A DNA stretch of 64,000 bases. Origin: Candidatus Eiseniibacteriota bacterium. GTDB lineage: Bacteria > Orphanbacterota > Orphanbacteria > Orphanbacterales > Orphanbacteraceae. The stretch spans positions 1,055,231 through 1,119,230 of the forward strand of contig JAJCZU010000004.1 of assembly GCA_029262235.1 (NCBI GenBank), read 5' to 3'. This document shows, piece after piece, positions 1-64,000 of the stretch. Below the pieces are notes generated by a model that was not told the origin of the DNA, made no database searches, and was given only the letters and a program-made list of their open reading frames with translations. The translations under genes were made by a program, and so were the position numbers. How positions within the stretch are numbered: the first letter of the stretch is position 1; each line of letters begins with the position of its first letter.

Positions 1-822
1 TCAGCTCTTCGTTCCCCTGTGCCAGTAGCGGCCGTCTCCGCGCTCCCGATCCATCGCGATCAGATTCGCCATGCCCCCGATTCCCACGCGAATGCAGTCG
101 GTAATGTTCTCCTCGAAGTTGATGATCTCTTCTGTCGGGTGCCAGGGCACGACGTCCGAAACCGTGCAGATCGAGCCCGTGCGCAGGCCGAACAGGCCGC
201 CGAGCGTAAAGATCGTGCCGTTCTCCATCTCGATATGCTTCGCGCCCATCGCGATGGCGTCGCGGAGCCTGTCCTTCTTCGAGGGGAGCAGGTAGCCGCC
301 ATGCGACATGGAAGCCAGGTCATCGTTCACGAGAACCTTGTTTTCGGCGTAGAAGGCGTCCACGGAGTACGTGAGGCCCACGTGGTACGGCGCGGCGGCC
401 TTTTCGGCGCTTTCGATCAGCGCCAGCACGACCTCGTGATGCGCGACAGCGGGGTAGGTCGGCCAGGCGTATTGGGGCGTGGTGCCGTCGGCACGGATCG
501 CGCCGCTCGAGATCACGAAATCCCCTTTATTCGCATCACCCATGCCTCCGCTCGTCCCGACACGCAGAAACGTGTGGCTGCCGACGTTCGCGAGCTCCTC
601 GAGCACCACCGCCGTCGAGGGGCCGCCGACACCCGTGGAGGCGACGGTGACGCGCGTATCGCCGATCAGGGAGTTATAGACACGGAATTCGCGCAGCGAC
701 GTCACGAGGTCGCCTCCGCCCAGAAGGTCGACGATCTTGTCGACACGTTCCGGCTCGCCGCAGAAAAAGACGTATTCGCCGACATCGCCCTTCTTGAGGC
801 GTGTGATCAGCTGTTCTTCCAT
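1..822 (-). CDS. Uridine/purine nucleoside phosphorylase family protein
   Basis: A 273-residue protein of the PNP/UDP phosphorylase superfamily, which cleaves nucleosides with phosphate to give a free base and ribose-1-phosphate in the cytoplasm. Visible motifs are the phosphate-binding GTSGGM segment near residue 90 and an acidic EMENGTIF segment near residue 198, which matches the nucleoside-binding EME motif of uridine phosphorylases. Length is typical for the family. The ATG is preceded by GGAGAG on the minus strand. A perfect small inverted repeat (840-854) lies just upstream of the ribosome binding site. The gene is divergent from the next operon. Substrate (uridine, purine or other) cannot be settled from motifs; uridine phosphorylase is the best guess. 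Confidence 0.85.
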   Translation of the reverse strand: MEEQLITRLKKGDVGEYVFFCGEPERVDKIVDLLGGGDLVTSLREFRVYNSLIGDTRVTVASTGVGGPSTAVVLEELANVGSHTFLRVGTSGGMGDANKGDFVISSGAIRADGTTPQYAWPTYPAVAHHEVVLALIESAEKAAAPYHVGLTYSVDAFYAENKVLVNDDLASMSHGGYLLPSKKDRLRDAIAMGAKHIEMENGTIFTLGGLFGLRTGSICTVSDVVPWHPTEEIINFEENITDCIRVGIGGMANLIAMDRERGDGRYWHRGTKS

Positions 823-839
823 GATTCTCTCCAGGGAAC

Positions 840-854
840 GGGCGGAATCCGCCC
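840..854. promoter_or_regulatory. Perfect inverted repeat GGGCGG-AAT-CCGCCC in the leader of the phosphorylase gene
   Basis: Six-base arms separated by three bases, 18 nt upstream of the phosphorylase start codon. On the plus strand it is followed by TTTT. No plus-strand gene ends here, so it is more likely an operator or leader hairpin of the minus-strand gene than a terminator. The remaining 823-1054 gap holds only this repeat and the plus-strand promoter at 970-999. Confidence 0.35.
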
Positions 855-969
855 TTTTCAGGTACCATCAAGCGGGTTTCGAGGCCGAAATCGTACGCCG
901 GGCCCCCGATTCGCGTCAACCGGCGGAAATGACGACGAATGAGCCCCGCGAAGCCCCCTGAGGGAAGGG

Positions 970-999
970 TTGACAGGTTTGAGTCAATTTCTGTATTAT
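970..999 (+). promoter_or_regulatory. Sigma70-type promoter for the small secreted protein/regulator operon
   Basis: TTGACA (970-975), an 18-nt spacer and TATTAT (994-999) lie about 55 nt before the start of the small secreted protein gene. This is one of the best promoter matches in the window. It would drive both that gene and the TPR-sigma54 activator gene behind it. Confidence 0.65.
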
Positions 1000-1054
1000 C
1001 ATCTCTGTACAGGTTTAACTATGTCAGCCGCAAGGCTGGACGAGAGGTGAGCGC

Positions 1055-1363
1055 ATGTTCATGAAATGCAAAGACCTGTCTCCCATTTTAGCGCTCCTGC
1101 TAATCTTCACGCTTCTCCTGATCCCGACGGGCAGTTATGCCGGTCCCGGGGGAGACGGGTGCAGCCGTAACTGGACTACATTGACCAGCACGGAAGACGC
1201 CGGTGGAGGAGATCCCGACAATCCCGTCCCGGTGGACGGCGATGATGGCGATCGCTATCAGAGTGGCATTTCTTCGGCGTATATCGGCGATGACAGTGCT
1301 TCGAGCGATCTGGATCTGCTTAAGGTAATCAACGACCTGCTCGGTGCGCTCTCTCTGCTGTAA
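1055..1363 (+). CDS. Small secreted Asp/Gly-rich protein of unknown function
   Basis: A 102-residue protein I do not recognise. It starts with a classic signal peptide: MFMKCKD, a Leu/Ile-rich hydrophobic core and a probable signal peptidase site after SYA (around residue 29). The mature part is short, rich in Gly, Asp and Ser (GGGDPDNPVPVDGDDGD), with one Cys, and ends in a leucine-rich amphipathic tail (LLKVINDLLGALSLL). The gene has its own good promoter and ends 26 nt before the TPR-sigma54 activator gene, so the two are very probably co-transcribed. The pairing suggests a signal, cargo or regulatory partner of the activator, but nothing in the sequence proves that. Export is well supported; function is unknown. 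Confidence 0.7.
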   Translation: MFMKCKDLSPILALLLIFTLLLIPTGSYAGPGGDGCSRNWTTLTSTEDAGGGDPDNPVPVDGDDGDRYQSGISSAYIGDDSASSDLDLLKVINDLLGALSLL

Positions 1364-1389
1364 CCCCAGGGATACGGCGGGAGTGACCC

Positions 1390-4300
1390 GTGGCCCACGA
1401 AGATAAGAAAAAACAGATCGCCCGGGAGCTCGACGCTTTGGAGCACTCGGGCGTTTCTGCGTCCGAGCGCCTCGCCCGCCTGCGCCGCGTAGGGGATCTC
1501 TACTACTCGATCGGACAGTTTCAGGAAGCCGAAGAAAAGCTGCGCGAGTTCCGGGAAGAAGGCGTGGCCGCGGGCAGACTCTCCGGAACCGAAGCCGCCA
1601 CACTTCATCTCCAGGAAATCTGGTGCTTCTACGAGCGCGGCGACTACGACGGCGTGGAACGCCGCATCAGCGATCTCGAACCGGCTCTTTCCAGGCTGCC
1701 GGAGAATGATCGCGCCTCGCTTCTTGCGGAAATGAACGTGTTGAACGGCTACCTCGCCATTCGCCGCGGTCGCTACGAGGACGCGCTCAAGTACTGCGAT
1801 CAGGCGTTCACGACACTGCAGAACACGGACGATCATGCGGCGCTCGCCAAGGTACACATTCTCTACGGCCACGGCTATTTCCGGAGCGGTGATCTCACCC
1901 GCGCGCGCGAATTTTATGAAGACGGGCTCGCGAGCGCGCGCCGCGCGGCCGATCCGATCCGACTCGTGCAGGCCAACATCAACCTTGCCCTCGTCTGCAA
2001 GGAGCTCGGCGACACGCGTCGCGCGCTCTATCTGCTCGAGCAGGCGAACGAAATCCTGAAAAATTCGGGCATCTATCTCTATCGCGGTCACGTGATGCTG
2101 AACATGGCCGTGATCCAGACGCACCGCGGCCAGCTCCAGCTCGCCGACGAGTCGTACCGGAACGCGCTTCGCATCTATCAGCAGACGGGGCAGCAGAACG
2201 GGATCGTGCTTGCGCGGATCGGGATCGCGCGCGTGCATATGCTGCGCGGTGCGCTGGACGAAGCGCGCGCGCTCATGACCGAGACGCTGGCGACCTGTCA
2301 GGAGCACGGCTATCTGCGCGAGGAAGTGCTGCTGCGTCGCGACCTTGCGGATCTGGAGCGATCGTCCGGCAGTGCGTCGCAGGCGCTCACGCTGTATCAT
2401 GCCGCCCTCACCATTGCGGAGCCGCTCGGAAAAACGTCGGAACATGTCGTGCAGATCGGGCGGAGAATCGGACTCACGCATCTTCGCCTCGGCGATTACG
2501 ACGCGGCCGAAGTCGCGCTTCGTGAAGCGCTTCTGGTCGGCCGCAAGATCGGCGAACGATACGAAGAAGCGATCCTGCTCTGCGCGCTCGGCTCCGTCGC
2601 GGCGCATGCGGAAAAATGGGACGAGTTCGAGTCGCTCTTTCAGCAGGGCCTCGAGCTGCTGCGCCGTATGGGCGAGCGCATCGAACGCGCGAAGGCGCTC
2701 GTGCGCCGTGTGCGGCTTCGGCCGCAGGGCAAAACCGAGATCGCCGAATCACAGCTCGAACTCACCGAGGCGCGGCGCGTGTTTCTCGAAGCCGGCGTCC
2801 CCGACTGGGTCGGCAAGACGCGGCTCGAGGAGGCGCGCATCTATTGTGAAGCGGGCGAGATGGCGAAAGGCGAGCAGTCGATGGGGCTCGCGGAAAAGCA
2901 GTTTCTGGAAACCGGCAATTCCCGCCTGCTCGGCCAGGTCGAAACGCTCCGGCGCTCGATCGAAGCGCGCATTGTCGAACGCGCCGTCAGCAAGCGAAAC
3001 GATCATCTCGCAATTCACGACATTCTTCCCGCATCGGCAACGACGTCCGACCTCAAGGGGCTGCTGGCCGATCTCGTAGGCCGTACCGGGAGCGACCGCG
3101 GGATCCTGCTTTTCCGCGAAGACGACGAAGGTTCGTTCATCGAACGGGCCGTGCGCGGTCTGCGTCAGCGGGAAGCCGGCAACATTCGAGGCGTTCTCGC
3201 GCCGATCTTCGAGTCCGCGTTCGAAGCGGGCATTCCGTTCCTTACGATGTCGGCCGGGAACGATCCGCGCCTCCCCGCGCGCGTGCCCGACGGCACGCTG
3301 CCCGTACGCAGCCTGCTGATCGTGCCGTTCAAAACCGAGACCGATGTCACAGGCATTATCTACCTCGACCGGTTCGAGAACCGCGACCCGTTCGGCTCGC
3401 GGGAGCTCGACCTCGTGGTTGGCCTCGTTCGTTCCGAGCGTTTCTTCCTGTCGCTGCTCTCTTCACGCCAGCGCGAGCTGGTCGAAGAGAACAGCCGCCT
3501 CAGAATGCAGGTATCGCAGGGACACTTCGACGAAATCGTCACGCAGAGCGAGCGCATGTATGAAGTGCTCGAGCTGGTCCGCAAAGTGGCGTCCACGAAC
3601 GTGACCGTTCTGATTCAGGGCGAAACCGGAACAGGCAAGCAGCTCGTGACGAAAGCCGTGCACGGCGAATCGCCGCGCCGCGACCGCACGCTCTACAGCA
3701 TCAACTGCGCCACGCTCCCCGAGCAGCTGCTCGAAAGCGAACTGTTCGGCCATATCGCCGGCTCGTTCACGGGCGCGAACCGCGACAAGACCGGTCTTCT
3801 CATGGAAGCGTCGGGGTCGTCCGTTTTTCTCGATGAGATCGACAAGATGAAAGTCGGCGTGCAGTCGAAGCTTCTGACTGTTCTCGAGGACAAGAGGATT
3901 CGCCCGATCGGATCGAACGAATACTTCGACGTGGACGTTCGTTTCATCTGCGCGTCGAATCGCGATCTGAAGAGGGAGGTCGAGGAGGGGCGCTTCCTCG
4001 AAGATCTCTACTACCGGTTGAACACGATCAAGATTGATCTGCCTCCGCTCCGGGAACGCGTGGAGGACATTCTGCTGCTCGCCCAGTATTTCCTGCGCGT
4101 CTTTGCGGCGGAGATGGGGAAAGAGACGCCTCGCATCGACGAACGGGCGTCGCAGGCGCTGCTTCAGTTCTCATGGCCGGGAAACGTACGTGAACTGCGA
4201 AGCGAAATGCGTCGCGTGATCGTGCTTCACGACGGTGGTCCCCTCACCGTGAGTTCGTTCTCGCCGGCGATTACGACCTTCACGGCCAGCCAGGCAGAAA

Positions 4301-4482
4301 GCCGCAGGATCGCGGCGGTACCCGGCGAAGGCCCGCTCAAAGAGCAGGTGGATCGCTTCGAACGACAGCTTCTCGAGCAGTACCTGAAGGAGCACGACGG
4401 CAACGTTTCGAGCATGGCTCGCGACCTCGGCATTTCGCGCTGGGGGCTTCACAAGAAACTCGAACGCCACGGTCTTCGCTGA
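1390..4482 (+). CDS. TPR-GAF-AAA+ sigma54-dependent transcriptional activator
   Basis: A 1030-residue cytoplasmic enhancer-binding protein. Residues about 30-530 are tandem TPR-like helical repeats, about 555-690 a GAF-like sensory domain, about 715-955 a sigma54-interaction AAA+ domain, and 985-1030 a Fis-type helix-turn-helix (GNVSSMARDLGISRWGLHKK). The AAA+ part shows Walker A GETGTGKQ (residue 744), the sigma54-contact loop as GSFTGA (about 791; usual form GAFTGA) and Walker B VFLDEID (about 814). There is no receiver domain, so input must come through TPR or GAF rather than phosphorylation. The GTG start follows a GGCGGGAG ribosome site. It sits 26 nt behind the small secreted protein gene. 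Ligand and target promoters are unknown. Confidence 0.9.
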   Translation: MAHEDKKKQIARELDALEHSGVSASERLARLRRVGDLYYSIGQFQEAEEKLREFREEGVAAGRLSGTEAATLHLQEIWCFYERGDYDGVERRISDLEPALSRLPENDRASLLAEMNVLNGYLAIRRGRYEDALKYCDQAFTTLQNTDDHAALAKVHILYGHGYFRSGDLTRAREFYEDGLASARRAADPIRLVQANINLALVCKELGDTRRALYLLEQANEILKNSGIYLYRGHVMLNMAVIQTHRGQLQLADESYRNALRIYQQTGQQNGIVLARIGIARVHMLRGALDEARALMTETLATCQEHGYLREEVLLRRDLADLERSSGSASQALTLYHAALTIAEPLGKTSEHVVQIGRRIGLTHLRLGDYDAAEVALREALLVGRKIGERYEEAILLCALGSVAAHAEKWDEFESLFQQGLELLRRMGERIERAKALVRRVRLRPQGKTEIAESQLELTEARRVFLEAGVPDWVGKTRLEEARIYCEAGEMAKGEQSMGLAEKQFLETGNSRLLGQVETLRRSIEARIVERAVSKRNDHLAIHDILPASATTSDLKGLLADLVGRTGSDRGILLFREDDEGSFIERAVRGLRQREAGNIRGVLAPIFESAFEAGIPFLTMSAGNDPRLPARVPDGTLPVRSLLIVPFKTETDVTGIIYLDRFENRDPFGSRELDLVVGLVRSERFFLSLLSSRQRELVEENSRLRMQVSQGHFDEIVTQSERMYEVLELVRKVASTNVTVLIQGETGTGKQLVTKAVHGESPRRDRTLYSINCATLPEQLLESELFGHIAGSFTGANRDKTGLLMEASGSSVFLDEIDKMKVGVQSKLLTVLEDKRIRPIGSNEYFDVDVRFICASNRDLKREVEEGRFLEDLYYRLNTIKIDLPPLRERVEDILLLAQYFLRVFAAEMGKETPRIDERASQALLQFSWPGNVRELRSEMRRVIVLHDGGPLTVSSFSPAITTFTASQAESRRIAAVPGEGPLKEQVDRFERQLLEQYLKEHDGNVSSMARDLGISRWGLHKKLERHGLR

Positions 4483-4525
4483 ACCCTTTGACGGGTTGCT
4501 TCACTTTTCAATCCTCTCTTATTCC

Positions 4526-4554
4526 TTGCCGCGCATCCGGGCTGTTGGTACCCT
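4526..4554 (+). promoter_or_regulatory. Possible promoter of the ETF-QO gene
   Basis: TTGCCG (4526-4531), 17-nt spacer, TACCCT (4549-4554), 53 nt before the ETF-QO start. The -10 shares its TA and final T with other candidate promoters here. A weak match, supported mainly by spacing and position. Confidence 0.35.
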
Positions 4555-4607
4555 GTCCGCATCGCTAACCGCTTACGAGCGCACACACTGCAGGGAGTCG
4601 ACCCTTC

Positions 4608-6302
4608 ATGCCTCCAGAAAGAGAAGTCCTCGAAGTCGATGTGCTTTTCGTCGGAGCCGGCCCCGCATCGCTTGCCGGGTCGATCCATCTCGCGAAGAGA
4701 ATCAAAGCTCACAACGAAACCGCGGAATCGACCGGCGCGAAGAAAATCGAAGAGCCATTCATCGGCATCATCGAAAAGGGAGCCGAGGTCGGCGCTCATT
4801 CCCTCTCCGGCGCCGTGTTCGACCCGAAGCCGCTCCGCGAGCTGATTCCCGATCATAAGGAGAAGGGGTGTCCGATCGAGGCCGAAGTCTCGAAGGACGA
4901 ACTCTACTTCCTGACGGACAAGGGAAAGATCAAAGCCCCGATCACACCGCCCCCGCTCAAGAATCACGGGTACTACGTCGTTTCGCTCGGCGATCTCACG
5001 AAGTGGCTTGCGGAACAGGCCGAAGCGGAGGGCATCGAAGTGTTCCCCACGTTCCCCGGCACGGAAGTGCTCGAGGAGAACGGCAAGGTCATCGGCATTC
5101 GCACGCAGGACAAGGGGATCGACAAAGAGGGGAACCACAAGCCGAACTATCAGCCTGGCGCCGATTTCACTTCCCCCGTTACCGTTTTCGGAGAAGGCAC
5201 GCGCGGCAGCCTCGCGAAACAGCTGTTCGCGAAGCATCCCGAGCTCATGAAGGACCGGAACCCGATGGTTTACGGTTTAGGAGTGAAGGAAGTGTGGAAG
5301 GTTCCGCCGGGGCGCATCAAGCCGGGCGAAGTCATTCACACAATGAATTATCCGCTGAAAACCGACACGTACGGCGGCGGATGGATTTACGGCATGAAGG
5401 ACGATCATGTTTCGATCGGCCTCGTCGTCGGTCTCGACTACAAAGACCCGTTCATGGACCCGCACGCGAAGTTTCAGGAATGGAAACAGCACCCGCTGCT
5501 GAGCGACCTGCTCGACGGCGGCGAAATGGTCAGCTACGGCGCGAAGTCGATGCCGCTCGGCGGTTACTTCTCCGTTCCGCAGCTCAGTATGGACGGGGCG
5601 ATTTTCTGCGGCGATACGGCGTCGATGCTGAACCCGATGCGCCTCAAGGGCATCCACACGGCGATGCAGTCCGGCATGTTCGCGGCCGACGCGATCTTCG
5701 AAGCGATGCTCTCCGGCGATTACACCCGCGCGTCACTCAAGAAGTACGACACGCTGGTCGAGCAGAGCTGGATCACGACCGAGCTCAAGTCGTCGCGCAA
5801 TTTTCACCAGGGTTTCGAAAACGGACTCTGGTCGGGCCTCATCAATACGAGCGTATCGTTTCTGAACGGCGGCGCCGGACTCAAGAACAGGATGTCCGCG
5901 AAAGCCGGCCACGAGCGCATGGAAACGATTCAGGAATACTATGGTGCGCAGAAAGCACCGCCCCCACCGAAGCAGTTCGACGGGAAGCTCACGTTCGATA
6001 AGTTAACCGACCTGTTCAAATCGGGCACAGAGCATCTCGAGGATCAGCCTGCCCATCTCAAAATTCTGGAGCCGGACATCTGTTCGAATCGATGCACGAA
6101 AGAGTACGGGAACCCCTGTGAGCGCTTCTGCCCTGCGAATGTCTACGTATGGGAGCAGGACGCGAATGACGGCAAGGGGAAAGTGCGCATCGATTTTGCT
6201 AACTGTGTCCATTGCAAGACCTGCGACATCATGGACCCCTACCAGATCATCAACTGGACGACGCCGGAAGGTGGCGGGGGGCCGCAGTATGAAAAGCTCT
6301 AG
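4608..6302 (+). CDS. Electron transfer flavoprotein-ubiquinone oxidoreductase (ETF-QO)
   Basis: A 564-residue flavoprotein that passes electrons from reduced electron transfer flavoprotein to the membrane quinone pool, linking fatty acid and amino acid dehydrogenases to respiration. The N-terminus has the FAD-binding stretch VLFVGAGPASLAGSIHLA followed by EKGAEVGAHSLSGAVFDP. The C-terminus carries the single 4Fe-4S cluster: a Cys in FCPANVY (about residue 507) and NCVHCKTCD (about 532-540), followed by the near-invariant PEGGGGPQY end. Length and motifs match bacterial and mitochondrial ETF-QO along the whole chain. The start has GGGAG upstream. The electron-transfer flavoprotein genes are not in this window. 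It is likely monocistronic or grouped only with the following barrel gene. Confidence 0.96.
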   Translation: MPPEREVLEVDVLFVGAGPASLAGSIHLAKRIKAHNETAESTGAKKIEEPFIGIIEKGAEVGAHSLSGAVFDPKPLRELIPDHKEKGCPIEAEVSKDELYFLTDKGKIKAPITPPPLKNHGYYVVSLGDLTKWLAEQAEAEGIEVFPTFPGTEVLEENGKVIGIRTQDKGIDKEGNHKPNYQPGADFTSPVTVFGEGTRGSLAKQLFAKHPELMKDRNPMVYGLGVKEVWKVPPGRIKPGEVIHTMNYPLKTDTYGGGWIYGMKDDHVSIGLVVGLDYKDPFMDPHAKFQEWKQHPLLSDLLDGGEMVSYGAKSMPLGGYFSVPQLSMDGAIFCGDTASMLNPMRLKGIHTAMQSGMFAADAIFEAMLSGDYTRASLKKYDTLVEQSWITTELKSSRNFHQGFENGLWSGLINTSVSFLNGGAGLKNRMSAKAGHERMETIQEYYGAQKAPPPPKQFDGKLTFDKLTDLFKSGTEHLEDQPAHLKILEPDICSNRCTKEYGNPCERFCPANVYVWEQDANDGKGKVRIDFANCVHCKTCDIMDPYQIINWTTPEGGGGPQYEKL

Positions 6303-6344
6303 ACGTTACAACAGATCGTCAGTCCACTGAGCGAGGAGGAGTTC

Positions 6345-7286
6345 ATGAATCGATTGCCTTTTGACCGGCCGCTGGCAGCGCTGTTCTGTCTGGCCGCCGC
6401 GCTCCTGCTGTTTGCGCCGGATGCCGAAGCGCAGCTGGAGGACCAGCTCTCGGCCTACACGGGAGTAAATGCTGAAGGGTATCTCGGTCCGCTCGCGGAT
6501 GCGTTCGGATCGAACCTGAACAGCGGGCTCTATCACACGGCTTCGATCGGCGGCTTCGGACCGCAGGTCAGCCTCGAAATCAAGGCGATGGCCGTGAAGT
6601 TCGGTGACAGCGACAGGTTCTTCACCGCACAGACCGAAGGCTTCTTCGTCGGCGCGGAGTCGGGGGAAGCGCCCACCGTTGTGGGGCCGACCGAAGGCAC
6701 CACGGTGGAAGGGGACGGGGGCGCGATGTACACGTTCCCGGGCGGCTTCGACATCAGCTCGTTCGGGCTCGCGGCTCCGCAGATTCGGATCGGCGCCGTT
6801 GCCGGTACGGAAGTGCTGTTTCGCTACTTCGCAGCGGAATTCGGATCGGAAGACGAGAGCACCGAGCTCGGCGACGTGAGTCTGTTCGGCTTCGGCGTTC
6901 GGCACAGCATTTCGCAGTATCTCGGGCCGGTATTCCCGGTTGCGATCTCCGCGGGTTTCTTCTATCAGACTCTCGATGTCGGCAAGACGGCGTCGGGAGC
7001 GGACTTCATTGCGTCCGAGGCGCTTTCGGTCGGCGTGCAGGCCAGCAAGGACTTCGGTTTTCTCGAGCCTTACGCCGGCCTTTCGTTCGACAACTTCAAT
7101 ATGGACGTGACCTACGACAGCGATTCGGATGATTCGGAAGATCCGATCAAGTTGAGCTTCGAATCGCAGAAGACGGCGCATCTCGCGATGGGGCTGACGC
7201 TCAAGGTTCCGTTCGTAAGCGTGAACGGCGAGTTCAATATCGCCGGTCAGAACAGCTTCGCCGTCGGCCTCGCGGTCGGGAATTAG
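6345..7286 (+). CDS. Predicted outer-membrane beta-barrel protein
   Basis: A 313-residue exported protein with a signal peptide ending in an AEAQL-type site (about residue 27). The mature chain alternates hydrophobic and polar residues with many Gly and aromatic residues, and has repeated short segments such as GVRHSISQYLGPVFPVAIS and GLTLKVPFVSVNGEFNIAG, which fit transmembrane beta strands. A DSDSDDSEDP acidic loop lies near residue 262. A strong GAGGAGGAG ribosome site precedes the ATG. The next gene follows after 12 nt, so they probably form a pair. I do not recognise a named family; a porin-like or structural outer-membrane role is an inference from composition. Confidence 0.65.
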   Translation: MNRLPFDRPLAALFCLAAALLLFAPDAEAQLEDQLSAYTGVNAEGYLGPLADAFGSNLNSGLYHTASIGGFGPQVSLEIKAMAVKFGDSDRFFTAQTEGFFVGAESGEAPTVVGPTEGTTVEGDGGAMYTFPGGFDISSFGLAAPQIRIGAVAGTEVLFRYFAAEFGSEDESTELGDVSLFGFGVRHSISQYLGPVFPVAISAGFFYQTLDVGKTASGADFIASEALSVGVQASKDFGFLEPYAGLSFDNFNMDVTYDSDSDDSEDPIKLSFESQKTAHLAMGLTLKVPFVSVNGEFNIAGQNSFAVGLAVGN

Positions 7287-7298
7287 GGAGTGGCGAAC

Positions 7299-7910
7299 AT
7301 GAAAAACACCATACGGAAAATCGTACTGCTGACGTGCCTCGTGTTTCTGACCGGGGGCGAAAGCTGCGTTGTCGATCAGAAGATCATCGACGTGGTTTTG
7401 AAAGAGAAGGTTTGCGCCGTGTTCTCGGAAGACAGCGCGGACCAGGAGTACATGACGACGGAAACGGTCGACTACGCGCAGGAGATCGACCAGATCCTCG
7501 CGGATCACGACTACTCGCGCACCGATATCGCGAAGTTGACGGTCGAGGGGGGCGCTTACGGCGTCGTCTCACTCCCCGACGGCTCCGACTGGGAAATCAC
7601 GGGCAGCGTGAACGTGCGCCGGGTCGATCTCGGCGGTTCGCCCGTCGTGCTGATCAACTACGCGAGCGAAGACCTGCGGCCGCTGATCGGCAAGATGAAG
7701 CCGGCGTCGCTGAACGCGGCGGGTGTCAACCTGCTGAACGCGGCGGTGGCGGATTATCTGAACGGCAGCGACCCAGTGCTCGAATTCATTTCGATGGGCA
7801 CGGTCGACCCCGATCCGTCCGAACAGAACCGCATTGTCTTCGAGTGGAAGGCGTGGGTGGAATTCGCCGTGACTCTGCAGGAAGAGCTCGACGTGTTCGA
7901 TCCGATCTAG
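7299..7910 (+). CDS. Exported protein of unknown function
   Basis: A 203-residue protein with a short signal peptide (MKNTIRKIVLLTCLVFLTGG) followed by ESCVVDQK. GESC is a poor lipobox, so whether it is lipidated is doubtful. The mature part is acidic with a mixed alpha/beta look; I recognise no domain. ATG 7299 is preferred over the in-frame GTG at 7290 because GGGAG lies 8 nt upstream of it and the GTG overlaps that site. It follows the barrel gene closely and ends before a strong terminator, so the two likely act together at the outer membrane. Confidence 0.6.
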   Translation: MKNTIRKIVLLTCLVFLTGGESCVVDQKIIDVVLKEKVCAVFSEDSADQEYMTTETVDYAQEIDQILADHDYSRTDIAKLTVEGGAYGVVSLPDGSDWEITGSVNVRRVDLGGSPVVLINYASEDLRPLIGKMKPASLNAAGVNLLNAAVADYLNGSDPVLEFISMGTVDPDPSEQNRIVFEWKAWVEFAVTLQEELDVFDPI

Positions 7911-7937
7911 AGCGATCGCCGATCGCATGATGATTCC

Positions 7938-7986
7938 AGGCGGCTCCGGCCTCACCCTTCGCGGGTGTCCGGGGCCGCCTTTTTTT
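7938..7986 (+). terminator. Strong intrinsic terminator
   Basis: AGGCGGC...GCCGCCT arms extend through TCCGG/CCGGG and CACCC/GGGTG around a TTCGC loop, about 17 pairs in all with a small interior bulge, followed by seven T residues. It closes the barrel/exported-protein unit. The stop codon of the convergent ATP-grasp gene lies in the T-tract. Confidence 0.9.
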
Positions 7987-9241
7987 ATGCGCCGGCTTTT
8001 TTGCGAAGGGAATAGTAGACGTCGGTGCACCACTTGCCGACTTCGAAGAAGAACGGCCCGGGATCGTTCCAGCGAAACACCTGCCAGCGTGTCCGCGTCG
8101 GGCGTGCGAGCAGGTAAAGCCGGTTCCTGAAGACGGTGTCGATCAGAGTGGCTGCGGGCTCCCGCTTCAGACGGATCAGGAAGTGGTCCACCGTACCCAG
8201 AAACCAGCGGAGCCTTCTGCCTCCGGAATATTCGCCGAGCGGAATACGGGCGGCGCGCAGTTGTTCCTCGCTCGGCTCGAGCCCGTTCGCATAGAGCCCC
8301 TCGAGGAGCAGGGGAAAGTCGACTCCGCAATCGATCGCGAGCTGCAGGGATCCCCAGAAACGCGGGTTGATCTCCATGAGCACGAAGCGCCCGTCGTCCG
8401 ATCGTTTATATTCGACCATCGCGACGCCGTCCCACGCATAGTGCTCGAGCAGTCGCAGGGTCCGCTCCACAGGTGCCTCGTCGACCGGCAGGCTTTCGCA
8501 GAGCACCGAAACGCCGCCCGATGGCGGCTTCTCGAGGCGTCTTCTATGGCAGAAGAGCGACAGCGCCTCGCCGCGATGGCACAGCGCGAAGACTCCCATG
8601 CCGTCCCCCGTGATCCTTTCCTGCAGCAGGAACGCGACTCCGGGATTCCGTGACAGCGTGGCGAGCGCCTGAATCGGTCCCCGCAGATAGTCGACGGCGA
8701 CTTTCTGAAACCGGTCGCCCTGCTGCGACTCGCTGAGCCGCGGCTTCAGGACCGCCGGATACCGAAACGACTTCACGATCTCCGTGTCTTCGGCCGAGGG
8801 TGGTTTCCCCCCGCGCACTTCTGCCGTATGCGGCGTGTCGATCCCGAGCGATCCCGCCGTGCGCATAAGTGCGCCCTTGTCCGCCACGGCGAGAAACGTT
8901 TCGTTCGAAACGAACGGCAGAATCGTGAGCGGGCGCAGCGTTTCTTCCAGAGCCAGCACCTGCGTCACGGTTCGATCCGTGAGCGGCAGCAGCATGTCCG
9001 GCTTGAGGTCCTGTACGAACGACAGCAGCCAGGCCTGAAACGCGGCCGGCTCCGCCTTCGGGCTCGGACAGCGAACCGACCGCCGGATGTAGCGGCTTTT
9101 GCATGCGATCGCGCTTTCCCTGTGGGAGGCCACGACGAGACGCGTGCCCCGCCTGCCGAGCGAACGCACGACAGCCAGCGCTTTTCTCGTCTCGCCGTCG
9201 AGAACGAGCACCGTCCGGGTTTTCTTATGCGGTTCCGGCAT
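7985..9241 (-). CDS. ATP-grasp ligase, carbamoyl-phosphate-synthase-like
   Basis: A 418-residue ATP-grasp enzyme. The N-terminal part (about 1-110) looks like a Rossmann-type pre-ATP-grasp domain (VLVLDGETRKALAVVRSLG). The ATP-grasp core shows YPAVLKPRLSES for nucleotide binding and MEINPRFWGS (about residue 305) for metal binding. Such enzymes join a carboxylate to an amine or other nucleophile via an acyl-phosphate. The substrate is unknown. The open frame continues 80 codons further upstream, but that part overlaps the phosphatase gene in another frame and looks like shadow coding, so MPEPHKK at 9241 is chosen. It overlaps the 3' end of the phosphatase gene by 17 nt, which implies translational coupling. 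Confidence 0.8.
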   Translation of the reverse strand: MPEPHKKTRTVLVLDGETRKALAVVRSLGRRGTRLVVASHRESAIACKSRYIRRSVRCPSPKAEPAAFQAWLLSFVQDLKPDMLLPLTDRTVTQVLALEETLRPLTILPFVSNETFLAVADKGALMRTAGSLGIDTPHTAEVRGGKPPSAEDTEIVKSFRYPAVLKPRLSESQQGDRFQKVAVDYLRGPIQALATLSRNPGVAFLLQERITGDGMGVFALCHRGEALSLFCHRRRLEKPPSGGVSVLCESLPVDEAPVERTLRLLEHYAWDGVAMVEYKRSDDGRFVLMEINPRFWGSLQLAIDCGVDFPLLLEGLYANGLEPSEEQLRAARIPLGEYSGGRRLRWFLGTVDHFLIRLKREPAATLIDTVFRNRLYLLARPTRTRWQVFRWNDPGPFFFEVGKWCTDVYYSLRKKAGA

Positions 9242-9854
9242 GTTGCCGCTGCCGATTAGGAGGACCGGGAATATAGGGAAGTTGATCGGCAAGCACGAGA
9301 AGCGCGCGATCGATCTGATCGAAGCATTTTTCGAAGTCTTCGTCCGGCTTGCCCCAGGGGTCGCCGATAATGAGATTTCCGCCAGGGTCGAGAACCAGCG
9401 CGCCGAGAAGGATCGTCTTGTAGGTGAAAATCGGCGCGTACTGTCGCAGCTGACGAAGCTGCGCGGGTTCCATGACGACAATCAGGTCGGCCCGGTTGAG
9501 AAGCGGTGTGTCGACGGGCTGCGTCTTGTGGGGATCGATGTCGAGCCCGCGCTGCCTGGCCACACGCACGGTGGAAGGATAGGCGGGGGCGCCCGGAATC
9601 GCTTCGAGTCCGCACGACGCGATCACGATGTTCTCGATGCCGCGCTCAGCGAGGACCTTGCGGAAACGATACTCGGCGTAGGCGCTCCTGCAGATGTTCC
9701 CCTTGCAGACGAAAAGCAGATTAAGCCGACGCGAGGGAGGGGTGCGGCGGAGCCGCTGCAGCGGCTTTAGATAGAGGCTGGAAAGACGCAGTCTCGTCGC
9801 CATCGCGGCGATCGTCTCCTGCATCCATGCCTTCGCCTGTCGTACTCGGTACAT
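9225..9854 (-). CDS. Low-molecular-weight protein tyrosine phosphatase-like protein
   Basis: The LMW-PTP fold starts at about residue 44 with the catalytic P-loop CKGNICRS (C-x5-R-S) and ends with the general-acid DP motif in GDPWGKPDEDF. The family removes phosphate from tyrosine-phosphorylated proteins, often regulators of surface polysaccharide synthesis, and the fold is shared with arsenate reductase. A basic N-terminal extension of about 40 residues is unusual. Start choice is uncertain: ATGs at 9854, 9824 (GAAGG upstream) and 9803 (AGGAG 11-12 nt upstream) are all in frame, and upstream codons lie inside a terminator hairpin. The gene is followed by, and overlaps, the ATP-grasp gene, so the two probably act in one pathway. 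Confidence 0.82.
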   Translation of the reverse strand: MYRVRQAKAWMQETIAAMATRLRLSSLYLKPLQRLRRTPPSRRLNLLFVCKGNICRSAYAEYRFRKVLAERGIENIVIASCGLEAIPGAPAYPSTVRVARQRGLDIDPHKTQPVDTPLLNRADLIVVMEPAQLRQLRQYAPIFTYKTILLGALVLDPGGNLIIGDPWGKPDEDFEKCFDQIDRALLVLADQLPYIPGPPNRQRQHAGTA

Positions 9855-9861
9855 GCCGCTC

Positions 9862-9887
9862 ATTATAAAGCGGGGCAAGGCCGTTGC
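9862..9887 (-). promoter_or_regulatory. Possible minus-strand promoter of the phosphatase/ATP-grasp pair
   Basis: On the minus strand TTGCAA is followed by a 16-nt spacer and TATAAT (complement of 9862-9867). Both elements lie in or next to the hairpin at 9867-9904 that should end protease transcription, so terminator and promoter appear to overlap. Transcription would begin close to the ATG at 9854, favouring either a leaderless message or one of the internal starts. Confidence 0.4.
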
Positions 9888-9904
9888 AAGCCTTACCCCG
9901 CTTT
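9867..9904 (-). terminator. Hairpin terminator downstream of the Do-type protease gene
   Basis: AAAGCGGGG (9867-9875) pairs perfectly with CCCCGCTTT (9896-9904), extended by AAGGC/GCCTT after one mismatch, with an 8-nt loop. It lies 29 nt past the protease stop codon. On the minus strand the run after the stem is TTTATAAT, a modest U-tract; the plus strand has TTTTT. Confidence 0.7.
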
Positions 9905-9933
9905 TTGAGAGGAAGAGTCGTTTTTACTCGCGG

Positions 9934-11373
9934 TTATTCCCCGCGCACGCGGAGTGCGGCAAAGAAAGTCGCGTCTTCCCGCTCGACGAGCAGAAGGGCC
10001 ACGTCGTTGGTTTCGAGAGCCTTGACGGACTCGCGGAAGTCGCGCGCGCCCGCGACGGCCGTCTGGTTCAGTTCGAGGATGACGTCGCCGGGCCTGAGTC
10101 CGTTCTCCGCAGCGACTGAGCCGGGGCGGACGTCCGTGACCACGATCCCGCTCGTGCGCTCCAGGCCGAACTTCTGCATGAGCTCGGGACTGATCTGCGC
10201 CACGGCGATCCCGAGACGCTCTCTGGCCGGCGCATCCCGCTGCGCGAGCGGCTCGTTGTCGTCGGGATAGAGCGCGAGACGCAGGCTGAAGGTCTTGTCC
10301 TTGCCGTCACGGTACACGCCCAGCTTGATCGAGGATCCCGGCGGCATCGCGGCGACTTCGTTCCGGAACGCGCGCATGGTTTCGATCTCTTTGCCGTTCA
10401 GATGGCGAATGACGTCACCCTGCTTCAGGCCGGCCTCTTCCGCCGGGGAGTCCGTCTCGACCCGCGAGATCAGGATGCCGTTCCGGGTCGGCAGCTTGAA
10501 GCCTTCCTGGATATCCTTCGTGACTTCCTGAATGCCGATGCCGATATACCCGCGCGTCACTTTGCCGTCGCGGATCAGGTCGTCTTTGATCCGGTTCACC
10601 ATGTCGATCGGAATCGCGAACCCGACACCCTGCGAGCCGCCCGAGCGCGTCGCGATCGCCGTATTGATGCCGATCACTTCGCCGTCCAGATTTACGAGCG
10701 CCCCGCCGGAGTTGCCCGGGTTGATCGCCGCGTCCGTCTGGATGAAGTCTTCGTAGTTCGTGAGGCCGAGCCCGCGCCCGGTTCCCGATACGATCCCGGC
10801 CGTTACGGTGGCGCCGAGGTTCTGCGAGAAGGGGCTGCCGATCGCGAGCACCCATTCGCCGATATGCACGTTTTCCGAGTGACCGAGGCGCGCCGCGGGA
10901 TAGCCGTTGCCTTCGATCTTGATGACCGCCACATCCGTATTCCGGTCGGTCCCTACGATTGTGGCCGCTTTTTCCTCGCCGTCCGAGAAGATCACGGCAA
11001 TCTCGTCGGCGTTCGCGACGACATGGTGGTTCGTAAGAATGTAGCCGTCGCTCGAGATGATGACGCCCGATCCGAGCGCCTGCTGGCGGCGTTCGCCGTC
11101 TTCGTCGGGATTGCCGAAGAAGCGCCAGAAGAATTCGTCGAACTCATCGCCGCGCGGGGTCTGCTGGGCGGTCTTGATGACTTTCTTGCTGCTGATGGTA
11201 ACGACCGAAGGGATGACCTCTTCGGAAACGGAGCTGAACGCGCGGCTCATGGCGCGCACGATCGAAAGCGCTTCGGCGTCCGGCGTGGCTTCGGCCCCCG
11301 TGGGCCACTGCAGTGCCACCACCGTGATCAGGGCGGCAAGCCCGCCGGCGAACAGCGTGGTAAAACGATTCAT
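9934..11373 (-). CDS. Do-family periplasmic serine protease (DegP/DegQ/HtrA type)
   Basis: A 479-residue exported serine protease/chaperone that degrades or refolds damaged envelope proteins. A signal peptide (MNRFTTLFAGGLAALITVVA...GAEA) is followed by a trypsin-like domain with the full catalytic triad: His117 in TNHHVV, Asp147 in NTDVAVIK and Ser222 in NPGNSGGAL. Two PDZ domains follow (about 275-365 with RGYIGIGIQ and 385-475 with ERLGIAV and GLRPGDVILELN). The true start is the ATG at 11373, which has a perfect GAGGAGGT ribosome site; the open frame extends 12 codons further. Length and architecture match DegP/DegQ; the window gives no way to choose between those names. Confidence 0.95.
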   Translation of the reverse strand: MNRFTTLFAGGLAALITVVALQWPTGAEATPDAEALSIVRAMSRAFSSVSEEVIPSVVTISSKKVIKTAQQTPRGDEFDEFFWRFFGNPDEDGERRQQALGSGVIISSDGYILTNHHVVANADEIAVIFSDGEEKAATIVGTDRNTDVAVIKIEGNGYPAARLGHSENVHIGEWVLAIGSPFSQNLGATVTAGIVSGTGRGLGLTNYEDFIQTDAAINPGNSGGALVNLDGEVIGINTAIATRSGGSQGVGFAIPIDMVNRIKDDLIRDGKVTRGYIGIGIQEVTKDIQEGFKLPTRNGILISRVETDSPAEEAGLKQGDVIRHLNGKEIETMRAFRNEVAAMPPGSSIKLGVYRDGKDKTFSLRLALYPDDNEPLAQRDAPARERLGIAVAQISPELMQKFGLERTSGIVVTDVRPGSVAAENGLRPGDVILELNQTAVAGARDFRESVKALETNDVALLLVEREDATFFAALRVRGE

Positions 11374-11505
11374 GTGTACCTCCTCGTGGATGGGTCGCAT
11401 ATTGAGCACAATTCTATGTCTTCTACCCGCTCGTGTCCCGTGAGTTCCCGGTGGATTCCGGCGCGTGTTCCGCTAGAATGGATCCGTTCCCCGCAGGAGA
11501 TATCG

Positions 11506-11907
11506 ATGCGAAGAGAGTGGATCCCCCTGTTTCTGATCACGGCCGTTGCCGCCGTCTGCGTCTACTGGTTCGGAATCCGCGCTCCGGAGCCCGCTACCGG
11601 GGACGCGCGCCCGGATGCGGCGATCGTGATTCCGGTCTACCCGATCGGGCCCCTCAAGGAGCTACCGGTGGAATTTCGCTGGCGGGGCCCTTCGAACACG
11701 CGAAAGTACAGAGTCGCGGTCTACGACCAGGGGATGAACGAAATCTGGGCGATGGAGACGCGCGACCAGAGCCTCGCGTTCCCGGGCGAACTCGTGGCGA
11801 CTCTGAGGGACGGCGAGACGCTCTTCTTCCGGGTGCGCGCGCTCGGCCGGATGGGGAAGCTGGTTGCCGAGTCGGAGCACGTCTTCTTCCGGCTCGATCA
11901 GACATGA
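11506..11907 (+). CDS. Small membrane-anchored protein of unknown function
   Basis: A 133-residue protein with an N-terminal signal anchor or uncleaved signal (RREWIPLFLITAVAAVCVYWFG). The exported part (residues 45-133) looks like a single beta-sandwich domain: PVEFRWRGPSNTRKYRVAVYD, then ETLFFRVRALG and FFRL, the pattern of fibronectin-type or similar sandwich domains. CCGCAGGAG lies just upstream of the ATG. It is divergent from the protease gene, and a TAGAAT element (11474-11479) may serve as its -10, though no good -35 is visible. I do not recognise a named family. Confidence 0.6.
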   Translation: MRREWIPLFLITAVAAVCVYWFGIRAPEPATGDARPDAAIVIPVYPIGPLKELPVEFRWRGPSNTRKYRVAVYDQGMNEIWAMETRDQSLAFPGELVATLRDGETLFFRVRALGRMGKLVAESEHVFFRLDQT

Positions 11908-11965
11908 AACCGCGCGGCGAACTGTGCGGCGGGCCCTGACGGGCGGTGAAGCCCGGGGCAGCGTC

Positions 11966-11997
11966 TTGACAGCGTCCGGGCTGAGTCAGGGTATAAT
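11966..11997 (+). promoter_or_regulatory. Promoter upstream of the LpoB-like lipoprotein gene
   Basis: TTGACA (11966-11971) and a perfect TATAAT (11992-11997) separated by 20 nt, longer than the usual 17-18. Both hexamers are consensus, so the long spacer may mean a regulated promoter. The predicted leader is about 130 nt. Confidence 0.55.
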
Positions 11998-12133
11998 CTG
12001 GACATCGCCTGGTTGAAAAAACGACTGGGAAGGGCCCCGATCTTGCGTATCTTATGTCGCGGAGGGGTTCGGCCCCTCGATATGTGGCTACATGACACGA
12101 AAACGTGATCAATCTCTACAGGTCCGGGAGGGC

Positions 12134-12757
12134 ATGGACATGAACAGAACGATGAATCGGGGACGGGCGCTCCTGTCGGTCGCGGTTCTCGCGACGACTT
12201 TCGGTTGCGGCAAGTCGCTCGAGCTGGAGCGGATGGATCCGACGACGGACATCCAGTACAACACGAAATGGTCGCAGGTCGACAATCAGATGGTCGCCGA
12301 GCAGATGGTCGCTTCGCTGCTCGGGGCGCCGTGGCTGATCGAATTCGAAACGAGAAATCCGGGCAAGAAGCCCGTGATCATCGTGGATGACGTTCACAAT
12401 GATACCGCGGAGCATCTCGACGTGAAATCGCTCACCGATCTCGTGCGTACGAAACTCGTCAATTCGCGGCGCGTGACGTTCCTGAATAATGAAGCGCGGC
12501 AGGCGATTCTCGAAGAGTACAAGTACCAGGCGTCGGGCGCCGTCGATCCGTCGAAGGCCGTGAAGACCGGTCGCCAGTACGGAGCGACTTATCTGCTGTC
12601 CGGCAACATCGCTTCGATCGCTTCGACTCTCGACAAGAAGAAGATCGTGACTTACAAGACGACCCTGAACCTGACGAGTCTCGAGACCGCCGCGATCGAG
12701 TGGACCGACTTTCACGAAATCGCGAAGCACTTCGAAGCACGCGGACACAAGCTTTAG
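12134..12757 (+). CDS. LpoB-like lipoprotein (penicillin-binding protein activator family)
   Basis: A 207-residue lipoprotein with lipobox TTFGC (Cys at about residue 25). The body matches the LpoB family: YNTKWSQVDNQMVAEQMV, PWLIEFETRNPGKKPVIIVDDV, then AEHLDVKSLTDLVRTKLVNS. LpoB in enterobacteria sits in the outer membrane and switches on the peptidoglycan polymerase PBP1B. The GGGAGG at 12126 fits ATG 12134 (or 12140). The partner lipoprotein gene follows after 15 nt. No penicillin-binding protein gene lies in the window, so the target is unknown, and family assignment rests on motif memory rather than alignment. Confidence 0.8.
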   Translation: MDMNRTMNRGRALLSVAVLATTFGCGKSLELERMDPTTDIQYNTKWSQVDNQMVAEQMVASLLGAPWLIEFETRNPGKKPVIIVDDVHNDTAEHLDVKSLTDLVRTKLVNSRRVTFLNNEARQAILEEYKYQASGAVDPSKAVKTGRQYGATYLLSGNIASIASTLDKKKIVTYKTTLNLTSLETAAIEWTDFHEIAKHFEARGHKL

Positions 12758-12772
12758 AGCTTGCCGGGAGGC

Positions 12773-14083
12773 ATGATGAACTGCGCCCGGATCAGGCACG
12801 CGGCCGCACGCGGCATTCTGCTGATTGCGGCCGGCGCGCTGCTGTTCGGATGCGGCGCCGTGAACCAGTCGGAGCGACGCAAGGGTTACGAGCAGTTCTA
12901 TAACGGCGACATGGATCGTGCCGCCGTGATGCTCGAAGAGGCGTCGAACGACAAGAACCGGCTGCTGCACGCCCTCGACCGCGGCATGATCGCGCATACG
13001 CGCGGCGAACTCGAAGAGTCGAACCGCTGGTTCACCGAGGCCGAGCAGTATCTGCAGGAGCTTCTGACGAGCGATGTCTCCGACGAAGTCAGTTCCTTTC
13101 TCGTGAACGATTACCGCAAGGAGTACCGGGCCGAGGACTTCGAAGCTGCCCTCGTTCATCCGATCAAGGCAATCAACTATTTATTACTGAACGATCGCGA
13201 GGCTGCGCTCGTCGAGTGTCGCGCCGCGAATATCTTTCTCACGGAGCTTCAGGAGAAGTACGAGCACAAGAACGCGTACAGCGAGTCCGGGTTTGCTCGC
13301 TATCTGTCGGGCATAATCTACGAGGCAGAAGGCAAACTCGATGACGCGCTCATCGACTACCGTTTTGCGCATGCCGCGTTCCTGAAGTACGATACGCTCT
13401 ACGGAACGAAATATCCGGCATCACTGCGCGGTTCGATCGGCCGCGTGTCAGAAGCGCGCGGAAAGCCCGAGCTGCTGAAGGAACTCGGCCTCGAGGACGG
13501 CCCGCGGGACTGGGTGTCGTATGCGGAGAAACGCGTCGGCGGTGAGATCGTCTTCATTCTCGAGAACGGGCAGGCCCCGTTCAAGCGCGAGGAGAGTTTT
13601 CATGTGGGGACCGGGGATCAGCTGATCTCGTTCGCGTTTCCCGTCTTCGAGCGAAAGCCGACCCGCGTGGCGCGTGCACGTCTCGTCACGGGCGGGGCGA
13701 AATCGAAGACGGATCTTGTCGAGGATGTCGCGTCGATCGCGGTCAAGGATCTCGACGACCGCTATCATCGCGTGCTTGTCAAGCAGGTGGCCCGCGCCAC
13801 GCTCAAATACGTCGAAGTGAAGAAAGCGCAGAAGAAGAACGAGTTCCTGGGCGCCCTTCTGAACGTGATCAACTCCGTCAACGAACGAGCCGACCTTCGG
13901 AGCTGGGAGACCCTTCCCGCCAATTTCCAGATTGCGCGCATCTTCGTCGAGCCCGGTTACCATGAAACAGTGCAGGCCGAGCTGCTCGACCGAAACGGCA
14001 GCGTGATCGAAACCGTCGAGCTTGGCGGCGTCGAACTGAAACCGGGCGAAACGCGCTTTCTGTTCTACCGGACTTTGCGCTAG
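12773..14083 (+). CDS. COG3014-like TPR lipoprotein
   Basis: A 436-residue lipoprotein with a signal peptide and lipobox LLFGC (Cys near residue 27). The N-terminal half is helical with TPR-like repeats (GYEQFYNGDMDRAAVMLEEA, SGIIYEAEGKLDDALIDYRF). The C-terminal half is beta-rich (GGEIVFILENGQAPFKRE ... FPVFERKP) and ends with DLRSWETLPANFQIARIFV. This arrangement matches uncharacterised COG3014-type lipoproteins, which in other bacteria are found next to LpoB-like genes, as here. The ATG at 12773 has GGGAGG upstream; the in-frame TTG at 12761 lies before that site and is less likely. Probably works with the preceding lipoprotein at the outer membrane. Confidence 0.7.
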   Translation: MMNCARIRHAAARGILLIAAGALLFGCGAVNQSERRKGYEQFYNGDMDRAAVMLEEASNDKNRLLHALDRGMIAHTRGELEESNRWFTEAEQYLQELLTSDVSDEVSSFLVNDYRKEYRAEDFEAALVHPIKAINYLLLNDREAALVECRAANIFLTELQEKYEHKNAYSESGFARYLSGIIYEAEGKLDDALIDYRFAHAAFLKYDTLYGTKYPASLRGSIGRVSEARGKPELLKELGLEDGPRDWVSYAEKRVGGEIVFILENGQAPFKREESFHVGTGDQLISFAFPVFERKPTRVARARLVTGGAKSKTDLVEDVASIAVKDLDDRYHRVLVKQVARATLKYVEVKKAQKKNEFLGALLNVINSVNERADLRSWETLPANFQIARIFVEPGYHETVQAELLDRNGSVIETVELGGVELKPGETRFLFYRTLR

Positions 14084-14484
14084 GCGGGTTGCGAAGGACG
14101 CGACCCGGGTCTGTGCAGACGTCATTCTCCCGCGCGTAAACACAGGGGGAGCGGGCGATCGGGCGGGAGCGGCCGATCGCAACGCCACTCTCCTGCGACG
14201 TTGCTTTGCCAGCCCCCAGGTGCGGCCGAAGATGCCGTATCAAATCCTCTTTTTTGAAAATAGTCATTGACACCATTTTTGCAGCGCGATCTCTCGACGC
14301 CCCTGCACCGCACGGGAAACGATCTCAGTGCGCGCCGCGCGGGATTGTTGCTCAATAACACTCAGTTTTGATCTCGATCATTCGCCGCGGTGACTTCCGG
14401 TCACTGCGAGGCTCCTCGAGTCCCGAAAAACAGGGTGTACACTTCATGCGTGAACGGGGGCTTTCCGTTTAACCATGAAGGGGC
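14084..14484. other. Intergenic region of 401 nt upstream of the HNH gene
   Basis: No convincing gene. It opens with a 9-bp hairpin (14085-14107, one G-T wobble, AAGGA loop) two bases after the preceding stop, without a T-tract. 14241-14284 is markedly AT-rich compared with its surroundings and contains TTGACA (14267-14272), with no clear -10 behind it. GTGAC-TTCCG-GTCAC (14390-14404) is a perfect 5-bp inverted repeat. A TACACT (14438-14443) might be a -10 for the HNH gene. The AT-rich patch may mark an insertion boundary. Confidence 0.5.
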
Positions 14485-15768
14485 ATGATCATGCACAAGT
14501 CACTTTCCCGCCTGACCAACGAGGAGCTGGTCGATTCGATCGAGAAGTCGGCACTGAAGGAACGGTCGATCTCCATTGAGATTCTCGATCAGCTCGCCGA
14601 GATGGACCGCCGAAAGATCCATCTGGAAACAGGGTTCCGGTCACTACACAGCTACTGCGTCTCAAGGCTCCGCTACTCGGAGTCTGCGGCAGGCAGGCGG
14701 ATCTGCACCGCACGGGCCATGGCGAAATACGCGGCGATTCGCGAGATGATTGCCGATGGCCGTCTCAACCTGAGCACGGTTTGTGTGATCTCGACCGTCT
14801 TGAATGCATCGAATCAACTCGCTCTATTGAAAAAGGCGTCAGGGAAATCGCGGCGGGAAGTGGAAGCAATCGTCGCGTGTTTGAGGCCACGGAAGAGACC
14901 GCGTGAGCGGATCACGCCGATCACCATCGAAGGATTTGCTTCAGACCGGACGGACAAACTGAAATCGCCTCGCCTTCGAGGCGTGGGGGATTCCGGCGGC
15001 GTGGGGGACTCCGGCGGCGTGCCCGGCTCAGAAATCTCGTCATACCGTCCCGCGGATCGTGCGAGAATCGACAATCGGTCAGAAATTTACCTCCGCCGCG
15101 GCGGTAAAACTCCGACCACTCCGACTACTCCGACCACTTGGAAACACAAGGCCGCCGTGCACCAGAATCGATTCGAACTGCGGTTCTCGGTCGATCAGAA
15201 TGTAATGACGATGCTTGAGCGGGCAAGGAAGATAGCGCCCGGTAGTTCGACGCTGGAATCCGTCTTCGGCAGGATGCTCCGTGAGTATCTCGATCGTCAT
15301 GATCCGGCCGAAAGACAGGAACGCCGGAGAATGAGAAAGAATCGAGCGGCGAAGGCGAATGGGAGAGGCGGGTCTGCGGAGCGGAGCGCGACTCGGGGAA
15401 GGGAGCGGGCGAGCAGCTCGATCTTTACGCCGGTCAGTTCACGGAAGTCGACAGGCAGCGCGCAGAGTGCAGGCAGCGCGCAGAGCGCAGGCCACGTCTG
15501 CAGCAGGGAGTTTGCTCGCGGGGAAATTCGCTCCCGTCATATCCCGGCGCCTCTCCGAGATGAAATCCTGCTGCGTGACGCGTTTCGATGCACATTCATT
15601 GCGCCTGACGGCACTCGATGTGACGCCACCCGCCATTTGCAGATCGACCACATCAAGCCCTTCGCGCTCGGTGGGGGGCACGAGCCGGAAAACCTGCGCC
15701 TTGTCTGCGGAGCGCATAATCGGCTGGAAGCTGACAGGATGGGTCTCAGACCGCCAGTCCGTGTGTGA
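14485..15768 (+). CDS. HNH endonuclease family protein with internal tandem repeats
   Basis: A 427-residue protein. The C-terminal HNH nuclease domain (about 365-420) shows CTFIAPDGTRCDA, then HLQIDHIKPFALGGGHEPEN and LVCGAHNRLEA, with the HNH residues in place. The helical N-terminal 130 residues (LTNEELVDSIEKSAL, SLHSYCVSRLRYSESAA) resemble the unnamed N-terminal region of HNH proteins found in many copies in some genomes. The middle is low-complexity and holds three separate in-frame tandem repeats: 18 nt x2 (14980-15015), 9 nt x3 (15109-15135) and 18 nt x2 (15454-15489). ATG 14485 and ATG 14491 are both possible. Such genes are often mobile or selfish; no transposase or intron is seen beside it. 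Function in the cell is unknown. Confidence 0.8.
   Translation: MIMHKSLSRLTNEELVDSIEKSALKERSISIEILDQLAEMDRRKIHLETGFRSLHSYCVSRLRYSESAAGRRICTARAMAKYAAIREMIADGRLNLSTVCVISTVLNASNQLALLKKASGKSRREVEAIVACLRPRKRPRERITPITIEGFASDRTDKLKSPRLRGVGDSGGVGDSGGVPGSEISSYRPADRARIDNRSEIYLRRGGKTPTTPTTPTTWKHKAAVHQNRFELRFSVDQNVMTMLERARKIAPGSSTLESVFGRMLREYLDRHDPAERQERRRMRKNRAAKANGRGGSAERSATRGRERASSSIFTPVSSRKSTGSAQSAGSAQSAGHVCSREFARGEIRSRHIPAPLRDEILLRDAFRCTFIAPDGTRCDATRHLQIDHIKPFALGGGHEPENLRLVCGAHNRLEADRMGLRPPVRV
14980..15015 (+). repeat. 18-nt tandem repeat, two copies, inside the HNH gene
   Basis: Two copies differing by one base, encoding G-V-G-D-S-G twice; a partial third copy follows. The repeat length is a multiple of three, so the frame is kept. 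Confidence 0.8.
15109..15135 (+). repeat. 9-nt tandem repeat, three copies, inside the HNH gene
   Basis: ACTCCGACC/ACTCCGACT/ACTCCGACC encodes a T-P-T run. In frame, so copy-number change would lengthen or shorten a linker without breaking the gene. Confidence 0.8.
15454..15489 (+). repeat. 18-nt tandem repeat, two copies, inside the HNH gene
   Basis: Two copies with one difference, encoding GSAQSA twice, in the linker just before the HNH domain. Confidence 0.8.
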
Positions 15769-15839
15769 AGGCTGCAGGTGTATTGGCTGCAGGTGTGATG
15801 GCCGCCTATGTGATGGCCGCGGGCGTGAAGGCTGCTTGT
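15765..15839 (+). repeat. 15-nt degenerate tandem repeat, five copies, at the HNH stop codon
   Basis: Five units of the form GTGAAGGCTGCAGGT, GTATTGGCTGCAGGT, GTGATGGCCGCCTAT, GTGATGGCCGCGGGC, GTGAAGGCTGCTTGT. The first overlaps the HNH stop codon (15766-15768). A 75-codon frame starting at the first GTG reads VKAAG-VLAAG-VMAAY-VMAAG-VKAAC, but nothing suggests it is a real gene, and its 3' part overlaps endonuclease III on the other strand. Confidence 0.75.
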
Positions 15840-15876
15840 GCGCCCATGCCGGTCGTGGGGCTGAATACCGACTCGC

Positions 15877-16533
15877 CTACCTTGCTTTCCCCACGCCCAC
15901 CCGCCCGCACTCCGGTTCTAAAGGGCATCGTGAGCACCACGGCGACACAGGTTTGCACACGTTCTGGCCGAACGTCACAAGCGCCTGATTAATCTTCTTC
16001 CAGTGATGGCGCGGCAGCTTTTCGCGCAGGGCGAACTCCGTTTCGTCGGGCGTTTTGGTCGCCACATAGCCCCAGCGATTCGTGATTCTGTGCACGTGAA
16101 TGTCGACGCAGATTCCATAGAGCCCGTGCCCGGTGGTCATAACGAGGTTCGCGGTTTTGCGACCGACGCCCTTGAATGCGACGAGCTTCTCGATCGTGCG
16201 CGGGACTTCACTATTGTGGTCACGAACGAGAATCTTTGCGATTTCACGGATCTGTTTCGTCTTGTTCTTGTAGAACCCCACAGGGTAGATCAGCTTTTCG
16301 ATCCGCGCCTCGGTCAGTCGGGCGAGGTTCGCGGGCGTGTCGGCGACCGCAAACAGGCGCCGCGAGGCGGCTTCGGTCGTTTCGTCCTTCGTTCGGAGGG
16401 ACAGAATGCAGCTGATCAGCACGAGAAACGGGTCGGGAGTCTCCTCGTTCAGGAGTTCGACGACGGGCGTGCCCCATTTCCTGTTCTCGCGCTTCACGGC
16501 GCGCAGAACTTCGTTGATCCGGTCGTCTCGCAC
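15877..16533 (-). CDS. nth: Endonuclease III (DNA glycosylase/AP lyase)
   Basis: A 218-residue base-excision repair enzyme that removes oxidised pyrimidines and nicks the abasic site. It has the helix-hairpin-helix LVAFKGVGRKTANLV with the catalytic Lys, the catalytic Asp in VDIHVHRI (usual form VDTHV), and a complete 4Fe-4S loop C-x6-C-x2-C-x5-C at CKPVSPWCSRCPLEPEC. Length is normal. The start is a GTG at 16533 preceded on the minus strand by CCGGAGGAAC. It converges on the HNH gene and is divergent from moxR. Confidence 0.95.
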   Translation of the reverse strand: MRDDRINEVLRAVKRENRKWGTPVVELLNEETPDPFLVLISCILSLRTKDETTEAASRRLFAVADTPANLARLTEARIEKLIYPVGFYKNKTKQIREIAKILVRDHNSEVPRTIEKLVAFKGVGRKTANLVMTTGHGLYGICVDIHVHRITNRWGYVATKTPDETEFALREKLPRHHWKKINQALVTFGQNVCKPVSPWCSRCPLEPECGRVGVGKAR

Positions 16534-16548
16534 CGTTCCTCCGGTCTA

Positions 16549-16578
16549 TTGACGGTTGTAACGGGGCGTTGCTACCCT
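16549..16578 (+). promoter_or_regulatory. Possible promoter of the moxR-DUF58 operon
   Basis: TTGACG (16549-16554), 18-nt spacer, TACCCT (16573-16578), 49 nt before the GTG start of the MoxR gene. The same -10 hexamer appears before the ETF-QO gene. Confidence 0.4.
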
Positions 16579-16627
16579 CAGCCCAACACAAACCCCGCTT
16601 TCGAAGCATAGCAGGAGACCGATACAC

Positions 16628-17620
16628 GTGGATGACATTCAAGCCGTAAAGAAGCTGCAGGAGGCGCGGGAACGGATCATTGCCGAAGTCCGCAAGGTCA
16701 TCGTGGGTCAGACGGAGATCATCGACGGCCTGCTGACGGCGCTGCTCGCGAACGGGCACTGCCTGCTCGTCGGGGTGCCCGGCCTCGCGAAGACGCTTCT
16801 GATCAGCACGATCGCGGATGTGCTCGACCTCAAATTCGGCCGCATCCAGTTTACGCCGGACCTCATGCCGAGCGATATCACGGGCACCGACATCCTCGAA
16901 GAGGAAGAGGGGTCGCACAAGCGCGTCTTCAACTTCATCAAGGGTCCGATTTTCGCGAACGTGGTGCTTGCTGACGAAATCAACCGCACGCCGCCGAAAA
17001 CGCAGGCCGCCCTTCTCCAGGCGATGCAGGAACATCAGGTGACGGCCGGCCGGAGCACGTACGATCTCGAGCCGCCGTTCTTCGTGCTTGCCACGCAGAA
17101 CCCGATCGAGCAGGAGGGGACGTACCCTCTGCCCGAAGCGCAGCTCGACCGTTTCATGTTCAATCTCTGGGTCGACTATCCCAAGCGCGAAGAAGAAGAA
17201 AAGATCGCCGAGATCACCACGAGCGCGTTTCAGGCGAAGCTCGAGAAAGTGCTCGGCGCCGAGGAGATCATTCAGCTCCAGGCTCTGGTCCGCCGCGTCC
17301 CGACACCGGAACATGTCGTGCAGTACGCCGTGCGGCTCTGTCGCGCCACGCGGCCGAAGAGCGACGACGCGCCCGACTTCGTGAATCAGTTCGTGAGCTG
17401 GGGAGCGGGACCGCGCGCTTCGCAGTATCTGCTGCTCGGCGCCAAGACGCGGGCCGTCATGGACGGACGTTTTGCGCCGGCGCCCGAAGACGTGATGGCC
17501 GTCGCGCCGGCCGTGCTCCGTCACCGCATCGTGACGAACTTCAACGCCGAGGCCGAAGGGATCGACACGATGGAACTCGTCAAGCGGCTTCTCGAAACGG
17601 TACCCCGGGACTCGAAGTGA
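16628..17620 (+). CDS. MoxR family AAA+ ATPase
   Basis: A 330-residue ATPase of the MoxR class, which usually acts as a chaperone for VWA-domain proteins encoded beside it. Walker A is GVPGLAKTLL (the A-K-T form is typical of MoxR), Walker B is VVLADEINRTPPKTQAALLQAMQE-like (only its core is given here: LADEINR), and the sensor-1 region is FFVLATQNPIEQEGTYPLPE, a hallmark of the family. The GTG start has AGGAGA upstream. It overlaps the DUF58 gene by 4 nt, so the two are translated together. The substrate is presumably the DUF58 or BatA-like VWA protein. Confidence 0.93.
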   Translation: MDDIQAVKKLQEARERIIAEVRKVIVGQTEIIDGLLTALLANGHCLLVGVPGLAKTLLISTIADVLDLKFGRIQFTPDLMPSDITGTDILEEEEGSHKRVFNFIKGPIFANVVLADEINRTPPKTQAALLQAMQEHQVTAGRSTYDLEPPFFVLATQNPIEQEGTYPLPEAQLDRFMFNLWVDYPKREEEEKIAEITTSAFQAKLEKVLGAEEIIQLQALVRRVPTPEHVVQYAVRLCRATRPKSDDAPDFVNQFVSWGAGPRASQYLLLGAKTRAVMDGRFAPAPEDVMAVAPAVLRHRIVTNFNAEAEGIDTMELVKRLLETVPRDSK

Positions 17621-18516
17621 GTCGCGCTTCCGACCGCAAGTATCTCGACCCCGAAGTCGTATCACGGCTTTCGCGCATGGACATCAAGGCGCGCCTCGTG
17701 GTCGAGGGGTTCATCAGCGGGCTTCACAAGTCGCCTTATCGCGGCTTCAGCGTGGAGTTCGCGGAGCATCGGCAGTACATGCCCGGCGACCCCCTGCGTC
17801 ATGTCGACTGGAAGGTCTACGCGAAGTCCGACAAGTTTTATATTAAGGAATACGAAGAAGAGACGAACCTGCGGAGCTACATTCTGCTCGATCAGTCCGC
17901 GTCGATGAATTACGGGTCGGGCGACATGACGAAGTTCGATTACGGCGCGCACCTTGCGGCCGCGCTCTCGTTCCTGATGCTGCGGCAGCGGGATTCCGTG
18001 GGGCTCGTGCTGTTTGACAACCAGGTGAAAAAGTACATCGCGCCGCGCTCGACGCCGACTCATCTGCACAATCTGCTTCTCGAACTCGAGAAGGCGGCGC
18101 CGACCGAAGCCACCGATGTCGGCAATTCACTGCACGCCCTGGCCGACCGCATCAACCGGCGCGGGCTCGTCATTCTCGTTTCGGATCTCATGGACGATCC
18201 CGAGAAAGTGCTGATGGCGCTCCGCTTTTTTCGACACAAGAAGCACGAGGTCGTCGTCTTTCATACGCTCGATCCGAAGGAAGTGCGGTTCGATTTCGAT
18301 CGTGAGGCGCGGTTCGAGGACATGGAGATCGACGACCATGTCGTGGCGCAGCCGTGGCGGATCCAGGGTGATTACGTGCGCGAGGTCGAAAAGTGGCGCT
18401 CGTACTACCAGCGGGTCTGCAGAGAGCACCGGATCGACTACAATTTCGTACGCACGGACGAACCGTTCGACAGGGCCCTCTTCTCGTATCTGAGCAAGCG
18501 GGCGCGACTCGGGTAA
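17617..18516 (+). CDS. DUF58 VWA-domain protein
   Basis: A 299-residue protein. The DUF58 core (YRGFSVEFAEHRQYMPGDPLRHVDWKV is its most conserved stretch; key part EFAEHRQYMPGD) leads into a von Willebrand A-like region with a metal-site motif LLDQSASMNYG (D-x-S-x-S). No transmembrane segment is evident, unlike many DUF58 proteins that have two, so this is a short soluble form. It starts with a GTG overlapping the moxR stop. By analogy with other MoxR-DUF58 pairs it should be the client or partner of that ATPase; the pathway is unknown. Confidence 0.9.
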   Translation: MSRASDRKYLDPEVVSRLSRMDIKARLVVEGFISGLHKSPYRGFSVEFAEHRQYMPGDPLRHVDWKVYAKSDKFYIKEYEEETNLRSYILLDQSASMNYGSGDMTKFDYGAHLAAALSFLMLRQRDSVGLVLFDNQVKKYIAPRSTPTHLHNLLLELEKAAPTEATDVGNSLHALADRINRRGLVILVSDLMDDPEKVLMALRFFRHKKHEVVVFHTLDPKEVRFDFDREARFEDMEIDDHVVAQPWRIQGDYVREVEKWRSYYQRVCREHRIDYNFVRTDEPFDRALFSYLSKRARLG

Positions 18517-18524
18517 GCGCTTTC

Positions 18525-18554
18525 TTGACGCTTCATTTCGCCCCGTGATAGCTT
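18525..18554 (+). promoter_or_regulatory. Promoter of the XRE-cupin regulator gene
   Basis: TTGACG (18525-18530), 18-nt spacer, TAGCTT (18549-18554), 40 nt before the start codon. It lies just after the DUF58 stop, so the regulator has its own transcription start inside the MoxR-BatA locus. Confidence 0.45.
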
Positions 18555-18594
18555 TAGATATCAGAACGATCCTACTCTTGAGAGGGGTGGCCGT

Positions 18595-19152
18595 ATGCCA
18601 AGCCGTGAAGAACTCGGGCGCCGATTGAAGACCGCCCGCACGGAAAAAGGTTTGACCTTGAAAGAGGTCGAGATCCTTTCGGGCGTGTCGATGACACATA
18701 CCTCTCAGATCGAGCGCGGGATGACGTCCCCGACGGTGGGTGCTCTCGAGAAACTCGCCCGGGCGCTCGAGAAGAGCACGAGTCATTTCATCGAAGACAG
18801 CAGCATCGATGAAGTCTGTCACATGCCGAAAGGCGACCGCAACACCCTCACCAACGAAGAGTCGGGACTCGTTTTCTCGGCGCTTTCCGCGGGCATTGCG
18901 CGCGGCATGCTTCACTTCTATCATGTGACGGCGACGCCCGTGATGAAGGAGCCCGAGTTCCGGACGCATTCCGGCGAAGAAGGGGTCACCGTCATCAAGG
19001 GAACGCTTGACGTGGTCGTGGGTGATAAGCGCTACAAGCTGAAGGTCGGCGACAGCGTCCATTTTCTTTCGGCCGAGCCGCACGCGATCTTTTCGACGAC
19101 CAGAATCGGCGCTGAGGCGATCTGGGTCGGGACCGCGGCCCCCGTTCTGTAA
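18595..19152 (+). CDS. XRE-family regulator with C-terminal cupin domain
   Basis: A 185-residue DNA-binding protein. Residues 5-60 are an XRE helix-turn-helix (LGRRLKTARTEKGLTLKEVE, then SMTHTSQIERGMTSPTVGAL). Residues 105-185 form a single cupin fold (FRTHSGEEGVTVIKGTLDVV, KVGDSVHFLSAEPHAIFS) likely to bind a small ligand. The family includes regulators of amino-acid, polyamine and antioxidant genes. GAGAGGGG precedes the ATG. It is inserted between the moxR-DUF58 genes and the BatA-like gene and may regulate itself or the downstream genes. The ligand is unknown. Confidence 0.88.
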   Translation: MPSREELGRRLKTARTEKGLTLKEVEILSGVSMTHTSQIERGMTSPTVGALEKLARALEKSTSHFIEDSSIDEVCHMPKGDRNTLTNEESGLVFSALSAGIARGMLHFYHVTATPVMKEPEFRTHSGEEGVTVIKGTLDVVVGDKRYKLKVGDSVHFLSAEPHAIFSTTRIGAEAIWVGTAAPVL

Positions 19153-19182
19153 ACACCCCTGGAGAAACAGGCTCTTCCCGTT

Positions 19183-21276
19183 ATGTCTTTTTTGCAGAGT
19201 CTCTTTCTGCTCGGCCTGTCCGCCGCGGCCATTCCACTCCTGATCCACCTGCTGAACCGGCCGCGCGCCCGCGTGGTGCCGTTCAGCTCCCTTGCGTTCA
19301 TCAAACGCCTTCAGATCCGCCAGTCCCGCCGCCTGCGTGTGCGGGAAATCCTGCTGCTACTGCTTCGTATTCTGATGCTGGCGCTGCTGGCGATCGCGTT
19401 TGCGCGTCCGGCGCTCCAGGGGCCTCTCGCACGGGGGCTCGGCGGCACGGTACGCAGCTCCGCCTGCGTCGTGCTCGACGCGAGCTACAGCATGTCGTTC
19501 GACGAGAACGGCGAGCCGCTTCTCGCGAAGGCGAAAGAGCGGGGGCGCGAGGTCGCGGAACTGCTCGACGAGGGCGATGAAGCCTTTCTCGTGTTCGGGG
19601 GCGACACGCCGGAATCCCGCTTCGAAACAGCCACTCACAATCTGCGCCTGCTCGAAACCGAAATCCAGAAGGCCCCGCAGAGCTGGCAGGGCGGCGACAT
19701 GACGCGCTCGTTCCGCGAGGCGTATCGGACACTGGCCGGCTCGCGGAACGCGAATCGTGAAATCTACTGGATCTCGGACATGCAGCGCGTTTCCTCCGCA
19801 ATCGAAGAGGGGGAATGGGAAGCGTTCATGGACCCGGATGTCCGCGTTTTCCTCGTGCCCGTCGGCGAGACTGCCCGCCCGAACCTGGCGGTCACGAAAG
19901 CCGAGCTCTATGAATCGCGCAGGCTCGACGGCAACGTGAAAATTCAGGTCGAAGTGGCGAACTACTCGGGCGAGAAGCGCGACGTGCTGGCTTCGCTCTG
20001 GGCCGGCGGAGAGCGTCTCGCGAACTCATCCCTGGCGATCGATGCCGGTTCGGCGCAGACGACGATCTTTTCGATGCAGGCGCCGAAGGGAAGCTTCGTG
20101 CTCGGCGAGGTGCGCATCGAAGCGGACGACCTGCCGGGGGACGACACGTTCTACTTCACCCTCGCGGAACAGCAGCGCCTCCCCGTTCTCGTGGTGACCG
20201 ACGGCATCGAGGAATCTTACGGCTATCTGCAGAAGGCGCTGCTCCCGGCCGGCGACGAAAGTCCCGTCCGTCTCGAGAGCGCCGCCCCGCGCGACCTCGC
20301 CGGACGCGATCTCAGCCGCTACGCATCGGTCATTCTGCTCGGAGTGCGCACGCTTTCAGAAAGCGCCGCCGCGCTGCTCGGGGAATACGTGTCGGCGGGC
20401 GGTGGCGTTCTGATCGTACCCGGCGACGCGACCGATTTCGGCGCGTACAATCAAATTGTTCTGCCCGCGCTCATGCCGGGTGTTTCCCTGTCGGAGTCGA
20501 TGGTCGAGCATCGGAAGAGTCCGGTCGGAATCGAATGGTTCGACCCGCTGCACAGCGTCTGGGCGCTCTTCCCGAAGGGGATCGACAGGGCGCTCCGCGA
20601 AGTGGGGCTCACGCGCTATCTCGACGTGACGCCGGGCGAAGAAAGCCGCCCGCTTGCCAAAACGGGAGACGGGCGTCCGTTCCTGCTCGAGTCGGAGAGG
20701 GGGGCGGGTCACGTTCTGCTGTTCGCGGGGGGCTTCGACCTCTCCTGGGGAGACTTCCCCACGCAGCCCGTTTTCCTGCCGCTGCTTCATGAGCTCGTTC
20801 GCTATCACGACCGCGGCGGGGCGCTTACGCGCACTTCGGTGCTCGTCAATCGCCCGTTCCGACGATCGCTCGACGGCGTTTCGCTCGGCGAGAGCTTCAC
20901 GATCGTCGATCCGTCCGGCCAGGAATTCACCGTGCAGCCGACGGCGGAAGGGGAGCGGATCGCGCTTTCGTTCGCCGGCACGCGGGAGCCCGGTTTCTAC
21001 GAACTGCGCGGCCCGGGGCGCAGCGAATGGTTCGCTGTCAATCTCGACACGCGCGAATCGGACCTCACGCCGATCGATCCGGACGAACTCGCGCGCTCGC
21101 TTCCCGTCGAAGGCGTGGTCGTCGTGACCCCGCGCGAGCGCATCGACCGCTCCGTGCTCGGTACGCGCTTCGGGCGCGAGCTCTGGTGGGAACTGATCGT
21201 TCTCGTTCTCGCACTCGCGCTCTTCGAACTGTTCCTCTCGCAAAGTTCCCGCCAAGCCGTTCCACAAGAGAGCTGA
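19183..21276 (+). CDS. BatA-like membrane protein with VWA-type domain
   Basis: A 697-residue protein. The first 75 residues are the BatA/aerotolerance N-terminal module: two membrane helices flanking LIHLLNRPRARVVPFSSLAF and RQSRRLRVREILLLLLRILM. A VWA-like domain follows, with metal-site motif LDASYSMSFDE at about residue 105. The rest is exported or cytoplasmic beta-rich sequence with a glutamine-amidotransferase-like segment (residues about 370-560: VILLGVRTLSESAAALLGEY, GGGVLIVPGD), and a final membrane helix (LWWELIVLVLALALFELFL). It belongs functionally with the MoxR-DUF58 pair upstream, though the XRE gene separates them. It ends 2 nt before the Mfd start. Confidence 0.85.
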   Translation: MSFLQSLFLLGLSAAAIPLLIHLLNRPRARVVPFSSLAFIKRLQIRQSRRLRVREILLLLLRILMLALLAIAFARPALQGPLARGLGGTVRSSACVVLDASYSMSFDENGEPLLAKAKERGREVAELLDEGDEAFLVFGGDTPESRFETATHNLRLLETEIQKAPQSWQGGDMTRSFREAYRTLAGSRNANREIYWISDMQRVSSAIEEGEWEAFMDPDVRVFLVPVGETARPNLAVTKAELYESRRLDGNVKIQVEVANYSGEKRDVLASLWAGGERLANSSLAIDAGSAQTTIFSMQAPKGSFVLGEVRIEADDLPGDDTFYFTLAEQQRLPVLVVTDGIEESYGYLQKALLPAGDESPVRLESAAPRDLAGRDLSRYASVILLGVRTLSESAAALLGEYVSAGGGVLIVPGDATDFGAYNQIVLPALMPGVSLSESMVEHRKSPVGIEWFDPLHSVWALFPKGIDRALREVGLTRYLDVTPGEESRPLAKTGDGRPFLLESERGAGHVLLFAGGFDLSWGDFPTQPVFLPLLHELVRYHDRGGALTRTSVLVNRPFRRSLDGVSLGESFTIVDPSGQEFTVQPTAEGERIALSFAGTREPGFYELRGPGRSEWFAVNLDTRESDLTPIDPDELARSLPVEGVVVVTPRERIDRSVLGTRFGRELWWELIVLVLALALFELFLSQSSRQAVPQES

Positions 21277-21278
21277 CA

Positions 21279-24662
<3,384 letters not shown>

Positions 24663-24678
24663 TTTAAAACGTTGATTT

Positions 24679-24700
24679 CGGCCTGATCGGGCCGTTCTTT
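24679..24700 (+). terminator. Weak terminator-like hairpin after mfd
   Basis: CGGCC (24679-24683) and GGCCG (24690-24694) with a 6-nt loop, followed by TTCTTT. Short stem and imperfect T-tract; it may only attenuate transcription into the following chaperone genes. Confidence 0.35.
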
Positions 24701-24731
24701 CATAAGCAATTGAATAAGGAGTTCTCAAGAG

Positions 24732-26426
24732 ATGCGATCGAAACGCTGGCCCCTGGCCGCAATTCTACTTCTCGCGCTGCTGGCGGCCCTGGGCTGCGGC
24801 AAGAGCAATGACCACGTGGTGGCCAAGGTCGGAAGCGACGAGATCACGCTCGGTGATTTCAACATCGCCTACACGGGGATTACGATCTTCAGCCGCCCGC
24901 CCCTTCTCACGTACGAGGATAAGGAGCGGTTTCTTCAGACGCTGATCAACAAGAATATCATGGTGAACGAGGCGATCGCCCGTGGATACGACAAGGATCC
25001 GGATCTCATCGCCAAACGCGCCGCCTGGGAACACGAACGGATGTTGCGCGCGCTCTTCAAGGAAGTCGCCGACAAGGATCTCGAAGTGACGCTGCCGGAA
25101 GTCGAGGCACACTTCAAGAAGTCGCGCGCGAAGATCCGGGCCAGGCACATCATGGTCGCCACGCCCGAAGAGGCGCTCGAGATCCGCGCGGCAGTCACTG
25201 ATGGCGCGGATTTCGGGGAGATCGCCCGCACGCGTTCCCTCGACGAGGCGACCGCGCGTCTCGGCGGCGACCTCGGCTTCGTGCTCGAGTCGAACGTGGA
25301 AGGGGCCATCAAGCAGGCCGCGGTTGGCCTCGAAGTGAACGAGCTGTCGCCGATCATTCAGAGCAACAGGGGCTACCATATCGTCCAGTGCGTGTTCCGT
25401 CAGGAGCCGAGCATGGACGATTTCGAAGAGCAGCGCCCGGTATGCGCCGCGGAGCTTCGGAACCAGCGCCGCAATCAGAGATGGCAGGCGCACAATCTGG
25501 AGCAGATCGAAATCCGCAAGATCGTGCATGACGACGATGTGATCCAGAAGCTGAACGCGATGCTTCCCGAGCGGGGCTTTCCCGATCGCTCGTGGGAAGG
25601 CAAGGTGACCGACGATTTCCGCGAAGCCGTCGTGACTTCGTACGACGAGGGGCAGTGGACCGTGGGCGATGTCATGGCCTTCTACTCGCCCGAGAAGGGC
25701 GTGGGACAGGTTTTCAAATCGAACAACGGGGACCTGATCCGCCGCACCACCGAGATGGAAATCCTGACTGCGAACAACATCAGGATCGCGCGCGAAATGG
25801 GACTCGACACGCAGGACCAGGTTGCGCGGGAGGTGCAGAAGAAATTCGAGCAGGAACTTCTGACGCGCCTGCATGAAGACCTCACGAAGGACCTCGTGAT
25901 CAAGGAAGCCGACGCCCGCAAGGTTTTCGAGGAGCAGAGCGACGAACTCACGATGGACGAGTCGGTGGAATTCATTTACGTAAATGTCGCCGACCCCGTT
26001 CTCGCGAACCGTATTCATTCCGAAGCGAAATCGGGCGTCGATCTCGCGTCTCTGGCGCGCAAGTACAATACCGGTCCGCTCAAGGAGAAGGGTGGTCTGA
26101 TCGGTCCCGTGACGCGAACGGGAATCAACGCCCCCGAGCTGGAGGCGTATCTTTTCGATCAAGGCAAGGCGGGCAATATCTCGCCCGTGATTGCGAGCCA
26201 GGCCACAGGCTACTTCGTCGTCAAACTTCTCGAAAAGATTCCGCCGCACCCGATGTCATTCGAAGAGGCGCGCCCGACCATCGAAGCTCAGCTCATGACC
26301 GTGGCGCGCGAACAGGCGATCGATGAATTCCTCGAGGAGAAGCGCGCATCAATCGGTGTGCAGATTTTCCCGGAAGTTCTGAATCTGCTGTCCGAGGGCG
26401 AGGACGAGGAAGTGGGAGTTTCCTGA
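24732..26426 (+). CDS. Parvulin-type (PpiC/SurA-like) peptidyl-prolyl isomerase lipoprotein
   Basis: A 564-residue lipoprotein with lipobox LAALGC (Cys22) followed by a SurA-type N-terminal segment (VVAKVGSDEITLGDFNIAY). A parvulin domain sits at about 130-225 (KIRARHIMVATPEEALEIRA, LGGDLGFVLESNVEGAIKQA, GYHIVQC). A second, poorer parvulin-like region lies near 405-505 (LASLARKYNTGPLKEKGGLI, GYFVVKLLEK) and probably lacks activity. The family helps fold outer-membrane proteins and lipoproteins in the periplasm, as PrsA and SurA do. AAGGAG precedes the ATG. Its stop overlaps the start of the next chaperone gene by one base (TGATG), so both are made together. Confidence 0.88.
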   Translation: MRSKRWPLAAILLLALLAALGCGKSNDHVVAKVGSDEITLGDFNIAYTGITIFSRPPLLTYEDKERFLQTLINKNIMVNEAIARGYDKDPDLIAKRAAWEHERMLRALFKEVADKDLEVTLPEVEAHFKKSRAKIRARHIMVATPEEALEIRAAVTDGADFGEIARTRSLDEATARLGGDLGFVLESNVEGAIKQAAVGLEVNELSPIIQSNRGYHIVQCVFRQEPSMDDFEEQRPVCAAELRNQRRNQRWQAHNLEQIEIRKIVHDDDVIQKLNAMLPERGFPDRSWEGKVTDDFREAVVTSYDEGQWTVGDVMAFYSPEKGVGQVFKSNNGDLIRRTTEMEILTANNIRIAREMGLDTQDQVAREVQKKFEQELLTRLHEDLTKDLVIKEADARKVFEEQSDELTMDESVEFIYVNVADPVLANRIHSEAKSGVDLASLARKYNTGPLKEKGGLIGPVTRTGINAPELEAYLFDQGKAGNISPVIASQATGYFVVKLLEKIPPHPMSFEEARPTIEAQLMTVAREQAIDEFLEEKRASIGVQIFPEVLNLLSEGEDEEVGVS

Positions 26427-27700
26427 TGCGCACTCCTGCAGCGTTCGCCGCCGCGCTTCTGATCGTCGCGACCACGCTCCACGCGCAGGAGCCCGTCGAC
26501 CGGATCGTGGCGATCGTCGACGAGGATCCGATTCTGGCGAGCGAACTCGCGGCCGAAATCGAAGTGCTCCGGTTCGACAAGAACCTGCAGTCGACGAGCA
26601 CCGACATGCTGCAGCAGATCGGGCTCGAACGCATGATCGCGGACCGTCTTCTGCTGGCGAAAGCGGAGTCCGAAGGGCTCGCGCCGGCCGAGGAAGACAT
26701 TGAAGCGGCTCTCGAGTCGTCTCTCGAAGGCATGCGGTCCCAGTTTTCGACGGAGGAGGCTTTTCTTGCCGCCCTCGAATCCGAAGAGCTGACCCTCGAG
26801 ACATTACGCAAGCGTTACAGGAAGGAGGTTCGCAAGAGCCTCACGATCCGGATGCTTGTCGAGCGCGATATCCGTCCCGCCGTTGAGCTCACCGAGGGGG
26901 AAGTGCGCGCGTTTTACGAGAAAAATCGCGAGAACCTGCCCGTTCTCCCCGAGCGTTTTTCGCTGGCGCAGATCTTCCTGGAACCGGAAGCGTCGGCGTC
27001 CGCCGAGTCGCTCGGAGTCGCGGCTCTGAATGAACTGAAAGCGCGCGTCGAAACGGGGGAAGATTTCGAAACCCTCGCCCGCGATTATTCCGAAGGCCCT
27101 TCCGCCGAACAGGGCGGCGATCTCGGGTTCTTCGGCCGCGGGGACATGGATCCCGATTTCGAGGCGGCGGCATACGGCATCGAAGAGCCGGGCGGCGTCA
27201 GCGACGTCGTCAAGTCGGCCTTCGGGCTTCACATTATTCAACTTCTCGATCGTGACGGAGAGCGGATCCGGGTGCGCCACATTCTGAAGCGCGCGGGCGC
27301 CGGGGAAGCGGAAATGGCCGGAGCGAAGGCAAAAGCAGAAGCGATTCGCGACAGTATCGCCGAGGGGGCCTCGTTCGAGGAAATGGTGGTACGGCACTCC
27401 TCAGACCGACGCTCCGCTCCTCGCAGGGGCGAAATCGGCACTTTCGCCGTGACCGACGTGACCCCCGAAGTCGCGGAGGCACTCGCCGGAATCGAACCCG
27501 GCGGGATCACCGACGTGGTCCCGGCCCCCGACGGATTTCATATTTTTCGCCTGATCGCCCGATACAAAGAGGGTAAGCCGACAATCGAGGAGGCGGAGGC
27601 GGAGATTCGACAGGCCGCGGCGCAGCAGAAGCAGCAGCAGGTGTACGAAAAGTACGTCGCGAAGCTCAAGAACGAGATCTTTGTCGATATTCGACTATAG
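26426..27700 (+). CDS. surA: SurA-like periplasmic chaperone/peptidyl-prolyl isomerase
   Basis: A 424-residue soluble periplasmic chaperone for outer-membrane protein assembly. A signal peptide (MRTPAAFAAALLIVATTLHA) is followed by the SurA N-terminal core (DRIVAIVDEDPILASELAAE) and two parvulin domains at about 170-275 (LAQIFLEPEAS, GGDLGFFGRGDMDP, FGLHIIQLLD) and 283-390 (RVRHILKRAG, APRRGEIGTF, GFHIFRLI). Size and layout match SurA (about 430 residues). It starts one base before the end of the preceding lipoprotein gene's stop codon. The name is a family-level call. Confidence 0.88.
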   Translation: MRTPAAFAAALLIVATTLHAQEPVDRIVAIVDEDPILASELAAEIEVLRFDKNLQSTSTDMLQQIGLERMIADRLLLAKAESEGLAPAEEDIEAALESSLEGMRSQFSTEEAFLAALESEELTLETLRKRYRKEVRKSLTIRMLVERDIRPAVELTEGEVRAFYEKNRENLPVLPERFSLAQIFLEPEASASAESLGVAALNELKARVETGEDFETLARDYSEGPSAEQGGDLGFFGRGDMDPDFEAAAYGIEEPGGVSDVVKSAFGLHIIQLLDRDGERIRVRHILKRAGAGEAEMAGAKAKAEAIRDSIAEGASFEEMVVRHSSDRRSAPRRGEIGTFAVTDVTPEVAEALAGIEPGGITDVVPAPDGFHIFRLIARYKEGKPTIEEAEAEIRQAAAQQKQQQVYEKYVAKLKNEIFVDIRL

Positions 27701-27720
27701 ACCCTCCACCGAAAATCCGT

Positions 27721-27780
27721 ACTGCCGGATGAAATCCGGGCTTGCCGGATGAAATCCGGGCTTGACGGAAGATTTCCGCC
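27721..27780. repeat. Three 20-bp-spaced inverted repeats upstream of ftsE
   Basis: Two near-identical 20-bp units (27721-27740, 27741-27760) and one diverged unit (27761-27780). Each holds an inverted repeat with a 3-bp centre: CCGGAT-GAA-ATCCGG twice and CGGAA-GAT-TTCCG once. Centres fall at 27732, 27752 and 27772, exactly 20 bp apart, so a bound dimer would sit on the same DNA face each time. The third unit overlaps the -35 of the ftsE promoter. Confidence 0.75.
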
Positions 27781-27790
27781 CCTCTATGTT
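27762..27790 (+). promoter_or_regulatory. Promoter of the ftsE-ftsX-envC operon
   Basis: TTGACG (27762-27767), 17-nt spacer, TATGTT (27785-27790), 20 nt before the GTG start of ftsE. The short leader leaves little room for a classical ribosome site beyond AAGGCGGAG. The overlap with the inverted repeats suggests repression. Confidence 0.55.
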
Positions 27791-27810
27791 CACCCAAAAG
27801 GCGGAGTTCC

Positions 27811-28521
27811 GTGATTTCGTTCAAGCAAGTCTCTAAGTCCTATGGCAAGACGCCCGCTGTGCGGGATCTCACGTTCGAGATCCGGCGCGGTGAATTCATG
27901 TTCCTTATGGGGGCGTCCGGCGCGGGTAAATCCACGATTCTGCGCCTTCTGCACCACAGCATCCGGCCCACCTCGGGGGTCGTGACCGTCGGCGAATTCT
28001 CCAGCGACACGATCAAAGAGCGCCAGATTCCGTATCTCAGGCGCAAGCTCGGCTTCGTTCTGCAGGATTTCCGCCTGATCGGGGACCGCTCGGTCTCCGA
28101 GAACGTCGCGATCGCGATGCGGATCACGGGAGAATCGAGGCGCAAGATCGATACGCGCGTGAAGGAAGTCCTCGGCCAGGTCGGCCTGATCGGGCGCGCC
28201 CGCGAGAAAGCGGGCAACCTGAGCGGGGGCGAGATGCAGCGCGTGGCGATTGCCCGTGCGCTCGTGAACCGGCCGCTTGCGCTGATTGCCGATGAACCCA
28301 CCGGAAATCTCGACCCCGAAACGGCCCAGGGCATCTACTCGATTCTCGACCGCGCCCATATCGGGGGAACGGCCGTTTTTGTCGCCACGCACGACCGCAC
28401 CTTCGTCGACCGCACCGGGCACAAGGTGATCCACCTCGAAAACGGCCGGATCGTGACGCCCAGAATCGAAATGGACCCTGCGCCGCGCCCGAGCGCTCCG
28501 CCGCGTTCCGTATCATGCTGA
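27811..28521 (+). CDS. ftsE: Cell-division ATP-binding protein FtsE
   Basis: A 236-residue ABC ATPase that powers FtsX to control cell-wall hydrolases at the division site. It has Walker A GASGAGKST, signature LSGGEMQRVAIARAL, Walker B LIADEPTGNL and the switch His in FVATHD. Length is near the usual 222, with a short Pro-rich tail. The GTG start follows AAGGCGGAG. It overlaps ftsX by 7 nt, and an EnvC-like gene follows, so the whole FtsEX-EnvC system is one operon. Confidence 0.95.
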   Translation: MISFKQVSKSYGKTPAVRDLTFEIRRGEFMFLMGASGAGKSTILRLLHHSIRPTSGVVTVGEFSSDTIKERQIPYLRRKLGFVLQDFRLIGDRSVSENVAIAMRITGESRRKIDTRVKEVLGQVGLIGRAREKAGNLSGGEMQRVAIARALVNRPLALIADEPTGNLDPETAQGIYSILDRAHIGGTAVFVATHDRTFVDRTGHKVIHLENGRIVTPRIEMDPAPRPSAPPRSVSC

Positions 28522-29381
28522 CCCATATCGAGCATACGCTGCGCGAGTTCGGCCACGGCCTTCGCAGGAGCCTCAAGGGGCATCTGGCGCCGGTCGTTCT
28601 GCTCGGGGTCGCGCTCTTCATTCTCGGTCTGTTTCTCGTGGGGACGATCAATCTCCAGGAGCTCATTCATATCGCCCATTCGAAGGTCGGCATCGCGATC
28701 TATCTGACCGAAGACGCTCCCGAACAGGATCGCACCGCGCTCGCGGACAGGATCCCGCAGCTGGCCGGCGTAAAGCTGGTTCGCTACATCTCGCCCGAGC
28801 AGGCGCTCGCTCGTTTTCAGAGCGAACTCGGCGGACGCGCCTATCTGCTCGAAGGGGTGGAGGGGAATCCGCTGCCGGCGTCTTTCGAAGTCGAGCTGTA
28901 CGACGACTACAAGACCATCGAACGCATTGAAGCGATCGCGAACGAAATCCGGAGCGCCTCGGGAGTCGATTCGGTCATCTATGGCGAAAGCTGGGTCGGC
29001 CGGCTCGAGCGCTGGATCTATTTCCTCGTCGGTTTCGATCTCTTTCTCGGCGCCGTACTCGGCATCTCGACGCTTCTGGTCGTCGGCAACACGATGAAGC
29101 TCGCGCTCGAGAATCGCCGCGACGCGATCGAAGTGATCCGTCTCGTCGGCGGCACGCGCATGCAGATCCGCTTCCCGTTTCTGCTCGAAGGCGTGCTGAT
29201 CGGCCTCATGTCGTCCGGGCTCGCGTATCTCGTGCTCTACAAGACCTACACGTTCGCCGTGGGGCGGCTTGCCGGCGTCCTCTTTCTGGGCACGACAGGC
29301 GTCATCGCGTTCTTCGCGCTCGGCGCTCTGCTCGGCGCGAGCGGCTCTCTTCTGTCGATCAATCGCTACCTGAAGGCATAG
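28515..29381 (+). CDS. ftsX: Cell-division permease-like protein FtsX
   Basis: A 288-residue inner-membrane protein with four predicted helices: one after residue 20 (LAPVVLLGVALFILGLFLVG), then an extracytoplasmic domain (about 50-160; VGIAIYLTEDAPEQDRTAL), and three C-terminal helices (FLVGFDLFLGAVLGISTLLV, VLIGLMSSGLAYLVLYKTY, GVIAFFALGALLGASGSLL). It has the fold and length of FtsX, which binds the EnvC-type activator outside the membrane. Starts inside the end of ftsE. Confidence 0.93.
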   Translation: MLTHIEHTLREFGHGLRRSLKGHLAPVVLLGVALFILGLFLVGTINLQELIHIAHSKVGIAIYLTEDAPEQDRTALADRIPQLAGVKLVRYISPEQALARFQSELGGRAYLLEGVEGNPLPASFEVELYDDYKTIERIEAIANEIRSASGVDSVIYGESWVGRLERWIYFLVGFDLFLGAVLGISTLLVVGNTMKLALENRRDAIEVIRLVGGTRMQIRFPFLLEGVLIGLMSSGLAYLVLYKTYTFAVGRLAGVLFLGTTGVIAFFALGALLGASGSLLSINRYLKA

Positions 29382-29387
29382 GGCGCC

Positions 29388-30566
29388 ATGCGAGTTTCGA
29401 TTCACACGATCCTGCGCGCCCCCGTCCCCGCTTTCGTACTTACGATTTTCTTCGCGCTCGCCGTGACGCTTCCCGCGCTCGCGGAAGACGAAGAGCAGTC
29501 GCTCGAAGAAATCCGCGGCAAGATTCACGAAACCCGCCAGGAGGCCAAGCGTCTAGCCGGCCAGGAGTCGGGGATACTGAGCGGGCTCATGAAGCTGGAC
29601 GAAGAGCTGACGCTTACGAACCGACTGCTCCAGGGTCTCGAGTCGAGGCGGAAGCGGATCGAAGAGCAGCTCAGCGCTCTCGAAGCGGAAGCGGGCCGCG
29701 CCGAGGGCGAATACATCCGCCGGCGCGAACTGCTCGAAGAACGTCTGGTGGCGCTTTACAAGTTCGGGGGCTATCACGAATTCGAAGTCATTCTGGGGTC
29801 GGCGTCGCTCGTCGATCTCGTGAGCCGCTTCGACCGCATTTTCCGCGTCGCGAAACGGGACGATCAGCTCTGGCGCGCCATGGAAGAGGAGCGCACGAAG
29901 CTCAACGAAGCGCGCGAGGGGCTCGTGGCCCGCAGCAAGGAGCTGAAAGCGGTCGAGGATGAACGCTCGCAGGAGCGCTCGTCTCTGCTCGGCCAGAAGA
30001 ACAAGAAGCGGTCGCTGCTGACGGACGTGCGCGGGAAGCGCGAGTCGTTCGAAAAGCTCGCGAAGGAACTCGAGGCGGCCTCGCAGGCGCTCGAGCGGAT
30101 CATCGCCGAACGCGAAGCCCGCGCGCGCGCGGTGCCGGGAATGGAAGACTTCAGCGGCCCCTCGCCGTTCGACGGTGGCGGAGACCGCCTTCCGTGGCCG
30201 GTTCGCGGCAAGATCATCAAGAAGTTCGGCAAGATCCGCCATCCGGAATTCGGTACGGAGATTCCGAGCAACGGGATCGATATCGAAGCGGCGTACGGGA
30301 CCGATATCCGCGCGGTCGCCGGTGGCCGGGTCGAATACGTCAGCACTCTCCCCGGCTACGGCAACTGCATCATCGTGCAGCACGGAGGCGGGTACTACAC
30401 GCTCTACGCTCATGCCTCGGAGATTCTCGTTTCCCAAGGTCAGACGGTGACACCGGGCAGCCTCCTTGCTAAAGTAGGAGACACTGGTTCCACCTCGGGG
30501 AGTTCGCTCCATTTCGAGGTAAGGAAAGGGACGAAACCCCTCGACCCCATGCGCTGGCTGAAGTAG
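29388..30566 (+). CDS. EnvC-like murein hydrolase activator (degenerate LytM/M23)
   Basis: A 392-residue exported protein: signal peptide, long coiled coil (about 30-250) and C-terminal LytM/M23 domain (about 265-392). In active LytM peptidases the zinc is held by H-x-x-x-D and H-x-H. Here the first His position reads NGID instead of HxGxD, while YAHAS and LHFEV are kept. Loss of the first zinc ligand suggests a non-catalytic activator, as in EnvC, which switches on amidases. Starting 6 nt after ftsX fits the known FtsX-EnvC partnership. The alternative is a weak hydrolase. Confidence 0.88.
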   Translation: MRVSIHTILRAPVPAFVLTIFFALAVTLPALAEDEEQSLEEIRGKIHETRQEAKRLAGQESGILSGLMKLDEELTLTNRLLQGLESRRKRIEEQLSALEAEAGRAEGEYIRRRELLEERLVALYKFGGYHEFEVILGSASLVDLVSRFDRIFRVAKRDDQLWRAMEEERTKLNEAREGLVARSKELKAVEDERSQERSSLLGQKNKKRSLLTDVRGKRESFEKLAKELEAASQALERIIAEREARARAVPGMEDFSGPSPFDGGGDRLPWPVRGKIIKKFGKIRHPEFGTEIPSNGIDIEAAYGTDIRAVAGGRVEYVSTLPGYGNCIIVQHGGGYYTLYAHASEILVSQGQTVTPGSLLAKVGDTGSTSGSSLHFEVRKGTKPLDPMRWLK

Positions 30567-30573
30567 GGACCCT

Positions 30574-31605
30574 ATGGCTCTGGAATACGTCGAGCTCCGT
30601 TTCAAGGGGCGTCGTCAACAGGTATACAAAAATCCGCACGCAGTCCCGCTCTCGATCGGGGACCTCTGTGTCGTCTCCGCGGATCGCGGGGAGGATATGG
30701 GCAAGGTCGTGCACGAGGGTGTGGTCGCCGAGGAGTCTGCCCGCGAGGGGGAGGCACTGCACTCCGTTCTCCGCCGCGCCAACGCCCAGGACAAGATGAC
30801 GCTCTTCCGCAACCGTTCGCGCGAGGAAGACGCCAGAAGAATCTGCATGGGCCGCATCGAAGCCCGCAAGCTCGATATGAAACTCGTCGATGTCGAAGTG
30901 CAGTTCGACGGGAACAAGATCACGTTCTTCTTTACGGCCGAAAAGCGCATCGACTTCCGCGAGCTCGTGAAAGACCTGGCCTCCACGTTCAAAACGCGGA
31001 TCGAACTCAGACAGATCGGCGTCCGTGACGAGGCGAAGCGACTTGATGGCGTCGGGCCCTGCGGGAAACGTCTCTGCTGCTCGGAATATCTGCGCGAATT
31101 TCAGCCGATCACTCTCAAGATGGCACGCGACCAGCAGCTCGCCCTTTCGCCGAACAAGATCTCGGGCGTTTGCGGACGGCTCATGTGCTGTCTTGCCTAC
31201 GAACGAGGACTCTACGTGCAGGCTCTGCGCGAGTTCCCGCGTGTCGGCTCCCGCATTCGAGCGGGCGAATTCGAAGGCAAGATCATGAAGGCCGACATCT
31301 TCTCGGGGACCATTCTCGCCCGCGGCGAGGGCGGCGAATTCCGCGTGCGGCCCGACGAAGTGACGCACACGTTCCGCGACGGCAAATGGAATCCCGTGCG
31401 AAGAGACGGCGACGCCGACAGCAAACCCGTGCCGGCGGCGCCCGCTGAATCGAATGCGGCGCCCGCAGGGAACAAACCCGCTCAGCCACCCCGTGAGAAG
31501 GCGAGGGGGGGCGGCCAGCGCCGCCCGCGCGATCGCGGAAGGGGCGGCGACGCAGGGGGGCGCAAACCCTCGGGAGACGGCCCGAAGGCGAAACGGAATG
31601 GCTGA
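30574..31605 (+). CDS. PSP1 domain protein (YaaT/RicT-like)
   Basis: A 343-residue cytoplasmic protein. The PSP1 domain (residues about 55-150, with GRIEARKLDMKLVDVEVQFD and KITFFFTAEKRIDFRELVKD) is followed by the Cys-rich signature GPCGKRLCCSEYL and GVCGRLMCCLAYE (about 160-210), seen in B. subtilis YaaT/RicT, which with partner proteins binds Fe-S clusters and affects RNA processing. The last 75 residues are disordered, rich in Pro, Ala, Gly, Arg (PREKARGGGQRRPRDRG), possibly RNA-binding. It follows envC by 7 nt and overlaps metG by 8 nt. Confidence 0.88.
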   Translation: MALEYVELRFKGRRQQVYKNPHAVPLSIGDLCVVSADRGEDMGKVVHEGVVAEESAREGEALHSVLRRANAQDKMTLFRNRSREEDARRICMGRIEARKLDMKLVDVEVQFDGNKITFFFTAEKRIDFRELVKDLASTFKTRIELRQIGVRDEAKRLDGVGPCGKRLCCSEYLREFQPITLKMARDQQLALSPNKISGVCGRLMCCLAYERGLYVQALREFPRVGSRIRAGEFEGKIMKADIFSGTILARGEGGEFRVRPDEVTHTFRDGKWNPVRRDGDADSKPVPAAPAESNAAPAGNKPAQPPREKARGGGQRRPRDRGRGGDAGGRKPSGDGPKAKRNG

Positions 31606-33148
31606 CGGTCGGTACTACATTACGACTGCGATCGATTACGTGAACAGCCGCCCGCATATCGGGACCGCTTTCGAAAAAATCGCCGCCGACGTTCTCGCCC
31701 GCTATCACCGCTTCAAAGGCGACGACACTTTCTTCGCGATGGGGAACGACGAGCATTCGCTGAACGTCGAAAAGGAGGCCCGCAAGCAGGGCCTCGAGCC
31801 GCTCGCCTACTGCGATGAAATGGAAGGCCAGTTCACCGAGATCTGGCAGTCGCTTTCGCTCTCCTACGATCGTTTCATTCGCACGACCGACCCCGACCAT
31901 GCGAAAGCCGTGGGCGAGCTCTTCCGCAGAATCGAAGCGCGCGGGGACATTTACAAAGACGTCTACAGCGGCCTTTACTGCGTTTCGTGTGAGAACTTCT
32001 ACCAGGAAAAAGATCTCGCGGACGGCCTCTGCCCGGTCCACAAGACGAAGCCCGAGCAGATCGAGGAAGAGAACTATTTCTTCAAGCTGAGCGCGTACGC
32101 GGACAAGCTGCTCGCGCATATCGAAGCCGACGAAAACTTCATTCGTCCCGAGATCCGCAAGAACGAAATCGTGAACGTCATCAAGTCCGGGCTGATCGAC
32201 GTCAGCGTTTCGCGATCGACGCGCGGCTGGGGCATTCCGCTGCCGAGCGACGACTCGCACGTCGTGTACGTCTGGTTCGACGCGCTGATCAACTACATCA
32301 CGGCCGCCGGCTTTCCCGGCGACGAAGAGAAGTTCAAGCGCTACTGGCCCGCCGACGTGCACGTTATCGGGAAAGATATTACGCGCTTTCACTGCATCAT
32401 ATGGCCAGCGATGCTCATGAGCGCCGGAATCGAGCTGCCGCGGACCGTGTACGCCCACGGGTTCATTACGGTCGACGGGCAGAAGATCTCGAAGTCCATC
32501 GGAAACGTGATCGACCCGCGCGAGCTCGTGGAAGAGTTCGGGGCCGACGCGGTGCGCTACTATTTCATGCGCGAAGTCTCGTTCGAACAGGACGGCGACT
32601 TCTCGAAGCGCCAGCTGCTCGTGCGTTACAACGCCGACCTCGCGAATGATCTGGGCAACCTGCTGAACCGCCTCGCGGGCATGACGAAGAAGTACATCGG
32701 AGACGTTTTCCCGACCCCCGACCCTGCCGAAGACGACGGCATTCTGCGTGATCTGGCCAGCGACATCGCCACGCGCTACACAGGCCATATCGAGAACTAC
32801 CAGTTCAACGACGCGCTTCGCGCCGTCTGGGAACTCGTGCGCCGCGGCAATCAGTATGTCGAGGAGTCGACTCCCTGGACGCTCGCGAAAGACCCGGACA
32901 GGAGGGCGCGGCTCGAAACGGTTCTCTACAATGTGGCCGAGTCGCTCCGCATCACTGCCTGTCTCACGTATCCGGTCATGCCGGCGAAGTCGGCCGAGCT
33001 GCTGACCGCCCTCGGCATCTCGGACGACCCGGCCGCGATGCGTCTCGACACGCACACGTCGTGGCGCGCGACGCCCGAACCGGGACAGAAACTGGCCGTG
33101 ACCCAGCCTCTCTTTCCGCGGTTCGAGGAAGAAGAGGCGAACGCATGA
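31598..33148 (+). CDS. metG: Methionyl-tRNA synthetase
   Basis: A 516-residue class I aminoacyl-tRNA synthetase that charges tRNA-Met. The HIGH motif is RPHIG (residues 19-22), KMSKS reads KISKS (about residue 295), and the zinc knuckle region shows YCVSCENFYQEKDL followed by CPVHK. It is the short form without the C-terminal tRNA-binding/dimerisation domain. The ATG at 31598 is chosen: the open frame runs 48 codons further upstream, but that is shadow of the PSP1 tail. It overlaps tatD by 4 nt (ATGA). Confidence 0.95.
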   Translation: MADGRYYITTAIDYVNSRPHIGTAFEKIAADVLARYHRFKGDDTFFAMGNDEHSLNVEKEARKQGLEPLAYCDEMEGQFTEIWQSLSLSYDRFIRTTDPDHAKAVGELFRRIEARGDIYKDVYSGLYCVSCENFYQEKDLADGLCPVHKTKPEQIEEENYFFKLSAYADKLLAHIEADENFIRPEIRKNEIVNVIKSGLIDVSVSRSTRGWGIPLPSDDSHVVYVWFDALINYITAAGFPGDEEKFKRYWPADVHVIGKDITRFHCIIWPAMLMSAGIELPRTVYAHGFITVDGQKISKSIGNVIDPRELVEEFGADAVRYYFMREVSFEQDGDFSKRQLLVRYNADLANDLGNLLNRLAGMTKKYIGDVFPTPDPAEDDGILRDLASDIATRYTGHIENYQFNDALRAVWELVRRGNQYVEESTPWTLAKDPDRRARLETVLYNVAESLRITACLTYPVMPAKSAELLTALGISDDPAAMRLDTHTSWRATPEPGQKLAVTQPLFPRFEEEEANA

Positions 33149-33921
33149 TCGACAGTCACGCGCATATCACGTATCCCGACTACGACGAAGTGGGGGGCGC
33201 CGCGGGGCTGCTCGACCGCGCGCGCGAAAACGGCGTGAACGAGGTCATCTGCATCGCCTACGACCTCCCGTCCTGCGAGGACGTGTTCGCGCTGGCGCAG
33301 GAACGCGAGAACGTATACGCGGTAGTCGGCATGCATCCGCACGAAGCGGATCGGGCCACGCCCGCGCACGCCGCGCGCGTCGAGGAGATGGCGGCCGACC
33401 CGAAAGTCGTCGGTATCGGCGAAGCGGGGCTCGACTACTTCCGCGAGTACGCGAAGCGCGAGAATCAGATGCACTGGTTTCACGAGAGCATGAAGCTTTC
33501 CGCGCGCGTGCAGAAGCCCGTCGTGATTCACGACCGCGAGGCGCACGACGATGTCGTAGCGGTTCTGAAAGAGCACGCCGACGCGATTCCCGGGGGTGTC
33601 ATGCACTGCTTCTCCGGCGACCGCGCGCTCATGGACGCGATTCTGCCGCTCGGTTTTTATGTTTCGATTCCGGGGACGATCACGTTCGGCAAGAAAGAGG
33701 GGCCGCTTCACGAAGTCGTGAAGAACTGCCCGCGCGACCGGTTGCTGATCGAAACCGACTGCCCCTTCCTGACGCCCGCGCCGCACCGGGGCAAACGGAA
33801 CGAACCCGCCTACGTGCGCTTCGTGCTCGAAAAGATCGCGGCTATCCTGGACGAGGATCCGGCCGAAATCGATCGCATCACAACCGCGAACACGAGGCGC
33901 CTCTTCCCTCTGGGAAATTGA
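33145..33921 (+). CDS. tatD: TatD family metal-dependent hydrolase
   Basis: A 258-residue TIM-barrel hydrolase. It starts with the metal-binding MIDSHAHITYPDY (H-x-H), and continues with GIGEAGLDYF, PVVIHDREAHDD, HCFSG and IETDCPFLTPAPHRGKRNEP, all family signatures. Members act as 3'-5' nucleases in DNA repair or RNA turnover, or as D-aminoacyl-tRNA deacylases. The ATG overlaps the metG stop; the in-frame upstream codons shadow metG. It overlaps rsmA by 4 nt, so metG-tatD-rsmA are one translationally linked set. Confidence 0.93.
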   Translation: MIDSHAHITYPDYDEVGGAAGLLDRARENGVNEVICIAYDLPSCEDVFALAQERENVYAVVGMHPHEADRATPAHAARVEEMAADPKVVGIGEAGLDYFREYAKRENQMHWFHESMKLSARVQKPVVIHDREAHDDVVAVLKEHADAIPGGVMHCFSGDRALMDAILPLGFYVSIPGTITFGKKEGPLHEVVKNCPRDRLLIETDCPFLTPAPHRGKRNEPAYVRFVLEKIAAILDEDPAEIDRITTANTRRLFPLGN

Positions 33922-34745
33922 CTTTGACTGCAAGGAAACCTCCCCGCGAGTCCGGATTTTATCCGAGCAGGAAACTGGGGCAGAATTTTCTCGTGAACCC
34001 GCGCATTCTCGACCGCATTGCGGACGCGGCGTCTCTGACCGGATCCGAAACCGTGCTCGAGATCGGGCCGGGCAAGGGGGCGCTGACGGAGCGGCTCGCC
34101 GCGCGCGCCGGTCGCGTGATCGCGGTCGAGCTCGACAAGCGCCTTGCCGAGGGCCTCGAAAACACGTGGGCCGGGAGCGGGCATGTAACGATTGTTCGTG
34201 GCGATTTCCTGCAATACGATCTGACGCAGGATTTTTCGCCCGAAAGCAGGGGCATCGTGCTCGGAAACGTTCCCTACAGTATTACGTCGCCGATCCTGTT
34301 CCGACTGTTCGAGCAGGCGGCGGTTCTCGACCGCGCCCTGCTGCTCGTGCAGCGCGAGGTTGCCGACCGCATGACGGCCGGCGCCGGAGATCCGGGCCGC
34401 GGAAGGCTCGGCGTGGCCGTCGAGTACTACGCAAGGGCCGCCCGGCTGTTTCTCGTCGGCCCCGCCAACTTTCGGCCGCGCCCCCGGGTCGACTCGGCCC
34501 TCGTATCCCTTCGTTTTCACACGGACCGGGAAGAACCCGCGTTCGAGCAGCGGCTGTTCGCGCTGGTCAAGCGGCTCTTCCGCGAGCGCCGCAAGATGAT
34601 TCGCGCGGGGCTTCGTGAATGGCGCCCCGACCTGGACACCGAGTCGGTCGAGGCCGCATCGGGCGTCGCGCTGACCAGGCGCCCCGAAACATTGACGCTC
34701 GACGAATGGCGCTCGCTCGCCCGCGCCGCGGGAGACCCCGCATGA
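33918..34745 (+). CDS. rsmA: 16S rRNA dimethyladenosine transferase RsmA/KsgA
   Basis: A 275-residue methyltransferase that dimethylates two adenines near the 3' end of 16S rRNA during small-subunit assembly. Visible motifs are KLGQNFLVNP at the N-terminus, the SAM-binding LEIGPGKGALTERL, the acidic VIAVELDKRL and the catalytic GNVPYSI (NxPY). The start is a TTG overlapping the tatD stop; a second TTG six bases later is possible. Length matches the family. It overlaps the following barrel gene by ATGA. Confidence 0.95.
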   Translation: MTLTARKPPRESGFYPSRKLGQNFLVNPRILDRIADAASLTGSETVLEIGPGKGALTERLAARAGRVIAVELDKRLAEGLENTWAGSGHVTIVRGDFLQYDLTQDFSPESRGIVLGNVPYSITSPILFRLFEQAAVLDRALLLVQREVADRMTAGAGDPGRGRLGVAVEYYARAARLFLVGPANFRPRPRVDSALVSLRFHTDREEPAFEQRLFALVKRLFRERRKMIRAGLREWRPDLDTESVEAASGVALTRRPETLTLDEWRSLARAAGDPA

Positions 34746-36838
34746 GGCCGGCGCGTCTGCTCCTGTTCTTCCTGCTCCTCGTGCCCGCACTCGCGTTCGC
34801 CCAGGTTGACGAACGCCATCTCGACGAGCACGGCCAGGTTCGCAAGGACTCGCTCTGGATCGAACTGATCGCGGGCGATTCCCTCTGGGTGGACTCGGCC
34901 ACCGTCGACTCGCTTCTCGAACTCGACACGCTGCGGACCGAAGAGGCGAAGCAGACGATCCGTCTCTCGGACGTTCCGCGCGGATTCCATCCCAGCTATC
35001 GACTGCAGTTCAACGAACTGCAGACCACGCGCGATATCAACAATCAGTTTCGCATCGCCTATCCGATCGGAAACAACGTGGTCGTTTCGGACACGAGTTC
35101 GTTCGACCTGCGTTCGTCGACGAGCGCGAACCGCGAAACACGAATACGAAGCGACAAGGTCGCGGTCGACTATCTGATCACGAAAACATTCAAGTTCAAC
35201 ATACGTGCCCTGCAGGACGTGAACACGAACATCACGAACGACGTCGACATCACGAAGATCACGGATCGCAAGCTTTCCCTCGGAGCGATCTGGCGCAATA
35301 CGCTGCCACTGGGTTTCCGGCTGAATCTGACGATGAGGGGAACCATGACGGCGCGCGACCGCGAAAACGAGGACGAACGGGGATCCGGGGACGACCTGCG
35401 TCTCGTAACGACGCTCGACGACCGGAACGGGGCGCTCGGACGCATGGGATTCAATCTCAGGTCGCCGAACGCGTTCCCGGTCGAACTCGTACTGACCGGG
35501 GGATCCACGCGAGGGAAGACCCGGATCGAAACGAGCGGCAACGAATCGGAAACCGTCGTCAATGACGACAATCGCGACGCCAGCGACAATATCGACCTCA
35601 CGATAAACTATGAAAAATTCGAGTGGCTCAAGACGAACGTGTCCGTGTCGGCCGATCGATCCACCAAAAACTTCGCTCGTATTCTGGACAACGCGATCGA
35701 AGAGCAGAAGGACAACAACGTCAGTCTCTCGATGCGGACGCGGGGGAAGATCAACGAACGCCTCGACTACCAGAGCACGATCCGCGTCTCGGCGAGCGAG
35801 CGTCGAAACCGGCTCGAGGTCGACCAGAGCCAGGATCGGGACGATCTGCTGTTCGATCTCACGACGAACTACAAGCTGCCTGGCCGCGTGCAATCCAAAT
35901 TCACGATGAAACGGCAGTTCACGAAGGATGTCGATTACGGCGTTACCGCTGAAAATCCGGATTCGCTGTTCCAGTCGGGGCAGACCGTGGACACACATCG
36001 CGGGGAGGTGTCGCTGAATCTGTCGCGCAAAACGTGGAACTACACGACGCTGCGGGCAGCCAGCACGCTCGGCCTCACATCGCGCTTTTTCGTGGACGAT
36101 ACGCAGGACAAGGACGATGTGAGCCGCCGCGCCCAGTTCGGCCTGGACTACAAGAAGCCCGAAGGGAAGCTGGACGGCACCGCGACGTTTTCGATCGACG
36201 AGAACGAATCGGTGAACATCGACCGGTCGCGGTCGGGCGGAAACCAGACCCGGCAGACGATCAAGGTCACGCCGACGATTTCGTACAAGCTGTTCCCGTC
36301 GTTCATTATCCGGAGCTCCTACAACCTGCGGCTCGTATATAATTTCAAGAGCAACCAGAATTCGCAGAATACGATGAGCCGGATCGGCGAGCTGCGGTCG
36401 AGCATGCGCTGGAGCATGGCGCCGAGAACGAAACTGCGCCTCGAGTACCAGTTCAAACGCGATGAAAGCGGGCGCTTCGAAGAAGACGGCAGGCGGCGTA
36501 TTTTCTTTCGCGACGCGGAAACGTCCACGCAGAAGATGCAGCTCGATGTCGATTATCGTACGTTCTACGATATCAAGATCGGCGCCACGCAGTTTTTCGA
36601 AGTGCTGAAACGCTACAACATCCGGCAGGAGAAGCAGCTCGACAACTCGGACCATCGGGCGCGCATTTCGTTCAACGTCGACTGGCAGCAGGAGCTGCCG
36701 AAGAACGCGCGCATTTCGCTCCGGAGCGAGCTTTCGCGCAACGCCAGCATTCCGATCTTTCGGCGTACGTCGTCACTGCCGCAGAAGACCGATCGTACGG
36801 TGTTCGAGGTCCGATCCACGTTCAGCGTGCAGTTCTAG
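34742..36838 (+). CDS. Large predicted outer-membrane beta-barrel protein
   Basis: A 698-residue exported protein (signal peptide MRPARLLLFFLLLVPALAFAQ). From about residue 75 the chain is an almost unbroken series of amphipathic beta-strand-like segments with alternating hydrophobic and charged or polar residues (FNIRALQDVNTNITNDVDI, LDYQSTIRVSASERRNRLEV, RISFNVDWQQELPKNARISL), and it ends FSVQF, a typical outer-membrane C-terminal aromatic signature. The pattern recalls the C-terminal barrel part of large gliding/secretion proteins such as SprA, but it is much shorter and I cannot claim homology. The true start is the ATG at 34742 overlapping rsmA. It precedes a lipoprotein gene by 11 nt. 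Confidence 0.7.
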   Translation: MRPARLLLFFLLLVPALAFAQVDERHLDEHGQVRKDSLWIELIAGDSLWVDSATVDSLLELDTLRTEEAKQTIRLSDVPRGFHPSYRLQFNELQTTRDINNQFRIAYPIGNNVVVSDTSSFDLRSSTSANRETRIRSDKVAVDYLITKTFKFNIRALQDVNTNITNDVDITKITDRKLSLGAIWRNTLPLGFRLNLTMRGTMTARDRENEDERGSGDDLRLVTTLDDRNGALGRMGFNLRSPNAFPVELVLTGGSTRGKTRIETSGNESETVVNDDNRDASDNIDLTINYEKFEWLKTNVSVSADRSTKNFARILDNAIEEQKDNNVSLSMRTRGKINERLDYQSTIRVSASERRNRLEVDQSQDRDDLLFDLTTNYKLPGRVQSKFTMKRQFTKDVDYGVTAENPDSLFQSGQTVDTHRGEVSLNLSRKTWNYTTLRAASTLGLTSRFFVDDTQDKDDVSRRAQFGLDYKKPEGKLDGTATFSIDENESVNIDRSRSGGNQTRQTIKVTPTISYKLFPSFIIRSSYNLRLVYNFKSNQNSQNTMSRIGELRSSMRWSMAPRTKLRLEYQFKRDESGRFEEDGRRRIFFRDAETSTQKMQLDVDYRTFYDIKIGATQFFEVLKRYNIRQEKQLDNSDHRARISFNVDWQQELPKNARISLRSELSRNASIPIFRRTSSLPQKTDRTVFEVRSTFSVQF

Positions 36839-36849
36839 GGGGAACGCCA

Positions 36850-37479
36850 GTGAAAACCGCCACGTCCATCCTGTTCGTCCTTCTGCTGGCGGGGGGGTGT
36901 TTCTTCGAACCGCGCCAGGCCGAAGAGGGGACGGGCGGCCAGACGGAGGTCTGCAGCGTGCCTTCCAGCCCCGACGCGATTCCCCAGGAACTGATCGACG
37001 GCGTGGTGAATATCTCCTGGGACCGGTTTTCGTGTCTCTACGCGGAAGACTTCGTGTTCATCCCCGACGCGGCCGATGTAGTCGATCTCGCCGAGAACGG
37101 CATCACCTACCCGGATCCGTGGGGGCTCGACCTCGAATTCACGACATTCAACGACATCAGAGCGTGTCACAACGGCTCGCTCCGTCAGGTGGGTGCCATC
37201 GAGCTCGTTCTTGACGACATCGACTTCCTGCCCGACGACGACCTGAGCCTCGAGGAGTTCACGGCGAAGTACACACTCACGATCTTTTCGCTCTCCGTCG
37301 AGACGGGGGTGTCCGGGGAATTCGTTTACGAAGGCGTCTGGGAGATCACGACCGTAGAGACCGACGAGGGGTGGAAGATCTCCGAATGGGTCGATCTGCA
37401 GTCGGGGGGCCAGAACCCCACCTGGGGATTTCTCAAGGGGCAGGTCAACGGCGGGGTTGATTTCTGCGACCCGCGTTAA
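36850..37479 (+). CDS. Lipoprotein, probable diverged member of the paralogous array
   Basis: A 209-residue lipoprotein with lipobox LLAGGC (Cys near residue 17) and a GTG start. The order of its parts resembles the eight clear paralogues downstream: a helical start (QELIDGVVNISWDRFSCLYA), EDFVFIPDAADV where they have a D-x-R-Y-x-F segment, beta strands AIELVLDDIDFLP and EFTAKYTLTIFSL, WKISEWVDLQS where they have DWVIVKQEDQ, and PTWGFLKGQV where they have W-x-x-[LIV]-K-x-LFR. Direct identity is low, so the relationship is inferred from layout. An NTF2/SnoaL-like fold is a guess. It is 11 nt behind the barrel gene and probably co-transcribed with it. Confidence 0.6.
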   Translation: MKTATSILFVLLLAGGCFFEPRQAEEGTGGQTEVCSVPSSPDAIPQELIDGVVNISWDRFSCLYAEDFVFIPDAADVVDLAENGITYPDPWGLDLEFTTFNDIRACHNGSLRQVGAIELVLDDIDFLPDDDLSLEEFTAKYTLTIFSLSVETGVSGEFVYEGVWEITTVETDEGWKISEWVDLQSGGQNPTWGFLKGQVNGGVDFCDPR

Positions 37480-37547
37480 GATAATTCTCGTAATGGTTTA
37501 GGATGATGAACCTGGCCACCGGCGCGCAGGCTGACGGGCTCGCTCGC

Positions 37548-37577
37548 TTGACAACCGAACCCGGCGGGTGGTACAGT
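37548..37577 (+). promoter_or_regulatory. Promoter of the paralogous lipoprotein array
   Basis: TTGACA (37548-37553), 18-nt spacer, TACAGT (37572-37577). It lies 137 nt upstream of the first clear array gene, leaving a long leader. Confidence 0.6.
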
Positions 37578-37599
37578 TACGTTCCCCTCGGGTGTCTGC

Positions 37600-37678
37600 G
37601 TATTAAGTCCCACGCATTAATGGGAATACCGTTTGCTTGCAAATCATGGACGACGTCGGCGTGCATTTCGCGCCGACG
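37600..37678 (+). promoter_or_regulatory. Structured 5' leader of the array
   Basis: Two potential hairpins lie between promoter and gene. The first pairs GTATT (37600-37604) with AATAC (37625-37629), and CCCA with TGGG inside it. The second is a perfect 8-bp stem, CGTCGGCG (37654-37661) with CGCCGACG (37671-37678), around a 9-nt loop. The ribosome site GGAGGTG (37701-37707) follows. This may be a protein-binding or attenuation element; I recognise no riboswitch class. Confidence 0.5.
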
Positions 37679-37713
37679 GATCGATAGACCGATCTCTTCT
37701 GGAGGTGACTGCA

Positions 37714-38340
37714 TTGAGCTTCGCTGATCAAAGGAACGCGTTTCTCGTTCCGCTCGCTTTTCTACTCGTCCTCAGTATCGGGGCCGGCTTTCTCGGGTGC
37801 TCCGCCTCTCCGGACGAAGGTAAGCCCGATCCGGGTGACACGACCACGGTCGAGATCGGGCGCGGCACGATCGACAGTCTGCTGAGTACGTTTTTCCCGG
37901 AACACTATTCGAATCAGGACAGCATCGATTATGAAGAGATGCTCGACGACCGGTACTCGTTCCAGAAGCTGCCGGACGAACCGGATGATCCGATCGAGAC
38001 CCTCTTCTGGGACAAGACGGAAGAAATGCGGATCGCCGGGCGCATGTTCCGGGGTACGCCGAACGGCGCCGGCCAGTCCGTCGAATCGATTACGCTGAAT
38101 ATCAACGTCGGGTCCACAACACCTTCGTTCGATACGGACCAGCCCGACGACGAAGACTGGTTCGACGTGGTCGCGATCGTGGACATGACGGTCGTTCTGA
38201 ACGATCCGAGCCAGTCGGACGGTTCCGGTATCCTGAATCTGCTGATCGACTCGGAACAGAAGTTCATCGTCACGGAAGACAAGGACTCGCCCGGCGACTG
38301 GGTCGTCGTGAAGCAGGAAGACCAGGCGCGCATTCAATAG
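37714..38340 (+). CDS. Array lipoprotein A (single domain)
   Basis: A 208-residue lipoprotein. A signal peptide with lipobox GFLGC is followed by a short acidic linker and one copy of the array domain: RGTIDSLLSTFFPEHYSN, then MLDDRYSFQKLP, LFWDKTEEMRIAGRMFRG, SVESITLNINVG, the WFDVVAIVDMTVVLND strand and the NLLIDSEQKFIV strand, ending with DWVVVKQEDQARIQ. It lacks the W-x-x-[LIV]-K-x-LFR tail found on most copies. The TTG start is picked because GGAGGTG lies 6 nt upstream. A long leader precedes it and an intrinsic terminator follows, so it can be expressed alone. The fold may be NTF2/SnoaL-like; function unknown. Confidence 0.8.
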   Translation: MSFADQRNAFLVPLAFLLVLSIGAGFLGCSASPDEGKPDPGDTTTVEIGRGTIDSLLSTFFPEHYSNQDSIDYEEMLDDRYSFQKLPDEPDDPIETLFWDKTEEMRIAGRMFRGTPNGAGQSVESITLNINVGSTTPSFDTDQPDDEDWFDVVAIVDMTVVLNDPSQSDGSGILNLLIDSEQKFIVTEDKDSPGDWVVVKQEDQARIQ

Positions 38341-38388
38341 CATGAGAGCGACTGCCTGCACGAGTTCCCTTCGCGTTTGATTTTTACG

Positions 38389-38420
38389 GGGAGCTTCCCG
38401 ATCGGGAGGCTCCCTTTTTT
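38389..38420 (+). terminator. Intrinsic terminator after array gene A
   Basis: An 11-bp stem GGGAGCTTCCC/GGGAGGCTCCC with one T-G wobble, a GATC tetraloop and six T residues. A textbook Rho-independent terminator that isolates gene A from the rest of the array. Confidence 0.92.
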
Positions 38421-38472
38421 CATTTGCCGCCATGCGCATTCCCGGAGGTTTGAAGAACGATTCCTGGCTACC

Positions 38473-38508
38473 GGTTTGAGGGAGCTACCGTCTCGTTCAC
38501 ATCAAACC
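38473..38508 (+). promoter_or_regulatory. Inverted repeat before the ribosome site of array gene B
   Basis: GGTTTGA (38473-38479) and TCAAACC (38502-38508) form a 7-bp stem with a 22-nt loop, ending 4 nt before GGAGGTGG. Like gene A, this member has a possible hairpin just before its ribosome site, though the two sequences differ. Confidence 0.35.
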
Positions 38509-38524
38509 TGCTGGAGGTGGCAAC

Positions 38525-39157
38525 ATGAAAAACGCCGCACGAAGAAACGACTTCCTGGTTCCGCTGATGACGCCGGTCGCCGTATGGATCGCGATCGGAG
38601 GGTTCGGCTGCGGTACGGTGCCGTGCACGACGCCCGAGTGCACCGGGGGCCGAACGGAAACGCTGAGTGAAATCACGCGGGGCACCGTAGACAGCCTGAT
38701 CGCGGTCTACCTTCCTCACGTCTACTCCAACACCGACAGCGCCGAATATGAGGCGATGCTCGACGACCGCTACTCGTTCCAGAGACTGCCCGACGATCCG
38801 GACACGCCGGTGCAGGACCTCTTCTGGGACAAGTTCGAAGAACTGCGCATCGGCGGCAGGATGTTCCGGGGCACGCCGAACGTTGCCGGCCAGTCGGTCG
38901 AGTCCATCACACTCAATGTAAACGTCGGAAGCAAGACGCCGTCGTTCGACACCGACCAGCCGGACGACGAGGCGTGGATCGACGTCTTCGCGATCGTCGA
39001 CATGACCGTGGTGCTGAACGATCCGGGTCAGTCCGACGGGTCCGGCATCCTGAACCTGCTGATCGATTCCGAACAGAAGTTCGTGGCGGCCGATGATCGC
39101 GATTCCGCGGGCCTCTGGGTCGTCGTGAAGCAGGAGGATCGCGCCCGCATCAACTAG
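38525..39157 (+). CDS. Array lipoprotein B (single domain)
   Basis: A 210-residue paralogue of gene A. The signal sequence is short and the presumed lipobox GFGC is imperfect; a second Cys (TVPC) follows, so lipidation is less certain than for other members. One array domain follows: RGTVDSLIAVYLPHVYSN, MLDDRYSFQRLP, LFWDKFEELRIGGRMFRG, SVESITLNVNVG, VFAIVDMTVVLND, NLLIDSEQKFV. It ends RARIN without the C-terminal W-K-LFR tail, as in A. A and B therefore look like one subgroup. A strong ribosome site (GGAGGTGG) precedes the ATG, and a long hairpin follows the stop. Confidence 0.78.
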   Translation: MKNAARRNDFLVPLMTPVAVWIAIGGFGCGTVPCTTPECTGGRTETLSEITRGTVDSLIAVYLPHVYSNTDSAEYEAMLDDRYSFQRLPDDPDTPVQDLFWDKFEELRIGGRMFRGTPNVAGQSVESITLNVNVGSKTPSFDTDQPDDEAWIDVFAIVDMTVVLNDPGQSDGSGILNLLIDSEQKFVAADDRDSAGLWVVVKQEDRARIN

Positions 39158-39165
39158 AGGGGACG

Positions 39166-39195
39166 GGGGCGGCATGGCCCGTGCCGTGCCGCCCC
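39166..39195 (+). terminator. Hairpin without T-tract after array gene B
   Basis: A 13-bp stem with one wobble (GGGGCGGCA...TGCCGCCCC arms, CCGT tetraloop) 8 nt past the stop codon. No U-run follows, so it may act with Rho or protect the 3' end rather than terminate by itself. Confidence 0.5.
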
Positions 39196-39259
39196 GGATG
39201 TGTTACGCTTCAAGCAGATTCCAGAAGAGACTCCTCACGATTCATAAAAGGACCTGCCG

Positions 39260-39961
39260 ATGCCTGTTCGATCGCTTTTCATGCTTTTCTCACGCCTCTG
39301 CTTCGCCCTCGTTCTCGCCGCGCCCCTGATCCTGGCCGTCGGCTGCGGCGACGACGAGAACCCCGCGGACAATGGCAACGGTGATGGCGACACGACCACG
39401 GTCGAGATCGGGCGCGGCACGATCGACAGCCTGCTGAGCCTGTTCTTCCCGGAGGCTTATTCGAACCACGACAGCATCAAGTACGAAGAGACGCTCGATG
39501 AGCGCTACTCGTTCCAGAAACTGCCCCACGATCCCGACGATCCGATCGAGGAACTGTTCTGGGACAAGGCGGAAGAGCTGCGGATCGCGGGTCGCATGTT
39601 TCGCGGCACAGCCAACGGCGCCGGGCAGTCCGTCGAATCGATCACGCTGAACATCAACGTCGGGGCGACCACGCCGTCATTCGACACGGACCAGCCCGAT
39701 GACGAAGAGTGGTTCGACATCGTGGCCATCATCGACATGACGGTCGTTCTGAACGATCCGAACCAGTCGGACGGCACGGGAATCCTGAACCTGCTGATCG
39801 ACTCGGAGCAGAAGTTCATCGTGACGGCCGAGGACGACGGCGCGGGCGACTGGGTGATCGTGAAGCAGGAAGACCAGCAACGGATCAACAAGGGGCCGAA
39901 GCCCGGCGCGCCGAACACGGCAGGTTCGGCCTGGAGCGGGCTCAAGAGTCTCTTTCGCTGA
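39260..39961 (+). CDS. Array lipoprotein C (single domain with tail motif)
   Basis: A 233-residue lipoprotein with lipobox LAVGC followed by GDDENPADNGNGDGDTTTV, the acidic linker shared with D and E. The single array domain starts RGTIDSLLSLFFPEAYSN and includes LFWDKAEELRIAGRMFRG, SVESITLNINVG, IVAIIDMTVVLNDP and NLLIDSEQKFIVT. After the QEDQQRI end of the domain comes a 24-residue tail finishing SAWSGLKSLFR, the first array copy of the tail motif. AAGGA precedes the ATG. From here to H the spacers are 22-62 nt, so C-H are likely one transcript. Confidence 0.82.
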   Translation: MPVRSLFMLFSRLCFALVLAAPLILAVGCGDDENPADNGNGDGDTTTVEIGRGTIDSLLSLFFPEAYSNHDSIKYEETLDERYSFQKLPHDPDDPIEELFWDKAEELRIAGRMFRGTANGAGQSVESITLNINVGATTPSFDTDQPDDEEWFDIVAIIDMTVVLNDPNQSDGTGILNLLIDSEQKFIVTAEDDGAGDWVIVKQEDQQRINKGPKPGAPNTAGSAWSGLKSLFR

Positions 39962-40011
39962 TGAGCGGAGGCGGCTCCTGTAACGCGCCCCATTATCCTG
40001 AAGGGAAAATC

Positions 40012-41256
40012 ATGAGATTGCGATCCAGACACGTCGCGAGCCTGTTCGTGGCGCTCGCCGTCGCACTGCCGGCGTTGTTCACCGGGTGCGGCGACGACAA
40101 CAATCCCGCGGACCCGGGGAACGGCGACGGCGACACGACCACGGTAAGCGCCGGACGCGGCACGATCGACAGCCTGCTGAGTCAGTTCTTCCCCGAGGTC
40201 TACTCGAACCGGAAATACGACGCCTACGCAAAGATGCTCGACAGCCGTTACCAGTTCCGCAAGCTCGCCGACTTTCCGGGCCAGTTCGACAACGAACGGA
40301 TCTGGGATCGCGACGAAGAACTCAGCATCGCGCGGGTCATGTTCGACGGAACGGCGAATGCGAACCGGCAGAGCGTCGAATCGATCACGCTGAATATTAA
40401 TGTGGGCTCAACTACGCCCTCTGACCACGCCGACGAACCGGGCAACGAAGAGTGGTTCGATGTCGTAGCGATCGTCGACATGACCGTTGTCATAAGCGAT
40501 CCCACACAGGACGACGGCACCGGCATTCTGAATCTTCTTGTCGACTCGAATCAGAACTTCGTCGTAACCGAAGACGCAGACTCGCCCGGCGACTGGGTCG
40601 TCGTGCGCCAGGAGGACCGGTCAAGCATCGAGAAGAGCGTGCCCGGCGACGGCGCCACCGAAGAAACGAGCTGGGGCGCCATCAAGGATCTCTTCCGCGT
40701 GGCCGCAAGCGGCCGGAACACGATCGACGAACTCATCGAGGAACACTTCCCCGAAGTCTACGAACGCCGGCTCTACGCGGACTACGCGAACATGCTCGAC
40801 CCGCGTTACACGTTTCAGAAGCTGCCGGACGATCCCGACCAGCCCGTCAGTGAACTGTTCTGGGACAAGTCGGAAGAACTCCAGATTACCGAGCGTATGT
40901 TCGACGGCGTTCCGAATCTTTCCGGCCAGCGGGTAAAGTCGATCTCGCTCAACATCCAGAACGGCGACATTTCACCCTCGCTCGATACGGACCAGGGGCC
41001 CGGCGAAGAGTGGTTCGACGTGCGATCGATCATTGATCTCACGGTCGTGCTGCACGAGCCGAGTCAGTCCGACGGTACCGGGATCCTGAATCTGCTGATC
41101 GACTCGGAGCAGAAGTTCATCGTCACCGCCGACCCCGATTCCCCGAACGACTGGGTGATCGTGAAGCAGGAAGATCAGCAGAGCATCGGCAAGGCCGGCG
41201 GCTCAGGTGCGACCGAGGAAGCGAGCTGGAGCGACGTCAAAGGTCTGTTCCGGTAG
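40012..41256 (+). CDS. Array lipoprotein D (two domains)
   Basis: A 414-residue lipoprotein with lipobox LFTGC and linker GDDNNPADPGNGDGDTTTV. It has two array domains: one at about 49-205 (RGTIDSLLSQFFPEVYSN, WDRDEELSIARVMFDGTAN) and one at about 237-395 (NTIDELIEEHFPEVYERR, LFWDKSEELQITERMFDG). Each is followed by the tail motif: TSWGAIKDLFR between them and ASWSDVKGLFR at the end, so the gene looks like two single-domain genes joined in frame. Its second half is close to the second half of F: 31 consecutive residues from NLLIDSEQKF to QEDQQ are identical. ATG 40012 has GAAGGG upstream; the frame is open further but that is shadow of gene C. Confidence 0.82.
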   Translation: MRLRSRHVASLFVALAVALPALFTGCGDDNNPADPGNGDGDTTTVSAGRGTIDSLLSQFFPEVYSNRKYDAYAKMLDSRYQFRKLADFPGQFDNERIWDRDEELSIARVMFDGTANANRQSVESITLNINVGSTTPSDHADEPGNEEWFDVVAIVDMTVVISDPTQDDGTGILNLLVDSNQNFVVTEDADSPGDWVVVRQEDRSSIEKSVPGDGATEETSWGAIKDLFRVAASGRNTIDELIEEHFPEVYERRLYADYANMLDPRYTFQKLPDDPDQPVSELFWDKSEELQITERMFDGVPNLSGQRVKSISLNIQNGDISPSLDTDQGPGEEWFDVRSIIDLTVVLHEPSQSDGTGILNLLIDSEQKFIVTADPDSPNDWVIVKQEDQQSIGKAGGSGATEEASWSDVKGLFR

Positions 41257-41288
41257 GGGCGTGTGCGCGTCAAACTAAAGAGGGATTC

Positions 41289-42530
41289 ATGAATCGTCAA
41301 TGGAATCGTATCAAGAGCCTGCTTCTCACGCTCACGCTCGCGCTGCCGGTGCTGCTGATCGGTTGCGGGGATGACAAGAACCCGACGAGCCAGGACAACG
41401 GGGACGGTGACACGACGACGGTGGAAATCGGTCGAGGCACGATCGACAGTCTGCTCTCGGTCTACTTTCCCGAGTACTACACGAACCGGAATCTCGATGC
41501 CTGCGCGGCCATGCTCGACGACCGCTACATGTTCCAGCGGCTCCCGAACGACCCGGGCGAGCCTGTCGATAACCTGGTCTGGGATCGCGACGAGGAACTG
41601 GCCATTGCAAAGGTCATGTTCGACGGCACGGCGAACGCGAACGGGCAGTCGGTCGAGTCGATCACGCTGAATATCAACGTGGGGTCAATCGTGCCGTCGG
41701 TCCATCCGGATGAACCGGCCGACGAAGAGTGGTTCGATGTCCTTGCGATCGTCGACATGACGGTCGTACTGAACGACCCGAATCAGAGTGACGGTACGGG
41801 GATTTTGAATGTGCTGATCGACTCGGAGCAGAAGTTCGTCGTTACCGAGGACGCGGACTCGCCCGGCGACTGGGTCTGCGTGCGCCAGGAGGACCGGAAC
41901 CGCATCAATCGAGGCGTGCCGGGTGATGGTGCGACGGAAGACGCGGCCTGGAGCGACATCAAGAGCCTCTTCCGCGTCGCCGCAAGCAAACGCGGTACGA
42001 TCAGCGAGCTGCTGACCGAGTACTTCCCCGAAGTGTACGAACGCAAGCTCCACGCCGACTACGCGAGCATGCTCGAACCCCGATACACGTTTCAGAAACT
42101 GCCTGACGATCCGGATCAGCCGATCGACGACCTGTTCTGGAACAAGTCTGAGGAGCTGCGGATTACCCGCAGGATGTTCAACGGGAAAGCGAGCGATGCA
42201 GGTCATCGGGTGCGATGGATCGCGCTCAATATTCAAAACGAGGCTGTGACTCCGTCCTTCGACACCGACCAGCAGCCGGGCGATGAGTGGTTCGACGTGC
42301 TTTCGACGATCGATCTCGTCGTCCAGGTGAACGACCCGAGCCAGTCGGACGGTACGGGTCTCTTGAACCTGCTGATCGATGCGAGTCAGAGATTCATCGT
42401 CGCGGCCGACCCGGATTCCCCGGACGAATGGGTGATCGTGAAGCAGGAAGACCAGGGGCGAATCAACAAGGGCGGCATCTCGGCGACCGAGGAGACCAGC
42501 TGGGGAGCGGTCAAGGATCTGTTCCGCTAG
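41289..42530 (+). CDS. Array lipoprotein E (two domains)
   Basis: A 413-residue lipoprotein, lipobox LLIGC then GDDKNPTSQDNGDGDTTTV. The first domain (RGTIDSLLSVYFPEYYTN, WDRDEELAIAKVMFDGTAN) is closest to the first domain of D; both use WDRDEEL rather than FWDKTEEL. The second (GTISELLTEYFPEVYERK, LFWNKSEELRITRRMFNG) parallels the second domain of D. Tail motifs follow both: AAWSDIKSLFR and TSWGAVKDLFR. The shared two-domain plan and junction (LFRVAASKR here, LFRVAASGR in D) show that D and E descend from one already fused gene. The gap from D is 32 nt. Confidence 0.82.
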   Translation: MNRQWNRIKSLLLTLTLALPVLLIGCGDDKNPTSQDNGDGDTTTVEIGRGTIDSLLSVYFPEYYTNRNLDACAAMLDDRYMFQRLPNDPGEPVDNLVWDRDEELAIAKVMFDGTANANGQSVESITLNINVGSIVPSVHPDEPADEEWFDVLAIVDMTVVLNDPNQSDGTGILNVLIDSEQKFVVTEDADSPGDWVCVRQEDRNRINRGVPGDGATEDAAWSDIKSLFRVAASKRGTISELLTEYFPEVYERKLHADYASMLEPRYTFQKLPDDPDQPIDDLFWNKSEELRITRRMFNGKASDAGHRVRWIALNIQNEAVTPSFDTDQQPGDEWFDVLSTIDLVVQVNDPSQSDGTGLLNLLIDASQRFIVAADPDSPDEWVIVKQEDQGRINKGGISATEETSWGAVKDLFR

Positions 42531-42592
42531 CGGAATCGGATGAATCGAGGAGTGCGGTCCACACGGGAGGCGTGCCGCCGAAGGAGGCTTCG

Positions 42593-43915
42593 ATGAGGCT
42601 GTTCGTTCGCAATGGCTGCGCTGGTGTCGCGCCGGCGATCCCGCGGATCGCTCGCGTCGCTCGCGTCGCGCGCGCCGTGCTGCTCCCGCTCACCTTCGTG
42701 CTGCCGGCGCTCCTCATCGGCTGTGGCGACGACAGCAATCCCTCCGATCCCGCCGGCGGCACGCAAGACACTACCGGTACTTGTGGCGCCCGCGCAGGCG
42801 ACAGCCTGGTCTCCGTTTACTTCCCCTGCGTCTTTACGAACCAGGACAGCGCCGGGTTCGAACAGATGCTCGATGACCGGTACACTTTCGTGAAGCTTCC
42901 CGCATTCCCCGGTCAACCCGAACGAGATCGAATCTGCGATCGTGAAGATGTTCTCCGCATTGTCGGACGCATGTTCCGCGGGGAGCAGAACCCGGACGGG
43001 CTCTCTGTCGAGTCGATCACGGTGAACATCAATGTAGTGTCGACCACGCCATCGTTCGACATTCGTCAGGAAGTCGACGAGACCTGGTTCGACGTTGTCG
43101 CGATCGTCGACATGACGGTCGTCCTGAACGATTCGAACAGCACCGACGGAACCGGGATTCTGAATCTACTGATCGACTCGAATCAGAAGTTCGTCATCAC
43201 CCAGGATGTCAATTCGCCCGGTGAGTGGGTGATCGTGAAGCAGGAGGACCAGGCGCGAATCAACCGGTTGAGCGTCGCCGGCCCGCCGCGCACGGAGAGT
43301 TCGACCTGGACGCAGCTCCTGTCTCTCTTCGACTGGACCGATGAAACCGGCGGCGATGGAAACGATGTGTCCCGGGCAACCATTCCCGATCTGCTGCACG
43401 GCTGGTTCCCGTACGTTTACTCCCATCAGGACAGTGCCGGTTACGATCTGGCGCTGGACGATCGTTACACTTTCCAGAGGCTCCCGGACGACCCGGATGA
43501 TCCTGACGAAGATTTGTTCTGGGATAAGACGGAAGAAGCGCGGATCGCCGGCAGGATGTTCCGGGGGACACCGAATGACTCCGGGCAGTCGGTCGAGTCG
43601 ATCACGCTGAACATCAACGTGGGAAGTACCGTGCCCTCGTTTGACGTCGATCAGCCGCCCGATGAAGAGTGGTTCGACGTGGTTACGATCGTCGACATGA
43701 CAGTCGTACTGAACGACCCGAACCTGTCGGACGGAACCGGCATCCTGAACCTGCTGATCGATTCCGAGCAGAAGTTCATCGTCACCGCCGACCCCGACTC
43801 CCCTAACGACTGGGTGATCGTGAAGCAGGAAGATCAGCAGCGCATCCAGAAGGCCGGCGGGTCGCAGGCGACCGAGGAAGCGAGCTGGAGCGACGTCAAG
43901 GGACTGTTCCGGTAG
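42593..43915 (+). CDS. Array lipoprotein F (two domains, different junction)
   Basis: A 440-residue lipoprotein. Its N-terminus carries a short repeat (RIARVARVARA) before the signal core and lipobox LLIGC, then GDDSNPSDPAGG. The first domain has CGARAGDSLVSVYFPCVFTN, MLDDRYTFVKLP and the odd DREDVLRIVGRMFRG; the second has ATIPDLLHGWFPYVYSHQ and LFWDKTEEARIAGRMFRG. The middle tail is diverged (STWTQLLSLFD) and the linker unlike that of D/E, so the domain fusion here probably arose separately. The second half ends ASWSDVKGLFR and is nearly the same as D's end. AAGGAGG precedes the ATG. Confidence 0.82.
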   Translation: MRLFVRNGCAGVAPAIPRIARVARVARAVLLPLTFVLPALLIGCGDDSNPSDPAGGTQDTTGTCGARAGDSLVSVYFPCVFTNQDSAGFEQMLDDRYTFVKLPAFPGQPERDRICDREDVLRIVGRMFRGEQNPDGLSVESITVNINVVSTTPSFDIRQEVDETWFDVVAIVDMTVVLNDSNSTDGTGILNLLIDSNQKFVITQDVNSPGEWVIVKQEDQARINRLSVAGPPRTESSTWTQLLSLFDWTDETGGDGNDVSRATIPDLLHGWFPYVYSHQDSAGYDLALDDRYTFQRLPDDPDDPDEDLFWDKTEEARIAGRMFRGTPNDSGQSVESITLNINVGSTVPSFDVDQPPDEEWFDVVTIVDMTVVLNDPNLSDGTGILNLLIDSEQKFIVTADPDSPNDWVIVKQEDQQRIQKAGGSQATEEASWSDVKGLFR

Positions 43916-43969
43916 CAGAGGTCCGGGCATGCGCGATCGACTAGTTCTGAGAGTAAGAAGGCAGGTCCC

Positions 43970-44623
43970 ATGAGGATGTTTCTACTTTTGCTCGCGGTTC
44001 TCCTGGTAGCAGGTTGCGGCGGCGACAGCAATCCGTCGGATCCCAGCGCCAACAACGAGCCGGCCCCGCCGCCGGAGCGCGCGACGATCGACTCGCTCAT
44101 CACGGCGTACTTCCCGTATTACTATTCGCGCCGGGACAGCGCCGCGTACGATGCGATGCTGCTGGACGATTTCCATTTTCATAAAGGCGATCCTGACAAT
44201 CCCGTCGAAGATCTCTACTGGGACAAGACCGAGGAGCTAAACATGGCGGGGCGGATGTTTCGCGGCACGCCGAACTTCAGGGGTCAGACGCTCGAAGGGC
44301 TGGCGCTTCAGATCCGCGATCTCACGATCGCGCCGTCCGATCATCCGGACAAGCCCGCGGAGATCGAGTGGTTCGAAGTCGAATCCAACATCGAACTGTT
44401 CGCTACGCTCCGGGATCCGAACGCTTCGGACGGGTCGGGCTACCTGTTCCTGGCGATCCAATCGCCGCAGACATTTATCGTGGCACCCGATCCGGCTTCT
44501 CCCGGTGACTGGGGGCTGGTGCACCATTTCGACCGGGGGGCCGCGCAATCGAGGACAGGGGGATCGGACGGCGGCGGGGCCGTGGACGCGAGCTGGTCCG
44601 ATCTGAAGGGTCTCTTTCGGTAG
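43970..44623 (+). CDS. Array lipoprotein G (single, diverged domain)
   Basis: A 217-residue lipoprotein with lipobox LVAGC, then GGDSNPSDPSANN. The one domain is recognisable but diverged: ATIDSLITAYFPYYYSRR, MLLDDFHFHKGDPDN, LYWDKTEELNMAGRMFRG, then TLEGLALQIRDLTI in place of SVESITLNINVG. The NLLIDSEQKFIV strand reads YLFLAIQSPQTFIV, and QEDQ is replaced by VHHFDRG. The tail ASWSDLKGLFR is intact. Conservation of the tail while the body drifts suggests the tail is functionally important. Confidence 0.8.
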   Translation: MRMFLLLLAVLLVAGCGGDSNPSDPSANNEPAPPPERATIDSLITAYFPYYYSRRDSAAYDAMLLDDFHFHKGDPDNPVEDLYWDKTEELNMAGRMFRGTPNFRGQTLEGLALQIRDLTIAPSDHPDKPAEIEWFEVESNIELFATLRDPNASDGSGYLFLAIQSPQTFIVAPDPASPGDWGLVHHFDRGAAQSRTGGSDGGGAVDASWSDLKGLFR

Positions 44624-44645
44624 TAAAATGTGGAATGGCTACGTC

Positions 44646-45311
44646 ATGAAAATTCAAATCTTTCTCCTGCTCGCCGTTTGCTTTGCCGGCTGTGGCGGCG
44701 ACAGCAATCCGACAACGCCCGAGAACGAGGCGCCGGAGCCGAGTGGACGAGGCACGATCGACAGTTTACTTGCTGTCACGCTTCCCCTGGTCTACACGGC
44801 CGGCGACTACTATGAATACGCGAACCTGCTGGACCGGCGATACACGTTTCAAAGACTCTCGCGCGATCGCAACGTTCCCATGGAGGAGCTGATATGGGAT
44901 CGTCGCGAGGAATTGATCATTGCTGACGAGATCTTCAGCGGTCGGACGAATTCCAGAGGCCAGGACGTAGAGTCCATGACCCTGTCGATCGGGGCGCAAT
45001 ATACTACGGCTTATGACGATCCGGACGAACCGGCCGGCGAGGAATGGACAGAGGTCTGGACCACGATCGACCTGCACGTGCTGATCAATGACCCGCTCCG
45101 GCCGGGGGGAAACGGCTTCCTGAACCTGCTGATCGACTCTCGGCAGGTTTTCGTTGTGAGGCCTGATCCGGAGTCCCGGGGAGACTGGATTATCGTGAAG
45201 CAGCGGGATGAATTCAGAATCAACAAGGGCGCGACAGGGTCTTCAACAGAAGAGGCTTTCTGGAGCGACCTGAAGGAGCTTTTTCGGCCGAATGGCGAGT
45301 ACGGTCCATGA
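44646..45311 (+). CDS. Array lipoprotein H (single, most diverged domain)
   Basis: A 221-residue lipoprotein, lipobox CFAGC then GGDSNPTTPENEAPEPSG. The domain begins RGTIDSLLAVTLPLVYTA and keeps LLDRRYTFQRLSRD, the IWDRREELIIADEIFSG segment, NLLIDSRQVFVV and DWIIVKQRDEFRIN. The tail is AFWSDLKELFR followed by five extra residues. The ATG at 44646 is chosen because it begins directly with the signal peptide; an in-frame ATG at 44628 is possible, and neither has a clear ribosome site, so coupling to G (about 22 nt upstream) is likely. It is the last array member. Confidence 0.78.
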   Translation: MKIQIFLLLAVCFAGCGGDSNPTTPENEAPEPSGRGTIDSLLAVTLPLVYTAGDYYEYANLLDRRYTFQRLSRDRNVPMEELIWDRREELIIADEIFSGRTNSRGQDVESMTLSIGAQYTTAYDDPDEPAGEEWTEVWTTIDLHVLINDPLRPGGNGFLNLLIDSRQVFVVRPDPESRGDWIIVKQRDEFRINKGATGSSTEEAFWSDLKELFRPNGEYGP

Positions 45312-45339
45312 GCGCGGGCCGGATCTCTCCACGAAGCCT

Positions 45340-45367
45340 GTTTCGGGCTGTTTCTGACCCCCGAAAC
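45340..45367 (+). terminator. Hairpin after the array
   Basis: Perfect 8-bp stem GTTTCGGG/CCCGAAAC with a 12-nt loop, 28 nt past the end of gene H. No T-tract. It probably marks the 3' end of the array transcript. Confidence 0.5.
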
Positions 45368-45378
45368 CACCTTCCGGC

Positions 45379-45408
45379 TTGACTTAATCCACACCCGATT
45401 CCTAGACT
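45379..45408 (+). promoter_or_regulatory. Promoter of the deacetylase-fold gene and secDF
   Basis: TTGACT (45379-45384), 18-nt spacer, TAGACT (45403-45408), 70 nt before the next start codon. It separates the array from the secDF unit. Confidence 0.55.
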
Positions 45409-45477
45409 CATAGTCTTTGCGTGACCATGCTTGGACGGGTCGCGCCACCGAGCGTATAGCCTGCAAGGAGCCGATCG

Positions 45478-46251
45478 ATGAGGACAGCCCTGCTTGTGGC
45501 CTGGCTGTCTCTTTTTGTGGGGGGGATCGGGTACAATCCGATTCTCGCGGAGCCCGCGGCCGGCACACAACATCAAGAGACAACGGGTGAAATCGCGATC
45601 GTCGTAGACGACTTCGGATACTTCATGAACGAAACCGTTCATGGTTTTCTCGCGCTCGACATTCCGGTCACGATTTCGGTGATTCCGAGCCTGCGCTACT
45701 CGGCGCATATCGCGGACGCGGCGTGGGCGGCTGACAAAGAAGTGATGGCGCATCTTCCGATGGAGCCGATTGATTACCCGGCGAAAAATCCGGGCGGGTC
45801 GGCGCTTTTCGTGAAGTATGACGACGCGGAACTGCGGGGGCGCATCATCGCCGCGCTCGATTCGTATCCGCGCTTCGTCGGCGTGAACAATCATATGGGG
45901 TCGCGCGCCATGCAGGACCCGCGGCTTCTCGGCATCCTGATGAAGGAGATCGAGGGGCGGGGGCTCTTCTTCGTCGACTCGAAGACGATACCGGGCGAGC
46001 GGCCGCGCACGATCGCGAAAGATCACGGCGTGCGCTTCGGTGAGAATCGACTGTTCTGGGACACGGGCCTCAGTACGCCCGATGAAATACGCACGAATCT
46101 CGACCGGCTCGCGCAGATTGCGCGAAGGGGCGGGCGTGCCATTGCGATCGGTCATCCGCGGGCGATTTCGCTCGCGATCCTGAAAGAAAAGCTTCCCGAG
46201 CTGAAGAAGCTCGGTATCCGGTTCGTGAAGGTGAGCGACATCGTTCACTGA
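45478..46251 (+). CDS. YibQ-like divergent polysaccharide deacetylase-fold protein
   Basis: A 257-residue exported protein (signal peptide in the first 25 residues). The body matches the divergent polysaccharide deacetylase family (YibQ/DUF610): GEIAIVVDDFGY, DIPVTISVIPSLRYS, VMAHLPMEPIDYP, NNHMGSRAMQD, LFFVDSKT and AIAIGHPRAISLAIL. The NHMGS and DDFG motifs keep likely metal ligands, but no substrate is known. Members often sit beside cell-wall or division genes. AAGGAG precedes the ATG. It is 36 nt upstream of secD. Confidence 0.88.
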   Translation: MRTALLVAWLSLFVGGIGYNPILAEPAAGTQHQETTGEIAIVVDDFGYFMNETVHGFLALDIPVTISVIPSLRYSAHIADAAWAADKEVMAHLPMEPIDYPAKNPGGSALFVKYDDAELRGRIIAALDSYPRFVGVNNHMGSRAMQDPRLLGILMKEIEGRGLFFVDSKTIPGERPRTIAKDHGVRFGENRLFWDTGLSTPDEIRTNLDRLAQIARRGGRAIAIGHPRAISLAILKEKLPELKKLGIRFVKVSDIVH

Positions 46252-46287
46252 GCCGGCACGGAATCCACGCTGGAGGACACACAACGG

Positions 46288-47970
46288 ATGGGTAAGAACC
46301 GTTTCCAAGTATTGCTGGTGATCGCGGCGCTCGTGCTCGCCGGCTTCTACCTCTACCCGACGCTGCGGCTCGTTACGATGTCGCCGGAGGCGAAAGAGGC
46401 GATGGACGCAGACGCGCTCGCGTCGCTTCGTTCGAAAGCATTGCGCCTGGGGCTCGATCTCCAGGGCGGGATGCATCTCGTGATGGAAGTCGACAAGTCG
46501 GAGCTCAGCGCGGACGAGGCCGAAGACGCGCTCGACCGGGCGCTCGAGGTGATTCGCAATCGCGTCGACCAGTTCGGCGTTTCGGAGCCGTCGATCCAGA
46601 AACAGGGCGAGAATCGCATTCTCGTGCAGCTTCCGGGCGTGCAGGACGCGCATCAGGCGAAGGAGCTGATCGGTCAGACCGCGCAGCTCGAGTTCATGAT
46701 GCTGCGATCGGCCGCGGACTTCACCGAAACACTGCGGCGCGTCGACGAAGTGCTCTACTCGCGCAGCGACGCCGGCAGGAAGGCGGCCGAGAAGGCGCTG
46801 ACCGACGAGACGGGTGACGAAGCCGCCGCCACAGACGGCGATTCGGCCGTCGACGCCGCTGACGATCTTTTCGCGCAGCAGGACCCGGTAGACGACCCGC
46901 TCGCGCTGACGCCGCTGACTTCGAAGCTCCGCTTCATTCAGGGCTCGGATCAGGATCAGGCGTGGGTGGCGGAAGACGACATGATCTTTGTCGAGTCGAC
47001 GCTGAACGATCCGGCCGTGAAAGGCGTCATGCCGTTCGGCACGAAGTTCGCGTTCGGTCGCGAATGGCAGCTGTTCCAGGACGGCACGCGCATGAAGCCG
47101 CTCTACTTATTGACGGACCGCGCGGAACTGACGGGCGCTTCGATCGCGAACGCGCAGGTGCAGCTCGGTCTCGACGCGAGCTACCCGAATCAGCCCGGCG
47201 TGGCCCTTACGATGACGCCCGAAGGCGCGCACGAGTTTGCGACGCTTACGGAAAACAACATCGGACGACGCCTGGCCATCGTGCTCGACGGCAACGTGCA
47301 GTCCGCGCCCGGCATCCGGAACCGGATTCCGCGCGGCAACGCGTCGATCACGGGCGGCTTCGACATGGAAAACGCTTCTCTGCTTTCGATCGTGCTCCGC
47401 GCCGGGGCGCTTCCCGCGCCCCTCGAGATTGTCGAAGAGCGCACGGTGGGGCCGTCGCTCGGACGCGACTCGATTCAGCAGGGAGTGCGCGCCGCGGTTC
47501 TCGGTATCTGCCTCGTCGCCGTATTCATGCTCATCTATTACAAGGTATCGGGCATCATCGCGAATATTGCGCTGGCGCTGAACCTCGTTTTCATCATGGC
47601 GGTCATGGCGGGGCTCAAGGCCACGCTCACCCTGCCCGGAATCGCCGGTGTGATTCTGACGATCGGGATGGCGGTCGACGCCAACGTGCTGATCTTCGAA
47701 CGTATCCGCGAAGAAATCCGCAACAAGAAGACCGTACGTGCGGCGATCGAAAGCGGCTACGGTCGCGCGTTCCGAACGATTCTCGATGCCAATATTACGA
47801 CACTCATTACCGCGTTCGTGCTGCTTCAGTTCGGCACGGCGAGCGTGAAGGGCTTCGCCGTCACGCTCAGCGTCGGCATTCTTTCGTCGATGTTCACGGC
47901 GTTGATACTTACCAGGCTCATCTTCAACTTCTGGGTCGACCGCTTCGGACCCAGGAAGCTGAGCATTTAA
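46288..47970 (+). CDS. secD: Protein translocase subunit SecD
   Basis: A 560-residue inner-membrane protein that, with SecF, uses proton flow to pull proteins through SecYEG. It has an N-terminal helix, the conserved LGLDLQGGMHLVMEVD, a large periplasmic region, and six-helix membrane part with GLKATLTLPGIAGVILTIGM, VDANVLIFERIREE and AIESGYGRAFRTILDANITT. An acidic insertion (TDETGDEAAATDGDSAVDAA) lies near residue 175. GGAGG precedes the ATG. SecF follows after 15 nt. Confidence 0.95.
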   Translation: MGKNRFQVLLVIAALVLAGFYLYPTLRLVTMSPEAKEAMDADALASLRSKALRLGLDLQGGMHLVMEVDKSELSADEAEDALDRALEVIRNRVDQFGVSEPSIQKQGENRILVQLPGVQDAHQAKELIGQTAQLEFMMLRSAADFTETLRRVDEVLYSRSDAGRKAAEKALTDETGDEAAATDGDSAVDAADDLFAQQDPVDDPLALTPLTSKLRFIQGSDQDQAWVAEDDMIFVESTLNDPAVKGVMPFGTKFAFGREWQLFQDGTRMKPLYLLTDRAELTGASIANAQVQLGLDASYPNQPGVALTMTPEGAHEFATLTENNIGRRLAIVLDGNVQSAPGIRNRIPRGNASITGGFDMENASLLSIVLRAGALPAPLEIVEERTVGPSLGRDSIQQGVRAAVLGICLVAVFMLIYYKVSGIIANIALALNLVFIMAVMAGLKATLTLPGIAGVILTIGMAVDANVLIFERIREEIRNKKTVRAAIESGYGRAFRTILDANITTLITAFVLLQFGTASVKGFAVTLSVGILSSMFTALILTRLIFNFWVDRFGPRKLSI

Positions 47971-47985
47971 GGAGAGGCAACTCGC

Positions 47986-48900
47986 ATGGAGTTCTTGTCG
48001 AACACAAATTTCGAGTTCATCAACCGACGGAGGCCGGCGTATATGATCTCCGCCGTCGTGATCCTGATCGGGCTGTTCTCGATTCTGTTTCATAAAGGTC
48101 TCAACTACTCGATCGACTTTCGGGGCGGGTCTCTTCTGGAGCTTCGTTTCGATCAGGCGATCCCGGTTGACGAGCTTCGCGCTGCGATCGCGACTGCGGA
48201 CGTCGGCACGTTTGAAGTGCAGGAATTCGGCGAGCCGACCGAGATCCTGATTCGCGTCGAAGAGTCAGACGCTTCGGGCGATCTCGGGCCGAAGATCGTC
48301 GGCCGCCTGCAGCAGGACTATCCCGGAAACAATATCGAGCTTCGCCGCGAAGAAACGGTCGGGCCGCGCATCGGGAAAGAGCTGCGGGGACAGGCGTTCC
48401 TTGCGATCGTCTTTTCGATCCTCGGTATCCTGATCTATATCTCGTGGCGTTTCGAGTTCCGGTTCGCGGTGGCGGCCGTGATCGCGCTCCTGCACGACGT
48501 GCTCATCACGCTCGGGTTCTTTTCGCTGACGAATCGCGAAATTTCGCTGGCGGTCATCGCCGCGTTCCTGACGATCGTCGGGTACTCGCTGAACGATCCG
48601 ATCGTGGTGTTCGACCGGATTCGCGAAGACCTCCGGACGGGCTCACGCAAAGCGTACGATCGTGTGCTGAACGGCGCGATCAACCGCACGCTTTCGCGGA
48701 CGATTCTGACATCGCTCACCACGCTCTCGGTCGTGATCTGCCTGATCGTGGCCGGTGGCCAGGTGATTCGCGATTTCGCCATCGCGCTTCTCGTGGGTGT
48801 AGTCGTCGGGACGTACTCTTCCCAGTTCATCGCCAGTCCCATCCTGGTCGAATGGCAGGACTGGATGCTGAAGAGGGCGAAGCAGAAGAAAGCGGCGTAA
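47986..48900 (+). CDS. secF: Protein translocase subunit SecF
   Basis: A 304-residue partner of SecD. It has the family marks YSIDFRGGSLLELRF, the VGPRIGKELRGQAFLAIVFS entry to the membrane part, TIVGYSLNDPIVVFDRIRED and NRTLSRTILTSLTTL. Length and order match bacterial SecF. AAGGAGAGG precedes the ATG. It is the end of the secDF unit; a strongly folded region follows. Confidence 0.95.
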   Translation: MEFLSNTNFEFINRRRPAYMISAVVILIGLFSILFHKGLNYSIDFRGGSLLELRFDQAIPVDELRAAIATADVGTFEVQEFGEPTEILIRVEESDASGDLGPKIVGRLQQDYPGNNIELRREETVGPRIGKELRGQAFLAIVFSILGILIYISWRFEFRFAVAAVIALLHDVLITLGFFSLTNREISLAVIAAFLTIVGYSLNDPIVVFDRIREDLRTGSRKAYDRVLNGAINRTLSRTILTSLTTLSVVICLIVAGGQVIRDFAIALLVGVVVGTYSSQFIASPILVEWQDWMLKRAKQKKAA

Positions 48901-48920
48901 CTGTACCGCATTCACTACAC

Positions 48921-48997
48921 CTGATGCCGAATCAGGACAGGGGTGGAGGCAGGGCCGTCCGGAATGATCGTTCCGTACGCGGTGCCTCCGTCCCTGT
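48921..48997 (+). terminator. Large structured element after secF
   Basis: A small hairpin CTGAT-GCCGA-ATCAG (48921-48935) is followed at once by a 15-pair stem: ACAGGG-GT-GGAGGCA (48937-48951) with TGCCTCC-GT-CCCTGT (48983-48997), including two G-T wobbles, which encloses a third hairpin CGGAA/TTCCG (48960-48975). No T-run follows. It lies 20 nt after secF and 30 nt before the kinase gene, so it is either a secF 3' end structure or a leader element of the kinase. Confidence 0.55.
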
Positions 48998-49027
48998 GTG
49001 GCACGCCCCTTGCGGCGCTATCCTCGC

Positions 49028-52000
49028 ATGAATGACCGGCCTCCCATGACCGCAAAACGCGCGCTCCCCGCCCTGCTTCTGGTGGCGGCCGTTCACGTGT
49101 TCCTCACGTTCTCCGACTCTATCTTTTCTCCGTTCGCCCGCTACGCGGCACCTCTTGCGCTCGCGGTCGCGGCGGCGTTGTTTTTCGCCCGCCGGGCATT
49201 CGCGAGAAGCGCTCTCGTTGCTCTTGCCGCGATCCTGCTCGGCACGGCGGCGTTCGATATGGCCGTACGCGAAGAAGAAGGGGAGCGGGGTTTCCGCGAC
49301 CGGCAGGAAGCGCGTTTCGGACATCTGGAGCGCGCGCTTTCCGATCGCGCCGACGCGCTTCTATCGACCGCCGAGTCACTGGCGCAGGAACTCGGCGCGG
49401 AGAACGTACCCGGTCGTTCGGTATCGATGCGCGAAGAGACGCCCACGATCGCGGCGGTTTCCCGGCCCGAGAGTCTCTTCGTGAGGCTGGCGGCTTTTTC
49501 GGAAACGCATCTCGGCGAAAGAGAAAAGCAGGAAGGCATCGGCCTCGCCGTTACAGGCGCGCGGGGGAACGACCGTCTTGCCTGGTGGGGGCCTGTCCCG
49601 GAACTTCCGGCGGGAGACGACCGGCCGGTTTCCGTCGTCGCAACGCCGCTTTCGCTTTATCTCGTGGCGCGTGCGGGTGGCGGCCCGGCAGTCGAGGTGA
49701 CGCTCCCGATCGGACGCACGGCGAACTCTCCCGATTACGTCAATCTTGACGTCCCGTTCGCGAGACACCTGGCGCGCGCGGCCGGCACTCCGATCCAGAT
49801 TTTCGCATCCACGGACTCGCGGGGTCGGCCCCTTCGCAGGGGAGAGGGATTCGTGCTTGCACGCGCGAAGCTCGATCTCCCGGCGTTCGAAGAATCGCTC
49901 CGGCTCCGTGCGCGGCAGTGGCGTCTCGGCGTGCTTGCTCTGCTCGTCCTCTTCTGGACAGTTTCGTTTCCGTGGCGCTCGGCGCAGGAAGACAAGTACG
50001 CCGCAGGTTACAACAGCGACACGATGACGCCGATGACGGCCCTCCGCATGCGTCTTGCGGCGATTCCCGCCGGTTCGATCGCGGGCCTGGCCCTCCTGCT
50101 GGCCGGTTTCTGCTGGCGCTCTGACCCGGGCGGGATCGTGCCGTCGCTGCCGGGCTGTTTTACGATCGCACTCGGCACACTGCTTCTCGCGATCGTGGCT
50201 CACGAACGGGCGGCGCTTCGCGTGCAGTTCGGCGCGCCGGAAAAACGACCACTGGCCGGCGCGCTCGTGCTGGTCGCCGCGTCCGCTCTCACATGGACTT
50301 TCTGGATCCTGCTGCACCATCTCGCATCGGAATGGGGCACACTGTTCGGCCGACCGAGCGACCTTCCCGGATGGGCCGGTCTCGCGCGTGAGGGCGTGCT
50401 CTTCCTGCTCGCGTCATCCTATCTGCTCTTCATCGACACCGGCTTTCTGATCGCTTCACGAAACGGCGCGCTCCCGCGCGAGTGGGCGCTGCGGCGATCC
50501 TTCCCGGTTCGCTCGGTACTCGCGGCGATTTTCGGGGCGGCCACGCTGCTTGCCGGCCGCTTTGCATTTCAGTCGGGGATGCTCGGGCTCGCCGCCGTTC
50601 CCGCGTCGCTTGCGACCGGCCTGCTGCTGTTCTTCCTTCTTCGCGGGCACGGCTGGCGTCTCTGGAACGGCCTCGGCTTTCTGCTCGCCGTCGCACTCGT
50701 CGTATACGTACCTGTTCGCATGGGACAGTTCGAAACGCTTCGCTCCGATCTCGAGACGCGCGCGGCCCGCTTCGTCGATCCGGACAGGGCCGCATACGAG
50801 ACCATTCTGCGCGAGGCGCTCGAATCGTTCGAAGCCGACACGGAGCTCGGGCGTCAGTTGCGCCCATCGATTTCCACGATTACGGATCGCGACGCCCTGG
50901 CGCTCTGGCTTCGGAGTCCGCTTGCCGACGAGGCGATCAGCTTTCACCTGCAGGTGCTCGACCGGCAGGGCGGGGTGCTGGCGCGGTTCGGCGTCGACAT
51001 GCCGCCGGTTTCGACCGTGCGCGCGGCGTTCGTTTTCCGTGAACTGCGCGCGCAGAGCGCCATGCGGGTCGAATCGTCGCAGCGGCGCATTCGCGGGGAA
51101 ACGGTGTTCGTACTCACCGGCGGAATTCCGATCTACAGCGAGGACAAGCTCGTCGGCGCCGTGCTGGTCTCGATTCCGTACGGCTCCGAGAGCCTGCGAT
51201 GGACGGCGGGTGTGCCGGCCACATCCTATGCCGTGCTTCCCGGTACCGACGCGGCCGACGAGTGGGGCGCCGAAGAGGAGTACCAGATTCTGTCGTTCGT
51301 CGGCGGGAACCTCGTGCGCACCTCCGACGACAGGCCGGCCGTGATCGCGCGTCCCGATGGCGAGCGCGCCGATCGCATTCGCGAGAAGGGGAAGCTGTGG
51401 ACGCGCGAGCGGAATGAGAACGGGGCGTTTCGCGTGTTCTACCAGTCCGATCGCACCGTAGCCAGGGAGCGGATCGTGGCGTTCGCGCTGAGTGACTGGC
51501 GAGTCGCGCGCCACATCCGTTCGCTGATCGATATCGTGCTCAAGAACGCGCTGTTCGCCGCGGTTCTGGCGGCCCTTCTGCTACCCGTTGCTTTTCTGTC
51601 GCGCGGCAGGGGGCGGATTCGTTTCGAAGCGACGTTTCAGGACAAGCTCGTGCTCGCGCTTCTTGCAACCGCGCTGCTCCCCGCGCTTCTGCTCGGGGGA
51701 ACGGGTCGGAAGATGGTGCGCCAGTACGTGCTGGATGCCGGCGAAAAGGAGGCCCGCGCCGCACTCGAGTCTGCGCGCTACGCGATCGAGCAGGAGATCG
51801 TGCGGGAGGCCGAAGACCTGGCGGCCACGACATTCGTGCGTCGACGCGTGCTCGGACTCGAGGACGAAGGCGTGATCGACCTCGAAGTGGGCCTGAAGCG
51901 GTTCGCGATCTATCGGCCGGACGGCGAGCTGCTGCTGCAGAACGGGCGTGTGGGCGATCTCGACCGCGAAACGCTGGCGATCGTGAGCGAACGGCTCGTT

Positions 52001-53821
52001 CCTGCTGCGGCCGTCGAAGAGGAGGGCGGCCTGTCACTCACTGCCCTCGTCCCGATCACGCTCGAGGGATTCGAAGATCGCCTGGAGGGCGTGCTGCAGC
52101 TCACGCGCCCGCTCGAAGATTCCTGGGTCGTGACGCTCGGCGAGGCGCTCGGACGCGACGTCAGCTTCTTTTCCGACGCCCGTTTGATCGCCTCGACCCG
52201 AAGCGAACTGTATCGCGCCGGTCTTCTTCTGCCCGAGCCGCCGGCCGAAGCCTTCGTGCCCCTCATGTACGGGGGCGAAGCCTCGCGCATCGTGCGCCAG
52301 GACGTGGCGGGAAAACCGTACCTGATCGGGTACGGGGCGCTGCGCGAATTTCAGAACCGGCCCGTCGGCATGCTGGGCGTTCCGCTGCTGTTTCGTGAGC
52401 GCGAGGCGGCGACGGATCTCGCGCGCGCCTACGACGCGATCACGTACCTCACGTTTCTCACGCTGCTCGTCGTGATCTTCGCGGCCGAGTTCATCGGCCA
52501 GCGCATCGCGCGTCCGGTTGCGGATCTGTCGGACGGCGTCCGGCGCATCGCTTCGGGCGATCTCGATTTCTCGATCCGCAATCGCGGTGGCGGTGAGATC
52601 GGGCGCCTGGTCGAATCGTTCAACGGAATGACCGGCGAGCTGAAGCGAAGTCGCGAATCGCTCACGGAGCGGTCGCGCTTCATCGAAACGATTCTGCAGA
52701 GCGTGGCGGCGGGCGTGATCGCGGTCGATCGGGAAGGCCGCATCGTGAGCGCGAATCCCGCGGCCGGGCGATTCATGAAGGAGCACGGGCAGGAGTTCGA
52801 GGAGACGCTCGGGGGGGCGTTCGCATCGCTCGTGAGCCCGGCTGCCGGGAGCAGGAAGCACGCGCGGGCCGGTCGCGCGTTCCGTGAGGAGGAGCTCGAG
52901 GTTCCGACGCGCGGAGGCAGGATCACACTCCGCGTTGTCGCGAGCGCGCTGACGGATCACGAGGGAAAAGAGATCGGCCAGGTCATCGTGTTCGAAGATC
53001 TCACGTCACTCATCCAGTCGAAGAAGCTCGTTGCCTGGGGTGAAATGGCGCGCCAGGTCGCGCACGAGATCAAGAACCCGCTCACGCCGATCAAGCTCTC
53101 GGCCCAGCAGATCCGTCGCGCCTATCACGACAAGCACGAGCGGTTCGGCCAGATCCTCGACGAATCGACGGACCTCATAATCGAGGAGATCGAAGCCCTG
53201 CGCAGGATCGCGACGGAATTCTCGGCATTCGCGCGCATGCCGAAGCGAAAGATCAAGCCTGTGGCGGTCGGAGCGTTGATGACCGAAGTCGGGCGCCTCT
53301 ACGAAGAGTCCCTGACCGAGGGGGAACTGCGCATGGTGCTGCCGCCCGATCCGGACGTGACGATTCCAGTCGATCGTGAGGAAATGCGGCGCGTTCTGAT
53401 CAATCTTCTGGAAAACGCCGTCCAGGCTGCAGGGGCGAATGGTACAATCGAACTCAAGGCCGAAATCGTGAACGGATCCTTCGGCAACGACGTGGGGTGG
53501 GAGATCTGGGAGACGACGCTCGATCGACCGGGAGCCGAGTCGCCTGCGATCGCGCAAACTGCTGAGCGTATTGTGTTTACGGTTCGTGACAACGGACCGG
53601 GCGTTTCGGAAACGGCGCGCGGGAAGCTGTTCGAGCCGAATTTTTCTACGAAAACGAACGGAACGGGGCTCGGCCTCGCGATATCCCGTTCTATTGTGGA
53701 AGGATACGGCGGCTCGATCGCGATCGGATCGACGCGCGGGGTGGGGACGGTCGTGCATGTGTCGATCCCTGGAGAGACGACAGGCCCGGACGGGCGAGGA
53801 GACGGGAAAGCCGATGGATAA
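49028..53821 (+). CDS. Very large NtrY-like membrane sensor histidine kinase
   Basis: About 1597 residues. The first 1150 hold roughly a dozen hydrophobic segments: two at the N-terminus, a domain of about 200 residues, a block of seven between about 300 and 575, another exported-looking domain (about 580-835), two more helices, a second sensor-like domain and a last helix near 1140. Then come HAMP (IGQRIARPVADLSDGVRRIA), PAS (ILQSVAAGVIAVDREGRIVS), HisKA with AHEIKNPLTPIK (His near 1346) and an HATPase domain with NLLENAVQAAG, DNGPGVSE and GTGLGLAISRSIVEGYGG. The kinase end is NtrY-type but NtrY is only about 750 residues. No response regulator is adjacent. Start uncertain (49028 or 49046). 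It overlaps the DUF4159-like gene by 8 nt. Confidence 0.88.
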   Translation: MNDRPPMTAKRALPALLLVAAVHVFLTFSDSIFSPFARYAAPLALAVAAALFFARRAFARSALVALAAILLGTAAFDMAVREEEGERGFRDRQEARFGHLERALSDRADALLSTAESLAQELGAENVPGRSVSMREETPTIAAVSRPESLFVRLAAFSETHLGEREKQEGIGLAVTGARGNDRLAWWGPVPELPAGDDRPVSVVATPLSLYLVARAGGGPAVEVTLPIGRTANSPDYVNLDVPFARHLARAAGTPIQIFASTDSRGRPLRRGEGFVLARAKLDLPAFEESLRLRARQWRLGVLALLVLFWTVSFPWRSAQEDKYAAGYNSDTMTPMTALRMRLAAIPAGSIAGLALLLAGFCWRSDPGGIVPSLPGCFTIALGTLLLAIVAHERAALRVQFGAPEKRPLAGALVLVAASALTWTFWILLHHLASEWGTLFGRPSDLPGWAGLAREGVLFLLASSYLLFIDTGFLIASRNGALPREWALRRSFPVRSVLAAIFGAATLLAGRFAFQSGMLGLAAVPASLATGLLLFFLLRGHGWRLWNGLGFLLAVALVVYVPVRMGQFETLRSDLETRAARFVDPDRAAYETILREALESFEADTELGRQLRPSISTITDRDALALWLRSPLADEAISFHLQVLDRQGGVLARFGVDMPPVSTVRAAFVFRELRAQSAMRVESSQRRIRGETVFVLTGGIPIYSEDKLVGAVLVSIPYGSESLRWTAGVPATSYAVLPGTDAADEWGAEEEYQILSFVGGNLVRTSDDRPAVIARPDGERADRIREKGKLWTRERNENGAFRVFYQSDRTVARERIVAFALSDWRVARHIRSLIDIVLKNALFAAVLAALLLPVAFLSRGRGRIRFEATFQDKLVLALLATALLPALLLGGTGRKMVRQYVLDAGEKEARAALESARYAIEQEIVREAEDLAATTFVRRRVLGLEDEGVIDLEVGLKRFAIYRPDGELLLQNGRVGDLDRETLAIVSERLVPAAAVEEEGGLSLTALVPITLEGFEDRLEGVLQLTRPLEDSWVVTLGEALGRDVSFFSDARLIASTRSELYRAGLLLPEPPAEAFVPLMYGGEASRIVRQDVAGKPYLIGYGALREFQNRPVGMLGVPLLFREREAATDLARAYDAITYLTFLTLLVVIFAAEFIGQRIARPVADLSDGVRRIASGDLDFSIRNRGGGEIGRLVESFNGMTGELKRSRESLTERSRFIETILQSVAAGVIAVDREGRIVSANPAAGRFMKEHGQEFEETLGGAFASLVSPAAGSRKHARAGRAFREEELEVPTRGGRITLRVVASALTDHEGKEIGQVIVFEDLTSLIQSKKLVAWGEMARQVAHEIKNPLTPIKLSAQQIRRAYHDKHERFGQILDESTDLIIEEIEALRRIATEFSAFARMPKRKIKPVAVGALMTEVGRLYEESLTEGELRMVLPPDPDVTIPVDREEMRRVLINLLENAVQAAGANGTIELKAEIVNGSFGNDVGWEIWETTLDRPGAESPAIAQTAERIVFTVRDNGPGVSETARGKLFEPNFSTKTNGTGLGLAISRSIVEGYGGSIAIGSTRGVGTVVHVSIPGETTGPDGRGDGKADG

Positions 53822-54548
53822 GAGCGCAAGGAACGCGAAGAGCGCGAAGAGCGCGACGAAACGCGGAGTGGCTTCGGCCGCGCGGGCGGTAGCGAATGTC
53901 GCGGCGGCCGCGCTTCTCGCTGTTCTCCCGGCGCTTCCGGCCGACGCGTCCGTCGACGGTTTCACGATCGCGCGACTCAAGTACGGCGGCGGCGGCGACT
54001 GGTATTCCGATCCGTCGTCACTGCCCAATCTGCTCGAGGGGCTGCGCGAGAGAACGCGCATCCGCGCCGCGGAAGAAGAAACGCAGGTCGGCATTCTCGA
54101 CGAAGAGCTGTTCCGGTACCCGTTTCTCTACGCCACCGGACACGGCGTCATTCGTTTGAGCGAGGCCGAAGTCCAGCGGCTCCGCTACCATCTGATCCAC
54201 GGCGGTTTTCTATGGGTCGACGACAACTACGGTTTCGATCCCTACTTCCGCAGTGAAATCAGACGCGTGTTTCCCGAAGCGGAACTGCGCGAGCTTCCCG
54301 TGGATCACGCCATCTACCATTCCTATTATTCGCTGCCGAAGGGCCTGCCCAAGATTCACGAACACGACGGCGGGGCCCCGCGAGGCTACGGACTCTTTCA
54401 CGACGGGCGACTCGTCGTGTATTACTCATACAACACCGATATCGGTGACGGTCTGGAAGATTTCGAAGTGCACCCGAATCCTCCCGAAAAACGCGAAGAA
54501 GCCCTTCGCATGGCGATCAACATCGTGACATACGCACTGACGCACTAA
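53814..54548 (+). CDS. DUF4159-like exported protein
   Basis: A 244-residue protein. A basic, repeat-like N-terminus (NAKSAKSA) leads to a signal peptide ending PADA, then FTIARLKYGGGGDWYSDPSS, the typical DUF4159 opening, followed by FLYATGHGVIRLSEAEVQRL, GGFLWVDDNYGFDPYFRSEI and the end EALRMAINIVTYALTH. These form a glutamine-amidotransferase-like Rossmann fold of unknown function. In other bacteria such genes are found with MoxR, DUF58 and BatA-like genes. It starts 8 nt inside the kinase gene and ends 10 nt before the DUF4175-like gene. Confidence 0.85.
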   Translation: MDKSARNAKSAKSATKRGVASAARAVANVAAAALLAVLPALPADASVDGFTIARLKYGGGGDWYSDPSSLPNLLEGLRERTRIRAAEEETQVGILDEELFRYPFLYATGHGVIRLSEAEVQRLRYHLIHGGFLWVDDNYGFDPYFRSEIRRVFPEAELRELPVDHAIYHSYYSLPKGLPKIHEHDGGAPRGYGLFHDGRLVVYYSYNTDIGDGLEDFEVHPNPPEKREEALRMAINIVTYALTH

Positions 54549-54558
54549 GGAGTTCGAT

Positions 54559-57500
54559 TTGAGCACCGAACAAGCCTATTCAAAGATTCGGAAAAGACTG
54601 ACCGCGCTTCGCAACAAGTTTCTGCGGCTCGAGTTCTCGATACTCGCGCTTCGCATCCTGGCCGTTGTCGCCGCCGTATTCACGGTGGCGGTGCTGCTGA
54701 CATTCGCTTCGCCATCACTGCAGACCCTGCGTGCCGCCGTGCTCACGGCAATCGGGGCGGGCGTGATCGCGGCGCTCTGGTTCGGCGCGAAAATGGTCCG
54801 CCGCTGGCCCACGATTACGTGGATCGCCGCACAGGCCGAGAAGGCGACGCCGGCGCTCAAGGGCGACCTCCTGCGCGGGGCTCTCTCGCTCTGGCATCGC
54901 AAGGAGAACGAAAACCTCGGGTACTCCGTGCCGCTGATCGAGGCCCTCGTTTCCGACGCGCTCGACAAGTCGGACTCGATTCAGGATCGCGAAGTCATCA
55001 ACCGCAAGAGCCTCCGATCGCACATGGCGATTCTGCCCGCGGCGCTCGCGCTGATCGCGGCGTTCGTTTTTCTGATGCCGGCACGCGTGGCGCGCGTCGC
55101 CAACGCACTCGTGCCGCCGAGCGCGGAGTCGATCCTGGCCGAACTCGGTCTTGCGATCACTCCGGGGGACACGCGCGTCGAGGCGGGCGAGAGCGTGACG
55201 ATCGAAGCCGTCTTCGAAAACTACGACGGCAGAAACGCGGATCTCTTCTATAAGAATGAGGGCGAGTGGACGAAGCTGCCGATGCAGGAAGTCAAAAGAG
55301 ACGCCGCGCGCGGGTTCAAGTCGACTCTCGACGAACTGAGCGCGGAAACGCGGTACAAGGTTCGCTTCCGCGACGGGGAATCGCCCGTGTTCAAGATCGC
55401 GGTGACGAACCGTCCCATCGTGACGCAGCTTGCCTATGCCGTTCGCTATCCGGAATACACCGGGATCGAGCCGGAAACCGTCGACGAAAACGACGGCAAT
55501 ATCCAGGCGCTCTTCGGTTCGGAAGTCTCCCTTCGCGTGAAAGCCAACAAGGACGTCGCGAAGGCGACGCTCGTTCTCGAAGACGGCGACCCCGTCGCCC
55601 TCACCCGCGCCGGGAAGCAGTGGGAGACGACGTTCACGATCGAACAGCCGTTCGCGTACACGATCGCGCTCGAAGACGCAGAGGGCGCGGTCAATCGCAA
55701 CCCCATGCGTTACGAAGTCACGCCGATTCCCGACGAGAAGCCGTTCATTCGCATTCTGTTCCCCGCCGAGAATCTCACGGCGTCACAGGACATGCAGCTT
55801 CCGATTCAATTTGCCGCGATGGACGATTTCGGCGTGCGCTCCGTGAACCTCCGGTATCGCGTGGGCGAAGGCGAAGAGAAGCGCGTCGGATTTTTCTCGA
55901 CGGAGCAGGCCGTGCGCGAAGTGGAGCGCGAGCGTAACTGGGACTTCGGCGCCGAGACGATTCTGCCCGGCGACGTGATCTCGTACTACCTGGAAGCGTA
56001 CGACAACGATCCGCTGAACGGCCCGAAACGCGGCGTGAGTCGCACGTACACGATCATGATGCCTTCCCTCGCCCAGATGTTCACGGAACTCGACGGCGAA
56101 CAGGAAGAAGAGATCGACGACCTCGAATCGGTTTATCAGGAGAGCGAGCGGCTCGAAGCCAAGCTCGACGAACTCGCGCGCGAGATTCAGCGGTCGCAGG
56201 ATGTTTCCTGGGACGAGAAGAAGAAGATCGAGGGCGTTCTCGACAAGCAGAAGGAAATCGAGAAGCAGCTGCGCGACGTGCAGCAGGAACTGCAGCGCAG
56301 CGCCGAGCAGATGGAAGAGAATCGCCTCGTGACGCCCGAAACGCTCGAGCGCATGGAAGAGCTTCACAATCTCATGGAAGAAGTCGCGACGCAGGAAATG
56401 AAAGACGCGATGGAGAAGCTCGCCGAGGCGATGGAGAAGCTCGATCCCGAGATGATCAAGCAGGCCTCCAAAGAGATGCAGATGACACAGAAGGATTTCA
56501 TGGAGCGGCTCGATCGCACGATCGACATGCTGAAGCGCATGAAGGATCTGCAGAATCTCGACGCGCTTGCCGAGGGGATGCAGCGCATGGCCGAAGAGCA
56601 GCGCGCGCTCCGCGAAGAGACGAACGAAGCGTCCGAGCAGGAAATGAAGGAGCTGGCCGCGCAGGAGAAAGCGCTGCAGAAGGAGCTCGAAAAGCTGCAG
56701 AAAGCGATGGAGAAGCTCGCGCAGGATTCGCAGGAAAACTCGCCGGAGTTCTCCGAAGAGATTCAGAAGATGAAAGACAAGATGGCCCAGAGCCAGCCGG
56801 AAAAGAAGATGGAGACGGCCGCACAGAAGATGGAAGAGGGTGACAAGCCCGACGCCACGAAAGAGCAGAAGGATGCCGAGGACAGCTTGTTCGATCTCGC
56901 GTTCCAGCTCGTCGAGTACGGGCAGGCTTGTCAGTCCGCGTCGGATTCGAAAGCACAGGCCGCGTTCGGCGAGAGCATTCAGGACCTGCTTCATCTGAGC
57001 AAGGGACAGGAAACACTTTCGAGCCGTCCGGCGCCGCGTGGCCGCACCTCCGTGGAAGAGCGGCGCTCGTGGGCGGAGCGCCAGCAGGAAGTGGCGACGG
57101 GGCTTTCGCGCGTGATGGACAAGATCCGCGACGTCGGTAAGGATGTCCCCGAACTGTCGTCGGCCGTTCTCTCGTCGCTCATGCGCGTGCGTGACAAAGC
57201 TTCGGCCGCGGCATCGCAGTTCGAAGAGGGCGATCTGAACGTCGCCCAGGCGCGTGGCACGGAAGCGCTGCAGGGTATCAACAAGAATGTGATGGAGCTG
57301 CTTCGCTCGCAGCAGAACCATGCCTCGTCGTGCCAGAACCCGAGCAGTTCGGGCCAGGGCCAGTCGCAGCAGATGCAGCAGATGACACAGCAGCAGCGCA
57401 GCCTGAACGAGCAGATGGGGCAGATGCCGATCCCGAACAACAACCCCGGATCGATGTCGATGGATCAGCAGGCTTCTCTCGGCCGCATGGCCGCGGAGCA

Positions 57501-57906
57501 GCAGCAGATTCGCAAGGGGATGGAGCAGATTTCGAAAGAAGTCCAGGAAGGCGAAGGCACCGGCGAAATCCTGGGCGGCCTCGACGATATCGTGGAAGAG
57601 ATGCGGAAGATCGAGCGCGATCTCGAAAGTGCGCAGATCTCGCCCGAGACGCGTGATCGCCAGGAGCGGATCCTTTCGCGCATGCTGGACGCACAGCGTT
57701 CCCTGCGGGAACGCGGGTACAAGAAGAGCCGGCGATCGAAAGTCGCGCGCGAATTCGAGGCGACGGCGCCCGGACGGCTTCCGTCGTCAGTCGAAGACGT
57801 GAAAGAACGGATGCGCGAAGACCTCGTGAGAATGCCGAACTACCAGTACCCCCCCGAGTACGAGGAGCTTATTCGATCGTATTTTCGATCGCTGACGGAG
57901 AACTGA
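54559..57906 (+). CDS. DUF4175-like membrane protein with long coiled coil
   Basis: A 1115-residue protein. Two membrane helices near residues 30-80 and a third at about 155-175 are followed by Ig-like beta domains (about 205-500; YPEYTGIEPETVDENDG, VRSVNLRYRVGEG, GDVISYYLEAYDNDP) and then about 450 residues of Glu/Lys/Gln-rich coiled coil (MEKLAEAMEKLDPEMI, QKELEKLQKAMEKLAQ), a Gln/Met-rich stretch and a short helical end. This layout is that of DUF4175-type proteins in MoxR/VWA loci. The TTG start has AAGGAG upstream. It is the third gene of the kinase-DUF4159-DUF4175 unit, 4 nt before the next gene. A structural or scaffold role at the inner membrane is inferred. Confidence 0.8.
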   Translation: MSTEQAYSKIRKRLTALRNKFLRLEFSILALRILAVVAAVFTVAVLLTFASPSLQTLRAAVLTAIGAGVIAALWFGAKMVRRWPTITWIAAQAEKATPALKGDLLRGALSLWHRKENENLGYSVPLIEALVSDALDKSDSIQDREVINRKSLRSHMAILPAALALIAAFVFLMPARVARVANALVPPSAESILAELGLAITPGDTRVEAGESVTIEAVFENYDGRNADLFYKNEGEWTKLPMQEVKRDAARGFKSTLDELSAETRYKVRFRDGESPVFKIAVTNRPIVTQLAYAVRYPEYTGIEPETVDENDGNIQALFGSEVSLRVKANKDVAKATLVLEDGDPVALTRAGKQWETTFTIEQPFAYTIALEDAEGAVNRNPMRYEVTPIPDEKPFIRILFPAENLTASQDMQLPIQFAAMDDFGVRSVNLRYRVGEGEEKRVGFFSTEQAVREVERERNWDFGAETILPGDVISYYLEAYDNDPLNGPKRGVSRTYTIMMPSLAQMFTELDGEQEEEIDDLESVYQESERLEAKLDELAREIQRSQDVSWDEKKKIEGVLDKQKEIEKQLRDVQQELQRSAEQMEENRLVTPETLERMEELHNLMEEVATQEMKDAMEKLAEAMEKLDPEMIKQASKEMQMTQKDFMERLDRTIDMLKRMKDLQNLDALAEGMQRMAEEQRALREETNEASEQEMKELAAQEKALQKELEKLQKAMEKLAQDSQENSPEFSEEIQKMKDKMAQSQPEKKMETAAQKMEEGDKPDATKEQKDAEDSLFDLAFQLVEYGQACQSASDSKAQAAFGESIQDLLHLSKGQETLSSRPAPRGRTSVEERRSWAERQQEVATGLSRVMDKIRDVGKDVPELSSAVLSSLMRVRDKASAAASQFEEGDLNVAQARGTEALQGINKNVMELLRSQQNHASSCQNPSSSGQGQSQQMQQMTQQQRSLNEQMGQMPIPNNNPGSMSMDQQASLGRMAAEQQQIRKGMEQISKEVQEGEGTGEILGGLDDIVEEMRKIERDLESAQISPETRDRQERILSRMLDAQRSLRERGYKKSRRSKVAREFEATAPGRLPSSVEDVKERMREDLVRMPNYQYPPEYEELIRSYFRSLTEN

Positions 57907-57910
57907 CCCG

Positions 57911-60493
57911 ATGCACTTTGCGGTTGGTGGGGTTCTCCTGCTGCTGTACCTGTTGACGCTTTGTCCGACGGTTTACGTCGGCGACTCCGGAGAGTTGGTG
58001 ACGGCCGCCTATGAGCTGGGCGTCGCCCACCCTCCGGGGTATCCGCTCTATGTACTGCTTGCCCGTCTCGCGACCCTGCTCCCTTTCGGTGAAATCGCTT
58101 TTCGCGTAAACCTTCTGTCCGCGCTTGCCTCGGCTGCCGCGGGCCTCGTGCTGACGATGACTCTGACCGGCGCGCGGTTCGGCCGGTCTGCGCGAGGTGC
58201 GGGCAGCGGTGCCGGGCTCTTCTCGCCGCGGTCGATGGCGGCGGGGGCGCTCGTTCTGACGCTCTTCGTATCTTCACTCGTCTGGCTCGAAAGCGTGAAG
58301 GCCGAAGTCTACACGCTGCACGCGCTTCTCATCGCACTCGTGCTGTATGCGGCCGACCGCAGACGCTACGTTCTCAGCCTCTTCCTGATCGGGCTCGGCG
58401 CCGCGAATCATCAGACAATCGTGCTGCTTGTGCCCGGCGTTCTCTATCTGATGCGTGCGCGCGGGGATCTGGACGCGTCGCGTGTGGTGCGCGGCGTTCT
58501 GTTCGCCCTGGTCGCGTCCACGCTCTACTTCGTGATGCTCGTCCGCCCGGGTGACGACGTTTTCGCATGGCGCAAACCGAATGATCTTGCCGGCCTCGTC
58601 GCGCATGTTCTGCGCACGCAGTACGGCGAACTGTCGGATCTGCCGCGTTCCGGTTCGCTCCTGCTGCAGCAGGCTGTCTACTTCACCGTGCTGCTCGTGA
58701 AGACTTTCCCGCCCGCGGTGCTTCTCCCGTGGGCGTTCGCGCACGCATGGTGGAGCGGGGAGCGGGGGCGTTCGCACGTGATCCACTTCGCGTTCACTGG
58801 TCCGTTTCTGCTCGTATTCCTGAATCATGGAACGGGCGCGCTCGACGGCGCCGTGGCATCGGTTTACTACATACCAGCCGCGATTCTCGCGCTGCTGATC
58901 ACGGCCCCGCTCGTACTCGACTTCATGAGAGCGAGGCCGCCGGCGCTTTCGTACGCGGCGCTCGCTCTGCCCGCGTGTCTCCTGGTCGTCGGCTGGAATA
59001 CGTGCAACGCGCGCGGCGTCACGCTCGCCCGTGAAGTGGCGGCCGCCACGCTCGCGGCCGTACCGCAGGACGGGTACCTGCTCACCGAGGGCGACAACAA
59101 CACGTTCCCTCTATTCTATGTGCAGCGAATCCTCGGAGAACGACCGGACGTCACGATCGTGGACCGCGACCTGAATTTCTTCGGGAACGCGCTCGGCATC
59201 CCCATCGATTCGCGGACGCGGTTCGATGAGCGCGATCGCGCTCTCTCCGGGCTTCTGCTCAGGCCCGACACGCAGGTTGCGAGCGTGAACAGATTTACGG
59301 ATGAAATGGAGGGGCAGGCGCTGCTTTCCGCCGGTCCTGTGTATCGATTCGTCCAGTCGCGGGAACTGATCGCCCCGGCGCGGGCGGCGTTTTATCACGC
59401 ATCGGGTCGACCGTCTTCGCCGAGCGGGGACTACTTCGTGCGCAGGCTCGCGATCAACTACGCATCCCGCTGGCTCGATCATTATGCGCTTACCGGGGAT
59501 GTCAGCGCGCTCCGGGAGGAGTCGAGCCGGCTCGCGGCGTGGGCGGGGAACGTGCGCGAAGCGATGCTCGTGCTCGGCCGCAGTCGTGCGGCGAGCGGGG
59601 ATACGACCGCCGCGATCAAGACATTGCGCGAAGGCGTGCTTCACGATCCGGGGTACGCGCAGGGGAGGCGCGAACTCGGCGGCCTGCTCTACGCCCGTCT
59701 CGATTTTCTCGGCGCCGCCGAGCAGTACCGGGCCGTGGCCGAGTCCGAAGGGCTCGCGGGCGACTGGCTGAACTTCGCGAACGCGCTCCGTTCGTCGGGG
59801 CGCCGGTCCGAGGCGATCGAAGCGTATGGTCGGGTGGAGGAGGCTCCCGAAGTGGACCTCGAAATTCTACTGGCGCTCGCGCGTGGATACGGGGCCCTGC
59901 AGCTCGACTCGGAGGGCGTGCGCGTTCTCGAAGAAGTGCGCCGGCGCAGCGCCTCATTCGGCGCGTATGAAGAGCTGGCGGACGGCTACGATCGACTGGG
60001 GGATCCGGCGCGCGCGCTCGAGACTTATCGTGTGGCACGCACGAATGAGCCCGAAAGTGCCGATATTGCCTACAAGGGCGGCGTGGCGGCTCTGCGCACC
60101 GGCGATTACGCCTACGCGGAGTCGGAACTGCGCCGGTCGCTCAAACTCGCGCCCGAGGGCTTTGGGGCGATGAACGCGCTCGCGTTTCTTCTCTATCAGA
60201 AGGGGGAGAACCTGGGCGACGCGCTGCAATGGGTCGACCTCGCCATCGATTTGGCGGATAGTAGCGTGGTAGGTTACTACTACGACACACGAGGCGCGAT
60301 CCTTCGCAGGATGGGCCGGCGCGCGGGGGCGGAAGAAGCCTTCCGAGTCGCGATCGACCTTACGCCCGCGAGCGATCCGGCGGCGAGAGCCGAAAGCCAC
60401 GCGAATCTCGCGGAGCTGTGCGAAGCGACCGGACGTGCGGAAGAGGCACTCCGGCTCCGTGCGCAGGCGGACTCGCTCCGCAATCTCCCGTAG
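57911..60493 (+). CDS. DUF2723 membrane protein with C-terminal TPR repeats
   Basis: An 860-residue protein. The first 350 residues are the DUF2723 family: about ten membrane helices with CPTVYVGDSGELVTAAYELG and AHPPGYPLYVLLARL near the N-terminus, reminiscent of protein O-mannosyltransferase-type enzymes whose acidic residue (GDSGE here) sits in the first loop. A lumenal region follows (EGDNNTFPLFYVQRILGE), and the last 300 residues are TPR repeats (ALETYRVARTNEPESADIAY, AVALRTGDY-like). A glycosyl-transfer role is suggested by the family comparison only. GGAG in the preceding gene's end serves as ribosome site, so it is coupled to the DUF4175-like gene. Confidence 0.82.
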   Translation: MHFAVGGVLLLLYLLTLCPTVYVGDSGELVTAAYELGVAHPPGYPLYVLLARLATLLPFGEIAFRVNLLSALASAAAGLVLTMTLTGARFGRSARGAGSGAGLFSPRSMAAGALVLTLFVSSLVWLESVKAEVYTLHALLIALVLYAADRRRYVLSLFLIGLGAANHQTIVLLVPGVLYLMRARGDLDASRVVRGVLFALVASTLYFVMLVRPGDDVFAWRKPNDLAGLVAHVLRTQYGELSDLPRSGSLLLQQAVYFTVLLVKTFPPAVLLPWAFAHAWWSGERGRSHVIHFAFTGPFLLVFLNHGTGALDGAVASVYYIPAAILALLITAPLVLDFMRARPPALSYAALALPACLLVVGWNTCNARGVTLAREVAAATLAAVPQDGYLLTEGDNNTFPLFYVQRILGERPDVTIVDRDLNFFGNALGIPIDSRTRFDERDRALSGLLLRPDTQVASVNRFTDEMEGQALLSAGPVYRFVQSRELIAPARAAFYHASGRPSSPSGDYFVRRLAINYASRWLDHYALTGDVSALREESSRLAAWAGNVREAMLVLGRSRAASGDTTAAIKTLREGVLHDPGYAQGRRELGGLLYARLDFLGAAEQYRAVAESEGLAGDWLNFANALRSSGRRSEAIEAYGRVEEAPEVDLEILLALARGYGALQLDSEGVRVLEEVRRRSASFGAYEELADGYDRLGDPARALETYRVARTNEPESADIAYKGGVAALRTGDYAYAESELRRSLKLAPEGFGAMNALAFLLYQKGENLGDALQWVDLAIDLADSSVVGYYYDTRGAILRRMGRRAGAEEAFRVAIDLTPASDPAARAESHANLAELCEATGRAEEALRLRAQADSLRNLP

Positions 60494-60554
60494 TGCGGGA
60501 ACTCGGGGAACGAACCTCGTGTACCAAGAGCAGACGACGCCAGAAAGGGTCCCA

Positions 60555-62516
60555 GTGAATCGCATCAGCCGTTTGCCCCACTCTCATCATCCGCTCCCGG
60601 CGCGCGCGGCGCGCCCGCGCGCATTACGTGTTTTGCGCGCCTTGCCTGCGTTCCGCGCCTTGCCTGGCGCCGGACTCTTCGTGCTGCTCGCCGTATTCGG
60701 ATCGATCACGGTGAGCGGGCCCGCATTCGGCCAGGCACAGACGCAGACTCAGCTTCCGGACAAAACGCGGAAGCAACCGCTCGAGCCGGAGGAACTCGCA
60801 TTTCAAAGACGCCTCGACGAGGCGAACCGCAGCCTGCGGCGCGGTAATGCCGCTTCGGCCAGGCGCACGTTCGAAATTCTGCTCAAAGAGCGCCCGGATC
60901 ACCATGACGCGTTCGTCGGCTACGTGACCGCACGCATCGATCTCTACGAACTCGAGGGGCTCGCGGATCTCGTGCAGCGGAAATCCGAATTCAATCCGAA
61001 CGATGCGGATTACGTTCTGCTGATGGGCGATGTGTACGCCGTGGGCGGTGACGGCGAGCGTGCGCTCTCTGTGTGGCGGGCCGCGCTGAAGTTGTTCCCT
61101 GACGAAACCGCCGGCTACCGCGAGATCGGCGATCGAATGGCGAACCGGCGCATGGTACCCGAAGCGATTCAGTGGTTCGAGGACGCGCGCGTTACGTTGA
61201 AGAGCCCGAACCGTTTCGCGCGCAATCTCGCCTCGCTCTACGACCTGCTCGGCGAGGGGGATCGCGTGGCGCAGGAACTCGTGCGGGCCGTCGTCGAAGG
61301 CACGATGAAAGACAGCGAAATGCTGCGGCGCATGAAAGAGCTGCGCGCCGACGGCGGGCTCGACGCCTATCCGTACGGGTTGCTGCAGACCGCCCTTCGC
61401 GAGAATCCGGATCTCGGAGGTTTGCGCGAAGTGCTCGGCAGCCTGCTGCTCGACGATCGCCGCTGCGGCGACGCGCTGAATCATTATGTAGAACTCGATA
61501 ACGGCGGCCGCACGTGCGGCGCCTTTCTATTGCCGTTCGCGCGCACCGCGTCGGCCAAAGGGTGCGTGGACGCGGCGACCGAAGCGCTCGAAGCGCTGCT
61601 CGCGAAGTGCGACCGGCCCACCGTGCGGATCGAAAGCCAGTTCATGCTCGCTTCGATCTATCGCCAGGACGGCCAGGCGGACCGCGCGGCCGGCGTCTAT
61701 CAGTCGCTTCTCGACAACACGAAGAACCCCGGCGACCGGAGCCGTGCGAACTACGAACTCGGCATGCTCTATCTGGAAGATCTCGGAGACGCGAAGAAAG
61801 CGATTCCGATCCTCAAGGAGCTGCTCAAGGGGAAACAGGGTGTGCACGGCACGGAGGCCCGCTTCGCGCTCGCCCGCGCGTACCTTCTCGACGCGGAAAC
61901 CGAGCGCGCGATTCAGGAATATCAGGCGATCGAGACCGAGGCCGGCGACGATCTCATGCGCGAGCGCGCGATCTACCTGCGGGGGGAAGCCCAGTACTAT
62001 GCAGGTGACATCGACGGCGCACTCGCTTCGTATCGCGAAGTGATCGACCGTTTTCCGACCGGCGACTACGTGAACGACGCGCTCGAACAGTCGATCTTTC
62101 TGTCCGAGCATCGTGACGCCGGCGACATTCCGCTTCGCGAATACGCGACCTGCCTGCTTATGATCGACCGTCACGAGTACCGGGAGGCGAAGGCGCGGCT
62201 CGACGAACTGCTCAGCAGCCTGCTTCTTTCGAAGCTGCGTGATGATTTCGCATGGCAGCTTGCCGTTATCGAGGAAGAAGAGGGGCGCTATGAAAGCGCC
62301 ATCGAACGCCTGCAGTCAATCGTGACCGATTTTCCCGCGGAACGCCTCGCGCAGGCCGCGCACGTCAAGATCGGCGATCTCTACAGCAGCAATCTGCAGA
62401 ATCTCCCGCAGGCCATCGCGCAGTACGAATCGTTCCTGCTCGCGCATCCTGGCAGCATTCTCTCCGATGAAGTAAGACGCAAAAAGCGTGAGGCGGAAGC
62501 ACAGAATGAACTCTAG
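60555..62516 (+). CDS. Exported TPR-repeat protein
   Basis: A 653-residue protein. After a basic, repetitive leader (RALRVLRALPAFRALPGAGL) and a hydrophobic core ending PAFGQAQ, the mature chain is entirely TPR-like (RRTFEILLKERPDHHDAFVG, AIPILKELLKGKQGVHGTEA, AIAQYESFLLAHPGSILSDE). Such periplasmic TPR proteins usually hold complexes together, as BamD and CpoB do. The GTG at 60555 with AAAGGG upstream is chosen; the open frame runs 40 codons further but that is in the spacer and preceding gene. It overlaps the next gene by 11 nt. Confidence 0.78.
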   Translation: MNRISRLPHSHHPLPARAARPRALRVLRALPAFRALPGAGLFVLLAVFGSITVSGPAFGQAQTQTQLPDKTRKQPLEPEELAFQRRLDEANRSLRRGNAASARRTFEILLKERPDHHDAFVGYVTARIDLYELEGLADLVQRKSEFNPNDADYVLLMGDVYAVGGDGERALSVWRAALKLFPDETAGYREIGDRMANRRMVPEAIQWFEDARVTLKSPNRFARNLASLYDLLGEGDRVAQELVRAVVEGTMKDSEMLRRMKELRADGGLDAYPYGLLQTALRENPDLGGLREVLGSLLLDDRRCGDALNHYVELDNGGRTCGAFLLPFARTASAKGCVDAATEALEALLAKCDRPTVRIESQFMLASIYRQDGQADRAAGVYQSLLDNTKNPGDRSRANYELGMLYLEDLGDAKKAIPILKELLKGKQGVHGTEARFALARAYLLDAETERAIQEYQAIETEAGDDLMRERAIYLRGEAQYYAGDIDGALASYREVIDRFPTGDYVNDALEQSIFLSEHRDAGDIPLREYATCLLMIDRHEYREAKARLDELLSSLLLSKLRDDFAWQLAVIEEEEGRYESAIERLQSIVTDFPAERLAQAAHVKIGDLYSSNLQNLPQAIAQYESFLLAHPGSILSDEVRRKKREAEAQNEL

Positions 62517-63849
62517 AATCACGCGCGCGCCGATCACGCGTGCGCGGAAAATTACGCACGCGCCAATCACGCGCGCGCCGAAACGACGGTGCGGTCTGGC
62601 GGCCGGGCTCCTGCTCGCGCTTCTACTCCTCCTGAGCACGCGCGCCAGTGCCGAAACCTACCTGATTCCGATGGATCTTTCGCAGACCGACCATCTGAAA
62701 GCGTACGGTGTCGCGTTCTGGTATCTCGAGCAGGGCGTGAGTGTGCACTGGCTCCTGAACTACCGCGGCGGCGCGTTTCTGGCCGAAGGCGGCGACTTCC
62801 TGCAGAAGCGGGCGCTCATCAAGGGCGTTTCGATCGAAACGATCAGCCAGGCGCAGAAAACGCGCATTCTCGAAACGATGGACGGGCAGAACATGACGGA
62901 TGTGCTGCTCGAAAAGGCGCCGAAGGTCGCGATCTATACCCCGCCCGACAAGCTGCCGTGGGACGACGCCGTGACCCTGGCGCTCACGTACGCGGAAGTG
63001 CCGTACGAAACGCTCTGGGACGAAGAAGTCATGAACGGCGACCTCGACCGCTTCGACTGGCTGCATCTGCATCATGAAGATTTTACCGGCCAGTACGGCC
63101 GCTTCTACGCGAGTTTCAAGGACGCTGACTGGTACAAGCGCCAGCAGGTACTGTACGAAATGCTCGCGAAGCAGGCCGGATACCCCAAAGTGAGCGAGTA
63201 CAAGAAGGCCGTAGCGCGCAAGCTCAAGAATTACGTTTCACGCGGCGGGTTTCTGTTCGCGATGTGCTCGGCAACAGACACCTACGACATTGCGCTTGCC
63301 GCCTGGAAAACCGACATCTGCGAGTCGATGTATGACGGCGATCCGATGGACGCCGGCGCCCAGCAGAAACTCGACTTCGACGAGACCGTGGCCTTCGAGG
63401 ACTTTCGGATCGTGACGAACCCCATGGTCTACGAATTTTCCGACATCGACGTCTCGAATTACTCCAAAGCCGTCGGCCCCGAGCGCGACTACTTCGGGCT
63501 GTTCGAATTCAGCGCGAAGTACGACCCCGTGCCGACCATGCTGACGCAGAACCACGTGTCGGTCGTGAAGGGCTTCCTCGGGCAGACGACGGCTTTTCGT
63601 AAATCGCTGATCAAGAAGCATGTGGTGATCCTCGGCCAGTCCGAGGGAACCGACGAAGTGAAGTACCTGCACGGCAAGCTCGGCAAGGGGACGTTCACGT
63701 ATCTCGGCGGCCACGACCCCGAAGACTACCAGCACGCCGTCGGTGATCCGCCGACCGATCTCTCCCTGCACAAGAACTCGCCCGGCTACCGCCTCATTCT
63801 GAACAACATCCTGTTCCCGGCCGCGAAGAAGAAAGAGCGGAAGACGTAG
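62506..63849 (+). CDS. Exported protein of the family often labelled 'asparagine synthetase B'
   Basis: A 447-residue exported protein. The mature part starts ETYLIPMDLSQTDHLKAYGV then LNYRGGAFLAEGGDF and includes WDDAVTLALTYAEVPYETLW, DWLHLHHEDFTGQYGRFYAS and GGHDPEDYQHAVGDPPTDL. I recall similar Bacteroidota/Chlorobi-type proteins carrying the name asparagine synthetase B, but no glutaminase or synthetase motif is visible and the protein is exported, so that name should not be trusted. The Rossmann-like, amidotransferase-shaped body recalls DUF4159. The N-terminus carries a four-unit basic repeat (62518-62580). It overlaps the preceding TPR gene. Confidence 0.75.
   Translation: MNSRITRAPITRARKITHAPITRAPKRRCGLAAGLLLALLLLLSTRASAETYLIPMDLSQTDHLKAYGVAFWYLEQGVSVHWLLNYRGGAFLAEGGDFLQKRALIKGVSIETISQAQKTRILETMDGQNMTDVLLEKAPKVAIYTPPDKLPWDDAVTLALTYAEVPYETLWDEEVMNGDLDRFDWLHLHHEDFTGQYGRFYASFKDADWYKRQQVLYEMLAKQAGYPKVSEYKKAVARKLKNYVSRGGFLFAMCSATDTYDIALAAWKTDICESMYDGDPMDAGAQQKLDFDETVAFEDFRIVTNPMVYEFSDIDVSNYSKAVGPERDYFGLFEFSAKYDPVPTMLTQNHVSVVKGFLGQTTAFRKSLIKKHVVILGQSEGTDEVKYLHGKLGKGTFTYLGGHDPEDYQHAVGDPPTDLSLHKNSPGYRLILNNILFPAAKKKERKT
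62518..62580 (+). repeat. Basic tandem repeat at the N-terminus of the exported protein
   Basis: Four units of 15, 18, 15 and 15 nt encode ITRAP, ITRARK, ITHAP and ITRAP, right before the signal-peptide hydrophobic core. All unit lengths are multiples of three. Confidence 0.8.
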
Positions 63850-63902
63850 GGTGAGGTGACAGTTCATACGTTGTCCCACAGGGCTTCACGGGAGGAGTTG
63901 TC

Positions 63903-64000
63903 ATGGGCTCCATTGAGCTATCGGGAATCATCGATACGGCACCCGAATCTTCGATCGTGGCATCTGTTCCGTTGGTTCTAAGAGTCGATACGACTGCCGT
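63903..64000 (+). CDS. Start of a further gene, cut by the window end
   Basis: An ATG with a strong GGGAGGAG ribosome site 7 nt upstream opens a frame that stays open to the window edge (32 codons: MGSIELSGIIDTAPESSIVA and on). There is no signal peptide. Too little is present to name it. The 53 nt before it hold no clear promoter, so it may belong to the preceding transcript. Confidence 0.6.
   Translation, partial: MGSIELSGIIDTAPESSIVASVPLVLRVDTTA

Follow-up and report, generated by a model that had tools for sequence, protein, structure and literature searches.

A tandem array of lipoproteins with a predicted NTF2-like fold and a short C-terminal tag shared with unrelated exported proteins

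In the window, that is, the whole stretch of 64,000 nucleotides of DNA that was analysed, eight genes for lipoproteins of one predicted NTF2-like fold lie in a row, and five of them terminate in a nine-residue motif, here called the tag, that also sits on about 70 other, unrelated exported proteins of the same genome. The explanation that we favour, and regard as reasonably probable, is that the array is an expansion of one- and two-domain NTF2-like lipoproteins and that the tag directs sorting or attachment in a way linked to type IX secretion. The sorting function, the link to type IX secretion and a ligand of the NTF2-like domain are what we infer, and the type IX part is the weaker half of the explanation. 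The computations give good support to the array, the predicted fold, the synteny and the tag, to its terminal place, its link with exported proteins and its co-occurrence with type IX C-terminal domains, and they show one protein body with alternative ends. The genes of the locus are the following:

34619-36838, plus strand: OMP, 739 aa, from its sequence only predicted to be outer-membrane beta-barrel-like; an orthologue stands directly upstream of Z in all genomes of the phylum that were compared
36850-37479, plus strand: Z, divergent NTF2-like lipoprotein with the C-terminus TWGFLKGQVNGGVDFCDPR, a tag-like core plus tail
37714-38340, plus strand: A, single-domain NTF2-like lipoprotein, untagged (core type)
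38525-39157, plus strand: B, single-domain NTF2-like lipoprotein, untagged
39260-39961, plus strand: C, single-domain NTF2-like lipoprotein with C-terminal tag
40012-41256, plus strand: D, two-domain NTF2-like lipoprotein, tagged
41289-42530, plus strand: E, two-domain NTF2-like lipoprotein, tagged
42593-43915, plus strand: F, two-domain NTF2-like lipoprotein, tagged
43970-44623, plus strand: G, divergent single-domain NTF2-like lipoprotein, tagged
44628-45311, plus strand: H, divergent single-domain NTF2-like lipoprotein
45478-46251, plus strand: divergent, polysaccharide-deacetylase-like gene, followed by secD and secF; named from the sequence and not by a family search

The array A-H consists of eight consecutive plus-strand open reading frames (ORFs) with lipoprotein signals (37714-45311) and holds eleven domain copies, one each in A, B, C, G, and H and two each in D, E, and F, which are 42-74% identical to A when aligned full-length. 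The ORFs and the alignment to A thus bear out an earlier, sequence-only reading of this DNA, which had claimed eight such genes with eleven domain copies; its gene positions stood except for two start codons, which were corrected to 40012 (D) and 42593 (F). The ninth gene of low identity that it had suspected at 36850 is Z, a distant member of the family, as a profile made without Z finds Z-type genes beside A-type genes elsewhere. In A-H and in Z a cysteine follows a hydrophobic stretch, mostly in a CGDDxNP-like context, and 4/5 tagged array ORFs pass a rough lipobox rule, F being missed owing to a start that was set too early.

Proteins C-G terminate in W-x-x-[VIL]-K-x-[LM]-F-R and H nearly so, and with its upstream part the consensus of the tag is T-E-E-S-S-W-[SGT]-x-[VIL]-K-x-[LM]-F-R. 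The earlier reading had overlooked the tag of C-H, which is the most unusual feature of the array, along with its use across the genome and its internal copies (in D, in E and, in degenerate form, in F). The terminal and internal copies are:

39932-39961, plus strand: tag of C, WSGLKSLFR-stop
40672-40698, plus strand: WGAIKDLFR, a former tag, now internal, where D1 joins D2
41227-41256, plus strand: tag of D, WSDVKGLFR-stop
41949-41975, plus strand: WSDIKSLFR, a former tag, now internal, where E1 joins E2
42501-42530, plus strand: tag of E, WGAVKDLFR-stop
43307-43333, plus strand: WTQLLSLFD, a degenerate internal copy, where F1 joins F2
43886-43915, plus strand: tag of F, WSDVKGLFR-stop
44594-44623, plus strand: tag of G, WSDLKGLFR-stop
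45261-45287, plus strand: tag of H, WSDLKELFR, followed by the seven extra residues PNGEYGP

A search with the eleven-copy profile, which was built from the array copies themselves, Z included, gave E-values of 5e-87 to 7e-113 in the own genome and no further full-length domain copy elsewhere in its 4.47 Mb. With the profile lacking Z (A6), the genome's own Z was not recovered at an E-value of 0.001. No characterised single-copy family was matched: no Pfam or NCBIfam model covers the array domain, and a PDB sequence search with the array proteins was without a match. Among NTF2-like models of Pfam the best match was SnoaL_3 for G (E 0.28), which is under the cut-off and does not indicate membership at the level of sequence. 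Library matches of array proteins to LPD13, DUF7189, AZUL, and a phage spike were weak, at chance level, and were discarded. The mature part of C was then modelled with AlphaFold2 together with 14 related sequences drawn from the window and from contig L026 of a sister species, and the resulting model (mean pLDDT 85, pTM 0.79) has the order two helices, strand, helix, and long antiparallel strands (H-H-E-H-E-E-E-E-E), in agreement with the alpha+beta cone of the NTF2-like superfamily, in which N-terminal helices lie on a strongly curved antiparallel sheet. Foldseek with this model yielded 92 PDB matches at E <= 0.001, of which those listed were mostly NTF2/cystatin-like. They included 3ejv, 2chc, the CaMKII hub, dioxygenase beta subunits, 3rob, 3soy, Pgp2/Csd6, and PARC6-PDV1, with E-values of 4e-6 to 3e-4 for the named matches and TM-scores of about 0.4-0.7 depending on target length; a viral fold library gave distant NTF2-like matches only. 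The model and these matches agree with the NTF2/SnoaL-like fold that had been guessed from the sequence. The array thus resembles the NTF2-like/SnoaL/cystatin-like superfamily in predicted fold, through matches to NTF2-like, ketosteroid-isomerase-like, CaMKII-hub, and ring-hydroxylating dioxygenase beta-subunit structures, and differs from it in that a sequence-level family match is missing, no catalytic residues were identified, the proteins are lipidated, the domain occurs singly or doubled and the C-terminus is tagged. From the fold, the domain is likely to bind a peptide or ligand at the envelope; none of the results bears out the variable surface binding, the signalling or the coat that the earlier reading had suggested. 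The last 14 residues of C were modelled as a strand and a helix after a looser linker, with a pLDDT of about 87-93 for the tag, which is probably packed on its own domain. The model of two-domain D is of low confidence (pLDDT 53).

The comparison of related genomes shows that the array is no stand-alone invention: it grew in tandem, locally and in one lineage, at an envelope locus that is itself conserved. Within the stretches read, 7/7 genomes of the phylum share the gene order metG-tatD-ksgA-OMP-Z-(NTF2 lipoprotein)-deacetylase-secD-secF. When copies at the locus were counted, other genera of the phylum had one to three, namely one untagged copy in G002, G003, G005, and G006 and three untagged copies in G004, as compared with eight in the own genome; the sister species G001 shows at least three genes of this kind (its contig breaks off inside C, after Z, A, and B). 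The seven genomes sampled represent one family, which makes up the whole phylum as sampled and in which type IX C-terminal domains (CTDs) and SprA are present. Contig L026 of the sister species (JABDJQ010000523.1) is deposited as 'Gemmatimonadetes bacterium'. In part, the conserved two-lipoprotein locus reaches other phyla. The A6 profile finds Z-type genes adjoining A-type genes there, and adjoining NTF2-like gene pairs of the Z-A type were seen in G072, G075, G107, G140, G146, and G150, a deacetylase adjoins NTF2-like genes in G007, G075, and G150, and secD is near them in G107 and G109. Outside the own family, A6 copies occurred in 18/26 type-IX-positive genomes and in 0/8 type-IX-negative ones, as we grouped them by CTD matches. 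The conserved OMP-Z-A-deacetylase-secDF locus is a candidate envelope module. The OMP product belongs to no Pfam or NCBIfam family, and a similar gene is recognisable, at low similarity, in G075 and G107. Z-type lipoproteins (36850-37479 in the window; L186, L189, L190, and L203) end in a tag-like manner, WGxx[KR]..., and in G107 with DWGEVKGQFRGR; this end is perhaps an old or altered tag.

The lead to the tag came from the last 19 positions of the profile, which matched many other places in the own genome. A search for the coding pattern of W-x-x-h-K-x-h-[aromatic]-R-stop gave 81 matches in this genome and 0 for the reversed control, and the tag statistics rest on such pattern searches and on DNA stretches fetched from the genome. 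In the 78 distinct tagged ORFs recovered W, K, and R are invariant, though the pattern itself fixes these residues; beyond its demands, F occupies position -2 in 76 of the 78 and T-x-T-E-E-S-S is preferred upstream. In the fetched DNA the motif closes 77 ORFs and lies internally in three (D, E, and H), a ratio that is biased, as the stretches were fetched around terminal matches. The three internal motifs occur in the array only, two at fusion joints (D and E) and one before a seven-residue C-terminal extension (H). By a rough rule 65/73 tagged ORFs outside the array possess a signal sequence, and several of the remaining eight are short fragments or show a signal that is visible by eye. Array proteins have a convincing lipobox, whereas hardly any tagged protein outside the array does. 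The tagged bodies are unrelated to each other and include nine beta-helix proteins, CHRD, plastocyanin, lamin tail, and C-type lectin proteins, and others, most of them unnamed.

Growth of the array by local duplication and in-frame fusion, as the sequence-only reading had proposed, is supported by a tree of the domains and by the D and E joints, which still hold the former C-terminal tag; the internal motifs at these joints support an origin of the two-domain genes from in-frame fusion of tagged genes. Fused relatives with a similar internal tag exist in other genera. Regarding the age classes that had been suggested, the corresponding domains of D and E form pairs and A groups with B, whereas G and H are both divergent and their pairing is unsupported by the tree. 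Within a genus, tagged copies cluster with the untagged one and not with their tagged counterparts in other genera. A tree in which all tagged copies form a single group was rejected (p-AU 0.0008), although the tag columns, which were left in, favour such a group; a single tagged ancestor is rejected with it, unless gene conversion overwrote the domains. Two histories agree with this, repeated gain of the tag or gene conversion that makes the domains of one genome alike. Under either history, a lineage retains the module both with and without the tag, which fits a location signal.

Known CTDs of type IX secretion are of types A, B, and C (PMC10202324). All 12 tag-rich genomes have 62-150 type IX CTD matches each, with many CTDs of type A, as against none in eight genomes without the tag that were picked for comparison. 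Among 186 genomes outside the own family, all five tag-rich ones are found within the 34 that have at least 20 CTD matches, an overlap with a chance of about 2e-4 from which shared ancestry has not been removed, G031 and G178 being of one phylum. As far as tested, the tag-rich state is limited to type-IX-positive genomes, and the relation is one-way, as many genomes rich in type IX CTDs are without the tag. The SprA/Sov translocon is encoded in the own genome (C2:830019-834620, E 9.5e-126) and in every tag-rich genome tested. Two adjoining beta-helix paralogues, 39% identical over 328 aa, end differently, L124 (C10:10269-11396) in the tag and L172 (C10:12372-13673) in a type A CTD, and constitute a natural end-swap on one protein body. 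Like type IX CTDs (TIGR04183/PF18962 for type A, TIGR04131/PF13585 for type B, and type C), the tag is a terminal module of unrelated Sec-exported proteins, and it alternates with a type A CTD on the homologous beta-helix neighbours; unlike a CTD, which is a whole Ig-like domain, it comprises about 9-16 residues with a predicted helix. Neither array nor tagged proteins match a CTD model, in libraries in which no model of type C was identified, and they are not classed as CTD proteins. In the type A CTD one lysine alone is conserved on the surface that faces the translocon (PMC10994853), and this lysine and that of the tag may or may not be counterparts.

In a sample of 193 genomes across the domain, tag matches per genome numbered 22-81 in the own family and 12-40 in G031, G072, G075, G140, and G178, and were near background elsewhere; the tag is frequent in at least four lineages beyond its own. 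In the phylum of G031, 58/58 genomes gave matches, up to 40 each, the low end overlapping background. Single WGSIKA[ML]FR matches in G007, G013, G057, G080, and G161 belong to one kind of small protein with a signal peptide, an FN3-like domain, and the tag. This protein, ending in WGSIKAMFR, is encoded directly downstream of PorD in G007 (L138:2118-3438) and G057 (L140:1996-3768), with a PorV/PorQ-family gene nearby, and stands away from PorD in G013, G080, and G161. PorD was rejected as a constant partner of the tag, having been found in 5/24 genomes searched and adjoining a tagged gene in two.

PEP-CTERM, GlyGly-CTERM, and MYXO-CTERM are sorting tags (PMC3237569, PMC11980579). The tag resembles them as a short C-terminal element on dozens of unrelated exported proteins per genome and differs in having neither a transmembrane segment nor a basic cluster after the motif: the stop codon follows directly, no hydrophobic stretch lies within or after the motif, and the tripartite organisation of PEP-CTERM is not seen. 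NCBIfam NF058595 (invert_tail), tag-like by name, gave weak sub-cut-off matches at the N-terminal lipobox and the CGDDxNP stretch and not at the tag. The tag has no match in Pfam or NCBIfam. We take it for a short and so far undescribed signal for sorting or attachment, which looks like an address label of the cell surface, and no tag of this kind already described in these phyla was found in the open-access literature.

In the explanation that we prefer, tagged proteins would be exported by Sec, after which array proteins would be lipidated and other tagged proteins cleaved by signal peptidase I; an envelope sorting or attachment machinery would then recognise the tag, so that one binding module would reach different places depending on whether it carries the tag. 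This machinery would most likely be, or work with, the type IX apparatus, the tag taking the role of the much larger CTD. Counted against this are the lack of a CTD fold and of a transmembrane segment, so that no known receptor is implied; the internal tags at fusion joints, mostly kept although a signal acting purely at the C-terminus has no use for them; the lipidation of array proteins as opposed to almost all other tagged proteins; PorD, undetected in the own family and adjoining the small tagged protein in 2/5 genomes; and the many genomes rich in type IX CTDs without the tag. The kept joints would also suit a tag by which proteins dock on the NTF2-like lipoproteins; the untagged A and B would be envelope receptors whose open cone binds the amphipathic tag helix of other exported proteins in trans, and C-H would hold their own in cis, an arrangement to which the confidently modelled strand and helix of C, probably packed on its domain, would correspond. 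Foldseek matched 5u9o, the PARC6-PDV1 co-crystal of an NTF2-like domain with a bound partner peptide, and the occurrence of NTF2-family copies outside the own family in 18/26 type-IX-positive as against 0/8 type-IX-negative genomes also points this way. However, G178 has 40 tags and no NTF2-family copy detected with A6, indicating that tag and family are not obligate partners, which counts against the preferred explanation as well, several genomes with the family have tags not above background, and docking in cis was not reproduced in the low-confidence two-domain model. We consider docking unlikely. The NTF2-like lipoproteins may also act as tag reader within a wider proposal, to which we give a low probability, slightly below that of docking: in several little-known phyla the nine-residue tag, free of a transmembrane segment, would serve generally as a code for sorting to the surface, its reader would be an unnamed receptor working with the type IX translocon, and the NTF2-like lipoproteins of the OMP-Z-A locus would form part of the reader, the array being an amplified set.

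A plain expansion of ligand-binding surface lipoproteins, with the tag as a structural cap or a passenger of duplication that has no sorting role, would explain the tandem duplication that is plain in the tree, the retention of the tag inside fused proteins and the occurrence of tandem rows of tagged genes beyond the array as well (five genes on C8 and five on C2). Yet proteins of unrelated folds close with the tag, placed immediately ahead of the stop codon; as far as seen its carriers are exported proteins only, and other phyla have it on other bodies. The passenger reading is weakened because duplication cannot move a tag between unrelated bodies, and we judge this account improbable, a little more so than either of the two preceding ones. 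In general, tail-specific and PDZ proteases read C-terminal peptides, and the tag might mark proteins for degradation or quality control by an envelope protease. Such proteases mostly read apolar C-termini, whereas the tag ends in arginine, and the alternation of tag and type IX CTD on one protein body points to sorting; we regard degradation as very improbable.

A tag so short, carried by up to 81 proteins per genome in several uncultured lineages, would bring dozens of hypothetical surface proteins of each genome together in one set and open the way to a search for whatever reads it. Sorting C-terminal tags have repeatedly led to dedicated machinery, as with sortases, exosortases, and type IX secretion. 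The tandem rows of five tagged genes each lie at C2:1222775-1225464 and C8:333806-336003 of the own genome, and their proteins are short and mostly begin like ELDxDGxLGNGPD. Just beyond the window end, at C4:1119244-1119273, the tag closes an ORF of 46 residues that is apparently a remnant.
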